A stretch of DNA of 64,000 bases, from positions 58,352,771-58,416,770 of the forward strand of contig CM060198.1 in assembly GCA_030549335.1 (NCBI GenBank). The letters are read 5' to 3'. The translations under genes and the position numbers were made by a program. The stretch is from Pontederia crassipes (lineage: Eukaryota; Streptophyta; Magnoliopsida; Commelinales; Pontederiaceae). This document shows, in pieces, positions 1 through 64,000 of the stretch. How positions within the stretch are numbered: position 1 is the first letter of the stretch; every line of letters starts with the position of its first letter. The notes under the pieces were generated by a model. The model was not told the origin of the DNA and did not search any database. It saw only the letters and a program-made list of their open reading frames with translations.

Positions 1-1757
1 ATAAAAATACTCATGAGAAGGTAAAGAATACAGATGAGAGTCACTCTCATCAGGCAACCATTGGTCCAATGATTTGTGTGGAGATATCATAAACTCTACT
101 TGCATCAATTTGAAAAGCATAAATCATAACTAAACATACTTGAGTTACTAATTCATGCTTGTGCATGTCCCTAACAATCACATTGCTTAAATTACTAAAG
201 TAATCCAACAAGAACTAACTTAAATTAATGAAGTAGATGACAAATAATAATAATAATTTGAAATTGTTATCACGATGGTACACGACGGATCTGGCTGTTC
301 ATGGCCGTTCACGTCCGAATTTGACCGAGAAGGATGATGACGACCAGATCTGGCCGTGAACGGGGGTGACGGTTGTGAACAGCTGTATCTGGCCGTCAAC
401 GGCGGTGACGACCAGAAATCGTGAACAGCCATGAACGGCCAGATCCGGCCGTTCGCGGCCGTCACAGTCATGATTGGCCGGATCGGCCGCGAACGGCTGG
501 ATCTCACCGTTCTTGGCAGATCGGGCCCTTGACGACCATCACGGCCATGAACGGCGACGAGCGGCGGTCTCCAGCTAGATCCCTGCATGGGTGGAGAGGG
601 GGAACCACGAGAGGGCCAAGGTGTACTATAGATCGCCAGAGCGGGAGCAGGGTCGCCAGAGTTGCTTCTGCGTCCTTTGCCAGAGCGGGAACAGGATCGC
701 TGGTCCTACGCCGGAGCGGGAGTGGGAGCAGGTGAGTGCCGGTCCTTCGCCAATCGAGCGTCGGTCGCCGACATAGGTGAGCAGGAGCAGTCATCGGTCG
801 CCGGAGTGGCAGTAGGTTGCCGGAGGGTGCAGGTCGCCCGAAGGTCGTCGGCGTGTAGGGGAGAATTAAAGGGAAAAAGAGGGGGCCGGGTTATTTATGG
901 ATGGGCTTTCGACGGACTTACCGATGCCTCCAACCGTCGCTAATTGTAATATAAAATGAATCTGGAGTTATAATATAAAATGTATCCGTAGTTATAATAT
1001 AAAATATTATTTTATATTTCCCATGGCTGCAGCTGTGGGAAGTTTCGACGGCTACGGCCGTGGGAACACCCTGTATACATTATTATTTTATAAAATATTA
1101 TAAAATGTAAACATCATTATAATATAAAATATTATTTTATATTTCCCATGGCCGCGGTCGTGGGAAGTTTCGACGGCTAGAGCCGTGAGAACACCCTCTA
1201 TACATTATTATTTTATAAAATATTATAAAATGTATACATCATTATAATATAAAATATTATTTTATATTTTCCACGGTCGCAGTCATGGGAAGTTCCGATG
1301 ATTGCGGCCGTGGCACGCCCTCTATGCATTAATTATTTTATAAAATATTATAAAATATATCCGTAGTTATAATATAAAATATTATTTTATATTAGCCACG
1401 GCCGCGGCCATGGGAAGTTCCGACGGCTGCGGCCGTGAGAACGCCCTATATACATTATTATTTTACAAAATATTATAAAATATATACATTGTTATAATAT
1501 AAAATATTATTTTATATTTTCCACGGTCGTAGCCGAGGAAGTTCTGATGGCTAGGGCCGTGGGAACGCCCTATATACATTCTTTATAAAATATTATAAAA
1601 TGTATACATTGTTATAATATAAAATATTATTTTATATTTCCCTTGACCACAGTCATGGGAAGTTTCGATGGTTGCGGCCGTGAAAAGTTCCAACGGCTGT
1701 GGTTGTGGGAACGCCCTCTTTTAAAATGAATCTAGTGCTAATCGTATAAAATATTAT
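1..1757. mobile_element. CACTA element copy A, truncated (3' half of the 33420-37723 family)
   Basis: This stretch aligns almost base for base with 35427-37177. It is the internal and 3' portion of a CACTA element whose full-length relative lies at 33420-37723. It begins inside the element because the window cuts it. It stops abruptly near 1757, about 540 bp short of the terminus seen in the other copy, so the right end is deleted. From left to right it holds the tail of a minus-strand transposon exon (about 1-116), a GC-rich block with no credible gene (about 280-900), and a tandem array (965-1735). Similarity to the second copy is very high, with scattered substitutions and few indels. Confidence 0.85.
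965..1735. repeat. tandem array, about 120-129 bp unit, with CCGTGG palindromes
   Basis: Six to seven direct repeats. Each unit has an AT-rich half built on TTATAATATAAAATATTATT and a GC half with near-palindromes such as CCATGGCCGCGGTCGTGGG followed by GACGGCTANNGCCGTG. Units start near 993, 1115, 1237, 1366, 1490 and 1611. They are subterminal repeats of the CACTA element and probable transposase-binding or hairpin sequences; that role is inferred from how CACTA elements are built. Confidence 0.85.
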
Positions 1758-1804
1758 GAAGCACGGAGAATGAAGGGAGTCGAGTGTCATCTTATGAAGT
1801 TTCA

Positions 1805-2300
1805 TAACCACGGATGCAACCTGAATCCGAAATAATAATTCAATGGACATTGTCTGAAAAAAGAAAAAATGAAACGAGTGCAAAATAACATTACCTGATT
1901 GCTTTTGTTGGACTACAGGGACACTTGTCTTCTTAATTTGCCTTCTTTCTCTCGAGACTGAAAAATCAACTCCCTCCTGTTCTTCTATGGTTTGGCAGAA
2001 AGTAAAAAAGAAAATGACATTTATTTTGCCTTCTTTTCTAGGGTTTACGGCGGCTTCAATCTCCGAGAGAGAGAGGGGAAAGACTTGTAATGAATTTAAA
2101 CTTGAGAACTAAGTAAATTTGTAATTAATTCAAATCATTAAATAGATTGAAGCCTAGAAAGATTTGCAATTAGTTCAATTCTGTTAAATAGAGATTTTAT
2201 TATATACAATTTTGATGATTCAAATTTGAAACAAACAAAAATAATCAATATAAAAATCTAGTTCTACTAGTACTCCTGAAACAAATAGGACTCCTGAAAC
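1805..2300. repeat. segmental duplicate of 8062-8590
   Basis: The block starting GGATGCAACCTGAATCCGAA matches 8062-8590 over roughly 500 bp with modest indels. At 8062 the block lies upstream of the second F-box gene. Here it lies downstream of the first, so it is probably the old promoter side of a further F-box gene lost or displaced when the CACTA copy at 1-1757 was inserted. No gene is seen in it. Confidence 0.75.
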
Positions 2301-2559
2301 AAATAGTTCTTCTAGTATTTTATTTATTAAGCTGTAGATAGGCTATTCTTCAGATTTGCTTGTTGTTTTGTTTGTTAAGTAATTCTTATTATAAACTCCC
2401 AAATGTTCCTCTTGCATCCGTAATCCGACAAGTGTAATTGTCCAAGGAGAATGTGAATTAAACCAAAAAGACTAATTAAATATCACCAACTACGAGTGTC
2501 TAACAAAGAAATATATAAAGAGCTAGAGATCGTGTGTTGCAGAAGCAATCATGGCAACG

Positions 2560-3705
2560 TCATGGAGCGACGAGGGTGTTCGCGCAAGAGCACAACATGG
2601 TCACTCTCTGATATGCCTTTATTATTACTTCATGAGTTCCGCTTCTCCAGTCGTATGCTGCGACATAACCATCCTCCTTAGCGATCACCAACTTGTCGTC
2701 CTTCTCGTCGTCACCTTCAGTCAGCCATGAATGCTCACGCAGCATGGCACACGCATCAAAGAATACTCCTAAAGAAGTAAAGGGCCACTTCAACGCCGGA
2801 CCGTAGATCTCCCTCATCACCTCGCTGACATCAACCTTGTGCAACTGGATCCAACTCGAGCTGTCGTCCGCCATCTCCAGGACCTCTATCACACCTATCG
2901 TGCTCGAAAGCAGGATCATCTTTCTCCGGAACAAGCGAAGGCGCCCTCTCGATTCGTAGAGCTGGATGGAATTGCAGTCGTTGTGCGCCGGCGGAGGAGT
3001 CAGTTCGACGTTGAAGCTCCGTCGATCGATGTCAAAAGAGACGAGCGACCCGCTGTCGTCGTGGAGCCAATACACGAAGCCGTTGCAGAAGCAGCTGATC
3101 CATGGCGAGGAAGTGGTGATGTGTGGTAGTCCTTGAGAAGAAATGGTGTCGCAGGAGTCGTCCTTGCTGTTGTAGACATTAATCTCGTTGAAACAAAAAG
3201 ACTTAAAGACGACCTTGTAGTGGGCGGATCGCGAGGGGTCGAACGCCATGACCGCATGTTCGACGTTCTCGGTGCTCGGCAGGATTCTGTGCTGGTTGGT
3301 CGTCGGGTTGCAGACCCAGAGACGCCACCTCCTGTGGACCAAATCGTATCCCTTCCCGAGGAGGAGCCCCTTGCAGCACTGGAGGATTTGGTTCATGGTG
3401 AAGTGGTCGAGGGGGCATGACGCGGAGAAAACACGCGAAACGCCGCCGCCGGCGCTGCCTGTGAGAGGACAAGAGGCTTCGAACAACATCTTGGAACAGC
3501 GAGAAGAAGTATAAATGAATCCCGAGATCTTGTTCGGATTGCGGCGCGTGTGGATGGCGACGAAGAAAGTGGTCGACGAGAGGTCGCGCCACTGCCTGCA
3601 GACAGACCTGAAACGTTGGACAGATCTTGGTGGCAACCAGGTGAGGATCTCCCACACGAGGTCGGCATTGGCGGCCACCGTAGAGGAAGAGGAGGAGGAG
3701 GCCAT
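2560..3705 (-). CDS. F-box protein with F-box-associated domain (F-box gene 1)
   Basis: Intact 381-residue single-exon gene. I start it at the ATG at 3703-3705 (MASSSSSST) rather than the upstream in-frame ATG at 3831, because the paralogues all begin MASS or MASV and the extra 42 residues are hydrophobic UTR-like sequence. The F-box covers about residues 13-55 (LVWEILTWLPPRSV, FRSVCRQWRDLSS). The FBA-type region follows from about 100, with the family signature LWVCNPTT near 135 and a SFDIDRRS strand near 235. The C-terminus is CANTLVAP. By family it should bind SKP1 through the F-box and recruit a substrate to an SCF ubiquitin ligase; the substrate is unknown. It is GC-rich in AT-rich flanks. 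The acidic stretch (GDDEKDD) near residue 330 recurs in its relatives. Function is inferred from the family only. Confidence 0.9.
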   Translation of the reverse strand: MASSSSSSTVAANADLVWEILTWLPPRSVQRFRSVCRQWRDLSSTTFFVAIHTRRNPNKISGFIYTSSRCSKMLFEASCPLTGSAGGGVSRVFSASCPLDHFTMNQILQCCKGLLLGKGYDLVHRRWRLWVCNPTTNQHRILPSTENVEHAVMAFDPSRSAHYKVVFKSFCFNEINVYNSKDDSCDTISSQGLPHITTSSPWISCFCNGFVYWLHDDSGSLVSFDIDRRSFNVELTPPPAHNDCNSIQLYESRGRLRLFRRKMILLSSTIGVIEVLEMADDSSSWIQLHKVDVSEVMREIYGPALKWPFTSLGVFFDACAMLREHSWLTEGDDEKDDKLVIAKEDGYVAAYDWRSGTHEVIIKAYQRVTMLCSCANTLVAP

Positions 3706-4309
3706 TGATCCCCAGCCCTCTGGATTTTTTTCGATTGATCTGTATGTATAATTATGAAAACGTAGGAGAAAGAGAATAAAGTTAATTTTATGTGATAATA
3801 AATATGTACCATGAAACAACAATGGATTCAAGACTCACTCGAGTTACGTAGAAGATGCCATGAAAAAACAATCAAATTGCAGGTCTACTCTTGCATGCAG
3901 TTTGATGAAGATGAAACCCAACCGCGTTCTATCAAAATAGAGTTTTGATCATATATATATTGCTGTTCATTAAGATCTTTAGGGATCAAACGTCAATCAA
4001 ATTTGAAACAAAAAACAAGATAGACGTGGAGGTCTACTCATAGTCAAACTAGGACATGGTAATATATACGGGATTAGAACTCTGCTGTACGTACTAGGAC
4101 TATGAATTCTTTTATTATATTTTTTATTAATCTAGAATTGACCATTTATTCTACACTTTTGTTAATTAATTGCTGTAAGAGTGCGATTTATTCTTTTTGC
4201 GTATGTAATTCTACTAGTGATTTATTCAGAGAGAAAATTAATTGATGATCTGGGCGCTCATAGAAGTAGAATATCCCAGTTACATTTATCACGACTTAAT
4301 CATTCATGC

Positions 4310-4790
4310 ATGATGTGCGACAAGTATTTGATAACATTTGAGATAATGACTATCGGATGTCTAACAAAAGGTCTGAGAAGAAGGTTCGACAAGAATATGA
4401 GCAACATGTAATTGAGCAACGACAACAAAAAGAAATGAAGAAAATGATGCGTGGCTAGCACGATGACGATGAAGACGATCATGAATCCAAAAATTAGGAG
4501 AAACTCTATGAAACTTTTAAAAAATTACATGTATTCAAATTTATTAAAATTTTTAAATTTATAAAATTTTATATATTTATTCTTTTAAAAATAAATAAAT
4601 TTCCCACGGCCAGCGTCTTCTGATGATTCTAACCGTGAAAATTTCCCACGACCGTAAGAAAAGTTTGCCATAGTTCTAGTCGTAAGAAGTTCTAATAGGC
4701 CGTGGCAAAGTTTCCCATGGCTTGAGTCGTGGCAAATTTTGCCATGGCACAAGCCGCCATGAGCGAACTTTGCGATGAGCTATTTTTCGA
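4310..4790 (+). mobile_element. remnant of a CACTA end related to 33420-37723
   Basis: On the plus strand this matches the reverse complement of about 33540-33940. It shares the end of the transposon ORF (a charged, acidic tail around 4370-4490), then AT-rich sequence, then CCCACGGCC-type subterminal motifs at 4600-4760. It is a solitary, diverged end fragment with no intact terminus or target duplication. Confidence 0.65.
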
Positions 4791-5095
4791 GAGTTCTCTC
4801 TCATCAAAAGATTCATGACAAAATGAAGTAGGAACTACCTTAAGTCAGAACAAAATGTGACCTTTACGGATAGAAGTATACGCTTCGGAAAGGCTGATGG
4901 ATTCTTTTTGCAAAAATCAGATTTTCTTACTCGGAAGAAGTTAGCATTTCAACCTTAAAGGTTAAGATGCCAACATTCTTATGTATTTAATGGCCAATAA
5001 TTTTTTGAGTTGAAATCAGTATTCTTGAAAAACTAAAAATTACTAAATGCAGTATTGTCAAGCCCTTTTGGAAGATTAATCATTAAGAGGTCGTT

Positions 5096-5724
5096 TGGTA
5101 ATAGGAATCGAGTGAAACCAACCCCGTTCACAAACGGCCCCGAGGTCCGGTTCTAATGGCGGAACTAAGGCGCAACTATTGCGACGGAACCAGGCCGCAA
5201 TTATTGCGACGGAACCAGGGTCATGTGACACTGTTCCACCACGAACGGCTGGTTCCTATTTTTTTTTTTTGCCAACGACATGAGCATTTTTTTTATTGCG
5301 CAAACTTTTTTCTTTTAGTTTTTTTCTTCTTTTTACCTATTTTATATATAATAATTTAGTTATTATATGTATAATAATAATAAATAATTAATATAATATT
5401 ATTTAATACTTATTATTTCATTTCAAAATTTTAACATTTCATTAAATATAAATTAATAAAAAAATTCATTTTTATATTTAAATAATATATTTTTCAACAA
5501 TTTTTTTGTTATAATTTATTTATATACATTTATTTTAACTTTTTTAAAATAAATTTAGAACCTAAATTTATTATACATATTTCTAATTCAAACACCACTA
5601 AAGTTAACCCATCAAATCTACTTTTTTTTACTTTAACGTCAAATTTCACTCTATCCAAACACACCCACAATTCAATTATTTATTGGGAGCTTAATGAAAT
5701 TTCAATTTTCGTTGCCAAACGTCC
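5096..5724. mobile_element. Tourist-like (PIF/Harbinger) MITE
   Basis: A 629-bp AT-rich element with short inverted termini, AGAGGTCGTTTGG on the left and CCAAACGTCC on the right. It is flanked by TTA at 5093-5095 and 5725-5727. The size, the GTTTGG terminus and the TTA duplication fit Tourist-like MITEs. The paralogous segment near 16950-16970 lacks it, which acts as an empty site. It encodes nothing. Confidence 0.75.
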
Positions 5725-5744
5725 TTAACGATCGACTTTATATT

Positions 5745-5915
5745 GTTAATTATGGATGGAATTCGATATTTTTTTTCTTGAAAACACAAAAGATTTGTTC
5801 ATTGTGGCTGGACGCTACTAATCATTCCTTTAAGATTTGTCTTGTTTTTTTCGTTTTTTTTTTTTGTGAATGCGTACTGCAGGATCGTGCGTTGCCATAG
5901 CAGACAAGGTTTCTT
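5745..5915. repeat. segmental duplicate of 16970-17135
   Basis: Shared blocks include TTAATTATGGNTGGAATTC, TTCTTGAAAAC, GATTTGTTCA and TAGGATCGTG-like sequence in the same order, with indels in homopolymers. It shows that the upstream flanks of F-box gene 1 and of the pseudogene at 12958-14048 derive from one segment. Confidence 0.65.
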
Positions 5916-6194
5916 GTTCTCTTTCTTGAAATCTAATCGCAGCTGCATATTGAAATCATAAACCTGACAGGGTGACGCTGAAGTTTTCCTCACATCTGTT
6001 GGTTGTAATTCATTCTTTCACTCCATGAAATCGTATACTTGTAGCATACCACGTAGAGAAGTTACAAATAACATTCACAAAGAGAGAGGAGAGAGACACT
6101 TGACAATTAATTCAGTAGCCGTGATAGGATGATTGCCTTATATTACGACGCTAATTATCATCATTAATCGATAGTTTTCATATAATGGCGCCCA

Positions 6195-6429
6195 TAAGAA
6201 ACGAGTGACTCATGTCAGAACCTCCAACGGGAACAATCACGAGAACTTCCAAAGGAGATTGCTCTTTGGAACTTTCGACGGGTGTTTTTGTCGATAATAA
6301 ATACAAAAGAGATTGCCCTTTGGAACTTTCCAAAGGAGATTGTTATTGATGAGTTTTTTCGACGACTATCTTTTTGTCATTTTTTGACAAAGTTCATGAG
6401 ATTTTAAAATCATTAAAAATCTTGTAGTG
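6195..6429. mobile_element. probable right end of a CACTA element
   Basis: The sequence ends in CTTGTAGTG at 6421-6429, the inverse of the CACTACAAG terminus. It is preceded by repeated GGAACTTTC and TTCGACG motifs like those of the other CACTA ends here. No matching left end or target duplication was found, so it is a fragment. Confidence 0.5.
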
Positions 6430-6776
6430 ACAATAGTTTAATAAATACAAAAGCTTGCAGTTTATTCGAAAAAGACTTCAATCCTCAATTCATTATGTTA
6501 TCCTTCCTCCCTACAAAAATTAAAAACCTTTATAATTAATATAGTTCAAATAAGCAGACCTATTATAACGCTTGAACTAGAGGCCACGTCCACTCATCGA
6601 ATTTCTCTAGATTATACTCCATGTTGTATGACACTTTCTGTCAATGCTGCCTCTGTGATAGATCCCATACGAAAACACCCCAATTGCAAGTATTTTGAGT
6701 CAAGTAAATAAATAAAAAATTTATAGTTCCTGTTAAGTTGCACTGCTAAGAAAGAAAGAAAAATAAAAAAGAATAA

Positions 6777-7907
6777 TCATGGAGGCACAAGGGTGTTTGG
6801 GCATGGCCAAATGATGGACACTCTCTTCTCGTAGCTAAGTAGGTCATAACGTCGTCTTCTTGTCAAGTCGTACGCCACAACCTTGTTAGGCAGATCACAT
6901 ACCAGTAGCACGTCGTCGTCGTCACCTTCTTCAAGGAAACAACATTGGTGGGTCATTACCTCAAAACACCAGTAGGTTAAGTGAACGCCGACAGTCGCGG
7001 GCACCTGAGACGACTCCACGAGCACGTCCTTGATGCGAACAGTGTGCAACAGTAGCCACCTCGAGTGATCGCTCGTCATCTCCAGCACTTGCAGCACTGT
7101 TTCCATCATGCTCGGATGAATCAAGTTGTGCCGAAACAAGAGAAGGCGACCTCTCGATTCTTGGAGCTTGATGATCAAGTAACTCTTGTGCATGGGCGGA
7201 CGGGTCACCAACATTCGGCTGACGCTTCGCTGCTCGATGTTGAACGAGAAGAGGGATCCGTCGCTGTCGTCCAACCAGTACATGACCCCGTTGCAGAAGC
7301 AGGTGTGCCACATCGATGGACAGGGCTCGTTGATCCACGGCGCCTGCTGGATAGAGAAGCTCTCGGAGGTGTCGGTCTCACTGCTGTATACGTTGATCTC
7401 GTGTGAATCGGATGATGCAATTACGACCCTGTAATGGGGCGATCGCGAGGGTTCGAATGCCAGAACCACATAATTCCCGCTGGCATATTGGATGTTCGGT
7501 AGGATCCTACGTTGTCTCGTCGTCGGATTGTACACCCACAGACGTTGTCGGCGCCCAGGGTCCGTGAAAAGAACGAGCCCATTGCAACACAGCAGCCACT
7601 CAGTATACGTACGATTGTCGAGAGCACGGGATTGATCAGGAAAAACTCGTCTGGCGCTATTGTCAAGAGGACAAGAAGCAAAGCGCCTGTTGGACGTATA
7701 CTTGTATGAATGATCTACCCAGAGGATGCCGGCGATCTTGTGGGGATTCCGACGCGTGTGGGTGGCGACGAAGGAAGTGGTGGACGATAGGTCGTGCCAC
7801 CGCCTGCAGACAGACTTGAAACGGAGGACAGATCTCGGTGGCAACCAGGTGAGGATCTCTTCGACGAGGTCAGCATTTGCGGCCACCGTTGAGGCGGAGG
7901 AGGCCAT
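6777..7907 (-). CDS. F-box protein with F-box-associated domain (F-box gene 2)
   Basis: Intact 376-residue single-exon gene. The start at 7905-7907 (MASSAST) is preferred to an in-frame ATG 13 codons upstream, because it aligns with its paralogues. The F-box is at about residues 13-55 (LVEEILTWLPPRSVLRFKSVCRRW), followed by the linker TRRNPHKIAG. The FBA signature LWVYNPTTRQRRILP is near 125-140, SFNIEQRS near 230, and the C-terminus is CPNTLVPP. It is the same type as the gene at 2560-3705 and on the same strand, but clearly diverged, so it is an older tandem duplicate. The expected role is an SCF substrate receptor with unknown target. A promoter-side block (8062-8590) is duplicated at 1805-2300. 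No frameshift or stop is seen. Confidence 0.9.
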   Translation of the reverse strand: MASSASTVAANADLVEEILTWLPPRSVLRFKSVCRRWHDLSSTTSFVATHTRRNPHKIAGILWVDHSYKYTSNRRFASCPLDNSARRVFPDQSRALDNRTYTEWLLCCNGLVLFTDPGRRQRLWVYNPTTRQRRILPNIQYASGNYVVLAFEPSRSPHYRVVIASSDSHEINVYSSETDTSESFSIQQAPWINEPCPSMWHTCFCNGVMYWLDDSDGSLFSFNIEQRSVSRMLVTRPPMHKSYLIIKLQESRGRLLLFRHNLIHPSMMETVLQVLEMTSDHSRWLLLHTVRIKDVLVESSQVPATVGVHLTYWCFEVMTHQCCFLEEGDDDDVLLVCDLPNKVVAYDLTRRRRYDLLSYEKRVSIIWPCPNTLVPP

Positions 7908-8061
7908 TAATGATCCCCCTCTGGTTCTATTATGTGGATCTGGCATAAAAAGAAGTGTAGTTACGAATCAATGTTAATTTTTCGTGATATAAATATAAAT
8001 ATGCATGATGAAACAATTAACACTATTGCATCCTATTTAGTAGAGGTTTTGATGACAATTG

Positions 8062-8590
8062 CAGTAAAGGAGATGAGGGATGCAACCTGAATCCGAAATA
8101 ATAATCCAATGGACATACGTCTAAAAAAATATATATATGAAACGAGTGCAAAATAACATTACCCGAGTGCTTTTCTGGACTATGCACAATGATTCTTGTT
8201 TTCTTAATTTGCCTTCTTTCACACGAGACAGAAAAATCATCTCCCTCTTATTCTTCTATGATTTGACAGGACATTTATTTTCCCTTCTCTAGGGTTCACG
8301 GCGGCTTCAATATCCTAAAGAGATGAAAGACTTGTTATGAATTCAACTTTGAGAACTAAGTAAATTTATAATAAATTTAAATCATTAAAAAAGATTGAAG
8401 CTAGCCTAGAAAGATTTGCGATTAATTCAAATCTGTTAAATAGATATTTGATTATATACAGTTTTGATGATAACGTAACTATAGGGTTTAGGGATTGAAC
8501 GTTATTCAAATTTGTAACAAACAAAAATAATTAATATAACAAAAATTATCTGCTAGTACTCTTGAAACAAATAGGACTCCTGAAAAAAAA
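8062..8590. repeat. segmental duplicate of 1805-2300, upstream of F-box gene 2
   Basis: Matches 1805-2300 in the same orientation, including the CCTTCTTTC, ATGAAAGACTTGT and AAAGATTTGCNATTA blocks. It lies 5' of the gene at 6777-7907, so it may hold its promoter, though no specific element is recognised. Confidence 0.7.
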
Positions 8591-9544
8591 ATTTCATCAT
8601 TTCTTATTTTATGCAAAAACTAAATCAAACTTCCAAATAACTAGAAATAGAATAATAATGTAAAAATAATATAAAAAATATTATAATGTGTAGTGATTAA
8701 CTCCGACCCACGTATATCGTTTCTTTCAGTTTTAAAGTTTTTAGTTACAGCATAAATTAATATATTAATTTTAAAATAGAAAACTAACATGAATCTCCTT
8801 AATATTTATATTATGTCATTTAAATACAAATAATATCTTGCTATCTTAATTATAACACTATAAAGATTGGTGTTGTTATAAATTTAAACTTACATTTTTA
8901 CGTCATGTTTTTTTTACCTTGATCCTCCTAATTTTTAATCTTGGGCTGTCTTAACACGCAAACAATAGAAAAACGATTTTCACTGGATAAAAAAGTATTG
9001 AAACGTGGGAATACAGTATTGTCATCACCTTTCACTAGAACGACTCTTTTATTAATGCCACTCTTTTATTAATGTTGAATATTTTTATCCCTATCTCATA
9101 AAATGAAATAATAGTAGTAATTTTTTTAAAATTGCAATAGTGGCACCCTTCTCATTATTGTTATTAACAGTCTATTATTTTTATTTATTTAAATGTTATT
9201 AGAAGTAATAAAAAGAAAATAAAATGAACAAATACGAAGTTTAAATAAAAAGAATAACTTTGAATCCAACTTCCTAATAGCAAATGATTTAGTCTCTAAA
9301 TAATAAACTAACCGTGATCACCTTTTGGATAAGTCACCTTTATCAACACAAAACATGAGCAAAAATAGCGACCAATGAGATAAACATAGCAACCAATGAA
9401 TATGATAGCCACTATAAGATTTACACAAAGTACTAAAATTTAGGTCGCTTGTCAAGATTTCCTCTAATGCTATCTAGCATAGTTTAGTAATATAGACTTT
9501 AATAAAACATATACAAGATTTCTTTTCCAAAAATTTACTAAATA
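8591..9544. other. AT-rich intergenic stretch
   Basis: No gene, repeat boundary or RNA is recognised. The sequence is AT-rich with many homopolymers. Confidence 0.5.
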
Positions 9545-9572
9545 TTTTTTTAGGGTTTAATGGGGTGCTCCC

Positions 9573-9609
9573 GACCCCACCTAGTGGGATAAGGCTTTGT
9601 TGTTGTTGT
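9573..9609 (-). mobile_element. 37-bp LINE 3'-tail insertion
   Basis: The 37-bp insert is the last bases of the LINE seen at 38786-39090, ending in TTGTTGTTGT. It is bounded by a perfect 14-bp direct repeat, AATGGGGTGCTCCC, at 9559-9572 and 9610-9623. One copy of that repeat belongs to the terminus of the host TIR element, so this is a target-site duplication and the LINE inserted after the host element. Confidence 0.85.
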
Positions 9610-9860
9610 AATGGGGTGCTCCCAACTTAAGTCAATTTTCTGGACCTTCCAGATTTATCCTGATGCGAAGAAGAGGGAGAGGGTGAGGAGGATGAGGTGG
9701 GGGCGGATGAGCGCACCGGCCCCACGATCGGGCGTCTGTTCCTCAACGCCTCCTCACTTTAGTCTTCCTCCTTTCACTGCCTCTCCACTCATGTCCCCTA
9801 GCACGACATCTGCCTCTCATTCCTCACCGCCGTGATCTCCTCCCTCCTTGCCGAATGTGT

Positions 9861-9983
9861 TTGTCGCATTAAGCCCACACCCCGATGTCCGGCAATCTGT
9901 CCGGCGACGAGCGGCGTCGAGTGTCCATCGGGCTCAGCCTCCTGCGTGACCTTGCCGTCCTGCTCGACGAGCCCACATCGGGG
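9861..9983 (+). pseudogene. ABCG (white-brown complex) transporter fragment, captured
   Basis: About 41 codons corresponding to the end of an ABCG nucleotide-binding domain. They include the ABC signature region (LSGDERRRVSIGLSLL, normally LSGGERRRVSIG) and the Walker B/D-loop region ending LLDEPTSG. A stop codon lies in LSH*AHTP, just upstream, and the frame is lost before about 9861. After DEPTSG the similarity ends in unrelated GC-rich sequence. The Walker A motif and the membrane domain are absent. It is a captured gene fragment inside the TIR element at 9553-10241, not a gene. Confidence 0.8.
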
Positions 9984-10258
9984 AAGGCGGCCTCCGTCTC
10001 CCCTTCCGTCAGCCTCCGTCTCCATCTCCGCCTACGTCTCTTCCTCTGGCGCCCGTGTCACGGGGCGTTTCCCCGAGAATGACCCCCTGACACCCGCGGC
10101 ATCCATCTCCCCTTCCGCTTTGGCCGGCCCCCACCGCCGCGCCATCGCCCACCCCTCGATCGCCGCCTACCCCTGCCCTCAGATCTTGACCGTGTGACCC
10201 CATTGAATGATCCAAAAAATTGAGAGCACCCCATTAAACCCTTTTTTTATAAAACATA

Positions 10259-11039
10259 CACTACAAGAAAATCACCATTTTTCGACGGATAATTTCCGAT
10301 GGATCGAAAACCGTCGCAATTCGCGACAAATTTTGCGACGAAAATATTTCCGACGGTCCGAACCGTCGGAAATGAAAAATAAATTATGTAATTTATTATA
10401 TTATTATTTTATTTTTCGACGATTAGAAACGTCGATATTTCTGATGGATATTCATCTGTCGCAATTTTCGACGGATTTTTCGACGGTCCGAACCGTCGGA
10501 AATGAAAAAATAAATTATGTAATTTGTTATATTATTATTTTATTTTTCAACGATTAGGAACGTCGATATTTTTGACGGATCTCCATCCGTCGCAATTTCT
10601 GACGAATTTTCTGACGGTCCGAACCATCGGAAATGAAAAAATAAATTATGTAATTTGTTATATTATTATTTTATTTTTTTGACGATTAGGAACGTCGACA
10701 TTTCTGATGAATATCAATCTGTCGCAAAATCTGTCACAATTTTCGATGGTCGTAATCGTCGGTAAATATATAATAATATAATATGAGGATTATTTTATTA
10801 ATATAATTTGATATAATCCAAACCGTCGTAATTTTCGATTGTTCCAACTGTCAATAATAATTAGCGCATGTTCAAACCGTCAGTAAAAAAAATAGAATAT
10901 AAATTAAATGATTTTTGACGGTCACAACCGTCAGTAATTTTAAAAATAATTAATATTTATTTTTCCGACGGTCAGAACTGTCGGTAAATTAAATTTCGTT
11001 ATTCGCTTTTTTTTTCTGTTTTCCCGCTTTCTCATCTTT

Positions 11040-11084
<45 letters not shown>

Positions 11085-11745
11085 ACATAACCCCTATCTC
11101 CTCTCTCCCTCCTCTCCTCTCTCTCTCTTCCTCTCCCTGCCCGCGATCACCGGACGTCAGCGATCCTCTCCCGCACCGACGACCCCCCCTCTCCCGCACC
11201 GGACATCAGTGACCCTCTCCCGCACCGGTGACCATCTCCCACGCCGGCGTCTCTCTCTGGCCCGGATCGCCAGGCGGCCGGATCCGGCCCGCAGCGACCG
11301 GATCGGCCGCCTGGCGGTCGAATCCGACTGCGGGCGTTTGGATCCGGCCCCCAGCGGTCGGATCCGGACCCAGCAGTCGAATCCGGACCCCAGCGGCCGG
11401 ATCCTGCCGCCAGCGTCCGGCCGCGGCCAAATCCGGCCGCTAATTTTTTATTTTTAAAAATTCTTTGTAACGGTTGCGATCGCCGAAAGATCGACGGTTG
11501 CGACAACCGCCGAAAGTTTCGACAGTTGCGACCGTCGAAAACTTTCGACGGTTGGAACCGCCGAACTTTTTCGGCGGTTGCAATCGTCGGAAACTTTCGA
11601 TGGCCATCGACCGGGATTTTTTGGATGATTAGAACCGTCGATATTTCCGACGAATTTTTTCGACCGTCGCAAATCAATTTACGATGAGCGTTTTTCCGAC
11701 AGATCGATTCCGACTGAAAAACCATCGGTAACGCAATTGCCCACG
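10259..11745. mobile_element. non-autonomous CACTA element (CGACGGT family), right end decayed
   Basis: Begins with CACTACAAGAAAA at 10259. Both ends are filled with short inverted and direct motifs of the CCGACGGTC / AACCGTCGG type. The middle has a TA microsatellite, a CT-rich tract and a GC-rich block (11140-11440) with no credible protein. The right side aligns with the right ends of 15890-16698 and of 21560-25148, but the last TTCTTGTAGTG is not preserved, so the boundary near 11745 is approximate. Confidence 0.7.
11042..11080. repeat. (TA)n microsatellite
   Basis: About 19 TA dinucleotides inside the CACTA element. Confidence 0.95.
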
Positions 11746-11964
11746 ATTTTTAGTCATACATTTTACCATCTTCTCTTCACTCACAACTAATAAATTCACA
11801 AATATTTATTGCATTAAACAACATTTCTAACGAAGATTACGCAAGTTCACGGCTTCCCTGTCAAAGTGTTATTCATTTATTTTTTATTTTCGTAAGTCAC
11901 TTTAATGTTATCCCTGGGTCCCATAAGGGATTTTGCTATCGCACACATAAACTAAGTTTTTAAC

Positions 11965-12840
11965 ATGGTTATTAAAATCGGACCGGACCGATCAGTTCAA
12001 CTGGTTCAACTACGATAGTCGGTCCGATCCGGATTTATTGCAAAATTAGAAATGAAATTGAACCGGATAAAAACCGGTTCAACCGGTAGAAACCGTTTCA
12101 ACCATTGAACCAAAAAAACTCGGTTCAATATTTAAAATGAAAAAAATAGAAAATAAAAGTTAAAATAGGAAATAAAAAGGTAGAAAAGAATGTAAAAAAT
12201 GGGAAAGTATTTGAATTGAGAATGGTATAAATTAAAACACAAATAAATGTGAAAAATTAATTGGAGAGGAATTCATGGAAATAAAAAAGGAAATAGTAAT
12301 AACTTTTAAAATGAAAATTAATATTCCTTCCTTTTTATGAGTAGGAGAGAGAAAATAGTCATAAAATTAATAACTTAAAGTTTTTTATATTAATATAATT
12401 TTTTAAATATTTGTGTATTATAAAAAGGAAATTAATATGGAAATTTATAGGGAGAGAGGAATTAATGGAAATAGAAAAATAAAACTATTAAACCGAAAGT
12501 AAAGAAAAAAAATGAACATGAGAGTGATATATGTCAAAATAAAAATACTTTTGAAGAAAAAATAAAAGAATTTATATAATATAACAATAATAATTCAAAC
12601 TATTTTTTATGAATATTAAAATTTATTTATTATATTTGATTATGAATTATAAGTTAGAACTATCTTTTTATGCATTATATAATATGGATTATGTATATAT
12701 CTATAAAGTTATTATAAATAATATTAATTTAATAAAATCCGATTGAACCCGGTTGAATTTGATCAAACCGATCCAACCACGACACAGTTGATCGTCCGAT
12801 CCGATGGACGGTCCGGTTATTATAATATTGATTTTTAATA
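11965..12840. mobile_element. AT-rich element bounded by degenerate GGTTCAACCGG-type repeats
   Basis: The left end (11970-12125) and right end (12740-12825) are dense in short motifs such as GGACCGGACCGATC, GGTTCAACCGG and TCGGTCCGATCCG. The ends are roughly inverse to each other. The 600 bp between them is AT-rich and non-coding. Similar blocks occur at 25520-25625 and 48435-49195. No clean terminus or target duplication could be fixed. Confidence 0.5.
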
Positions 12841-12957
12841 TTCTATGTTATTATTTTTTTAACAGAAGATATTAAAATGGAGAATCATAAATACTACAAA
12901 AATAGAGAAACATTCCACTGGAAGCAAGATAGAAAAAGGAGAGTTGCAAAAACACAA

Positions 12958-14048
12958 TCATGGAGCCGCAAGAGTACTCGCGCATGGGTACAATTCGGCC
13001 ATTGTTTGACATGCCAAGATATGGGTCTCCGTTTTGAGACTGTACGCCACCACCTGGTTACCCGCGCGTACAACCAGCGTCATCTTCTCCTTCATCTAAC
13101 ATAAAACGGGGACTACTGAACTCGTGCAGCAACCTTAGTGCCGGTTCGAAGGCCTTGATCAAGGGGTCGTTAGGTATAATCTCGTGCAGCAAGATCCATT
13201 CAGAGTGATCGGCCGTCAACTCCAGGATTTGCCATACACGAGGAGAAGAACGAGAACGGCGGACGGAACGAAACAGCTTCAGACGACCTCTTGTGGATCG
13301 ATAGAATTCGATGGTGCGGGCGCGGTACTCTTTATGCATAGGCGGAGGCGGAATAGCTGCTTTGCTCAACCTTCTTTGTTCGAGATCGAGTGAAAAGATA
13401 AAGCCGTCCTTAATTACTTTTAAACAGATACATCGTTCCGTTGCAGAAGCATTTGCGCCGCGTTAATGGAGAGTTCATCCATGGTGGTCCTTGGATAGAT
13501 ATCCGCTGCCACGAGTCCGCGCCACTATGATAAACTTTAAACTCGCCGAAACACTTGGAAGGCAATATAACTCGGTAACTGGAAGAGAGCCAAGGCTCAA
13601 ATGCTAGAACCACGCGACGAACACCACCATCATCAAAGTCGTCGACGGATGGTAGGAGCCTATTTTGACTTGTCGTTGGGTTGTGCACCCAAAGACGGCG
13701 ACCGGACGGATGCATTACCATGGCAAGAACGAGGCCGTTGCAGCATCGAACTGTAGGAAGTCCAACAGGGTAGATACCAATAGGACGCGGAGCTTTAGGG
13801 AATACTTGGGAGAGACTGCCATCCAGAGGATAAGAGTGGAAGGAAAGTGAATGAGAAATAGAGACGAATCCCGATATCATGTGGCGATTGCGGCGGGTGT
13901 GGGTGTCGACGAAGAAGGGCGTGGACAAGATGTCCTGCCATTGCTTGCACGCAGACTTGAAACGGATGACAGATTTTGGTGGCAACCATGACATGATCTC
14001 TTGTACGAGGTCAACGCTTGCCGCCACTGAGGAGGCGGAAGAGGCCAT
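12958..14048 (-). pseudogene. F-box/FBA gene with two frameshifts (F-box gene 3)
   Basis: Starts MASSASSVAAS at 14048, with a good F-box at about residues 13-55 (LVQEIMSWLPPKSV, FKSACKQWQDIL) and the FBA signature LWVHNPTT near 120. The frame breaks near 13420, where an apparent extra base in a T/A run puts a TAA after FKSN. Reading resumes in another frame through the central FBA region down to about 13075. A second frameshift there is followed by a third segment ending CASTLAAP and TGA at 12958-12960. All parts of the normal protein are present, so the damage is recent or is a sequencing error in homopolymers. If real, only a 212-residue F-box plus partial FBA protein could be made. Confidence 0.85.
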
Positions 14049-15208
14049 CCATCCACTCCTGTTGTGAAGGAGAATAAGATAAGATCAGAGTTATGCAATA
14101 AAGAAAATAAGAAATTCAAGCAAGTGATGAAACAAGAGTTAAAGAATATCAAACTGCAGATTCCAATACATGACATAAATAATAATACTTTGTTAATCCA
14201 AAATGAAGCCACATGCTACTGAAAAGAAACGAAGCAGTGGATAGATTTAAGTTAGAAAAATAGAACATATAACAGAAAAGAATAAGCTTTTAAGTGTAAA
14301 ATTATACGGTGACAGCGTTGTTTTGATCGTTCGGAGAGACTAATTAATTTATGCAGAAAGAAGATGATTACACAGCAGCACTTAGCATTCTTATGTACGT
14401 ATAGTAGCTAGTCATTTGTTGTGTTCAAATCAGTATTCTTGAAAAAACTAAAATGATTAGGGTGTCCTTAATACCACTCCTTATATCTTATTGAGACTCC
14501 TTCTAGACTATTATACTTTTTGTTATTGTTATTTAATAACATAACTCTACTATTCGTATGTTATTATATTCATTATTTTATTAAAATATATAGGAAAATG
14601 AAACTCCATGCGCAGTGGCTACAACCTCCGGATCGATTTTTTCTTCTTTAGATTCTATTATATTATTAAGTATTTATTATTTATCTTTACAATCTTTTTT
14701 CTCGGTTACAAAAAAGATTAGCAATATTTAATAATTCAATTCTGTTGGTTATATAAAGAATATAAATAAATTCAAAGGTAGGTACAAGATTATTAAACAA
14801 TGTTTTTAAAATTATTTAATTAAACATGGTCATGAACCAGTTACATTTTAATTATTAAATATAAAATATATCTAAACACGAACATTAATTTTTTTAAAAT
14901 AAATACAGAAATATTTGGTCAGATAATCAACAAAATAAATTTATTAAAGGTTGTCAAATGTTTTTTTTATAATTAAGTTTTTTTCCTAAATTTCTTTATA
15001 TATTTAATAAAATATATCGCTGCATTCTTTATGTATTCTGATAAAATATAAACTTGTAGTTATTAAAGGTTGTTAATTGATTTTGTTGTTCATCTTTATT
15101 AGAGGTTGGCAGATATCTTCCCAGATATTCTAATTTAATAATATAACAATATATGAGGAGTGGGATTATGACATTAAATAATAAGAAGGTATAATAGTCC
15201 TTAATATA

Positions 15209-16759
15209 GGGTGTCCTTAATATCACTCATAATTCTTAACCCCACTCCTCCTTTATCATTCTATCCTTATCTTTTAAAACTAAAAAATCATCTTGTATTT
15301 TTATAATAGTGGAAGATCAAAAGTCTCCTATCTCTTTTTCCAATAACAGAATTTATTATTTTATAATAATTAACATAAAAAGTTTTTAGTTTTTTATAAT
15401 ATTAGAAGATCAAAGATCCTCTTTCTTTTTCTTAAAATATAAGATTATTATTTTAAATAATTAACATGAAAAGTTTTAATATTATAATTTTTACTTTGTA
15501 TATAATTGTTCTATCACAGTGTCTATATTTTATTAAGCTTATTTAATATTTTTCTATTTATTTTATTTAGCTTATTTGACATTGCGTCACATTTTAGTAC
15601 CATAATAAATATAAAAATATTAAATAAGCTGAGTAAAATATAGGCACTGTGATAGAACAATTAAAATAAAAATTATAACATTAAAAACTTTTCATGTTAA
15701 TTATTAAAATAATAAATTTTTTTTGAAGAAATAGAAAAGGAATGTTTGATCTTATAATATTATAAAACATATAAACTTTTGTTATTAATTATTACGAAAT
15801 AATAAATTCTGTTGTTGGTTAAAGAGATGAGACACTTGAACTTCCACTATTATAAAAATATAAGATGATTTTATAATTTAAAAAACTAACACTACAAGAA
15901 AATTATAATTTTTCGATGGGCAATTTCTGACGGATAGAAATCCATCGTAATTTGCGATGGATCTGTTTCCGTCAGAATTTTCAACAGTTCAAACCGTCGG
16001 AAATAAAAATAATAAAATATGTAATTTATTATATAATTATTTTATTTTTTGATGATTAAGAACGTCGATATTTTTTACGGATATCTATCCGCCATAATTT
16101 CCGACGATCATGACCGTCGATAAATGTAACCGCCGCAATTTTCGACGATTCTAACTATCGATAAATGAAAAGCAATATAATATAAAGAGTATTTTATTAA
16201 TATAATTAGTGACAGTCCGAACCGTCGCAAGTTCCACGGTTCCGACCGTCGGTAATATTTAGCGATAATTCAAACCATCGGTAAAAAAAAAATATTATAT
16301 ATAACTAAATATAGTATTTTATTTTTACAATTAAATAATTTTCGACGGTCACAATCGTCGGTAACTTTAAAAATAATTAATAATTACTTTTCCGACGGTC
16401 AGAGTCGTCAGTAATTAAAATTTTATTATCCCGCTTTTTTTTTCCATTTTCCCACTTTCTCATCTTTCCACCTATATATATATAATATATATATATATCT
16501 ATATATATTAATCTTTCTCCAATACCGTTGGACTTCCGTCGAAATTTCTGTCATTTTTTTTCAATCGTCGAAAATTAATTTGCGACGATCATTTTTGAAC
16601 GAATCGATTCCGTCAAAAAAATCGTTGGAAATCATCATTTTGTGATGGTTTTTGAAAAATTATCGAAATTGTCTATAATTCTCATCTTTCTTGTAGTGTA
16701 AGGATAGAATGGGTGACGGAGGAGTAGCATTAAAGATTCTAGAGTGATTAAAGACACCC
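15209..16759. mobile_element. fold-back (long inverted repeat) element
   Basis: The left arm, 15209 to about 15585, pairs with the right arm, about 15600-15889 continued at 16702-16759 after the nested CACTA MITE. Both ends read GGGTGTC(C/T)TTAAT inward. Matching internal blocks include TTGTTCTATCACAGTG and TTTTTATAATAGTGGAAG with their complements. The loop is only tens of bases. It is AT-rich and non-coding. It shares its terminus with the outer element. Confidence 0.75.
15890..16698. mobile_element. CACTA MITE, complete (809 bp)
   Basis: Left terminus CACTACAAGAAAA at 15890 and right terminus TTCTTGTAGTG ending 16698, with the 3-bp duplication TAA on both sides (15887-15889 and 16699-16701). 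The subterminal regions are rich in CGACGGT / ACCGTCGG motifs. It has no coding capacity, and is a short relative of the elements at 10259-11745 and 21560-25148. Confidence 0.9.
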
Positions 16760-16969
16760 TAAGATATAAGGACTAGTATTAAAGGCATCCAAATAATTAA
16801 TGACATCACTATTATCACTTTAAAATATATTATTATCATTTCATTTTATCTCGTAAGAGTAAAAGTGTATAATATTTTTAGCACTCATACCATGGAGTGA
16901 CAATAATGGTGCTTAATCATGCATCTTTGTCTCGAAATGTGTTAAGTCCTTTTGGAAAATTAAACTATA

Positions 16970-17135
16970 TTAATTATGGGTGGAATTCAATAAATATTTC
17001 TTGAAAACCCAAACGATTTGTTCACTGTCGCTGGACGCAACTCCTCATCCCTTTTGGATCCTGCATTGTTCTTTTTTTAAAAAAAAAAACTGAATGCGTC
17101 TTGTAGGATCGTGGCATTGGCACGGCAGATGTGGT
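16970..17135. repeat. segmental duplicate of 5745-5915
   Basis: See 5745-5915. Here the block lies upstream of the frameshifted F-box gene and lacks the Tourist-like insertion. Confidence 0.65.
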
Positions 17136-18659
17136 TAAAATAAATTTTACCATAAGAAAACTTTTATGAATATTCAACTAAATAATTAATCCTAAGTTAA
17201 TGTTAAGATATATGCCTTCACAATACTAATTTTTTGATTCAATTTAAGGCCTAAAATACTGATCTTTGTTAAGAATCAAATAGCACAACTTTATTCCTTT
17301 TACAGTTTTAACATGTGGACTTATAGGACGATTGCAATCTGGGGACATAGTTTAATAAATAGAAAAATATTTCTGTACGAAAATTAGAAAAATATAAGGA
17401 AAAACATAAGATAATTACTACTTTCCGAATGAACCTCTGGTGATTTTATATAGACACTCTATTTTATAGATTCATATTAATTAGGACTCTGAATTAATTC
17501 TTTAAAATGAGAACACATATTTTGTAATAAAAAAATAAATTAATTTCGAATCATATAATAAATATCTCATAATTTTTTTCTCTTTTTACTTCAAAATGTC
17601 TTAAGATGCAGATGAGTTCTTAGTTGGGATTGGATTCAAAAAGAGCTTGTATCACATCCAATAACTCCAAGAAGAATATCCGAAGGAGAAAATTTTGTCC
17701 TCGAAATATTAAACAATGACAAACGAAGAGTAGCGCGTTGAGATATCCCTATTCTTGTAATAAAAGAATATAAACTATCTTCATTTTTCATATCTTAACA
17801 TATGAAGGGTGTCCGAAGTTATTAAAGTGATGAAAAAATAGAACCTAGTAATAATTATGATTTCGAAATTCGAATTCCAACATACTAATACCAGAGCAGG
17901 AATGTGACTTACTCCTTATTCACATGCAAAAAAAAAAAAAGTTTTAAAGTTCAAAATGTTCCTTGTGACAGTTATGTATTTCTTTATTCTTAATTTTTTT
18001 TCCTGTTGGGCTCTTCGACGTTCCTTTGTAAGTGAAAAAAGTTATCAATATTTCATGATTATTAGATGTTTCATAGTGAATTTAAGTGTTAGTTGAAGAC
18101 TTGAAGTTAAGGATTATTAGTTATGAACTTGTTTTTTAAATTCGCCATCGTGGTAACAATAATTAAATATTCTTTAACATCATACACCGAATAATTTCTT
18201 GAGATCGATTATTCAAATTGGACGTAGAAAAATATATATTGTGCAATGACCGATAAACATGTCAAAAGGTAAAGAGATCTTAACTTTGATTTCATTTCTC
18301 ATACCCCACATGATTATACATATATCACCGAAAAAACATATCAACTTTTTTTATATAGTAATAAATAATTACAGTGATGAAACGTTAGAATAAGATGCAT
18401 GCCAAAAAAATTTGATCAGTGATCCAAAGAATTTAATTGGATAAGAACGACACGAAACTATAATATTATATTTATATATTCTTGAAGTCAAGACTCCTAC
18501 ACAAAATAGAACGCCAAAGATCTAAAGGAAATAAGACTAAAAAAATTGGAATTAATCGGTACAATTTAGTTTTAAACTACAAGAAGGAAAAAAATAAAAA
18601 GATTTAATATGAATAGTAAAACTAAATAAGGTTATAATTCCAAAATCAAAGAGGAAAGA
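17136..18659. other. AT-rich intergenic stretch
   Basis: No gene, RNA or element boundary is recognised between the duplicated block and the conserved upstream region of F-box gene 4. Confidence 0.5.
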
Positions 18660-18919
18660 ATCTCAAATATAATTTTAATCAAACTCCAAATAATTAAAGA
18701 GTAAACTCCGGCATGATATCCAACAAGACATATATTAGTATCCATAATGATATCAATATTCACAATGGTTGTATTCTGGTATGGTCTGGTGATTTATTAT
18801 GTTCTCGATCAAAACTCTTAATTTAGAACATATCAGTTTTAGAATAATAAACGAAGATAAGACACAAAAACAAACGTATCAGCGTGCCAGCCGGCCACAG
18901 TCATCTGCTGCAGGAACAG
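18660..18919 (+). promoter_or_regulatory. duplicated upstream region and 5' UTR exon of F-box gene 4
   Basis: About 220 bp matches the region 25630-25880 upstream of F-box gene 5, including TTTTAATCAAACTCCAA, GGCATGAT and ATTCACAATNGTTGTATTCTG. The last 30 bp, AGTCATCTGCTGCAGGAACAG, is conserved (with two changes) before a GT splice donor in both genes, so transcription probably starts upstream of it. No TATA box can be assigned securely. Confidence 0.55.
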
Positions 18920-19028
18920 GTAAGTAATTAGATCGCTGATATCATATCTATAGTGTTAAATTGATCGTTTCGTCTTTTGGGTGATTCCAATTTGTTCATA
19001 TCTCTCCTCGATCTAATCTTCCTCCCAG
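18920..19028 (+). other. 5' UTR intron of F-box gene 4 (predicted)
   Basis: Donor GTAAGT at 18920 after GGAACAG. The acceptor is TTCCTCCCAG ending at 19028, six bases before the ATG. F-box gene 5 keeps an equivalent arrangement: GAGCAG then GTAATT at 26156, and an acceptor AG between 26260 and 26269. Conservation of the exon end and start-codon context supports a short leader intron. Confidence 0.55.
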
Positions 19029-19034
19029 GATCTG

Positions 19035-20213
19035 ATGGCGTCCGTGGTGGCTGCAAATCCTGCACTGGTGGAGGAGATCTTGTCCTGGCTGCCACCGAAA
19101 TCTGTCATCCTCTTCAAGTCCGTCTGCAAGCAATGGCACCACATCTCGTCCACCCCGTTCTTCCTCGCCGCTCACACACGTCGCAACCCCCACAAAATCT
19201 CAGGCTTCCTCGTCAACGTCTCCCCGCTTCATCGGAAGAAGGTGCATGACACTTCCTGCGCACTGGACGGCAGACGTTTCTGGCGCCCTTTCCCTGAACC
19301 ATGCACCTTGGATAACTTTGACGGCGCCTCTATACTCAGGTGCTGCAACGGGCTCGTCCTGGGCATGGGACTCTGCTCGTCAGGGCATCGTTCTCTCGGA
19401 CTTCTCCTCTGGGTGTGCAATCCGACGACCAGACAGCTTAGAACCCTACCAGACGCAGGCACGGAGTACGCCTCTAGTAATGTGTTTCTAGCGTTCGACC
19501 CCTCGCAGTCTGCCAATTACAGGGTCTTGTGCGTGTCTTACTACCAGCCCGAGGACATCAGGGTGTACCGTAGCGAGACCGACACCTGGGAGGCCTTCTT
19601 CGTCCAAAGGCCACGAGTTCTTTGCACTCCGTCCAGGTGGTACAACTGCTGCTACTGCCGCGGAAACGTGTACTGCTTGAAAGACGACGACGGATCTGTC
19701 GTCGCGCTCGACGTCGAGCGGCGCAGCGTCGAGACGATGACGACTCGTCCGCCGCCCACGGATGATAATTTCCAAACCGCCGAGTTCTGTCAGTCGGCGA
19801 GATCGGGGCTCTTGAGGTGGGTTCGTCACAACCTGGGAATATATCACGGCCCGGCGCGTTCTAAAGACGTGGAGATTTACGAGATGAGGAAGGATCAGTC
19901 GGAGTGGATCCCGCTGCACAAGGTTCACGTCCTCGACATGTTGACCGGCGTCCCTCCGCCCACAATGCTGGGCATAGATTTCTTTTTTCCGGTATCTTGG
20001 GATGCAGGCCATACAGCAAGAGAGTTTTTGTTCGTCGAAGGTCAAGAAGATGAAGAAGGGAACGGGGAGGACAGATTAGTTCTTAGATTGAGCTGCTGGA
20101 AGGTTGTGACGTACAACCTCAAAAGCCGCACCCACGATGAACTTTTCACCATTAATTTCCGGCCAGAACTTGTTGCACTGTATGCATGCGCCCACACACT
20201 TGCTGCTCCATGA
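19035..20213 (+). CDS. F-box protein with F-box-associated domain (F-box gene 4)
   Basis: Intact 392-residue gene with one coding exon. The F-box is at residues 9-52 (LVEEILSWLPPKSVILFKSVCKQW), followed by TRRNPHKISGF. The FBA signature LLWVCNPTTRQLRTLPD is near 125-140, a serine/threonine YRSETDTWEAFF strand near 180, the LDVERRS block near 235, an acidic loop EGQEDEEGNGEDR near 340, and the C-terminus CAHTLAAP. Its nearest relative is the gene at 26276-27424. A conserved upstream block and leader intron precede it. Its 3' flank (about 20225-20430) is also found at 31236-31400, behind the rearranged F-box locus. Its role as an SCF substrate adaptor is inferred from the family; no target is known. 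Confidence 0.92.
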   Translation: MASVVAANPALVEEILSWLPPKSVILFKSVCKQWHHISSTPFFLAAHTRRNPHKISGFLVNVSPLHRKKVHDTSCALDGRRFWRPFPEPCTLDNFDGASILRCCNGLVLGMGLCSSGHRSLGLLLWVCNPTTRQLRTLPDAGTEYASSNVFLAFDPSQSANYRVLCVSYYQPEDIRVYRSETDTWEAFFVQRPRVLCTPSRWYNCCYCRGNVYCLKDDDGSVVALDVERRSVETMTTRPPPTDDNFQTAEFCQSARSGLLRWVRHNLGIYHGPARSKDVEIYEMRKDQSEWIPLHKVHVLDMLTGVPPPTMLGIDFFFPVSWDAGHTAREFLFVEGQEDEEGNGEDRLVLRLSCWKVVTYNLKSRTHDELFTINFRPELVALYACAHTLAAP

Positions 20214-20680
20214 TGTATATATGTCTTTTCAGAAACAATTTTGCTGCTAGATGGCCTTTTTCTTTATGTTCTTTTTTTTCTCTTCTAAGAAGACTCCATT
20301 ATGACAATCCTTCTTAGTCGGATCCATGATCTTTCATATTAGATATTTATGCAATGTTCAACATTCTCTATCCGTGTGATATTTATTTCTGTTTTTTTGT
20401 TCTATTTTATTATCTCTCGTTGCTTGTTTTGCTTTTGGTGGTGCTGTCGAAGGAGCTGTTGGAAATTAATATCTAATCTCTAAAGTCTTTTGCAACATTC
20501 ACATCTGTTGTAATCCGTGGTGTTGTCTGATTAGGATAGACTCTGTAGTTAACCTGTCCACTGAATAAAATGGAAAAATCGACGTTTTATAACTATGATA
20601 TGATATTTCATTGCTATTTGTATACATGGTATGCAGGAAGATGAGAGGTGCAGGTATACAACTTGATAATTATCGAGTGT

Positions 20681-20735
20681 CTCTCTCCTCTCTCCTCTCT
20701 CCTCTCTCCTCTCTCCTCCCTCCTCCCTCCTTCAG
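20681..20735. repeat. CTCTCTC-type microsatellite
   Basis: CTCTCTCCTCTCTCC repeats become CCTCCCT at the end. The tract sits in the leader of the F-box scrap that follows. Confidence 0.9.
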
Positions 20736-20746
20736 AACAGGATTAC

Positions 20747-20862
20747 ATGGCCTCTTCGGCCTCCTTGGTGGTGGCAAACGATGTCATCTTACAAGAGATC
20801 TTGTCATATAATTGCCACTAAAATATATCATATTCATAGGTTTCAAGAACATTTACTCTTTA
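20747..20862 (+). pseudogene. F-box N-terminal fragment
   Basis: Starts ATGGCCTCTTCGGCC and reads MASSASLVVANDVILQEILS, the usual N-terminus of this family. A frameshift then occurs near LSY, and a KYIIF-like F-box core is recoverable in another frame. Similarity ends by about 20862. It is preceded by a leader resembling the acceptor side of the 5' UTR intron (TTCAGAACAGGATTACATGG). It is a scrap of a further duplicate. Confidence 0.7.
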
Positions 20863-21559
20863 TCTACGCATCAATGTTTTAATAATAGGACGACCAATTG
20901 TCTTAATTGGACCAGTTGGAAAGCTAAATTTATTAAAATGATATTATTTACAATAATTTTAAAATTATATATGTAATCCCTTAGAGGTGGAGAAATAGAT
21001 CGTGTCGCGCTGGGGCCGATCAATCCGTGCTTGATCATGTCGCCTTTTAAAAATGGGGCCGTGCCACATGGTCTTTTTTTTTCATTTGAACTTTTCTGTC
21101 TTGTCCGAGCCACTTATAGAAATTAAGATTTTTCAAACTCTTATTGAGTAATTATGAGAACATACTCACAACAACCGCTGTTTAGATGAAAAGACAATAT
21201 CACTCAAAATGAATCTAAAAGTAATTATTGTGAGAATGTTATCTTAATTATTTAATAAGAGAAGAGGAGATTGAGAGAGAGAACATGAGAGGAAAGGATG
21301 GGATGTGACCAAGTGAGGAAGGAAGAAGTGCGAAGAAGGGAAAGGAGTTGAGACGTGTTTTATAGGTGACAAAAAGTAATAAAAAAAACTAGACACAATC
21401 CGCGTTCTTTTTAACATAGTCTGGGTTGTCCTCCTTCAGCGGTGCATCCGTGAATTCACTCGTTAATGTATTGTCAAATCGAAATAACACGAGTGGGCCT
21501 GTGATCTTAGCGTGGGCCGTGTTTGTGCGTCATACATGGTCGGTGTTGCTATGGAAAAA
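20863..21559. other. intergenic, no gene recognised
   Basis: AT-rich to about 20995, then mixed sequence up to the truncated left side of the next CACTA element. A weak GGACCAGTTGG motif near 20910 may belong to the GGTTC-type repeat family. Confidence 0.4.
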
Positions 21560-21772
21560 AATAATCCGTCGATAAAATATTATATATAACTAAATATAGT
21601 ATTTTATTTTTATAATTAAATAATTTTTGACGGTCACAACAGTCGGCAACTTTAAAAATAATTAATATTTATTTTTCCGACGGTCAAAACCGTCGGTAAT
21701 TAAAATTTTATTATCCCATATTTTTTTTCCGTTTTTCCACTTTCCCATCTTTCCATCTATATATTATTTAAT

Positions 21773-24551
21773 GGATTTAATGGGAGTCCTCCCCCCTGCC
21801 CCTCCCCCCATCCGCGACCGTCGGATGGGAATCCGACGGGCGTGACTTTGAATTTTAGTTTTTTTTAAATCTATTTTCTTTTTTTTTCGATTTTCTTTTT
21901 TTTAATCCATTTTCTTCACCCTCTCCCTCTCTCTTCTCCCTCCCTCTCTCGCTCTCCCTCTCTCTTCTCCCACCCTCTCTCGCCCGGCGTCGGCGGCCAG
22001 ATCTGGCCGCTCGGCGTCCGATTTGGCGCGGGCGGCCGGATCTGACCGCTCAACGGCTGCCCGCGTCAGATCGGCCGCCTCGGTGGCCGGATTTGGCTGC
22101 CAGCGGCCAGATCGGGCCGCCTCGGTGGCCGATCTGGCGCGGGCGGCCGGATCTGGCTGCCCGCGTCAAATCTGACGAGGGCAGCCGGATCTGGCCGCCC
22201 AGCAGCCCAGCCGCTTTCGCCGAGGCCGCCGTCGCTCTCGCCGAGGCCACCGCCGCTCTCGCCCCTGTCCGCCGCTCTCGTCGAGGCCGCCGCCGCTCTC
22301 GCCCCCTCCGCCGCTCCGCCACCACCCCGCCGCTCTCGTCCGCGCTCCGCCACCACCCCGCCGCGCTCCGCCACCGCCCCGCCGCGCTCCGACCCCGCCC
22401 CGCCACGCTCCGCCCGCCCCGCCGTGCTCCGCCACTGTCCCGCCACGCTCCGCCGTGCTCCGACCGCCCCGCCGCACTCCGCCACCGCCTCGCCGCGCTG
22501 CGCCACTGCCCCGCCGCGCTCCGACCCCACCCCGCCGCGCTCCGACCCCGCCCCGTCGTGCTCCGACCGCCCCGCCGCGCTCCGCCACCGCCCCACCGCG
22601 ACCACGCTCCGACATCGCCGTGCCGGATCCTCGCATGCCGTCGCTGCCCCGACGCCGCCGGACCCTCGCATGCCGCCGCCACACGCTGTCTGTCATGTGA
22701 TTTTTTTATTTATTTTGGATGAATATTGTCGAAGTTTGTGATCGCATCGAGAAGCCTCCTCGATAATGGGAATGTAATTGATTGTTTATGTGTCCATGTA
22801 TGAAAAATGTAATTTGAGAATGTAATTGATTCATGTCGATGTATGAAAAATGTAATTTGAGAATGTAATTGATTCATTGGAATGTGTATGAAATCGACAT
22901 GTAATTGATTCATCGTCTGTCATATGTATCACATATTCGCGGAAGCTCATAACCCTCGGAATGGACGCTTGTATCACATATCTTCGGAACGACGTTTGTT
23001 TTACATAGCCTCAAAACAGACGCTTGTATCACATATATATTCTCGGAACGATGTTTGTATCACATACTCGGAACGACGTCGAGCTCATAACCTTCAACCT
23101 TCACATACGACGACGTACGTTTATATCATATTACAACATCAACATGAATCAATTACATTTCCAAATGTAGAACACATTACAATGAAATTACATTTTTCAT
23201 AAATCAACATCGGCATGAACACATTAGAAACACATTCCAATGAATCAATTACATTCTCAAATTACATTTTTCATACATCGACATGAATCAATTACATTCT
23301 CAAATTACATTTTTCATACATCGACACATAAACAATCAATTACATTCCCATTCTCGACGAGGCTTCTCGATGCGATCACAAACTTCGACAATATTCATCT
23401 TAAATAAATAAAAAAATCACACAACAGGCAGTGTGCGGCGACGGCGGCAATGCGAGGGCCCGGCGGCGTCGGGGCGGGGTCGGAGCGCGGCGGGGCGGTG
23501 TTGGAGCACGGCAGGACGGTGGTGGAGCGCGGCGGGGTGGTCGGAGCACGGCGGGGCGGGGTCGGAGCGCGGCGGGGCGGTGGCGGAGCGCGGCGGGGTC
23601 GGAGCGCGGCGGGGCGGTGGCGGAGCGCGGCGGGGCGGGGTCGGAGCGCGGCGGGGTCGGAACGCGGCGGGGCGGTGGCGGAGCGGTGGCGGAGCGCGGC
23701 GGGGCGGTGTCAGAGCGGTGGGGGAGCGCGGCGAGGCGGTGGCGAAGCGGTGTCGGAGCGCGGCGGAGCGGTGGCGGAGCGCGGTGGGGTGGGGCGGTGG
23801 CGGAGCGGTGTCGGAGCGCGGCGGAGCGGTGGCGGGGTGGTGGCGGGGAGATGGCGAAGCGCGGCGGGGCGGTGTGGTCGGAGCGGTGGCGGAACGCGAC
23901 GGGGAGGTGGCGGAGCATGGCGGGGCAGTGGCGGTGTCAGAGCGGTGCGGTCAGAGCGCGGCGGTGCGGTGCGGTCGTAGCGCGGCGGTGCGGGGAGGTG
24001 AGAGCGCGGCGTTGTGGTGGCGGAGCGGTGCGGGGCGGGGTGGCAAGTGCGGCGGCGGAGTGCGTCTGGGGAGCACGAAGCAGATCTGGTGAGGACGAAG
24101 CAGATCTTCACGGCTCGGATGGTAGGACGAAGCAGATCTGGCGAAGACGAAGTAGATCGACGATGACGAAGCAGTTCTACGCGGCGATGAAGCAGATCCC
24201 GATGACGAGGAACGGCTGCGGATGGCGGACGGACGGCGAGGAACGGTGCAGACAGTGCGGATGGCGTGGACGGCGGACGGACAGCGAGCAACGGTGCGGA
24301 CGACGGACGAACGGCGAGGAACCGCGAGGACGGACGAACGGTCGGCTGCTTGCAGAGAACTAGGGCACAGTGGGAGCGAATGTGAGAGCGAATGTGCTAG
24401 GGTCGAAAGAAAACCAAAAAAACAAAAACCGAAAAATAAAAAGAAGACGGATTAAAAAAAAGAAAACAGATTTTAAAAAAAAAAGCTTTCAAAGCCGTGC
24501 CCGTCGGATCCCCATCCGACGAGCGCGGATGGGGGGAGCCCCATTAAATCC
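21773..24551. mobile_element. giant fold-back Mutator-like element with GC-rich arms
   Basis: Termini are GGATTTAATGGG at 21773 and its complement ending at 24551. The first roughly 100 bp are well matched, including CGTCGGATGGG and GATCCGACGGGC-type blocks. They are flanked by TTATTTAAT (21764-21772) and TTATATAAT (24552-24560), a 9-bp duplication with one mismatch. The complementarity continues inward. Left arm 22090-22690 is built of CCGCCGCGCTCCGCC units, and right arm 23430-24010 of the complementary GGAGCGCGGCGG units. Inside these, 22690-22890 pairs with 23230-23410 (ATTGATTCAT, AATGTAATTTGAGAATG). The loop, about 22920-23200, has short repeats of TCGGAACGACGTTTGTATCA. The long ORFs on both strands follow from the GC-rich triplet-like repeat and do not look like proteins. 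Confidence 0.8.
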
Positions 24552-24764
24552 TTATATAATATATATATATTCCCAATCCTTAACCCTTTATTTCTTTCCC
24601 CCTCTCTCTCCCTCTCCCTCTCCCTCTCCCTCTCCCTGCCAGCAAGCCTTCCGACCGGATGTCAAGCGTCGACCGCCGGCGACCCTCTCCCGCCGGGATC
24701 CATGGCGTCTAGATTGGCCGCCTGGCGGCCGAATCTGGTCGCTGGCTGCCGGTCGGCTAATCTT

Positions 24765-24811
24765 GTTATGCAATAACAATAACAACAACAACAAAGCCTT
24801 ATCCCACTAGC
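24765..24811 (-). mobile_element. 47-bp LINE 3'-tail insertion
   Basis: Contains the complement of the LINE tail (AACAACAACAACAAAGCCTT) and is flanked by CTAATCTT at 24757-24764 and 24812-24819. The matching position in the related CACTA element near 11440 has no insert. It is a second tail-only insertion of the LINE family at 38786-39090. Confidence 0.7.
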
Positions 24812-25148
24812 CTAATCTTTTTATATTATAAAAATTCTTTACGATAGTTTTCTCCGTCGAAAGTTTCGGCGGTCGCCCGGTTTCGTCGACCGCTGTAAAT
24901 ATCGACGGTCGTAACCGTCAAAGTTTCGACGATTTTGTCGACCACCATAAATATCGGCCGTCGTGACCGCCGAACTTCTGTCAAAATTTCCGACATTTTT
25001 TTCCAACCGTCGAAAATTGATTTGCGACGATTATTTTTCGGACGAATGGATTCCATCGAAAAAATCATCGGAAATCATGATTTTCGATGGTTTTGGGGAA
25101 ATTACACATGGTTTCGACTGTATGTAATTCCGATATTTCTTGTATTGT

Positions 25149-25629
25149 AATTCTCTCTCCCTTTTAAATTTCTGAATTTATTTCCTTTTTGTAATTAATA
25201 AATATTAACTTGATATTCATAAAAACACTCTAAGTTATTATTATTGTTGTACTATATTAATTCTTTCATTGTGTTCTTCAATATTATTTTATGTTGATAA
25301 TATATTAATTTATTTTGTGATATGTCACTCGTATGTCTTTATATTTTTTTACTTTCATTTTTCTTCATTAATTCTTCTTTCCTGTTAATTTTTCATATTT
25401 ATTTCTTTTTTAGTTTTCATCTATTCTTAATTCAAACATTCCTCACTTTTTTTACTTTCCTTTCAAGCCTTTTATTTCCTATTTTACTTTTATTTTACAA
25501 TTATTTCATTTTTAAATCTGAATTGAATTTTTTTGGTTCAACGATTGAATTGATTTTTACCAGTAACCAGTTTGTCCAGTTCAATACAATTTTGATTTTT
25601 TTTTAACTTGACTTGTACCGGCCCAATCA
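25149..25629. other. AT/T-rich stretch with GGTTCAACG-type motifs
   Basis: A T-rich, non-coding region. GGTTCAACGATTGAATTG and CCAGTTTGTCCAGTTC near 25530-25590 resemble the ends of the element at 11965-12840. Confidence 0.4.
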
Positions 25630-26155
25630 AACAATGTCAAAGAGAATTTTAATCAAACTCCAACATAAAAATCGTCAATAAATAGGAAACTCGGGCATGA
25701 TTATAGCTTATATATTTCGATATTCAATTAAGCCATATATTTGCATCCATAATAACGATATTCACAATAGTTGTATTCTGATTTAATTATGTTATCGGCC
25801 AAACTCCTCAAAAGACTCTTAATTTATAATGTATAAGTTTTACATCCATAACCAAATATAATAATAAATCAAGAGAAGAAACAATAACAAACGAGTGAAA
25901 TATATATAAAAAATTCAAAAGTTGAGTAGTTAATAATAAATTATAAATACGAGTTGAATCTATTTCGTACTTTGTGTTTAAATATATATATAATAAATTA
26001 TATATTGTATAATAACTTGAATAGGATTCGAAGTAGTAATTTGAGTTCTAAATATATATTCGACGTTGACATCCCTGAGATTGGAATTGTACCAAAGATC
26101 CAATTCTTTCTTTCGTTTCGTTTTCATTCATCATAGTCATCTGGTGCAGGAGCAG
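25630..26155 (+). promoter_or_regulatory. duplicated upstream region and 5' UTR exon of F-box gene 5
   Basis: 25630-25880 matches 18660-18880. About 200 bp of AT-rich sequence not present upstream of gene 4 follows. The conserved leader exon CATAGTCATCTGGTGCAGGA then ends at a GT donor at 26156. The promoter role is inferred from conservation only. Confidence 0.5.
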
Positions 26156-26275
26156 GTAATTAAATCGCTGATATGTATACCGTTTAATCTGATCGTGCCA
26201 TCTTTTGTGACTCAAATTTGTTCTTCGCTCCTCGATCTAATCCTTCTCCTCTCTTACAAGCAGCAACAGGATCGG

Positions 26276-27424
26276 ATGGCGTCCGTGGCGGTGGCTGCAA
26301 ATCCTGAGCTGGTGGAGGAGATCTTGTCCTGGCTGCCACCGAAATCTGTCATCCTCTTCAAGTCCGTCTGCAAACAATGGCGCCACCTCTCGTCCACCCC
26401 GTTCTTCCTCGCCGCTCATGCACGTCGCAACCCCCACAAAGTCTCAGGCTTCCTCGTCAAGCTCTCGCCGCCTCACCGGAAGATGGTGCATGATACTTCT
26501 TGTGCACTCGACGGCGGACGTTTCTCGCGCGCCTTCCCTGAACCATGCACCTTCGATGACTTCCATGATAGCACTATACTCACGTGCTGCAACGGACTCG
26601 TCCTGGGCTTGGGATTCTACTCGTCACTGCGCCGTGTGCCTCGCCTCTGGGTGTGCAATCCAACAACCAGACAAGTTCGAATCCTACCAGACACAGACAT
26701 GGAGTACGCCACTGGCACAGCGGTTCTAGCATTCGACACCGCGCGATCTGTCAACTACAGGGTCTTGAGCCTGTCGCATTTTCATCCCGAGGACATCAAA
26801 GTGTACTGCCGCGAGACCGACGCCTGGGAGGACTTCTTCGTCCAGAGGCCTCGAGTTCTTTGCACTCCTTCCACGTGGGACAACTGCTGCTACGGCCGCG
26901 GAACCGTGTACTGCATGAACGACGACGACGGATCCGTCGTCTCCCTCGACATCGAGCGACGCAGCGCCGACAGGATGGCCACTCGTCCGCCGCCCACTGT
27001 CGGCATGTTCCGGACCATCGAGTTCTGTCAGTCGGCGAGATCGGGGCTCCTGATGTGGGTTCGTCACAACTTGGGACATTACGGCCCGGCTCGTTCTAAA
27101 GTCGTGGAGGTTTACGAGATGAGGAAGGATCAGTCGGCGTGGATCCTGCTGCACAAGGTTCACGTTCTCGACATCTTGACGGGGGTCATTCCGCCGGTAA
27201 TGCCGAGATATTGGAATGCATGCTTTACAGAAAGGTACTTGTCGTTCGTTGAAGGTGAAGAAGATGAAGAAGGAGGGAACGGGGAGGACAGATTACTGCT
27301 GAAATCGAGCTGCAGCAAGGTCGTGGCGTACAACCTCCAAAGCCGCACCCGCGATGAACTGTTCACCATTTGCTGGCCACATATTACACTATATGCATGC
27401 GCCCACACGCTTGCTGCTCCATGA
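26276..27424 (+). CDS. F-box protein with F-box-associated domain (F-box gene 5)
   Basis: Intact 382-residue gene. The open frame extends upstream to 26066, but the ATG at 26276 (MASVAVAANPELVEE) matches the paralogues, and the upstream part contains the predicted leader intron (26156 to about 26269). The F-box is at about residues 11-54 (LVEEILSWLPPKSVILFKSVCKQWRHLSS). The FBA signature LWVCNPTTRQVRILPD is near 125-140, SLDIERRS near 230, the acidic loop EGEEDEEGGNGEDR near 330, and the C-terminus CAHTLAAP. It is the closest paralogue of the gene at 19035-20213, on the same strand and with shared flanks, so the two arose by tandem duplication. Shared 3' sequence ends near 27470. Expected role: SCF substrate receptor, target unknown. 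Confidence 0.92.
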   Translation: MASVAVAANPELVEEILSWLPPKSVILFKSVCKQWRHLSSTPFFLAAHARRNPHKVSGFLVKLSPPHRKMVHDTSCALDGGRFSRAFPEPCTFDDFHDSTILTCCNGLVLGLGFYSSLRRVPRLWVCNPTTRQVRILPDTDMEYATGTAVLAFDTARSVNYRVLSLSHFHPEDIKVYCRETDAWEDFFVQRPRVLCTPSTWDNCCYGRGTVYCMNDDDGSVVSLDIERRSADRMATRPPPTVGMFRTIEFCQSARSGLLMWVRHNLGHYGPARSKVVEVYEMRKDQSAWILLHKVHVLDILTGVIPPVMPRYWNACFTERYLSFVEGEEDEEGGNGEDRLLLKSSCSKVVAYNLQSRTRDELFTICWPHITLYACAHTLAAP

Positions 27425-27474
27425 TATTACGTACGTCTTTTTCAGAAACAATTTTCCTGCTCGATGGCCTGTTT

Positions 27475-28982
27475 TCAGAATAAGAATAATGGTAGGGTTT
27501 TAGACTTTTCAAGACAATAATGTATTTAAGCATTTGAGACTTTTAAGAATTATGACATCTTATTCTTGGGTTGTGGCATGCTAAAGGTTCTGCTGAGTAA
27601 AAAAATATGATTTCTCATTACCTAAAGAAAAATGATTTCTTGACTCAACTCAACTCATAGTAGAGTTGAGTCCCAAGCTGGCCTACAAGCAATGACTTGA
27701 GGCTCCCATTAATTTTGAGCCTCATATTTTATTTGTTATAGTTAATATGATAAGTCTACTAATAAACAAAAAACCATGAGTATGTTCATTTTTAAAGAAA
27801 TATTAGTTTCATTTCTCATCTATTGCATATCTACTCAAAATTAGGAGACAACAATAAAATATTTTCTTTCTTTCTCCATTTTATCAATTCTTCCAATAAA
27901 TTTATTTATTTTAAGAGACAATAATACATCAACTAATATTATTAATAATCAGATAATGTAATTTGTTTTTTTAAAAATATTTTCTTGACATTGAAAATCT
28001 TTACAATATTATGATAATTTCAATGTTGATATTTTAGTTTTCTAGTAATTATGAGAGAAGTAGTACAAATAAAAAAAATACCCTTATGGTTATAATGAAT
28101 TGTGAAAATGATTTGGTATTTGTCCAACTGCATATATTACTTACAGGATAAGGTTAACCATCTCAGTAATTGTTACTTTAAATTAATAAAATATTATTTA
28201 AGATTCAAGAAATAATTTAACTATTCTATCAACTGAAATGTTGAAACATTAAATAAATATTTTAATAAAAACAGAGAAATAAAATTTAAATATAATATTT
28301 TATTTTATTAAATATAAATTTATTTATACTATTTTTTGTTTTAGCCCTTCAATTGTCTTGAATCGATCCTCACGTTTGTTGTGTGCTAATAGCTCAAAGT
28401 TCGAATCTTCACTTTGATCACAGAATAAATTTTATCTTTCTGGCTCCGAATTAATCGAGTGCTAATAACCCAGGCCGACATAAGAAAAATATGATTTCTG
28501 CAGAAAGACTCCATCGACGTCTTGTTGTCGATTGTTATATTATTGTACAAGTAGATTCAGCTGTTGAGTTTCAGAAGTTTTAAGTTTATTTTACGGGTTT
28601 TTTATATTTCAATTTTTATTGTTGGGCCGATATAATTCTCGCGTGTTCATGTTCCTTGCATTATCACAATAAATAGTTGTAAAAGAGGAAGTCGTAAGTT
28701 CAGATTATTCTGAAATAAAACTTGTGGTTTCTCTCTCTCCTAATTTGTTCTAAATTTTGCGCAGTCCATCACGGAATCGAAAGGAGTCATAAAAATCAAT
28801 ATGGTAGGAGAGCCCCCTCAAAAGGAGTCATCTGAATCCGATTCTTCTTGCTGCAATTATTTGATTGCGTGTTTAAGTAACTTAATCGCCAGTCATTCGA
28901 TTATGGTTTTGGGGTTTTCTGGATTTCTTTCGGAGATAATTCATTTGAATTTGAAACACGATGTCTACTCTCGGATTTCTTC
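27475..28982. other. AT-rich intergenic stretch
   Basis: No gene is recognised. A 10-bp inverted repeat, GACTCAACTC with GAGTTGAGTC, lies at about 27638-27670. An open frame at 28801-29016 runs into the F-box pseudogene in the wrong frame and is not credible. Confidence 0.4.
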
Positions 28983-29454
28983 CGGACGGCGGACGTTTGT
29001 CTCCCGCTTTCCCTGAACCATGCAACTTCGATCACTTCGACGATGGCTGTATACTCAAGTGCTGCAACGGACTCGTCCTGGGCTATGGATTCTACTCGTC
29101 ATGGCGTCTTCCTTGCCTTTGGGTGTGCAATCCGACAACCAGACAGCTTAGAATCCTACCGGACGCGGGCACGGAGTACGGCGCTAGCGATGCGGTTCTA
29201 GCATTCGACCCCTCGCCATCTATCAACTACAGCGTCTTGCGCGTGCCTTACTACCAGCCTGATGTCAGGCTGTACCGTAGCGAGACCAACACCTGGGAGG
29301 CCTTCTTCGTCCAAAGGCCACGAGTTCTTTGCACTCCTTCTATGTGGGACAACAGCTGCTACGGCCGCGGAGCCGTGTACTTCTTGAAAGAAGACGACAA
29401 GATGACGACTCATCCGCCGCCCACGGTTGGCAAGTTCCAAACCCTCGAGTTCTG
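28983..29454 (+). pseudogene. F-box gene 6, headless fragment (plus arm)
   Basis: Reads as the central part of the family, from GGRLSPAFPEPCNFDHFDDG through LWVCNPTTRQLRILPDAGT and FFVQRPRVLCTPS to PPPTVGKFQTLEFC, in one open frame. The whole F-box and about the first 75 residues are missing. A short internal deletion removes part of the region before MTTHPPPT, and the frame then runs into the opposite-strand copy. It is closest to the genes at 19035 and 26276. It forms the left arm of an inverted duplication with 29855-30262. Confidence 0.85.
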
Positions 29455-30261
29455 TGGGGCAGCAAGTGTGTGGGCGCATGCATACAGTGCAACAAGTTCC
29501 GGCCAGAAAATGGTGGGGCGTTTGAGGTTGTACGCCACAACCTTCCAGCAGCTCGATTTCAGCAGTAATCTGTCCTCCTCGTTCCTTTTTTCGTCTTCTT
29601 CATCTTCAACGAACAAGAAGTGTCTTCCTGTAAGGCATGGATCCCCCAAGATATCAGCACATCGATGCGCAACATTGTCGGCGGAGGGGCGACGGTCAAG
29701 ATGTCGAGAACGTGAACCTTGTGCAGCAGGATCCACTCCGACTGATCATTCCTCGTCTCGTAAACCTCCACGACTTTAGAATGAGCCGAGTCGTAATATC
29801 CCATTTTGTGAGGAACCCACCTCAAGAGCCCCGATCTCGTCGACTGACAGAACTCGAGGGTTAGGAACTTGCCAACCGTGGGCGGCGGACGAGTCGTCAT
29901 CTCGTCTTGCGCCGCTCCATGTCAAGGGAGACGACAGATCCGTCGTCTTCTTTCAAGAAGTACACGGCTCCGCGGCCGTAGCAGCGGTTGTCCCACATAG
30001 AAGGAGTGCAAAGAACTCGTGGCCTTTGGATGAAGAAGGCCTCCCAGGTGTCGGACTCGCTACGGTATAGGGTCCTCGGGGTGGTAGTAAGACAGCCGCA
30101 AGACGCTGTAGTTGACGGATCGCGAGGGGCCGAATGCTAGAACCAGCATCGCTAGCGCCGTACTCCGTGCCCGCGTCCGGTAGGATTCTAAACTGTCTGG
30201 TTGTCGGATTGCACATCCAAAGGCAGGGGAAGACGCCATGACGAGTAGAATCCCAAGCCCA

Positions 30262-30262
<1 letters not shown>
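29455..30262 (-). pseudogene. F-box gene 6, headless inverted copy (minus arm)
   Basis: On the minus strand from 30262 down to 29455 it runs from the GLGFYSSW region to the C-terminal ALYACAHTLAAP, with several frameshifts (near 30230, 30065 and 29990, and within the acidic loop). The stop codon is lost at the junction with the plus copy. The F-box part is missing; the homology begins directly beside a TA microsatellite. Bases 29855-30262 mirror about 29085-29454 of the plus arm with high similarity. Confidence 0.85.

Positions 30263-30263
<1 letters not shown>

Positions 30264-30306
<43 letters not shown>
30264..30306. repeat. (TA)n microsatellite
   Basis: About 21 TA units at the breakpoint of the inverted F-box copy. 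Confidence 0.95.
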
Positions 30307-30309
<3 letters not shown>

Positions 30310-30428
30310 GGAGATATAGAGAGAAAATTGGTGGCTTGATTAATTAGAGAATTTTTTAACACCATCAAATGAATGATGATTAATAAAAATACTATGGTGC
30401 TATATAAATAAATAAATAAATATATATG

Positions 30429-31225
30429 AGATTAATGGAGGTGTAGTGAAACTTGGTGTAACACTTTTAATTTAGACCCTTGGATGCGCACACGGTTCAG
30501 ATCAAATATCTGTCAAATGCCCTGATGCGCCCCTCCTCCTCTTCTCCCCACCTAGTGTCGGCGCCGCCCCCAGCTTTGCCATCACCGCCCCCGAGTTCGC
30601 CGTCGCCACTCTCCAGCTTCGCCGCCACCACCCCTGAGTTCGCTGCCGCCACTCCCTAGCTTCGCGCCACTGCCGCACCCCACCGTCCTCGACCAAATCG
30701 AACATTGGCCGGCAGTTGCCGACCCTGGCTGCGAGCGCCGGCACCCCTGCTTGCACCGCCATCCTTACGAACTCGATCGCCGCCCCGATGAATCAGATCA
30801 ACGAGCGGTACCCTCTGCTTGCCGTCGGTGTTGCCGATCTCTCGCCTGATGCCGCCGCTGTCGTCAATCTCTCGTCAGTTGTCGCCGTCGTCGTCAATCT
30901 CTTCTCATCCTCCTCTCCGATCGCCGTCATCGCGCCCTTGCCCGCCCCAACGCGTCCTCTCTCCCATCATCCCCTCTTTCTCCTCCTCTCAGATCGAGAG
31001 TCGTCCCTGCCCCTGCAGATCTGTCGAGAGCCATCTGCCGTTGTCCTGCCGCCGTTCGCCGTCATCCCGCTGCCGCCCGCCACTGGCCGCTGCCATCGTC
31101 GACCGTCGCTCCTGGCTGGGCGCAGAGAGAGGAGAAACAATATGAACCATTGATCTAAAACGGACGGCTCAGATTAGAGCGTTACACCAGGTTTCACCTA
31201 AGAGGGGTTACACCTCCATTAATCC
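30429..31225. mobile_element. TIR element with GC-rich interior (MULE-like)
   Basis: The termini read GATTAATGGAGGTGTA at 30430 and its complement ending near 31225. They extend imperfectly for about 60 bp, with AAACTTGGTGTAACACT matching the complement of AGNGTTACACCAGGTTTCAC. The interior (30510-31130) is GC-rich, unlike the flanks, and has only low-complexity open frames. The terminus resembles the GGATTTAATGGG elements. A target duplication cannot be read because both sides are TA-rich. Confidence 0.6.
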
Positions 31226-31235
31226 ACATATATAT

Positions 31236-31400
31236 ATTTTCTGCTAGATGATCTATTTCTCTTCATTTTTTTTTCTCCTCCAAGAAGTCTCCATAATGAC
31301 GCTTTTTAGTCCAAATTTATGCAACGTTCAACATTCTCTACCTGTTGGTATTTATTTCTATTTTCAGTTCTATTTGATTGTACCTTTTAATGGTTGATTT
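31236..31400 (+). repeat. relic of an F-box gene 3' flank
   Basis: Matches the sequence after F-box gene 4 (about 20240-20430): TGCTAGATG, CCAAGAAGTCTCCATAATGA, TTTATGCAANGTTCAACATT and ATTTATTTCT, in the same plus orientation. It marks where the original plus-strand gene 6 ended before rearrangement. Confidence 0.7.
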
Positions 31401-31461
31401 GCATTCTCTAAAGAAAAGTTTTGATGTGTAGTCACTCCACATTATAATTATTTCAATATTG

Positions 31462-32019
31462 TTATAATCATGGTTAATTGGATCCTGATTCAAATAGTAA
31501 ATCTTATAATCTTACGATCCTCCGGACAGAAAACGATTTCGATTTTACGTGAAGGATTTTAAATGTAGGACTATACATGATATATAGGATCTTACGATCC
31601 TAACGATTCTACGATATTGGTATAAATCTATTTATTCGAATAAAAAATAAAAGTAAACATAAAGTTTCTTGAGAAAATTATATTTAACTATTATATATAT
31701 ATATATATATATATTATATGCTAGTCTTACTTTCATGAATTTTAATATCTTCTAATTATATTATATTATATATTATTATTTTAGTCCTTTTTAAGAATAT
31801 ATCATATTGTCTTTTAGATGATATAAAAAAATATTTATTAGATTTGAAAATATGAATAAAATATTAATAGTTAATGTTTAATTAACTTATATATAAACAT
31901 AATATTTATTATATTTAAAATAATTTTTTATTCATGGGCTAGGATCTTACGATCCTCGATCCTCGAAGTCCCTTACTATCCTACATTGGAAAGCGATCCT
32001 GACAACCTTGATTATAACT
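31462..32019. mobile_element. AT-rich element with GGATCNTACGATCC palindromes
   Basis: Both ends carry clustered GGATCTTACGATCC-type palindromes (31500-31620 and 31940-32000), and the outer sequences TTATAATCATGGTT and AACCTTGATTATAA are inverse to each other. The interior is AT-rich and non-coding. Confidence 0.55.
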
Positions 32020-32084
32020 GTGAGGACGTTCTTACATTATTTACGAAGCATAATATCTAGCTTTAGTTATTTGATTCACCCTTT

Positions 32085-33080
32085 AATATTGTCTTTGCGA
32101 CGCTAACTTAGCATCACAAAATGGCGACGCTAATGCGGCACAAAAACCCGCTGACTATTTGCGTTGTTTTGGCATCGCCACGAGTTTTATAGTTAGTAGT
32201 GACCCCGACGGCTTCCGCTATACCGGCGTTGAAATTTTGTGACGCTAAATTGATGAGGTGCTAAGGCGACACTATGTCGTCGGAAGATGTCTGAGAAACA
32301 CATACAACGCTTAATCGGTGCTATTTTGACACTACTTTGTTGCCGATGTGTTTGAAGAATGTATATGTTAATTAATAAATAGATTAACTATACGTTATGT
32401 ATATTTGTATAACTATATATGTTATATATTTTGACGGTAATTTGTATAAATATATATGCTACCTATACTATAATTTAATGAATAAATAGATTAAATATTA
32501 TATGTGTACCTTCAACACATGTATTCCTACACCATATGTGTGTTACTTATATATACACACACATGTGTGTGTATGTATATACTTTTTATATAGAAAGAAA
32601 GAAACGTTAACAATATATATGTACACTTTATATGTACATATGTAGAAATAATATACATACCTACATGTGCATATATGCACATATGTCAATATATTATGCA
32701 TACAATATATATCATATCTTAATTATAGATATATTATTTTTATATTCTTAATCATGAAATTATGATGGTTGAATTAAGTGATATGATTTCTTATAAGAAA
32801 TTTAAAATATCTCATATTTAGCACCATCGTAGAGACGCAATGGTGTCGTCGTTGCGCCACTCTAGGGACGCAACATCTTTTGATGCTACGGAGCCACTAA
32901 TTGCGTCATTTTAGCGACTCACATGGACGCTAATTTAGAGCTACGTCCACCCCGATTTAGCATCGCCAAATTATGACGCTACATCGACGTCCCAACTGTG
33001 TGACGAAACTTCGACACTAGGTGGTCGCTAATGTTATCTAGCTACTCATTGGCGTCGCTATAGCTCTGACAATACGAGTC
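32085..33080. mobile_element. remnant of a TAGCGTC-family CACTA element (left part)
   Basis: Two zones (32090-32340 and 32820-33080) are dense in GACGCTAA / TTAGCGTC motifs, as at both ends of the element at 40242-45945. Between them lies an AT-rich stretch with TATATGTA-type simple repeats. A matching zone at 37795-37900 lies beyond the inserted element 33420-37723, so one old element was probably split by it. No CACTA terminus survives here. Confidence 0.5.
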
Positions 33081-33123
33081 GCTACATTTGTAGCTGACTT
33101 TTTATTATTCTGACTTAATCGGG

Positions 33124-33275
33124 CACATATACACATATTCATACACATATAAACTTATAATACATATACACATACACATTATCGTCACTTAATCTGGCAC
33201 ATATAGACATATACATACACATACACATATGCATATACATATACATATACATATACATGTAGACTTATAATACAT
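33124..33275. repeat. (CATATA)n simple repeat
   Basis: Imperfect ACATATACATAC repeats. Confidence 0.85.
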
Positions 33276-33789
33276 ACACATAAGACCTATGATTGATGAA
33301 CTCAACATATTAATATAAGCCTATTTGAATATAAAGTTATAATATAAACTTATAATATAATTAAACTTATTTCAAATAACCTTATAAAACATAAATTTAT
33401 AATATAAACATATAATATACACTACAATAAAAATCGTTATTTTCGACGGTCTAAGCCATAAAAAATTGTGAATAATCCGTCGGAAAGAGAAGTTTGTGAC
33501 GGATATTTCGACGAAAGCGAATCGTCAAAAAATAACCGTGGGAAAGTTTTCTCGATTTAAGCCGTGGGAACTTCCCATGGCCCATGGGTTAAATCATGGG
33601 AAGGTACGTGTTTCCCACGGCCTAAGTTGTGATAAAGTAAATTTTTTTTGAAAATTTTAGTAAATTAGGGAAAAAATTAATTACTTTTTATGGACTCAAA
33701 AATTTTAATAAATTAAATAAATTACATGTAAATTTTTGAAAAATAAATAAATTTTAATTTTTAGGTTCACGGTCGTCGTCATCATCTTC

Positions 33790-35546
33790 ATCGTGCTAGC
33801 TATGCATCATTTTCTTCATTTCTTTCCGTTGTCTCAAATGCTTGTTCTCGTTGGTTCATATTCTTGTAGAACCTCTTCTCGAACCTTTTGTTGGACTTCT
33901 TATAGTTGTTGTTCCCATATGTTATCGAATACTTGTCTCACATCTTAACTTGGATAATCGGATATTGATTTCTGGCCATATCCAATATCCACATGACTAA
34001 CGGAGGATCCGAAATCGTAGATGCCCCCTTCTTCACTCCGACATGATCCGTCTATAATTGTCGAGAGGTCAATGGTGTGGCCCTCTCCTGCGTGAACTGT
34101 ATATGGTGCTTGGCTTCTTTAGTTTTATAAGTCTCCTGTAAATTTACAAAGTGACATTTGTTAATACATTTCTAATAGAAGCTACATTATGAAAGTATAT
34201 TCTTACATATGTCTGCCGAGCAAACGATGAAACCCATTCGGAAAATTTTTATGACTTTTCAGAAATATCTCATTTGTGCATGTTTACCTGTCTCTTTTTT
34301 CTACAATTAAAATGAAAGTTAGAACATTAAATTGATTAACGAAAATTATAAAGTTACAAATGTTTACCAGTCTCCTTGCAATTGTCGACGTAGATACACA
34401 ATCACCCACATGCAGGCAGTCGGATTCTCAATTTGTCTTAGCTCTTTCGCACTTGGATTTGTATGTCTTAGTGGACCACTTAGCTAATAACATGGTCCGA
34501 ACTGCCTCTGAAATCCAATCGGGCCATTCTCCTACAGCATGTGCGTCTAACAACATCGAGGATAATTGTATCGAGCACCTAGAATTAAACACCTTCCACA
34601 TTTGCTCTGTGTGCTCGGGTACCCCCACACGCCAGCCTTTAAAGAAAGACATTCTAATTAAAAATAAATAAAAAAATTGTATTGTAAGGATAAAGATGAA
34701 GATTATAACATGAAATTATCTAAATAACATATGTCTTGTAGCATATTGAATATCTCTCCATATAAGCCATGCCTCCATATGCCACTGCCTAATTATCTTA
34801 GTGTAAGCAACTGCAACAGGTTTTGACAGGTAAAACCTGCAAAAACATAATAAGATATTTTTATATAAAAATCTATATTTGTTAAACAGATACTAAATAT
34901 GTATATACAATCACATAAGGCAATAAATACTTCTTATACTAATTTCTCGATGTAGAAGCAACGATGGAGTCTTCCGACATTTTCATCTCCATGTCAGCAA
35001 TGTCAGGAATTTGTGTCCCCATGTCCTCCACTGAATCATCATCCGAAGGAGGATCCGGTACAGCCTGTCGCTCTATTATGCAAATGCCCGTAGGTCGAAC
35101 CATAATGGTCCTCACTCCACCTCGTTCTTTTTTTCTCTGAGTGGCTTTCTCTTTTATCTTCTCTTGACCCTTTTCTCTCCCCTTAATTTTTTCTTTACCA
35201 AAACGAAACATCTACAAAAATATATTTGCATAATAAATTAATTTGTCACTGCACAATAAAAATATAATTGCATCACATTAACCTGAAATTCAACTACATC
35301 CTTAGTCGCATCTTCAGAAATTGAATCATATGTATAACTCGAGAACCAATTTTTAATATCCGGAGACACTTTTGAAAAAGAATAAATTAATCTAAATTTT
35401 TGTGAAATGCTAAATCTATTGAATAAAATAAAATACTCACGAGAAGGTAAAGAATACAGATGAGAGTCACTCTCATCAGGCAACCATTGGTCCAATGATT
35501 TGTGTGGAGATATCATAAACTCTACTTGCATCAATTTGAAAAGCAT
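33790..35546 (-). pseudogene. plant transposase (Transposase_24 / PTTA-En/Spm type) pseudogene
   Basis: Pieces of one decayed minus-strand gene, apparently with introns. 35238-35546 encodes an unrecognised N-terminal part (SPHKSLDQWLPDE). 34939-35211 has a basic then acidic stretch. 34760-34860 reads FYLSKPVAVAYTKIIRQWH. 34428-34652 has the part most like the family, with KWSTKTYKSKCERAKTN followed by a stop where the family has arginine, then SDCLHVGDCVSTS. The C-terminal part (33790-34130) is charged. Stops and frameshifts throughout. The assignment rests on the spacing W-S, K-S-K-K-N-(R)-S and the CACTA context. Confidence 0.6.
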
Positions 35547-36379
35547 AAATCATAACTAAACATGCTTGAGTTACTAATTCATGCTTGTGTATGTCCCTAA
35601 CAATCACATTACTTAAATTACTAAAGTAATCCAACAAGAACTAACTTAAATTAATGAAGTAGATGACAAATAATAATAATAATTTGAAATTGTTATCACG
35701 ATGGTACACGACGGATCTGGCCGTTCATGGCCGTTCACGTCCGGATTTGACCGAGAAGGATGACGACGTCCAGATCTGGCCGTGAACGGGGGTGATGGTC
35801 GTGAACAGCTGTATCTGGCCGTCAACGGCGGTGACGACCAGAAATCGTGAACAGCCATGAACGGCCAGATCCGGCCATTCGCGGCCGTCACAGTCATGAA
35901 TGGTCGGATCGGCCGCGAACGGCTGGATCTCACCGTTCTTGGCAGATGGGCCCTTGACGACCATCACGGCCATGAACGGCGACGAGCGGCGGTCTCCAGC
36001 TAGATCCCTGCATTGGTGGAGAGGGGGAACCACGAGAGGGCCAAGGTGTACTATAGATCGCCAGAGCGGGAGCAGGGTCGCCAGAGTTGCTTCTGCGTCC
36101 TTTGCCAGAGCGGGAACAAGATCGCTGGTCCTACGCCGGAGCGGGAGTGGGAGCAGGTGAGTGCCGGTCCTTCTCCAATCGAGCGTCGGTCGCCGACATA
36201 GGTGAGCAGGAGCAGTCATCGGTCGCCGGAGTGGCAGTAGGTTGCCGGAGGGTGCAGGTTGCCCGAAGGTCGTCGGCGTGTAGGGGAGAATTAAAGGGAA
36301 AAAGAGGGGGCCAGGTTATTTATGGATGGGCTTTCGACGGACTTACGATGCCTCCAACCGTCGCTAACTGTAATATAAA

Positions 36380-37480
36380 ATGAATCTGGAGTTATAATAT
36401 AAAATGTATCGGTAGTTATAATATAAAATATTATTTTATATTTTCCATGGCCGCAGCTGTGGGAAGTTTCGACGGCTACGGCCGTGGGAACACCCTGTAT
36501 ACATTATTATTTTATAAAATATTATAAATTGTATACGTCATTATAATATAAAATATTATTTTATATTTCCCATGGCCGCGGCCATGGGAAGTTTCGACGG
36601 TTAGAGCTGTGAGAACACCCTCTATACATTATTATTTTATAAAACATTATAAAATGTATACATCATTATAATATAAAATATTATTTTATATTTTCCACGG
36701 TCGCAGTCATGGGAAGTTCCGATGGTTGGCCGTGGCACGCCCTCTATGCATTAATTATTTTATAAAATATTATAAAATATATCCGTAGTTATAATATAAA
36801 ATATTATTTTATATTAGCCATGGCCGCAGCCATGGGAAGTTCCGACGGCTGCGATCGTGAGAACGCCCTATATACATTATTATTTTACAAAATATTATAA
36901 AATATATACATTTTTATAATATAAACTATTATTTAATATTTTCCACGATCGTAGCCGAGGAAGTTCTGATGGCTGGGGCGGTGGGAACGCCCTATATACA
37001 TTCTTTATAAAATATTATAAAATGTATACGTCGTTATAATATAAAATATTATTTTATATTTCCCTTGACCACAGTCATGGGAACTTTCGACGGTTGCGGC
37101 CGTGAAAAGTTCCAACGACTGTGGTCGTGGGAACGCCCTCTTTTAAAATGAATCTAGTGCTAACCGTATAAAATATTATTTCATATTTCCTACTGATGCA
37201 GCCATGGAAAGTTTCAATGACTGCGGCCATGAGAAGTTCCGACGGTTGAGGCCGTGAGAACACTCTCTTTTAAATGTATCTGTCTTTATAACATAAAATA
37301 TTATTCTTTATATTTCCCACGGCTGCAGCCACGCCACAGCCGTTGGAAAGCCATCTCGTATAATATAAAATATTATTTTACTTTTCCCATGGCTGTAGCC
37401 GAGGAAAGTTCCGACGGCTGCAGTCGTGGGAACTCTATCTTCTTAAGATGATCGGGGCCTTATCATTTAAAATATTATTT
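36380..37480. repeat. tandem array, about 120-bp unit, copy B
   Basis: Same unit as 965-1735, with eight to nine copies. Units near the right end are shorter and more diverged. Every unit contains a CCATGGCCGC(G/A)GCCATGGG-like palindrome. Confidence 0.85.
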
Positions 37481-37794
37481 TAGTGTTCCCACGATTGTAC
37501 CCGTGGGGAATTTCGACGACGCTACAATCGTCGGAAGTTTCGGGCTGCCGAAACTTGCGACGGGTATTGAATCGTCGGAAGTTGTGATGGTTAAAACTAT
37601 GGAAAATGTTTACATTGCTATTTTGAAGGGATATCATTAGCCATAAAAAAAATCCATCAGAAATTGCGAGGGATATGTGATCATTGGTAATATCCGTTGA
37701 AATTAACGAATTTTCTTGTACTGATATAAAATATAAAATAAGCTTATAATATAATATAAACTTATAATATAATCTAAAGTTAAATTTAAATTAG

Positions 37795-38500
37795 AAAAAA
37801 TCGAAATGGCGTCACTATAGCCACGAATTAGCGTCACAACCATCGAAGTTGTGATGCCTTGTTAGCGTCTAAGTAGCGTCGTATTTATCGAAGGTGCCGA
37901 AACTTAAGTTAAATACCTAATTCCTCCTCTGCTATTTTTTACTTTTTACTATTTTACTTCTGCGACTTTGATTCCTCAGATTCCGCCCCCGATGCCCGAC
38001 GCCCGACGCTAGCTTCTCCGACTCTTACTCCGCCGCCACTCCTCCGACTCTGACGCCCGATGCCCTACTTCTACCGACCAACCCCGATGCGTTTCTTCTG
38101 CCGCCGCCCGATCCCGACCCCTACATGTCGCCGTTCTGCTTTCGCCGATCGACCCCTATGCACTTGCTCCACCGCCATGCACTTGCTCCACGCACTTGCT
38201 CCGTCGCCCTGCACTTGCTCCACGCACTTGCTCCACCGTCCTACTGCTCCGGCTGCCACCCATTGCTCTGACCGCCGCCCTGCTGTTCGACCGTCCCCTA
38301 CAAGAAGGTAGGAGCCCACCGCCACCCTATAACTCCACCGTCACTATATTTATGTAAATGTATAGTTCGATCATGCTATATGTTAATGTTGTGTAATCTG
38401 TTAGTATTTTTATGATTGCATGTGCCTAAGAGATGTAATTAGGTTGAATGACATGAAATTAGGTTGTTGTAACGCCTAATTAATTGTTGTAATGCCTAGT
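37795..38500. mobile_element. remnant of the TAGCGTC-family element (right part) with GC-rich block
   Basis: 37795-37900 has GGCGTCACTATAGCCACGAA and TTAGCGTC motifs. 37970-38310 is GC-rich, with an imperfect minisatellite CACTTGCTCCACGCACTTGC at 38160-38240. The open frames there are low complexity and rejected as genes. Confidence 0.45.
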
Positions 38501-38785
38501 TAATTGCTTCATACATTAATTGCTTTTTATATGCATCCCATTGGATTAGGACATAGTATTGCTGAAATGCCTAGTTAATTGTTTTTCTTCATGTTCAATG
38601 CATAAACATTCATCTCATGCATGTAACTTCATATCGTTGATGTTTTGATGATGTATTCTTAGTTAATTTGCTAGAAATTAATCTTTTTTGCTAGTAATCA
38701 ATTCTTATGCTAAATATTACGATCCATATGGTATATGCTTTAATGCTACCCTGCGCAAGACTAATTGTCCACTAGATAAATGATA

Positions 38786-39090
38786 CAACAACAACAACAA
38801 AGCCTTATCCCACTAGGTGGGGTCGGCTACATGGATCATACGACGCCATTCCGCTCTATTAGTAACCAAACCTTTCGGTATATTATTCACCAATAGATCT
38901 TGCTCTATTAGTTCGCCAAGTGTCCGCCTTGGCCTCCCTCTCCCTCTTTTAATCGGACTCCAGATTATTTGATCTACTCTTCTTACTGGCGCATCTAATG
39001 GTCTTCTCTGAACATGACCAAACCATCTCAAACGATTCTCTACCATTTTCTCACTAATAGGAGCCACTCCGACTACCATTTATCTAGGAA
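38786..39090 (-). mobile_element. 5'-truncated L1-type LINE
   Basis: About 305 bp, minus strand, flanked by a perfect 17-bp target duplication CCACTAGATAAATGATA (38769-38785 and 39091-39107). It encodes the last 88 residues of the plant LINE ORF2, after the reverse transcriptase: PISEKMVENRLRWFGHVQRR, RGRGRPRRTL and WRRMIHVADPT. The short 3' UTR contains CTAGTGGGATAAGGCTTTG and the tail is TTGTTGTTGT. The frame is open, so the insertion is fairly young. The same tail occurs alone at 9573-9609 and 24765-24811. Confidence 0.9.
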
Positions 39091-39251
39091 CCACTAGATA
39101 AATGATATTTAAAAGATAATTAATCCTAACAATTAAGCCAATTTCTTTTAAAAAAAGGAATCAAATTTTGTAGTTTGTTACTACGATAATGGAAATGGAG
39201 AAAATACTTCACTTATTCTAGTAAATTTGGTGTTGGACTCAATTTGAAATC

Positions 39252-39410
39252 AAATACTAATAAATTTTTTTGTCATAATTCTAGTACCTCTTTATGGTCA
39301 TATTCTCATAAAATTTACTAAGAATGTAGATCCACATTCTTGGCAAATAAAATGAGAATATGATAAAAAAAGAGACACCAAAATATGACAAAAGAAATTT
39401 ATCAGTATTT
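39252..39410. repeat. 159-bp near-perfect hairpin (MITE-like)
   Basis: 39252-39332 is largely complementary to 39333-39410: AAATACTAATAAATTT pairs with AAATTTATCAGTATTT, CATATTCTCAT with ATGAGAATATG, and AAGAATGTAG with CACATTCTT. The loop is only a few bases. It could be a MITE or a small-RNA precursor; no TA duplication is clear. Confidence 0.7.
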
Positions 39411-39553
39411 AGTACCCAAATTATGCATCATATAGCGATTTAGTTGTGATCTTATTTTTATTATCTTCGATTAGGAATACGAAGATGTTGTACTTCATAA
39501 CTCCAAAATCACGTGTGTCAAGTACAAAAAGTTATTGACATATGGCTTAATAG

Positions 39554-40241
39554 ATGATGAAAGCAGATCGTAGTTGGATTCATCATTGGAAGGATAAATG
39601 TGGCATTATAATAGAAGAATATAAGAATGGTGCGGATGAATTTATTAAGGTGGCATATGAAAATAAAGGTGTTGTCGAAAATGCATATGTGTATCAGTAG
39701 TGGTAAGATATGATGTGTAGAAGGATTTATCTCACAATGATTTCGTACTAAAATACACAAAATGATTTTTTCATCGCGAAGAAAGATGGGCTAAAGAGAC
39801 AATTCGTACAGGAACATGATATGAGATACAATGCTAGAAGAAAATATTGGCAAAACATTTATTGAAAAAGATCCGAATAATTCGGCTTCTAAATTTTATA
39901 ACCTTCTCGAAGAAGTAGGCACCTTTATGGGAAGGATGTGTGAAGCAAAGTACACTTTCTGCAGTGGCACAATTAACGAACTTGAAATCAAAATTTAGAA
40001 CGAAAGTTGTTTTGATCGGATGAGGGCCATTATTAAGAGTATGCTTCGAGCTTAGAGAAGTTACCGAAAAAGTTTTACAAGTGCAAAAGATTGATGAGAG
40101 ATTTAGGGTTAGAATATCAAAAGATTGATGATGTCTTAATCATTGTATGTTGTATTACAAGGAAAATAACACACTTATCAATTGTTCTATTTGTGATGAG
40201 CCAAATACAAGTCGAAAAAGAATTCTCAAAGTTCGAAAAAA
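39554..40241 (+). pseudogene. TNP2-type CACTA transposase, N-terminal half (decayed)
   Basis: The N-terminal region of the En/Spm TNP2-like family (Transposase_21 group) with many stops: an RSWIHHWKDK-like start, the AKFYNLLEE-like block near 39880, the KSMLRA/SYRKSF block near 40040 (family: SLMK-ILPK, then KKFYKCKRLMRDLGLEYQKI), and the cysteine-containing region near 40180. The CACTA element at 40242-45945 interrupts it, and the gene continues at 45946. Confidence 0.65.
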
Positions 40242-40710
40242 CACTACAAGAAAACTGTTGAATAGCGACACAAATTAATGTCGCCATATTACACGACTCT
40301 AAATTGACGCTAATAGCGTCACAATAGCGCCGTCATTGGGTCGACAAGAGGAGACGCTAAGTGCCTCTCTATAACGTTCATATAGCGTCTCATTAGCGTC
40401 ATAAAAAGTAGAGGCTAAGTGAGATGCCAAAGCGACGCAATTTCGGCACTATTATAACGGGCGAAAACTAATAAACACGTGGTAGATGGTAGCGCTATAT
40501 TGATGTCGTAGGACTGCGACGCTACATTAGCATCACAAGCGAAGTGACGCTAAATCGACGAAATGTAAGAGTCGATATTAGCACTAGCTTCTTGCGTTAC
40601 ATTGGTGTCGCAAGCATGAGACGCTACGTAGCGTCACTATGACCATGACGCTAAGTCAACGTTAATATCATATAATGTATATATAGTATAGTCGACGCTA
40701 AGTCTCTTAC

Positions 40711-43700
40711 GCTCTTTTTAATATAGTCTATATAATACTAACTACACTATATTATACTATATAATACTATATTATATAATATTATATTACACTATACTAT
40801 ACTATACTATACTATATATTATACTAAACTATATTATACTATATTATACACCATGCTATACTATATTATTCTATTATATAATATACAAAAGTTAATATGC
40901 CATGCTATACATATATTATACTCTAACTCCCAAATTTCAAAATAGGAGGAATAGTGCTTCTTCATTTTTTAAGAAATTCAAATGGAGTTTGCCGGAGATC
41001 CGACTGTTGGATCATCACAAAATTTATATCTCCCATAGAGCACTGCAACACAGATTTTTCAGCATTTTTTGACGATTATAGGAGGTCTTACGGTAGAGTT
41101 AAGAAACTAGGAAAAAAAAGTCTTTCGACGGTCTTTGACGTGAGACTAGTGGGAATTAGTCGAAATAAAAATTATGGACTCGTAGAGTTTGACACGAGCT
41201 GTCCATCCCGCATAAGAATCGCGGCGATCGGAGGTCGGAAGAAATTCAATAAAATGGGAAAATTTCGGAATAGAAGCGGTTGGTTCTCCGCAGTCCTAGA
41301 TCGGATTTTTATCGAAAAATAGGCATTTCTCTCCCTCTTTTAATGCGTGCAACATGCCTTCTCCCCTCCAACATGCCTTCTCCCTCCTATGCTTTCTCCC
41401 TCGGACGTTCTCCCGCTGACGCATCCACTGCCACCTGCCTCCGTGATGTTGTCTGCTGTGCCACCGCCTGCCTCCCTGACGCCGTCTGCTGTCGCCACCG
41501 CCACCGCTTGCCTCCTGAGGCCGCCACCGCCTGCCTCCTTGACGTGTGACGTCGTCGCCACTGCTACGCTCTTTTTAATATAGTCTATATAATACTAACT
41601 ACACTATACTATACTATATAATACTATATTATACAATATTATATTATACTATACTATACTATACTATACTATACTATATATTATACTAAACTATATTATA
41701 CACCATGCTATACTATATTATTCTATTATATAATATACAAAAGTTAATATGTCATGCTATACATACATTATACTCTAACTCCCAAATTTCAAAATAGGAG
41801 GAATAGTGCTTCTTCATTTTTTTAAGAAATTCAAATGGAGATTGCCGGAGATTCGACTGTTGGATCATCACAAAATTTGTATCTCCCATAGAGCACTGCA
41901 ACACAGATTTTTCAGCATTTTTTGACGATTTTAGGAGGTCGCACGGTAGAGTTAAGAATCTAGGAAAAAAAGTCTTCCGAATGTCTTTGATGTGAGACTA
42001 GTGGGAATTAGTCGAAATAAAAATTATGGACTCATAGAGTTTGACACGAGCTGTCCATCCCGCACAAGAATCGTGGCGATCGGAGGTCAGAAGAAATTCA
42101 ATAAAATGGGCAAAATTTCGGAATAGAAGCGGTTGGTTCTCCGCGGTCCTAGATCGGATTTTTATCGCAAAATAGGTGTTTCTCTCCCTCTTTTAATGCC
42201 TGCAACATGCCTTCTCCCCTCCAACATGCCTTCTCCTTCCTATGCTTTCTCCCTCCGATGCCTTCTCCCGCTGACGCGTCCACTGCCGCCTGCCTCCGTG
42301 GTGTTGTCTGCTGCACCACCGCCTGCCTCCCTGACGCCGTCTGCTGTCGCCACCGCCTGCCTCCTGAGGCCGCCACCGCCTGCCTCCTTGACGTGTGACG
42401 TCGTCGCCACTACTACGCTCTTTTTAATATAATCTATATAATACTATCTACACTATACTATACTATACAATACTATATTATACTATACTATACTATACTA
42501 TACTATACTATACTATACTATACTATACTATACTATACTATACTATATTATACTATATATTATACTAAACTATATTATACTATATTATACACCATGCTAT
42601 ACTATATTATTCAATTATATAATATACAAAAGTTAATATGCCATGTATACATACATTATACTCTAACTCCCAAATTTTAAAATAGGAGGAATAGTGCTTC
42701 TTCATTTTTTAAGAAATTCAAATGGAGTTTGCCGGAGATCCGACAGTTGGATCATCACAAAATTTGTGTCTCCCATAGAGCACTGCAACACAGATTTTTC
42801 AGCATTTTTTGATGATTTTAGGAGGTCGTACGGTAGAGTTAAGAACCTAGGAATAAAAGTCTTCCGACGGTCTTTGACGTGAGACTAGTGGAAATTAGTC
42901 GAAACAAAAATTATGGACTCGTAGAGTTTGACACGAGCTGTCACCCCGCACAAGAATCACGGCGATTAGAAGTCGAAAGAAATTCAATAAAATGTGCAAA
43001 ATTTCGGAATAGAAGCGGTTGGTTCTCCGCGGTCCTAGATCGGATTTTTAGCGAAAAATAGGCGTTTCTCTCCCTCTTTTAATGCCTGCAACCATCCTTC
43101 TCCCCTCCAACACGCCTTCTCCCTCCTATGTTTCTCCCACGGACGCCTTCTCCCGCTGACGCGTCCACTGCCGCCTGCCTCCGCGGTGTTGTCTGCTCCG
43201 CCACCGCCTGCCTCCCTGACGCCGTCTGCTGTCGCCACCGCCACCGCCTGCCTCCTGAGGCCGCCACCGCCTGCCTCCTTGACGTGTGACGTCGTCGCCA
43301 CTGCTATGCTCTTTTTAATATAGTCTATATAATGCTAACTACACTATACTATACTATATAATACTATATTATGCAATACTATACTATACTATACTATACT
43401 ATACTATACTATACTATACTATACTATACTATACTATACTATACTATACTATACTATACTATATATTATACTAAACTATATTATACTATATTATACACCA
43501 TGCTATACTATATTATTCTATTATATAATATACAAAAGTTAATATGCCATGCTATACATACATTATACTCTAACTCCCAAATTTCAAAATAGGAGGAATA
43601 GTGCTTCTTCATTTTTTAAGAAATTCAAATGGAGATTGCCGGAGATCCGACTGTTGGATCATCACAAAATTTATATCTCCCATAGAGCACTGCAACACAG

Positions 43701-45055
43701 ATTTTTCAGCATTTTTTGACGATTTTAAGAGGTCGTACGGTAGAGTTAAGAACTTAGGAAAAAAAGTCTTCCGACGGTCTTTGACGTGAGACTAGTGGGA
43801 ATTAGTCAAAACAAAAATTATGGACTCGTAGAGTTTGACACGAGCTGTCCACCCCACACAAGAATCGCGGCGATCGGAGGTCGAAAGAAATTCAATAAAA
43901 TGAGCAAAATTTCGAAATAGAAGCGGTTGGTTCTCCGCGGTCCTAGATCAGATTTTTATCGAAAAATAGGCGTTTCTCTCCCTCTTTTAATGCCTGCAAC
44001 ATGCCTTCTCCCCTCCAACATGCCTTCTCCCTCCTATGCTTTCTCCCTCGAACGCCTTCTCCCGCTGACGCGTCCACTGCAACCTGCTTCCGTGGTGTTG
44101 TCTGCTGCGCCACCCCCTGCCTCCCTGACGACGTCTGCTGTCGCCACCGCCACCCCCAGCCTCCTGAGGCCGCCACTTCTGCCTCCTTGACGTGTGACGT
44201 CGTCGGCACTGCTACGCTCTTTTTAATATAGTCTATATAATACTAACTACACTATACTATACTATATAATACTATATTATACAATACTATACTATACTAT
44301 ACTATACTATACTATACTATATATTATACTAAACTATATTATATTATATTATACACCATGCTATACTATATTATTCTATTATATAATATACAAAATGTTA
44401 ATATGCCATGCTATACATACATTATACTCTAACTCCCAAATTTCAAAATAGGAGGAATAGTGCTTCTTCATTTTTTAAGAAATTCAAATTGAGTTTGCCG
44501 GAGATCCGACTGTTGGATCATCACAAAATTTATATCTCCCATAGAGTACTGCAACACAGATTTTTCAGCATTTTTTGACGATTATAGGAGGTCTTACGGT
44601 AGAGTTAAGAAACTAGGAAAAAAAGTCTTCCGACGGTCTTTGACATGAGACTAGTGGGAATTAGTCGAAACAAAAATTATGGACTCGTAGAGTTTGACAC
44701 GAGCTGTCCATCCCGCATAAGAATCGCGGCGATCAGAGGTCGGAAGAAATTCAATAAAATGGGCAAAATTTCGGAATAGAAGCGGTTGGTTCTCCGCGGT
44801 CCTAGATCGGATTTTTATCGAAAAATAGGCATTTCTCTCCCTCTTTTAATGCCTGCAACATGCCTTCTCCCCTCCAACATGCCTTCTCCCTCCTATGCTT
44901 TCTCCCTCGGACGCCTTCTCCCGCTGACGCGTCCACTGCCGCCTGCCTCCGTGGTATTGTCTGTTGCGCCACCGCCTGCCTCGCTGACGCCGTCTGCTGT
45001 CGCCACCACCACCGCCACCGCCTGCCTCCTTGTCGTGTGACGTCGTCGCCACTGC
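40711..45055. repeat. five tandem units of about 0.85-0.9 kb
   Basis: Units begin at GCTCTTTTTAATATA: 40711, 41568, 42417, 43308 and 44216. Each unit runs: AT-rich leader, a TACTA-type pentanucleotide microsatellite of variable length, a conserved 350-bp block (CCGGAGATCCGAC, GTTGGATCATCACAAAATTT, AGATCGGATTTTTA), then a GC-rich coding-like block (CTGCCTCCNTGACGCCGTCT). Length differences come mainly from the microsatellite. Similarity among units is very high, so amplification is recent. Confidence 0.9.
42440..42560. repeat. (TACTA)n pentanucleotide microsatellite
   Basis: The longest uninterrupted runs of ACTAT/TACTA are here and at 43375-43465. Shorter runs lie in the other units of the array. 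Confidence 0.9.
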
Positions 45056-45260
45056 CTGCCTCCTAACACCATCCGCTGCCGCCACTGCCTGCGTCCTGAC
45101 GACGTCTGCTGCCGCCATCGCCTACCTCCTGACGCCGTCCGCTGCCGCCACCGCCTGCCTCCTTGACTCCGTCCGCTACCGCCACCGTCTGCCTCCTTGA
45201 CGCCGTCCGCTACCGCCACCGCCTGCCTCCCTGACGCCGTCCGCTACTGCCCCCCGACGT
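45040..45260. repeat. GC-rich minisatellite, about 30-36 bp unit
   Basis: Repeats of CCGCCACCGCCTGCCTCCTT followed by GACGCCGTCCGCT. It extends the GC block of the last 0.9 kb unit. Confidence 0.8.
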
Positions 45261-45945
45261 GTCCGCTGCCGCCCCCCATGTGTCCGCTATCACTGCTGCT
45301 TACTCTCTACATGAGACACCACCTTCTCCCCTTCGACCCCTTCTCCCCTGCCTCCGCCGCCTGCTCCCTGCACCACCTTCTCCCCTTCGAATGTGTGTAA
45401 TTTGAAATGTATATGTAAACTTGATGTATAATGTGTAATTTGATAAATTTGATGAACCTAATTAGAACATGTACATGATCGAGTATCGTAGTTAAACTTG
45501 TGTAAAGAAATGTGAAATGTAAATTAGATTGTACAAAGCATGCTATTTTTGTTGGATGAAGATGTCGTACTTAGCATCTTTTTAGCGTCATATTAGCGTC
45601 GCAAATTAACGCCCCATTAGCGTCCACTTTGAGTCACAATAGCATCTATGTAGTGCGACAACCAACGACGAGGATAAACTTAAGCATTGTTTTAGTGCCA
45701 TACCAACGTCAAAACAACGTCATATTAGAGTTATTTTAGCATCAACCCGGTGTCACCTTAGCGTCACACACTCCAACGTCATTTTAGCATCAAACTAGTA
45801 ACAATGCAACTAGCGTCGGACCTTTGGCGTCGCCATGACTATGGCGCGTAGGCGACGCTAATTCGTCAATACATTGTTTAGCGACAAATTAGTGATGCAT
45901 TAGAGTCAATATACGTGTGTCGCTAATTGATTAATTTCTTGTAGT

Positions 45946-47220
45946 GAAATGTGGCAAATGTAGTGTTCAGATACTTTCTTATAGTTCCAAGACTGCAACG
46001 ACTATTTCTTTCTGAGAAAACTGCATCATTTATTAGGTGGCACAGAGAAGAGGCACGTGACGATCAAAATTTCATTACACATCCGTAAGATGCTGAGGTG
46101 TGGAAACAATTTGATGCACTTTATCCGACTTTTTCAGTAGAATCACGCAATGTTAAATTAAGACTTTGCACCGATGAGTTCAACCCATTTGGCTCATCAG
46201 GCACTGCTTATTCATGTTGGCTATTTTTTGTGAGACCTTATAATTTACCTCTATGTATGTGTATGAGACGAAAGAACATATTGGTTACCTATATGATCCC
46301 AGATCCTCGATCTCCTAGTAAAAGTTTAGATGTTTACTTAAGGCTGTTGATTAATGAACTCAACATGTTGTTGGGAGGATGACGTGGTTACTTATGATAA
46401 ATCTAAGAAGCAAAATTTCATTATGAGAGCCTAAGTAATGTGGACCATAAGTGATTTTTCAGCATATGAAATGTTGAGTGGTTGAAGTACAAAAGGTAAA
46501 GTTACTTGTCATATATGTGGAAAGGATATTAAATTATTTTATTTGAAAAATAGTAAGAAAGTTTGCTTGTTTGATTGTTTTTGCCAACGGAGAATTCGAT
46601 GCATCGCAATCGAAAGTCGTTTAAAAAGAATACAACCGAATGCACCTTGCCTTCAAGTCATTTGACGGAAAAAGAAGCGTTAGAGCAAATAAACAAATTT
46701 AATGAAGACTCGTTCGGGTTGAATGCCAGTTCTTACAAACAAATTAAGTTTGGAAGTGAACATAATTGAGAGAAAAGAAATATTTTTTTAGAGTTACTTT
46801 ATTGATTTTCAAACTTAGTACGATATAACTTGAACATCATTCATGTGGAGAAGAATGTATTTGAGAACATCTTCAACACTATTATAGATGTTAAAGGAAG
46901 AACAAAAGATAGCATATAAGCGCGCGAAGACATGAAAATTATATGTAGAAAAGTAGAGATAAATATTATTTATCTTCAAAATGGTAAATGCAAAAAGCCA
47001 AAAGCTACTTACGTCTTGGACAATGATAAAAGAATGATTTTCGAATGGGTCAAGCAATTGAAATTTCCCGGATATGCATCGAACATATCTCATTGTTTTA
47101 ACCTACAAAATGACAAGATACATGGAATGAAGAGTCATCACTGCCATATTTTTATGCAAAGGCTGCTTTCAATTGCCTTTAAAGAACTTTTGCTAAAGAC
47201 TATCTGAGAAATTTTAAGCT
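45946..47220 (+). pseudogene. TNP2-type CACTA transposase, C-terminal half (decayed)
   Basis: Continues the gene broken at 40241. Clear blocks are the region 46098-46382 (FNPFGSSGTAYS, then a PYNLPLCMCMRRK-like and a PDPRSPSKSLDVYLRLLINE-like stretch), the TISDFSAYEMLSG block near 46450, RNRKSFKKNTTE near 46610, NLNVIHVEKNVFENIFNTII near 46830, and FPGYASNISHC followed by MKSHHCHIFMQRLLSIAF near 47080-47190. All match the order of the Transposase_21 (TNP2) family. Many stops and frameshifts. Sequence to about 48000 may be the degraded 3' end, including an acidic stretch near 47980. Confidence 0.8.
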
Positions 47221-48434
47221 TTGTACATCCACCATTCGGGAAGAAGATATATTTCAGTTAGAGTCTTCTATTGTGATTATCGTGTGCAAGACTGAGAAAA
47301 TATTTTCATCTTCTTTCTTTGATGTGATGGAGCACTTGATTATGATAATGGACCAAAGATTTAAAAATTTGAGATTTAGATAATGGATCGAAGAAACAAA
47401 TTTTTAGCTATTAATAGATACAGATTCTATATAAAAGATATAGCCAACAACATTCAACTGTTAATAATGACATATGTGTTCTAGGAAGCATGCACGGGGA
47501 CAATGAGTTTGATTACTATGGAGTTATAGAAGGTTCATAGAGTTGTCTTATTTGGGAAAATCGAACAAAGTCGTGGTGCTAAAATGATGTTAGTTCGATC
47601 CAGAGAAAAGAGTTCGGATCGACCAAAAGTTTAAATTGGTGGATAATGACCCTTGATCGAGACTTTAGTCATACGATCCATTCATATTGACAGAACAATC
47701 ACAACAAGTGTACTACACTAAGTATCCATAAAAAAGAACCAAGGATGAATGGTAAGCGTCATGTAAAGTGAGAAGTAGATTATTCTTAGCAGAAACAATA
47801 GTAGATGATCATGAAACATCATCCAATGTATATGATTACTACAAGAAGATCGAGTGAATGAGACGATTGATGTAGCCGAAGAAGTTGAGAATATTCAATT
47901 GGTCGGTAACACTGAGCCAATCGAAGAGTTCAATTCAAATGACTTTTAAAAGTGAATGTTGATAATTTCATTGACGATGACTCGAATCAAGATTATAACG
48001 ACGATGACGAAGATGATGAAATGAATCATAATATGAAACAAGCGAATGAATCACGTAGTTCTTTTAAAAAATTTAAAAATTATGTGTTTTTAACTTTATA
48101 AATTAAATCTAATGGTAACACAAGTTTGTTAATTATTTTTCAATTATGGTAACTAGAGGTTGAATTTTTGGTCATCTCGCTCTTCTAGGTGTTCACTCCA
48201 ATGAGCCATCACGACCACCAGGTGATATATGTATTGCTAGTTGCTTATAATAATTACATTATTTTTAAAATAATGTCAATTGCTCCGTCGCCGACGGGGC
48301 ACATAGCCGAATCGTCAATAGGCGATCCATTGGTGGATCATCACATAGTCGGATCATCACTCCAAGTTATTTCTTGTGCATTTAATATTAATGTTGTGAG
48401 AACTGAACCAGACATCAACTAAGAGAAGTCTCCA
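47221..48434. other. degraded tail of the transposase region
   Basis: AT-rich with stop-riddled coding-like traces (acidic DDDED-type codons near 47980-48020). No intact gene. Confidence 0.4.
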
Positions 48435-49195
48435 TTTTAGGTCGAACCTGTGGATCAGTTGGACCGTTCAATCGGACCGAATAATAATAAAATATTATAA
48501 TTTTGAAAGATATATTTAGTTCACTCACATATTACATTAATCATATAAAATTACTTCATAATTTAAACTTAAAAAATTAATACATATTAATTTAATAGCT
48601 ACTAAATTTATATTAATATTTAGTAATTTTTAATATAATCAGTTTGAATAAAAAAATGAAGTCATAGTTATTTAAAAAATATTCGTGTATTATAAATTAA
48701 AATGCCATAAAATGAGAATAAAAATTAACAAATATGTATATTAAATAGTCTAATATTAATAAATAAATAAATGAAAAAAAATGTAAAAAATTTGTACAAA
48801 TAGAAAGTCCCACATTAATAATATAAAAACATAAAGACAAAGTTGATTTATTAAAAAGAGGAGCAAAAGAGACGTGTGTGTGAATAGTCCCACATTGGGG
48901 TTATCAAGAAAGTGAAAACAAGACATCCACTATAAAATGGGCCTAAGAATGAAAGATGGACCACAACAAATTTTGGTTTGTAAAATATTTTAGTCATGAC
49001 AGTTTCATTAGGTCGGTTTTGGTCGGTTTTATTCGATTTTCATCGATTCTCACCGATTTTGATAGGTTCAAAATGGTTCAAAATGGTCCAATCTTCATTC
49101 TGGTTTTGAGAGTGATTTGGGACATTTTAGTGACCAGTCGATGGTCCGACTGGTCTGACCGGTCGGTCCGGTTCGATCGTGATAAAATTGTTTAA
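48435..49195. mobile_element. second copy of the GGTTC-type AT-rich element
   Basis: Ends are dense in GGACCGTTCAATCGGACCGA (48465) and GGTCCGACTGGTCTGACCGG (49143), with an AT-rich interior. It resembles 11965-12840 in layout. Confidence 0.45.
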
Positions 49196-50020
49196 TATAT
49201 CTTATACATGCAATTATCGAGGTGAGAACTTTACTGTACATAACTAAAAGAGAACAAGTCTACTATGACAGATATTTTTTATGGAAATAACTCATAACAA
49301 GTTGTGACGTATTTGTGTCGAATTAATGAGGAAAAAAATGAAAAGTTATTTAATGTACCGGTGACGATTTTGTGATGATATTACTTGATACAAAAATGAT
49401 TGTGATGAATGTGTGACGGAAGATATAATTAATTTGATTATTGAGAAATTAGTGATGCATTTTATTCTGTCATATATATATTTCTCTCACTAATCCATCA
49501 TTCATTTTATGTTTTCACTATGGAAACAAATATGTAGCCAATTATCTTATAAAACTATATAAAAGTGAAGTTGAACTTTTTTTTATATTTCTTGATAATG
49601 GACAATAACACGCCATCAAAATTTTTGTAAAAGTATGTAAAAAAAATAAAGTATCTCTTAATTCTTCCATAATTTTATATATAAAAAGAGCTTTGTTAAG
49701 ACAATAATAAAAAACTTTATTGAAAACAATAAAAAATATTTTTTATTTCTCATAATTTTTTGTTTACCTCCACCAATCTTTTTGGAAAAAATTAACTTCA
49801 AGCATTATGATCACTTTTAAATTCAATTAATATTTTAAGAATTATTTATAATTTTATAATAAGAATACAAAATATATTTACTTTAGCCAATTTCCCTCCA
49901 CCCTTTGCCGCCGTAGTAACAACTAATTTAAGATCAAAACCACCATAATAAAAACTAATCTAAGACAAAAACTAATCTATGATATAAATACTTTCATTTT
50001 AACCTAATATTATTTTTATT
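49196..50020. other. AT-rich intergenic stretch
   Basis: No gene or repeat boundary recognised. Confidence 0.45.
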
Positions 50021-50164
50021 GTGCAAGAGGGCCACAGCAGAATTCTTCTCGGAAGAGGCTTTGAAGGTTGGTACATTCTTTTTATTTTTTTCTCTACATG
50101 TCCCTTGTATGTTCTCCTCTACTCCTCTCTCCTCTTTTATTTTGTTTTTTTTCTTTTCTTTTCT

Positions 50165-50830
50165 CTACGTATGTCTACGTTCTCCTTCACCACGTCCCTG
50201 CGCGAAAACGACCCGCAGCCGTGTCCCTGAGCCAGAACGACCCGCAGCAGCCTTGGCCAAGGGTGATTGCCGCCCGCGCAACACGCGGCTCAGCAGCCGC
50301 CTCTCGAGCAGCTCGAGAGGCGGCCGCTGCGAGTTGTCTCCACACGAGAAGCAGCCCAGCAGCCACATCTTGCGCAGTGGCGAGTCATCTCCGCGCGAGA
50401 AGCAACTCGGCGGCAGCCCCTGAGCGAGAGGCGGCCATCGGGCCACTTCTCGCACGGAGGCGACCCGCAGAGTCTCTGCGCGAGAAGTGGCCCGGCGGCC
50501 GCCTCTCGCGCAGGGGCGGCCGATGAGTGTTGCCTCCGCACGAGAGGCGGTCACCGCGGGTCTCCTACACACAAGAGGCACCTTAACAGTCGCTGCAGGG
50601 TCGGCCGCTGGGGGTCTCCGCCATGAGACCTCTGGAGCAGCGGCCGCCTCCTCAGGCTGAGCTGCCTCTGGAGCAGGGGCAGCACCCTCCTCTCGCGGAG
50701 GGACGACCCGCAGTGGCCGCCACAGGTTGCCTACGTGCAAGAGTTGCCGCTGCACTCACCTCTTGCACAAAGGCGACAACCTGTGGTCTCCGCCATGCGA
50801 CGGGCCGCGGTCGCCTAGGGGCGGTCTCAG
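50165..50830. other. GC-rich low-complexity block
   Basis: Sharply GC-rich, with recurring CTCGCGCGAGAAG, GAGGCGGCC and CTCGAGCAGCTCGAGAGG motifs. Open frames exist in five of six frames, which signals composition rather than coding. It precedes the transposase gene at 51502 and may be the 5' part of that CACTA element. Confidence 0.5.
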
Positions 50831-51501
50831 TATGAAAAATGTAAATGATTCTTTCATTTCTTTGGGCCATTAGCCGATACCCTTTGCATTTTTTTACTTT
50901 AGTGCATTCATTTGTATACAATTTGTGTTCAAGTAGGAGCATAATATTTCCTTCTCATTGCAGCTTGTTATTGAGAATAGTTCTGCACGAAGGATCTAAC
51001 AAGAAGTTGAAGTTTTCTTTGGTATGTCTAGGACACCTTAAGTTTATTTCCATTTGGAATAATCTTTTTTGTTTCAAAATGTTATTTCTGATTTTCCTAT
51101 TACCACCTATGCGGATCACATTATCTACAACAAACCATGAACTTCTGCTATCTATGCTTATCCTTTGATGTGATCAACAATTTGTTGAATGTGATGATAT
51201 TTCTTTTGCAATCTATAAAATATCATTTAATTTCTTTTAAATATAACTAAAGACACAATCTTATCATTTTGGCTTGGAATTTTATAAAAGTTGCATATGC
51301 ATTTATATGTTTTCCATGTATAACGAAACCCTTGTTATATAATAACGTTTTTTTTTTCATTGTGGAATTTAATGATTGTATTATGACACATACTATGTGA
51401 ATTAAATGTTCCTCATGTACTATGAATATGCATTGTCAAGTTTCATTATTTTACATCTTGTTTTGTAAAATGCATTTTTTATTTTTTTATTGATAGATAT
51501 T

Positions 51502-52797
51502 ATGCCAATCATGTCAAGTGGTCGAAGTTGGATGTATAATCATTTAGATGAACATGGATATATTTTTGATGAATTCAAAGTGGGCATACAAAGTTTTCTC
51601 AAATTTGCATTTTTCTCAATCAGAAATTGCTTGTGCTGTGAAGGTTAGATATTAGTATTTAAAATGCAAAAACATGATTTTTCATGATTATGATACATTT
51701 ATGTTCATCTATGTATGAAGGGGTTTAAAAAAGGTTATCTCAAGTGGGACGCTCGTGGAGAACAACCTCACATCACATTTTCTAGCCCAAGCAATGAAGT
51801 TTTAGATAGTTCATATAGAAGTATGGTGATGAATGCCTTAGGGTCTGAATTTAATCAATACATTGGTGGAAATGAAATGAATATTGACATTGAACAATCA
51901 AATCAAGAAGCTGCAAAATTTTATGCTTTGCTGAAAGATGCTGACGAGCCTCTTTGGGAAGGTTGTACAAAGCATACAAAGTTATCAGCTTTGTCACAAT
52001 TGTTAAATTGCAAAGCTGAGTTCAACATTAGTGAGAGATGCTATGATCACATTGTTTCTTTAATGAAAGAAATACTACCCAAAGGTGAAATGTTGGAACC
52101 CAATTTTTACAAGTCCAAAAAGAAAATGGAAAACCTTGGTTTAGGTTATCAAAAATATATGCATGTATTAATAATTGCATATTGTATTTAAGGAAAATGT
52201 AGAGAAAACATTTTGTCCAGTGTGTGGGCATTCTCGATATAAACCTAGAACAAGGCATCCTAATAGGAGAAAGGATGTGTCGTATAAGGTGTTGCGATAC
52301 TTACCATTAGCACCACATCTTCAAAGACTTTTCATGTTAGAAAAAACATCGAAATATATGACATGGTATGCTTTTAATCGATGTCAAGAAGGATATATGG
52401 CACATCCGTTTGATGTTGAAGCATGGAAGCATTTTAATCGAACTCATCCTTCTTTTTCTTCAGACCCACGAAAGGTACGAATCGGACTCTGCACTGATGG
52501 TTTCAATCCTTTGGACAATTTGGCACTCCCTATTCTTATTGGCCGGTAATTATTTCTATATATAATTTACCTCCTGATATGTGCACAAAAAGTCCCTACA
52601 TGTTTTTATCTTTGATTATTCCTAGTCCGAAAAGTTCGGGTAAGCACATCGATGTGTTCTTAAGGCCATTGGTTGATGAGCTCAAGGAATTATGGAATGA
52701 TGGTGTTAACACATATGTTGCAAACAAGAAGCAAAATTTTCAAATGAAGGTAGCACTTATGTGGACAATTAGTGACTTTCCAGCTTACACTACAAGA
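51502..52797 (+). pseudogene. TNP2-type CACTA transposase, truncated, less decayed copy
   Basis: A first exon-like piece (51502-51648) begins MPIMSSGRSWMYNHLDE. 51715-52191 encodes DEPLWEGCTKHTKLSALSQL, a CYDHIVSLMKEILPKGE-like block and NLGLGYQK. A one-base deletion then breaks the frame, which resumes at 52190 with FCPVCGHSRYKPRTRHPN, KVLRYLPLAPHLQRLF and RIGLCTDGFNPLDN. A further break lies near 52545. It resumes at 52579-52797 with PYMFLSLIIPSPKSSGKHID and ALMWTISDFPAY. The order matches Transposase_21. The gene stops where a CACTA terminus begins at 52788. It has far fewer lesions than the copy at 39554-47220. Confidence 0.85.
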
Positions 52798-53110
52798 AAA
52801 TAGCCAATTACAGACGATCAGAATAGCTTGTAATTTGTCGAGAACCGTCGAAAATGACATTTTTTGACAGGTTTTTCGACGGATAGCGTCCGTACGAAAT
52901 TGACGCATCGCAAAGGATTTACGATGGTTATCTCTGAACTGTCAAAATCTTCGACGGTCCAGCTGGCGGGCGCGGCCATCGACGGTTGAAGATTTAAGAC
53001 GGTTTGAGCCGTTGATATGTATCGACAATTTGAACTGTCGATACTATCGTCGGTTCAAACCGTCAAAAATTTAAATCGACGGTTTGAGCCGTCGATAAAA
53101 CCTTGAGTTC
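52788..53110. mobile_element. left end of a CACTA element inserted in the transposase gene
   Basis: Begins CACTACAAGAAAA at 52788, followed by repeated CGACGGTTTGAGCCGTCGAT-type motifs to 53100. A possible right end, GGTATTGTAGTG, ends at 53825. I could not find the other half of the transposase gene behind it, so the far side may be deleted. Confidence 0.65.
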
Positions 53111-55859
53111 ACCATAGTAATGACTTAAAAATGAATAACTTACGTCGTTTGGAGTGACAGAGACAACAAAGTAATTCCAAAAACTTGCATTTAAATCAAA
53201 CATAAGACAACAAAACATATAAAGACCAAATTTATGATACACTTAAATTTTGCATTCTTACACTTTCAAAGTTGTCGAAAGGAGAAAACTCACAAAACTC
53301 CTCAAGCAAGAAATCAAAGTGTTGTACGAAAAATTAAAATATATTAACATACAAGAAGCTATGGTTACCGGTCGATAGTACTGCTATTGTGAAATGGATC
53401 CCCAAAATTCTATGCTTGTACAACTTGGTTCAATACATAATTTCTCTCGCATTAAAATTCTAACTGAAAGCATGTACGCATTATCCAGAGTGGACTCGAT
53501 CTACATGTTCTTTTGCACTTATAAGATCCCACTAAAATATCACTTCTCATTCATGCTAATAATGAAATTATTGTGTACTTAGAAGACAAAGAATCACTGG
53601 CTAAATACTTTGTTGCTTATGACTTCTAATAGAAGCGCAGGTGTGGTCATCAAAGTGCATCATGATGAACTTGTACTTTGTACATTGCAATAAATTTGGC
53701 CAAATGCTCTCATCTTAAGATTATCAGTATTCTTAATTTTATTATTATGTAAGTTTTAAGTTTTCCTCACGGATACAAATATTCAGTTCTAAGACTCCCA
53801 TGTACCAATTTTTGGTATTGTAGTGAGTGCTTGCAGTATGGCTTTGGGGGATAGGCTCAATAACAGGAACACACTGTAATGTTGCACATTGCATCAGCTG
53901 TAGAAGGATGTGGAATCTAAATTCTCTGTATTGCTTCTCGACATTTCTGTGTAGATTTAGGATCTAATGATGTTAAAACAATATATCTAAAAAGTTATAT
54001 AAATAGTGCAATACTTAATATGATAAAAAAATAGTGACTGAGAAGTTGATGAAAAAAATAAAAATCTTTTTCGTACATACTTCTTACAGATTCATATGAA
54101 AGAAAAAACTTTTAAATATGTGATCCCCAACTTTACAAGACCAAACGTTTATGAGAGCCATAATATTATTACTTTGTTAGACTACATATAACATGCGGAC
54201 ATAAAATCAAAAGTTTGAGTCATGAATTTCAAGTGCTTAAAAATCAGAAAATCGTATGCTTTTTCATCAATATATATGCTGACTAAACCGCTGAATGACT
54301 GATGGATCATGGATGCTGATGGATTTTATAATCGAAAAACTAGAATGTGAGAGACATGAATATGGATATATGTGATAAAATCATATAAGCTAATTAATCA
54401 TATAATCATGGTTGATGGTTCAAGAGGGAAAAATAAAATATATATATATGTTTAGATAATGAGTTAAGTAAGCCATCCGATAATACATAGAATGTCCTCT
54501 AAGATGCAAAATATAAGATGATTTATAGAATGTCCACTAAGATGCCTCTACATCAATATGATGAAAAATGTTCAAGATTTTGTCTTGATCAAGTGGACCA
54601 TTTATGATTTGATCATAAGTCTTATAAACGGATTAGTTCTCTTTTCCAACTTTAAAGTTATTTCGACCCTCTCTCATGTGCTACAAAATATCGTTAATGC
54701 AAAGGACCATGAAATGATGCGCAAAGAAGAAGAATGATTGCTTGTCTTTTGTTGGTGATTGTTTTGTTTTCCTGTCTTATTGTTTGATTTTATTCCATGT
54801 GTTCACTTGCATTTATGATGTTTTACTAAGGACTTATGGTAGAGAATGTACACAAATGATTTTGTTCATTAAGAACTAGATTGTACTATATGATCGACCC
54901 TCATTGTAAATATCATTCGATCTTAACATTGATTTAGAGTGTTTCAAGATACTTAAGGAAAGAACTTGTTGTGGTAAAATATAACCACTAGTCTCCTATG
55001 AAATTATATGATCTGTCATCGCAAGAAACAGATCAATGTAAGTCAAATAAGTTATGACTTCCACTCAAAAGCTAAATGATTATGATGATGACTCTTAACC
55101 CATGATATTTGATTATGTTATACCCTTATGATTCTTTCCTAAATGATCCAAAAATTCATGATGATTGAGGATGAAGTACTCTATGAATATAGGATGATTC
55201 CGAGATGTGACAATTGGCATACCTCATATGACCACTTCACATCTTTTTCATATCACACTTACATTAATCATACTACTAAGATGATGAAGTATTGATTCAA
55301 TGACTTGATCAAATATCTATTCTTGATCTTATATGTGATTCCCTTTTTATATCATTGGTCTGATCATCAATCAAAGAAGTATTCTTTTTATGATGATGAT
55401 TAGATTAGGGTCACATCAACCATAGGTCATCATGAAAGTGATTGATCTAAATTGACATGATTCTGTTAGTGAGTGATGGTGGACAATTTTGTATGTCTTG
55501 ATCAATTTTGTTGAATCATACGATGATGCCATTATCTACGATGATGGACAACGTTCTTAGTGAGTGATCCTTGCACGACATATGCTATCCAATAAGGACG
55601 ACCCTATGAAAATAACTTCATACCATAAAGTCTATGCTAGTGATACTAATGACGATTGAAGATAAGATCTATTCTTCACATCGGCTAGAAACTTCTTAAG
55701 AGGATTACGATGGGATTCCTATTTGATTCTTCCTTCTAAGATGTATATGCATTATGCAAAAAGAAGAAGATAGTTGCCAGTATTCAAATATCTAAAAGTT
55801 ATAGTTAGAAGTAGAGTGTCATATCGACCTCCTTTCAAGCATGTCCTAGATTTCCAAGG
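53111..55859. other. AT-rich stretch, no gene recognised
   Basis: Only short stop-riddled frames. The later part (54800-55860) is rich in ATGATGA and may be decayed retrotransposon sequence belonging to the Ty3/gypsy remnant that follows, but I see no conserved motif before 55860. Confidence 0.4.
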
Positions 55860-57022
55860 CCCCATGACACATGAACTGAAGAGACAAATTTAATAACCGT
55901 AAGACGAAGGGTTTATGAGACGAAGGGTCTCATTTGTGGATGTTCCACTTCTTTTGTAAAGAAGAATGATGACTCTATGAATCTAGAGATTTATTAACAA
56001 GTTGTTAAATAAAACAACCATCAAGACATAAGTGTCTATTACCATGCAAAGATGATCTATTTAAAGCTAGTTGTTCTCAAGATCGATCTATGGAGTGAGT
56101 ACCAGCAGTTTGGAGTTGCTGAAGAAGATGTAAGAAAGATAATTTTCCTGACAATGAATTATTACTATAAATTGAGCGATGCCAATGGACTAAGAACACC
56201 CCTTAAACCTTTAGGTTCTCATGAACATAGTGTTCAAATTGAGAAGTGTTCATCGATCAAAAGAGTCTTAAGTATGTTTTCTTTTAGTAGTATGCTAATA
56301 TGTGACAATGAAGGTGACATAAAGTTTGAAAGATTCTGAGTTCTCCATGAAGTGCCATTTTGGTAGAAATGAATTCGATTGCACATGCACTCAGATACAA
56401 GTGATGCTCGCTAGGCTTTATGAGGCTGCGTATGAAATATTGGAGGAACTATGCATGTGGAAATCAAATGATAAAATCCTAAAGAGAGCAATACAAGATG
56501 AATAACATAAGGCAGAGTCGCGGTCCATTTAGGAATAAGTCTTATAAGAAGTATGATATAAATATTATAAGTCTGGGTTACAATCCATTTGGAAAGTACA
56601 AAGAAGTATAAGGATGTAACCATAAGCCTGGATTGCGATCCATTCGGAAAGTACACAGATGTATAAGGATGAACAAATAGTAATGGCATGAAACATGGAG
56701 ATACAAAAATATGTCATAAGTACCCAGCATGTCAAGGTGGAAAAAGTAGAGCATCAGAAATCCTATGAGATGATGATGCATGATGTTAAGAATTCGTAGA
56801 CTTGATCTTTGCTGCGTATCCAATGCACACAGTGGAGCGCAAGGTGCAACGTCAGAAGAATAAGGACGTAACCATGGTCAGAGTAGCTTGGCGTTACCAT
56901 CATGGCGATAATGCGGCTTGGGAGCTCGAGTCGGAAATGCGCCAAGATTTCCCACATCTATTCGGTAAGCCCTCTACCTAGTGCAAAATTCGAGGACGAA
57001 TTTTCTTTTAAGGGGGTAAGAA
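55860..57022 (+). pseudogene. Ty3/gypsy polyprotein remnant (reverse transcriptase and chromodomain pieces)
   Basis: 55900-56170 is a badly decayed reverse transcriptase start: a VKKNDDSMNL-like trace, then LKIDLWSEYQQFGVAEEDVR, which corresponds to the family KIDLRSGYHQI-EED block. The middle of pol is missing. 56850-56985 encodes a chromodomain-type C-terminus (VTMVRVAWRYHHGDNAAWEL, then DFPHLFGKPST). The characteristic CGAGGACGAATTTTC and polypurine AAGGGGG follow, just before the LTR. Confidence 0.75.
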
Positions 57023-59001
57023 TATAATAACTGAAAAAAATAAAAAGGATGAAGTAAATCTCGGCCGAACATAAGTGAAATAAAAACCAAAAGCCCAATT
57101 GGAATTGGACTATAGGAAGATAAAAGTTTATCTCATTAATTAAATCTGACCTAGATTAGAAGAGGGGATTGATTAGATAAAAATCAAACCAAAGCAATTA
57201 AAACCTCCCTCTCTCTCAACCCTCACGGCCTCTCCCCTGTTCATTCCTTTCATACGTGAGCAGAGGCAAAGGATTCATCCTCTGTTCCCAGGTGCAAAGG
57301 TAGCCGTGTTCTTCCTGCTACAGCATCTGGTTCTTATTTCCTTTCCTCACATCATCTTCATCGGGTCGTGCAGACGGGCAGCAAGAGAGCTGAGAGAGAA
57401 CAGGGAATATCGAGGGAAAAATAGGGGGGCGCGTTCAATAGGATTTTAACGAATCAAGGCAAGGAGAAATCGTGAATAGGTGGGTGAATCGAAATCACCT
57501 TGCACGACCTCTGAATTGTTCTAACACGTGCCCTAATTTCTTATGAAATGAAAGGGATCAAGAAGAAGTTTTCCTAGGGTTCTTGTTTGATTATTGAATT
57601 CTTGTTTAAATTATTTGATTTCTGATTGTTTGAATTAATTCTTTTTGTTCTATGGTATTTGATTGATTGCTAGGAGTTAGGAATTAGATTAGGATGAGTT
57701 GATGTTAAAAATTTTCAAGAAAAATCGAAGTCTGCAACTTTTTTGAACGTCGATCGGTCGACCGGCCCGTATGCATTGCGGCAACCGGTCGACCGATAAC
57801 ATGCCTATAGCCGATTTTTGCATATGTCGACCGGTCGACCGATCCCTGTCATCGATCGACCAACCCTTGCCCACCGGTCGACCATTCAACTGAACGGATC
57901 GATCGCTCCGAATTAACCATCGGTCAACCAATCTTAACAGACCGATCATCCGATCAACAGACCACCGGTCGACCGTTTCCTTGAACCGATCGATCGATTT
58001 TCAGAAATCTTTTTATTATATTTATTAATTATTTCCCTTTTTAATCCCAATATTACTCAGATATAATTTATCCTATTTTTTCTGACCCACAGAGATTCCT
58101 CACTGATTTTCAAGATCTAATCCCTTATTGATTTATTTCCTATTGATCTTATCGTATCTATCGAAAATGAACTAAGAACTACAAGTTGTTAAAAGTGATT
58201 AATAAGTTCAGATGAAAGATTAACAATGGGTTGCCAGTCCAAGTCAAGTGCAACAAGATAAGGGTAGCTCCCTTGGTCATGGTTTGATCACCCACTAATC
58301 CGCACAAAGTCGTATCGTTTGCTCGGCATACCCCAAGAACTAAAGGCACCTAAAGTCACCCTGATTCTAATAATAATTCAAGATCAAGAAGCATGTTTAA
58401 GTCAAGTCAAGTATGCCATGATTCCAAGTTTGCTAAGCATCATATGATTCTCATGATTCATGATATATTCTGATTATTACTCTTATTCCTATTATGATCC
58501 ATGATACGGACATATTATCTTTCACGTTCAAGTTAAGCATGATTCTTTATTACTGATTATTATATTCATGTCATGCATTGTATATCATGTGGTTCCCCAC
58601 TAGGTTGTAAAGCTTATGGGAGGACATCCTCCCCTGTGTATGATTTCTACAGGACCATGTCAGTGACGTGATGGAGTAAGCGTGTGGTGATGAAGCTTTG
58701 GCGATAGGACATCACATGAATCATAGGGCTTTGTAGATTGTCTTTTAGTTTTCCTTTACCTTCCGCATTTTAGATTCATGATGTAAAACTTATTTTATTT
58801 CTTAGAAATTATATAGCCACTTTTAGACTTCCGCAAATTAAAGTTATCCTTTTTCTTTATTTTTTTATTATTATTTCTTTCGCTGACGTGTCTCGGTCAT
58901 TGATTGAGATACGGTCAATATTATGGTCAAAGTCATAGCATGTCGTAGCGTCTCCATGTTGGTCTTCGCCATGTGGCGGGAGTCGATTTGGGGGCGTTAC
59001 A
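57023..59001 (+). mobile_element. 3' LTR of the plus-strand Ty3/gypsy element
   Basis: Starts right after the polypurine tract as TATAATAACTG (TG expected, apparently mutated) and ends GGGGGCGTTACA at 59001, about 1.98 kb. The end GCGTTACA matches the inverse of the other element's LTR boundary (TGTAACGACCCC). No 5' LTR partner is in the window. The right edge abuts an F-box fragment. Confidence 0.75.
57745..58010. repeat. GGTCGACCG-rich zone in the LTR
   Basis: About a dozen copies of CGGTCGACCG and CGATCGATCG-like palindromes at irregular spacing. Confidence 0.75.
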
Positions 59002-59410
59002 CAAACTGAATCTGCTCTCGAGCACGATGGGGGCGATAGAGGTCCTGGAGATGGCGGACGACCGCTCGAGTTGGATGTAGCTGCACAAGGCTGACGTGAG
59101 CGAGGTGATGAGGGAGATCTATGGTCCGACGTTTGAGCTGCCCCTTGCACCTTTAGAAGTGTTCTTTAATGTGTTCGGCATGTTGTATGAGCTTTCATGG
59201 CCATGGCTGGCTAAAGGTGACGAGGAGGAGGAGGACAAGTTGGTGATGGTAAAGGAGGACAATGATGTCGTAGCATACAACTGGAGGAGCGGAACTCATG
59301 AAGTAATAATAAAGTTCGGTAACAAGGCGGACGAGGAGGAGAGAGTGTCCATCTTGTTCCCTTGCGCGAGCACCCTCATCGCTCCATGACTCATTTGCCA
59401 TGATTGCTTC
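59002..59410 (+). pseudogene. F-box/FBA C-terminal fragment
   Basis: Corresponds to the last third of the F-box protein at 2560-3705: LLSST-GAIEVLEMADD, then a TAG where the paralogue has glutamine, DVSEVMREIYGP, the acidic GDEEEEDKLVM loop, VAYNWRSGTHEVIIK and the terminal CASTLIAP with its stop codon. About 20 bp of shared 3' flank (GCCATGATTGCTTC) follows. The F-box and the front two thirds are gone. It lies exactly between two LTR ends and on the opposite strand to its closest relative. Confidence 0.85.
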
Positions 59411-60369
59411 TGTAACGACCCCAAAATTCTGCCCTAGTTTAAAATTTTGTCGAACCTTAGGCGACGTTACTTTGACATTGATATGACCTACTTTCATAAA
59501 ATATTGCAGCGGAAATATAATAATAATAATAAACAATAACATCGTAAAATAATGGAAGACTTCATCATTAAAAACCCAAGATACATAAATTGGCCCATGG
59601 GCCTAATAGGCTCTAACGTATACCCAATAGAGAGTTCATCTTACATAAATGAGTTCAAGTGGAGTACATGACTCAAGAAGAGGCCCATAAGCCATACATA
59701 CTTAACCCTTATAGGGATTCATCATCATGATATAATAAAAGTAAGATAACTTGGACCATAACCCGACAGACCCATGTGCAATGTCGCCGTCACGAGACTC
59801 TCGCCGCCGAACCTAACCCTCCTCCATACCTGCACGGATTCATGGGGTGCAGGGAATTTCTCCCGTTAGAGTATATTGAGACCCATGCATGCTATGATCT
59901 TATAACATGATTTCTATATGTCATAGCATATGCATTTTATCATCATAAAATATAAGTCATATGCATGCTATAAGCTACTTATGCATACTATATGGCATGT
60001 GAGCATATCATCATGGCATGATAAGATAACATGTAACATCATAATATTTAGATCATGCATATCATAACTTATCATCATATACTTATCATTATGCTATTGC
60101 ATATCATATCTTATCATCATACTTATCACTATGCTTTTGCATATCATGATCTTGTCTTACTTTACTTTTTCATCTTTATTCATGACATCATATGATGTGA
60201 CAAGTGGATATTCATAATGCATCCTCATAGGTGCCTTCTTCATCTTTATCATCTTTGTCTTTATGTCCCAAGTCATTCATCATTCATCTTTACATCTTTT
60301 CATCTTTCATCTTTATTTAGATGTTTTCTTATCTTGTCGATTGAGAAGGGTAGCGGCTCATAAATCATA

Positions 60370-60560
60370 ATCCTCCCCGTAGGTGAGGTCTTTATTTTCA
60401 TCCGTAGATGATGTCTTTATCCTCCTCGTAGGTGAAGTCTTTATCCTTTCCCGAAGGCAAGGTCTTTATCCTCCCCATAGGTGAGGTCTTTATTCTTCTC
60501 TGAAGGCAAGGTCTTTATTCTCATTTGTCAATGAGGTCTTTCTCCACCCGTCGGTGGGGT
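60370..60560. repeat. 32-33-bp minisatellite inside the LTR
   Basis: About six units of the type CCTCCCCGTAGGTGAGGTCT followed by TTAT, diverging at the ends. Confidence 0.8.
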
Positions 60561-60734
60561 CTTAGGTTGGGTATCAATTGGTCCCAGGTTATAAAAATTC
60601 CACTCCTTCATCAACCCATCTTTTAATCATGTTCATCAATACATACAATTATTTAATACATGTTGCATATTTTAACCCTATTTAATCATAGAAACTTCAA
60701 ATCATGCTAAGTGTGGACATTCAATCATAATCAA

Positions 60735-61200
60735 TCATCTTCCAGAATCGGATGACCGTTTTGGTAACGATCGACCATTGGTCTTATATCGATCGACCGT
60801 TATGGTCCTTTTGGACGATCGAAACAGGGCGTTCGATTCGTCCGCTAATCACAAAATGTGACGACTCTCTAAAACGGGCGACCGCTCGTATAATGGTCGA
60901 CCATTATTGGTCTTTCAGACGACCGAAACTGGGTTCCAATTCGTCCGCTAATCACAGAATGTGATGTCTACTTAAATTGGATGACCGCTGAGAAGACGAT
61001 CGAAATAAGGTGCTCGAACGTTCGCTAATCACAGAATGTGTCGAATGTTTCAACCACACATATCGGACGACCGTTTTAGATATTGGTCGACCTTTACATT
61101 GCTATCGGACGACCGAAACATAGTGTTTAGTCATCCGCTAATCATAGAATGTTCAACCCTTTACAAAATGAGCGACCATTATAGAATCGGTCGACCATTG
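60735..61200. repeat. about 80-115-bp direct repeats with GGTCGACC motifs inside the LTR
   Basis: Four to five units, each with GACGACCG / TGGTCGACCATT motifs and ending TCCGCTAATCACAGAATGTG (near 60860, 60960, 61040 and 61150). Confidence 0.75.
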
Positions 61201-62137
61201 GACTGGTTCGAGACTACAATTATCTCCATAACGATCGACCGATACATTATCGGTCAGCCATTCTGGATCGATAGAAACATGATTTTTACAAGATTTGTTT
61301 CCAAATCTTACATACATCAACATTTTGAGCACATATTGACTTCCAAACATCTTATGAGGCATTTCTTAACATTCTTAGTACACTAATCATGAGCACATAG
61401 GGTCTTCACATAAAGACACCTAACATCTTAAACAAGTTCATAAATGTACATGAGCTTTAACAAATTCATAATAAGTTAACATAACAACTATGAACATCTT
61501 AATGTTAAGCATAATGAACAATAGAGCATTAAACTATGAACACATGGCATTCTAATCATGAATAACAATAGAATAGTAATCACATGAAACATGAAGCATC
61601 TAATGCATAATCCCTAATCATACTTTAATAAGACTTAGTGTGGTCTTAAAATCCCTTAATTCACACAACATACATCATTAAGGAGTGATTAAGTTTAGGA
61701 TTCCCTCAAACATACCTTAATAGCAATGTCCTTAACTTCTAATCTTCCTTCTTCCTTCCTCTAGCTCCCTCTTGCTGTCCACATAAAGAAAAGAGCTTAA
61801 CACTAGGCTAAATGTTCAAAAGAGCTCACTGTAGCTACATGATGAGTAAGGGAGAGCTGTTGTAGATTAATAAGGGTGCAAGAGCATGCTTACTGTAGTT
61901 GGATGGAACTTCTCCTTGCTGGCCAAATGAGGTTTGGAACGAGGGAAAAGATGGAGTGAGGAAGATTACTGTAGCTAGTAGAGGGGGTTTTAGGGGGTTT
62001 TGCCAGCAGGGTAGGTAGAAAAGTAACTTTTGCTTTTAGGTTATAACATCTCATGGTATTGGGCTTTATGGGCTGTAGCGGCTGGGCTTCTTCAATTGTT
62101 TTCTTTCCCTTTTTTTTTGAATTATTCGGATGTTACA

Positions 62138-64000
62138 ACCTATCCCCCTTAAATAAAAATTCATCCTCGAATTTTAGTAAATCATAATTCACTTACCGAA
62201 CAGTTTCGAAAACTTCTCTCGTATTTTCTCTTCAAGCTCTCATGTTGCTTCTTGTCCGCGGTGATGCTTCCATGCTACTTTGACCATTGGTATTGTCTTG
62301 TTCTTGAGATGCTTCACTTGATAGTCTATGATCTCAATAGGTTGCTCCACATATGTCAAGTCCTCTTTGATATTTGGTTCCTCGATCCGAATCACATTTG
62401 CTTCATCATGGACATATTTTCGGAGCATAGATACATGAAAAACATTGTGAAGTCTGACATAAGATTGTGGTAATGCTAACTTATAAGCCGCTTCACCAAC
62501 TTTCTCTAAGATTTCAAAGGGTCCAATATACCTTGGAGTCAACTTTCATTTCTTACTGAATCTCATAACACCCTTAGTTGGTGAGACTTTGGCCATTACA
62601 TGATCACCAACTTCGTAAAGTTGTTCTCTACTCTTTAGATCCGCATAGCTCTTTTGCCTACTTTGAGCCGCTAGCATTCTTTGCTTAATCAAATCTACCT
62701 TGTCAACATACATGTGGATCAAATCCGGTTCAAAATATCTTTCCTCTCCGGTTTCACTCCAACATGTCGGAGAACGGCACGGCCTTCCATACAAAGCTTC
62801 AAATGGAGCCATCTTGATACTTGAGTGATAACTGTTATTATAGGCGAATTCCACCAAAAGAATGTGGTCATCCCAATTCCCATGTCAATCTAAGGCACAA
62901 GCTCTAAGCATATCCTCAAGAGTTTGGATCGTTCTCTCACTTTGGCCGTCGGTTTGAGGATGAAATGCCGTGCTAAAATTCAGTCTTGTTCCAAAGGCAT
63001 TTTGGAGACCTTTTCAAAATCTTGAAGTGAACCTCGGATCTCTATCCGAAACAGAAGCTGAGATTTCGTGCAAACGGGTAATCTCATTCACATATAACTC
63101 TACCATGCTTTTCATGGATTGACTCACTTTCATAGGGAGCCGACTTCGTCAAACGATCAACTACAATCCAAATTGCATCATGCCCTTTCCGGGTTCGTGA
63201 TAATCCTATCACAAAGTTCATAGAGATACTTTGTCATTTCCATTCCAGAATAGGTAAAGGTTGTAGTTTACCACATGACCTTCGGTGCTCAATCTTGACT
63301 TGTTAGCAAACTATGCACTTGGCTACATATTTGGCCACCTTTTTCTTCATGTCTTCCCACCAAAAATTCCTTTGCAAGTTCTTGAACAATTTGGTGCTTC
63401 CGGGATGAATGGAGAACTCGGACTTGTAATATTCATCCAAAATCTCTCTTATTAGTGCCTTGTCCTTTGGAACCCATAAGCGGCTCTTGTACCGAATTGC
63501 TCCATCTTGGCTATACTCAATGTGATTTCTCTCCCTTTTGTATACATTGATCATTCTAGCATATTTTGGATTCCTTCTTTAAACTTCAACAATTCTTCTC
63601 ACTAAGCTTGATTCGATCACATGATGAGCCATACACATGATCCTTCGGCCACAAATGCTTGGGGCTCATTGCACTATTCTTTCCACAAGGTTCCATTTGT
63701 GGACACTCAAATATCCAAGTGATCCTTCCGCTTGCGGTTTAATGCATCGGCAACTACATTTGCCTTTTCGGGGTGGTACAAGATAGCGAACTCATAATTT
63801 TTGAGAAACTCGAGTCATCTTCTTTGTCTTATGTTCAACTCCTTTTGAGAGAACACATATTTTAGACTCTTATGATCCGTATACACTTCAAAATATTCAC
63901 CATACAAGTAATGACGTCATATCTTCAATGCGAATACCACCACTGCCAACTCTAGATCATGAGTTGGATAGTTGACTTCATGCTTCTTCAATTGTCGAGA
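62138..64000 (-). pseudogene. Ty3/gypsy pol (RNase H, integrase, chromodomain), runs off the window
   Basis: Minus strand, from the window end: RNase H tail (NYPTHDLELAVVVFALK-like, then [17 protein letters not shown] and PEKANVVADALNRK) at 63770-64000. The integrase zinc-binding HHCC region is at 63303-63500 (HPGSTKLFKNLQRNFWW, YVAKCIVC). A decayed integrase core is at 62860-63240 (AIWIVVDRLTKS, DRRPK in place of the usual QTDGQSE). The integrase end MVEFAYNNSYHSSIKMAPFE and ALYGRPCRSP is at 62546-62857. The polyprotein end is at 62138-62542, with FHVSMLRKYV and the chromodomain VKVAWKHHRGQEAT. Several stops and frameshifts. It is typical of plant chromodomain-bearing Ty3/gypsy elements, and less decayed than the element at 55860-59001. 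Confidence 0.85.

Follow-up and report, generated by a model that had tools for sequence, protein, structure and literature searches.

A truncated F-box gene inverted repeat in Pontederia crassipes, carried in three copies, that may be a decaying hairpin-capable pseudogene

In the window, the whole stretch of 64,000 nucleotides analysed here (C16:58352771-58416770), two 5'-truncated copies of an F-box gene are joined in inverted orientation at about position 29455, and the resulting arms are predicted to fold into a long stem. We interpret this inverted repeat, with moderate confidence and from the pattern of its sequence changes, as a decaying pseudogene that would form a hairpin RNA if transcribed, and that appears to be drifting, not kept for silencing. 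If it silences at all, the effect is probably weak, a side effect, or confined to this lineage.

It has been proposed that plant small-RNA genes first arise when the gene they target is duplicated in inverted orientation. In the present cluster, one inverted repeat can be traced in three states, with its promoter lost (c1, the copy inside the window), with an arm lost (c2), and with both kept (c3), and a related F-box cluster on another chromosome, C15, has relatives that carry no inverted repeat (X' and X''). If c3 is transcribed and diced, the set allows drift loss to be tested against retention, as well as the silencing of one subgenome's cluster by the other; if it is not, the locus is an ordinary inverted pseudogene.

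Structure of the repeat and its flanks

The relatives used for comparison and the features of c1 are listed below, in window coordinates except where a contig or X' is named.

19035-20213, plus strand: g19035, intact gene of 392 aa with F-box and KIB1-4 domains over the Pfam cut-offs
26276-27424, plus strand: g26276, intact gene with the F-box over the Pfam cut-off and KIB1-4 not
C15:1682838-1684010: X', intact single-orientation relative of 390 aa
C15:1686819-1687370 and 1690438-1690945: X'', closely related to the gene from which the repeat derives, split into two pieces with 3.07 kb between them
28978-28982: breakpoint, at which about 1.8 kb of c3 sequence is absent in c1
28961-29779, plus strand: open frame of 272 aa, running via arm 1 into antisense loop sequence
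28985-29453, plus strand: headless F-box gene fragment containing arm 1, corresponding to X' 244-659 and 703-757, the intervening 42 bp being deleted in frame
29076-29455, plus strand: arm 1, pairing with 29847-30264
29455-30264, minus strand: headless antisense gene fragment (X' 335-1170), frameshifted, holding the loop and arm 2
29456-29846, minus strand: loop of 391 nt, the antisense 3' part of the gene
29847-30264, minus strand: arm 2, pairing with 29076-29455
30264-30308: (AT)n tract adjoining arm 2
30432-31222: probable transposable element with terminal inverted repeats TTAATGGAGGTGTA, its ends judged by eye
31237-31405, plus strand: weak remnant of the gene's 3' flank, with two partial matches to relatives' flanks

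The arms are complementary in five ungapped blocks of 87-96% each; 25 of the 375 aligned bases differ (6.7%, gaps being extra), and with gaps included BLAST gives 83.8% identity over 420 columns. The minus-strand copy ends beside the stop codon, and most of its indels are common to c3, while the plus-strand copy is truncated at its 3' end as well, by about 413 bp. The 272-aa frame gave no Pfam match at E 0.01, neither F-box nor KIB1-4 being recovered from it, and a search of the whole window against Rfam returned no match over the gathering score. Bacterial sigma-70 promoter models were also scanned on the window, and their output was disregarded.

Most of this anatomy had been anticipated by the sequence-only reading, whose arms (29085-29454 and 29855-30262) are right to within a few bases, whose loop of about 400 bp measures 391 nt, and whose two headless F-box copies lying tail to tail are both 5'-truncated by alignment to X'. 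Its surviving 3' flank at 31236-31400 is borne out weakly: positions 31237-31379 match the sequence that follows g19035 at 69%, and 31315-31405 match the flank of the g19035 duplicate at 81.5%.

On the 5' side, the gap at 28978/28982 takes the promoter, the ATG and the first 66 bp of the gene from c1, and part of the missing sequence of about 1.8 kb is retained in c2. The probable transposable element adjoins the repeat; it is present in c2 and partly deleted in c3.

Three copies, their origin and age

A search of the genome (1.13 Gb, 43 contigs) gave 33 matches to arm 1, and opposite-strand neighbours were found at three places, all on C16 and picked out of the list by eye: c1 and the two copies that follow.

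C16:58346481-58347458: c2, about 35 kb upstream of c1
C16:58453544-58454875: c3, about 72 kb downstream of c1, on the other strand

In c1 and c2, the match to a query spanning the junction runs across it. At the junction of c3, arm 1 is short of about 22 bp and the match begins at query position 16; the inverted structure of c3 is established from comparisons other than this match. None of the C15 matches of the junction query crosses the junction.

The three copies differ in what they have lost. Both c2 and c3 keep the ATG and the first 66 bp of the gene, followed by a common 177-bp in-frame deletion, and their F-box is mostly deleted, with the first 22 codons only. A 42-bp deletion in arm 1 is common to c1 and c2 and absent from c3, and, as a point against simple decay, the arm 1 frame stays open in c1 and c2 through the 177- and 42-bp in-frame deletions; arm 1 of c3 has a 37-bp deletion and a frameshift. 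In c2, arm 2 is mostly gone, with 118 bp left, and upstream of the ATG there are only 45- and 26-bp pieces of the last 580 bp found in c3. The upstream region of c3 is retained, at 79% identity to X' over 467 columns and 86% to X'' over 228. Because c3 is the only one of the three to keep the ATG, the upstream region and two long arms, this copy, which lies outside the window, appears on its anatomy a better candidate for a hairpin RNA than c1.

Two duplications surround these copies. A large inverted segmental duplication of C16 holds c3 and relates window 18363-52836 to C16:58438057-58463045 (85287-110275 in window-based coordinates), with 87-95% identity in pieces and a spacer of about 32 kb. 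The direct duplication that made c2 relates C16:58346544-58354527 (window-based -6226 to 1757) to window 28982-37179, at 91-99% in pieces.

Between c1 and c3, arm 1 differs at 5 of 320 positions and arm 2 at 8 of 416, against 25/375 between the two arms of c1 and 22/353 between those of c3. The arms cluster by arm, not by copy, in pairwise differences as well as in the tree, which indicates that the inversion formed once, before the segmental duplications; homogenisation between the arms of one copy was considered and is not seen, the arms grouping by arm in both analyses. We propose that a 3' portion, taken from the F-box gene itself or from a neighbouring copy almost identical to it, was joined tail-first and inverted inside the gene. 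Segmental duplications then multiplied the inverted repeat within one chromosomal cluster.

Over the repeat, c1 and c3 differ by 18 substitutions in 1222 positions, which at the substitution rate of 6.5e-9 quoted for grasses in PMC10284860 places their split at about 1.1 million years. The arm-versus-arm difference of 6-7% converts at the same quoted rate to roughly 5 million years, a figure that is not a clean age of the inversion. The distance of X'' from each arm is 5-7%, equal to that between the arms, so that all three lie at almost the same distance from one another, and the tree node that joins arm 2 to the remaining genes, X'' excepted, is supported at 53%. Since X'' is as far from each arm as the arms are from each other, the arms may stem from two copies that had diverged beforehand, and the inversion could be younger. 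Between g26276 and its C15 counterpart, dS is 0.094.

Divergence, folding and matches to intact genes

The repeat is less diverged between c1 and c3 than its flanks (18/1222 versus 66/1807, p = 2.7e-4, and 27/630, p = 3.5e-4), which could reflect constraint, sequence exchange among the copies, or a faster pace of change in the AT-rich flanks. Measured against g19035 and its duplicate, its rate is similar to that of the synonymous sites (5/272, p = 0.59) and to that of the whole gene (14/1179, p = 0.60). The loop, at 1.3% of 392 positions, and the arms, at 1.6% and 1.9%, diverge alike. Between c1 and c3, 11 arm pairs have changed; none of them shows a compensatory change, in a sample of low power, and four of the 11 still pair in both copies. 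Constraint on the stem was rejected as an explanation, the arms and loop diverging alike and at the synonymous rate of g19035 and its duplicate, in a comparison with low power for weak selection. A stem kept by selection is expected of an established regulator and not of a young one; the synonymous-like rate and the 0/11 compensated pairs, again at low power, gave no sign of one.

The closest copies are not the same inside and downstream of the repeat: c1 and c2 are closest inside it (6/801) but not downstream, where c2 and c3 differ at 40/1654 positions versus 159/5405 and 89/1572 for c1 and c2. This difference suggests that the copies have exchanged sequence. Drift, whether or not accompanied by such exchange, would explain the divergence pattern, at a power that is low for weak selection.

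The predicted folding energy of positions 29076-30264 (c1) is -851.7 kcal/mol and that of c3 is -848.0 kcal/mol, with -416.4 kcal/mol for c2 (821 nt), whereas genes of similar length give -406.0 (X') and -399.3 kcal/mol (g19035). The pairing thus exceeds chance, and the gene-derived inverted arms have the structure of a hairpin locus, being predicted to fold into a long stem. RNA transcribed from such a copy would form a stem of about 350-420 bp, from which Dicer-like enzymes could cut small RNAs matching the genes of the cluster; c3 would be the likeliest source of the transcript, and c1 would require read-through, for example from g26276.

Exact 21-mers of the antisense arm of c1 occur in g19035 (17 of 398), X' (17 of 398) and g26276 (3 of 398), and those of c3 in the same genes at 53, 41 and 3 of 396, respectively. 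None occurs in two more distant genes of the window, at 2560 and 6777 on the minus strand, and when g19035 was shuffled once, arm 1 had no match in it at up to 4 mismatches. Substitutions between the arms of c1 and the intact window relatives amount to 14.5-16.3% for g19035 and 17.5-18.2% for g26276, and the claim in the sequence-only reading that they resemble these two genes closely was therefore overstated. Across five intact genes, the divergence is 9.5-19.5%; because wheat INHIBITOR OF WAX1 (Iw1) is described as acting at >80% identity (PMC8005961), such values would be compatible with targeting. The idea that the locus could regulate the cluster through siRNA is borne out as far as the hairpin goes, by the folding energies and the shared exact 21-mers; a regulatory role is not supported by the sequence of c1, in which the promoter and ATG are lost, the rate is synonymous-like and 0 of 11 pairs are compensated.

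Alternative readings and known systems

A working natural RNAi locus like Iw1, in which c3, and perhaps c1 by read-through, would be transcribed and diced to 21-24 nt and would lower related F-box genes on both homoeologous chromosomes, is in our judgement unlikely. Iw1 is an inverted repeat >80% identical to its protein-coding target, with a predicted long hairpin, in the account of PMC8005961; the F-box repeat resembles it as a gene-derived inverted repeat with a predicted hairpin, and differs in that Iw1 has demonstrated small RNAs and target cleavage, whereas c1 is promoterless and its hairpin RNA is a prediction. In favour of such a locus, c3 keeps its ATG, upstream region and two long arms, has a stem energy of the same order as c1 (-848.0 kcal/mol) and shares 53, 41 and 3 exact 21-mers with g19035, X' and g26276; the repeat is also less diverged than its flanks, and Iw1 is effective at the identity quoted above. 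However, the repeat changes at the rate of synonymous sites with no compensatory changes, its loop is conserved as much as its arms, arm 1 of c3 is short of 37 bp and about a further 22 bp, and of the other copies c1 is promoterless and c2 mostly armless.

A narrower proposal, which we hold to be improbable, is that c3 is a subgenome-specific source of RNAi: one copy of a duplicated hairpin pseudogene, whose copies differ in promoter and arms, would silence F-box/KIB1-4 relatives on both homoeologues of a recent allotetraploid.

Silencing by read-through, as at rice Lgc1, is a very doubtful reading. Here, g26276 transcripts would extend 2 kb into the antisense copy, and either g26276 would pair with that copy or the arms with each other. 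Lgc1 is likewise described as having two members of one family tail to tail (PMC10647759), but it goes back to the deletion of 3.5 kb between two glutelin genes, and its silencing is shown, whereas in the F-box repeat truncated copies are directly joined. The geometry would suit this reading, since g26276 (26601-27421, plus strand) converges on the antisense copy (29455-30264), with 79% identity over 842 columns and 2034 bp between the two; against it, termination must fail across 1.5 kb of intergenic sequence, and pairing would face competition from arm 1, which is the better match.

It is just as improbable that c2 (227 aa) or c1 (272 aa) still gives rise to a shortened protein, with the inverted part incidental. 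The two in-frame deletions leave frames open, and arm 1 has three nonsynonymous and no synonymous changes between c1 and c2 (dN/dS for arm 1 of c3 was left out, having been computed across a frameshift). However, the F-box is mostly deleted, its first 22 codons surviving in c2 and c3 and that start being absent from c1; the tail is antisense-coded, the c1 frame lacks a Pfam match and c3 is frameshifted. Lastly, although assembly has difficulty with inverted repeats and with duplications that are nearly identical, an inversion created by an assembly misjoin is scarcely credible, because the same structure recurs in three diverged, differently flanked copies with common arm-specific substitutions.

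The reading of a drifting, hairpin-capable pseudogene can also be set beside other plant systems. The soybean CHS cluster (I locus) and the aquaporin NIP6-1 repeat, the latter with 621-bp arms about 1 kb apart, are reported in PMC3534067 as gene-derived inverted sequences near or related to a gene family, as here; both have mapped siRNAs and CHS also a phenotype, whereas siRNAs from the F-box repeat are a prediction. Proto-miRNA loci are likewise long, imperfect, hairpin-forming inverted repeats as presented in PMC13128112, but their definition includes transcriptional competence and dicing, for which the F-box repeat is a candidate; the authors of that work state that there is little evidence for large effects of such mixed small-RNA populations. 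Among the open-licence papers listed, none pointed by title or start of abstract to an F-box or KIB1-4 hairpin locus.

Base rates were taken from two sets and are weak. Genome-wide, with 150 KIB1-4 matches scored of 231 candidates, 8 pairs less than 5 kb apart share a strand and 0 lie on opposite strands; this list, in which apparent chromosome pairs are seen, is without the present repeat, g26276 and X', and misses degraded or diverged cases. In 228 kb of non-random sequence, inverted pairs with arms of at least 100 bp, at least 78% identity and less than 3 kb between them gave six rows, which are c1, c2, c3, the convergent pair that includes g26276, and a GC-rich repeat unrelated to these (two overlapping rows).

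A second inverted repeat, unrelated to the first and partly of GC-rich low complexity, relates window 22287-22887 to 23230-23835, with 82% identity over 631 columns. At window positions 40708-45055, a unit of roughly 0.85 kb is repeated in tandem about five times, with about 90-95% identity between the repeats.
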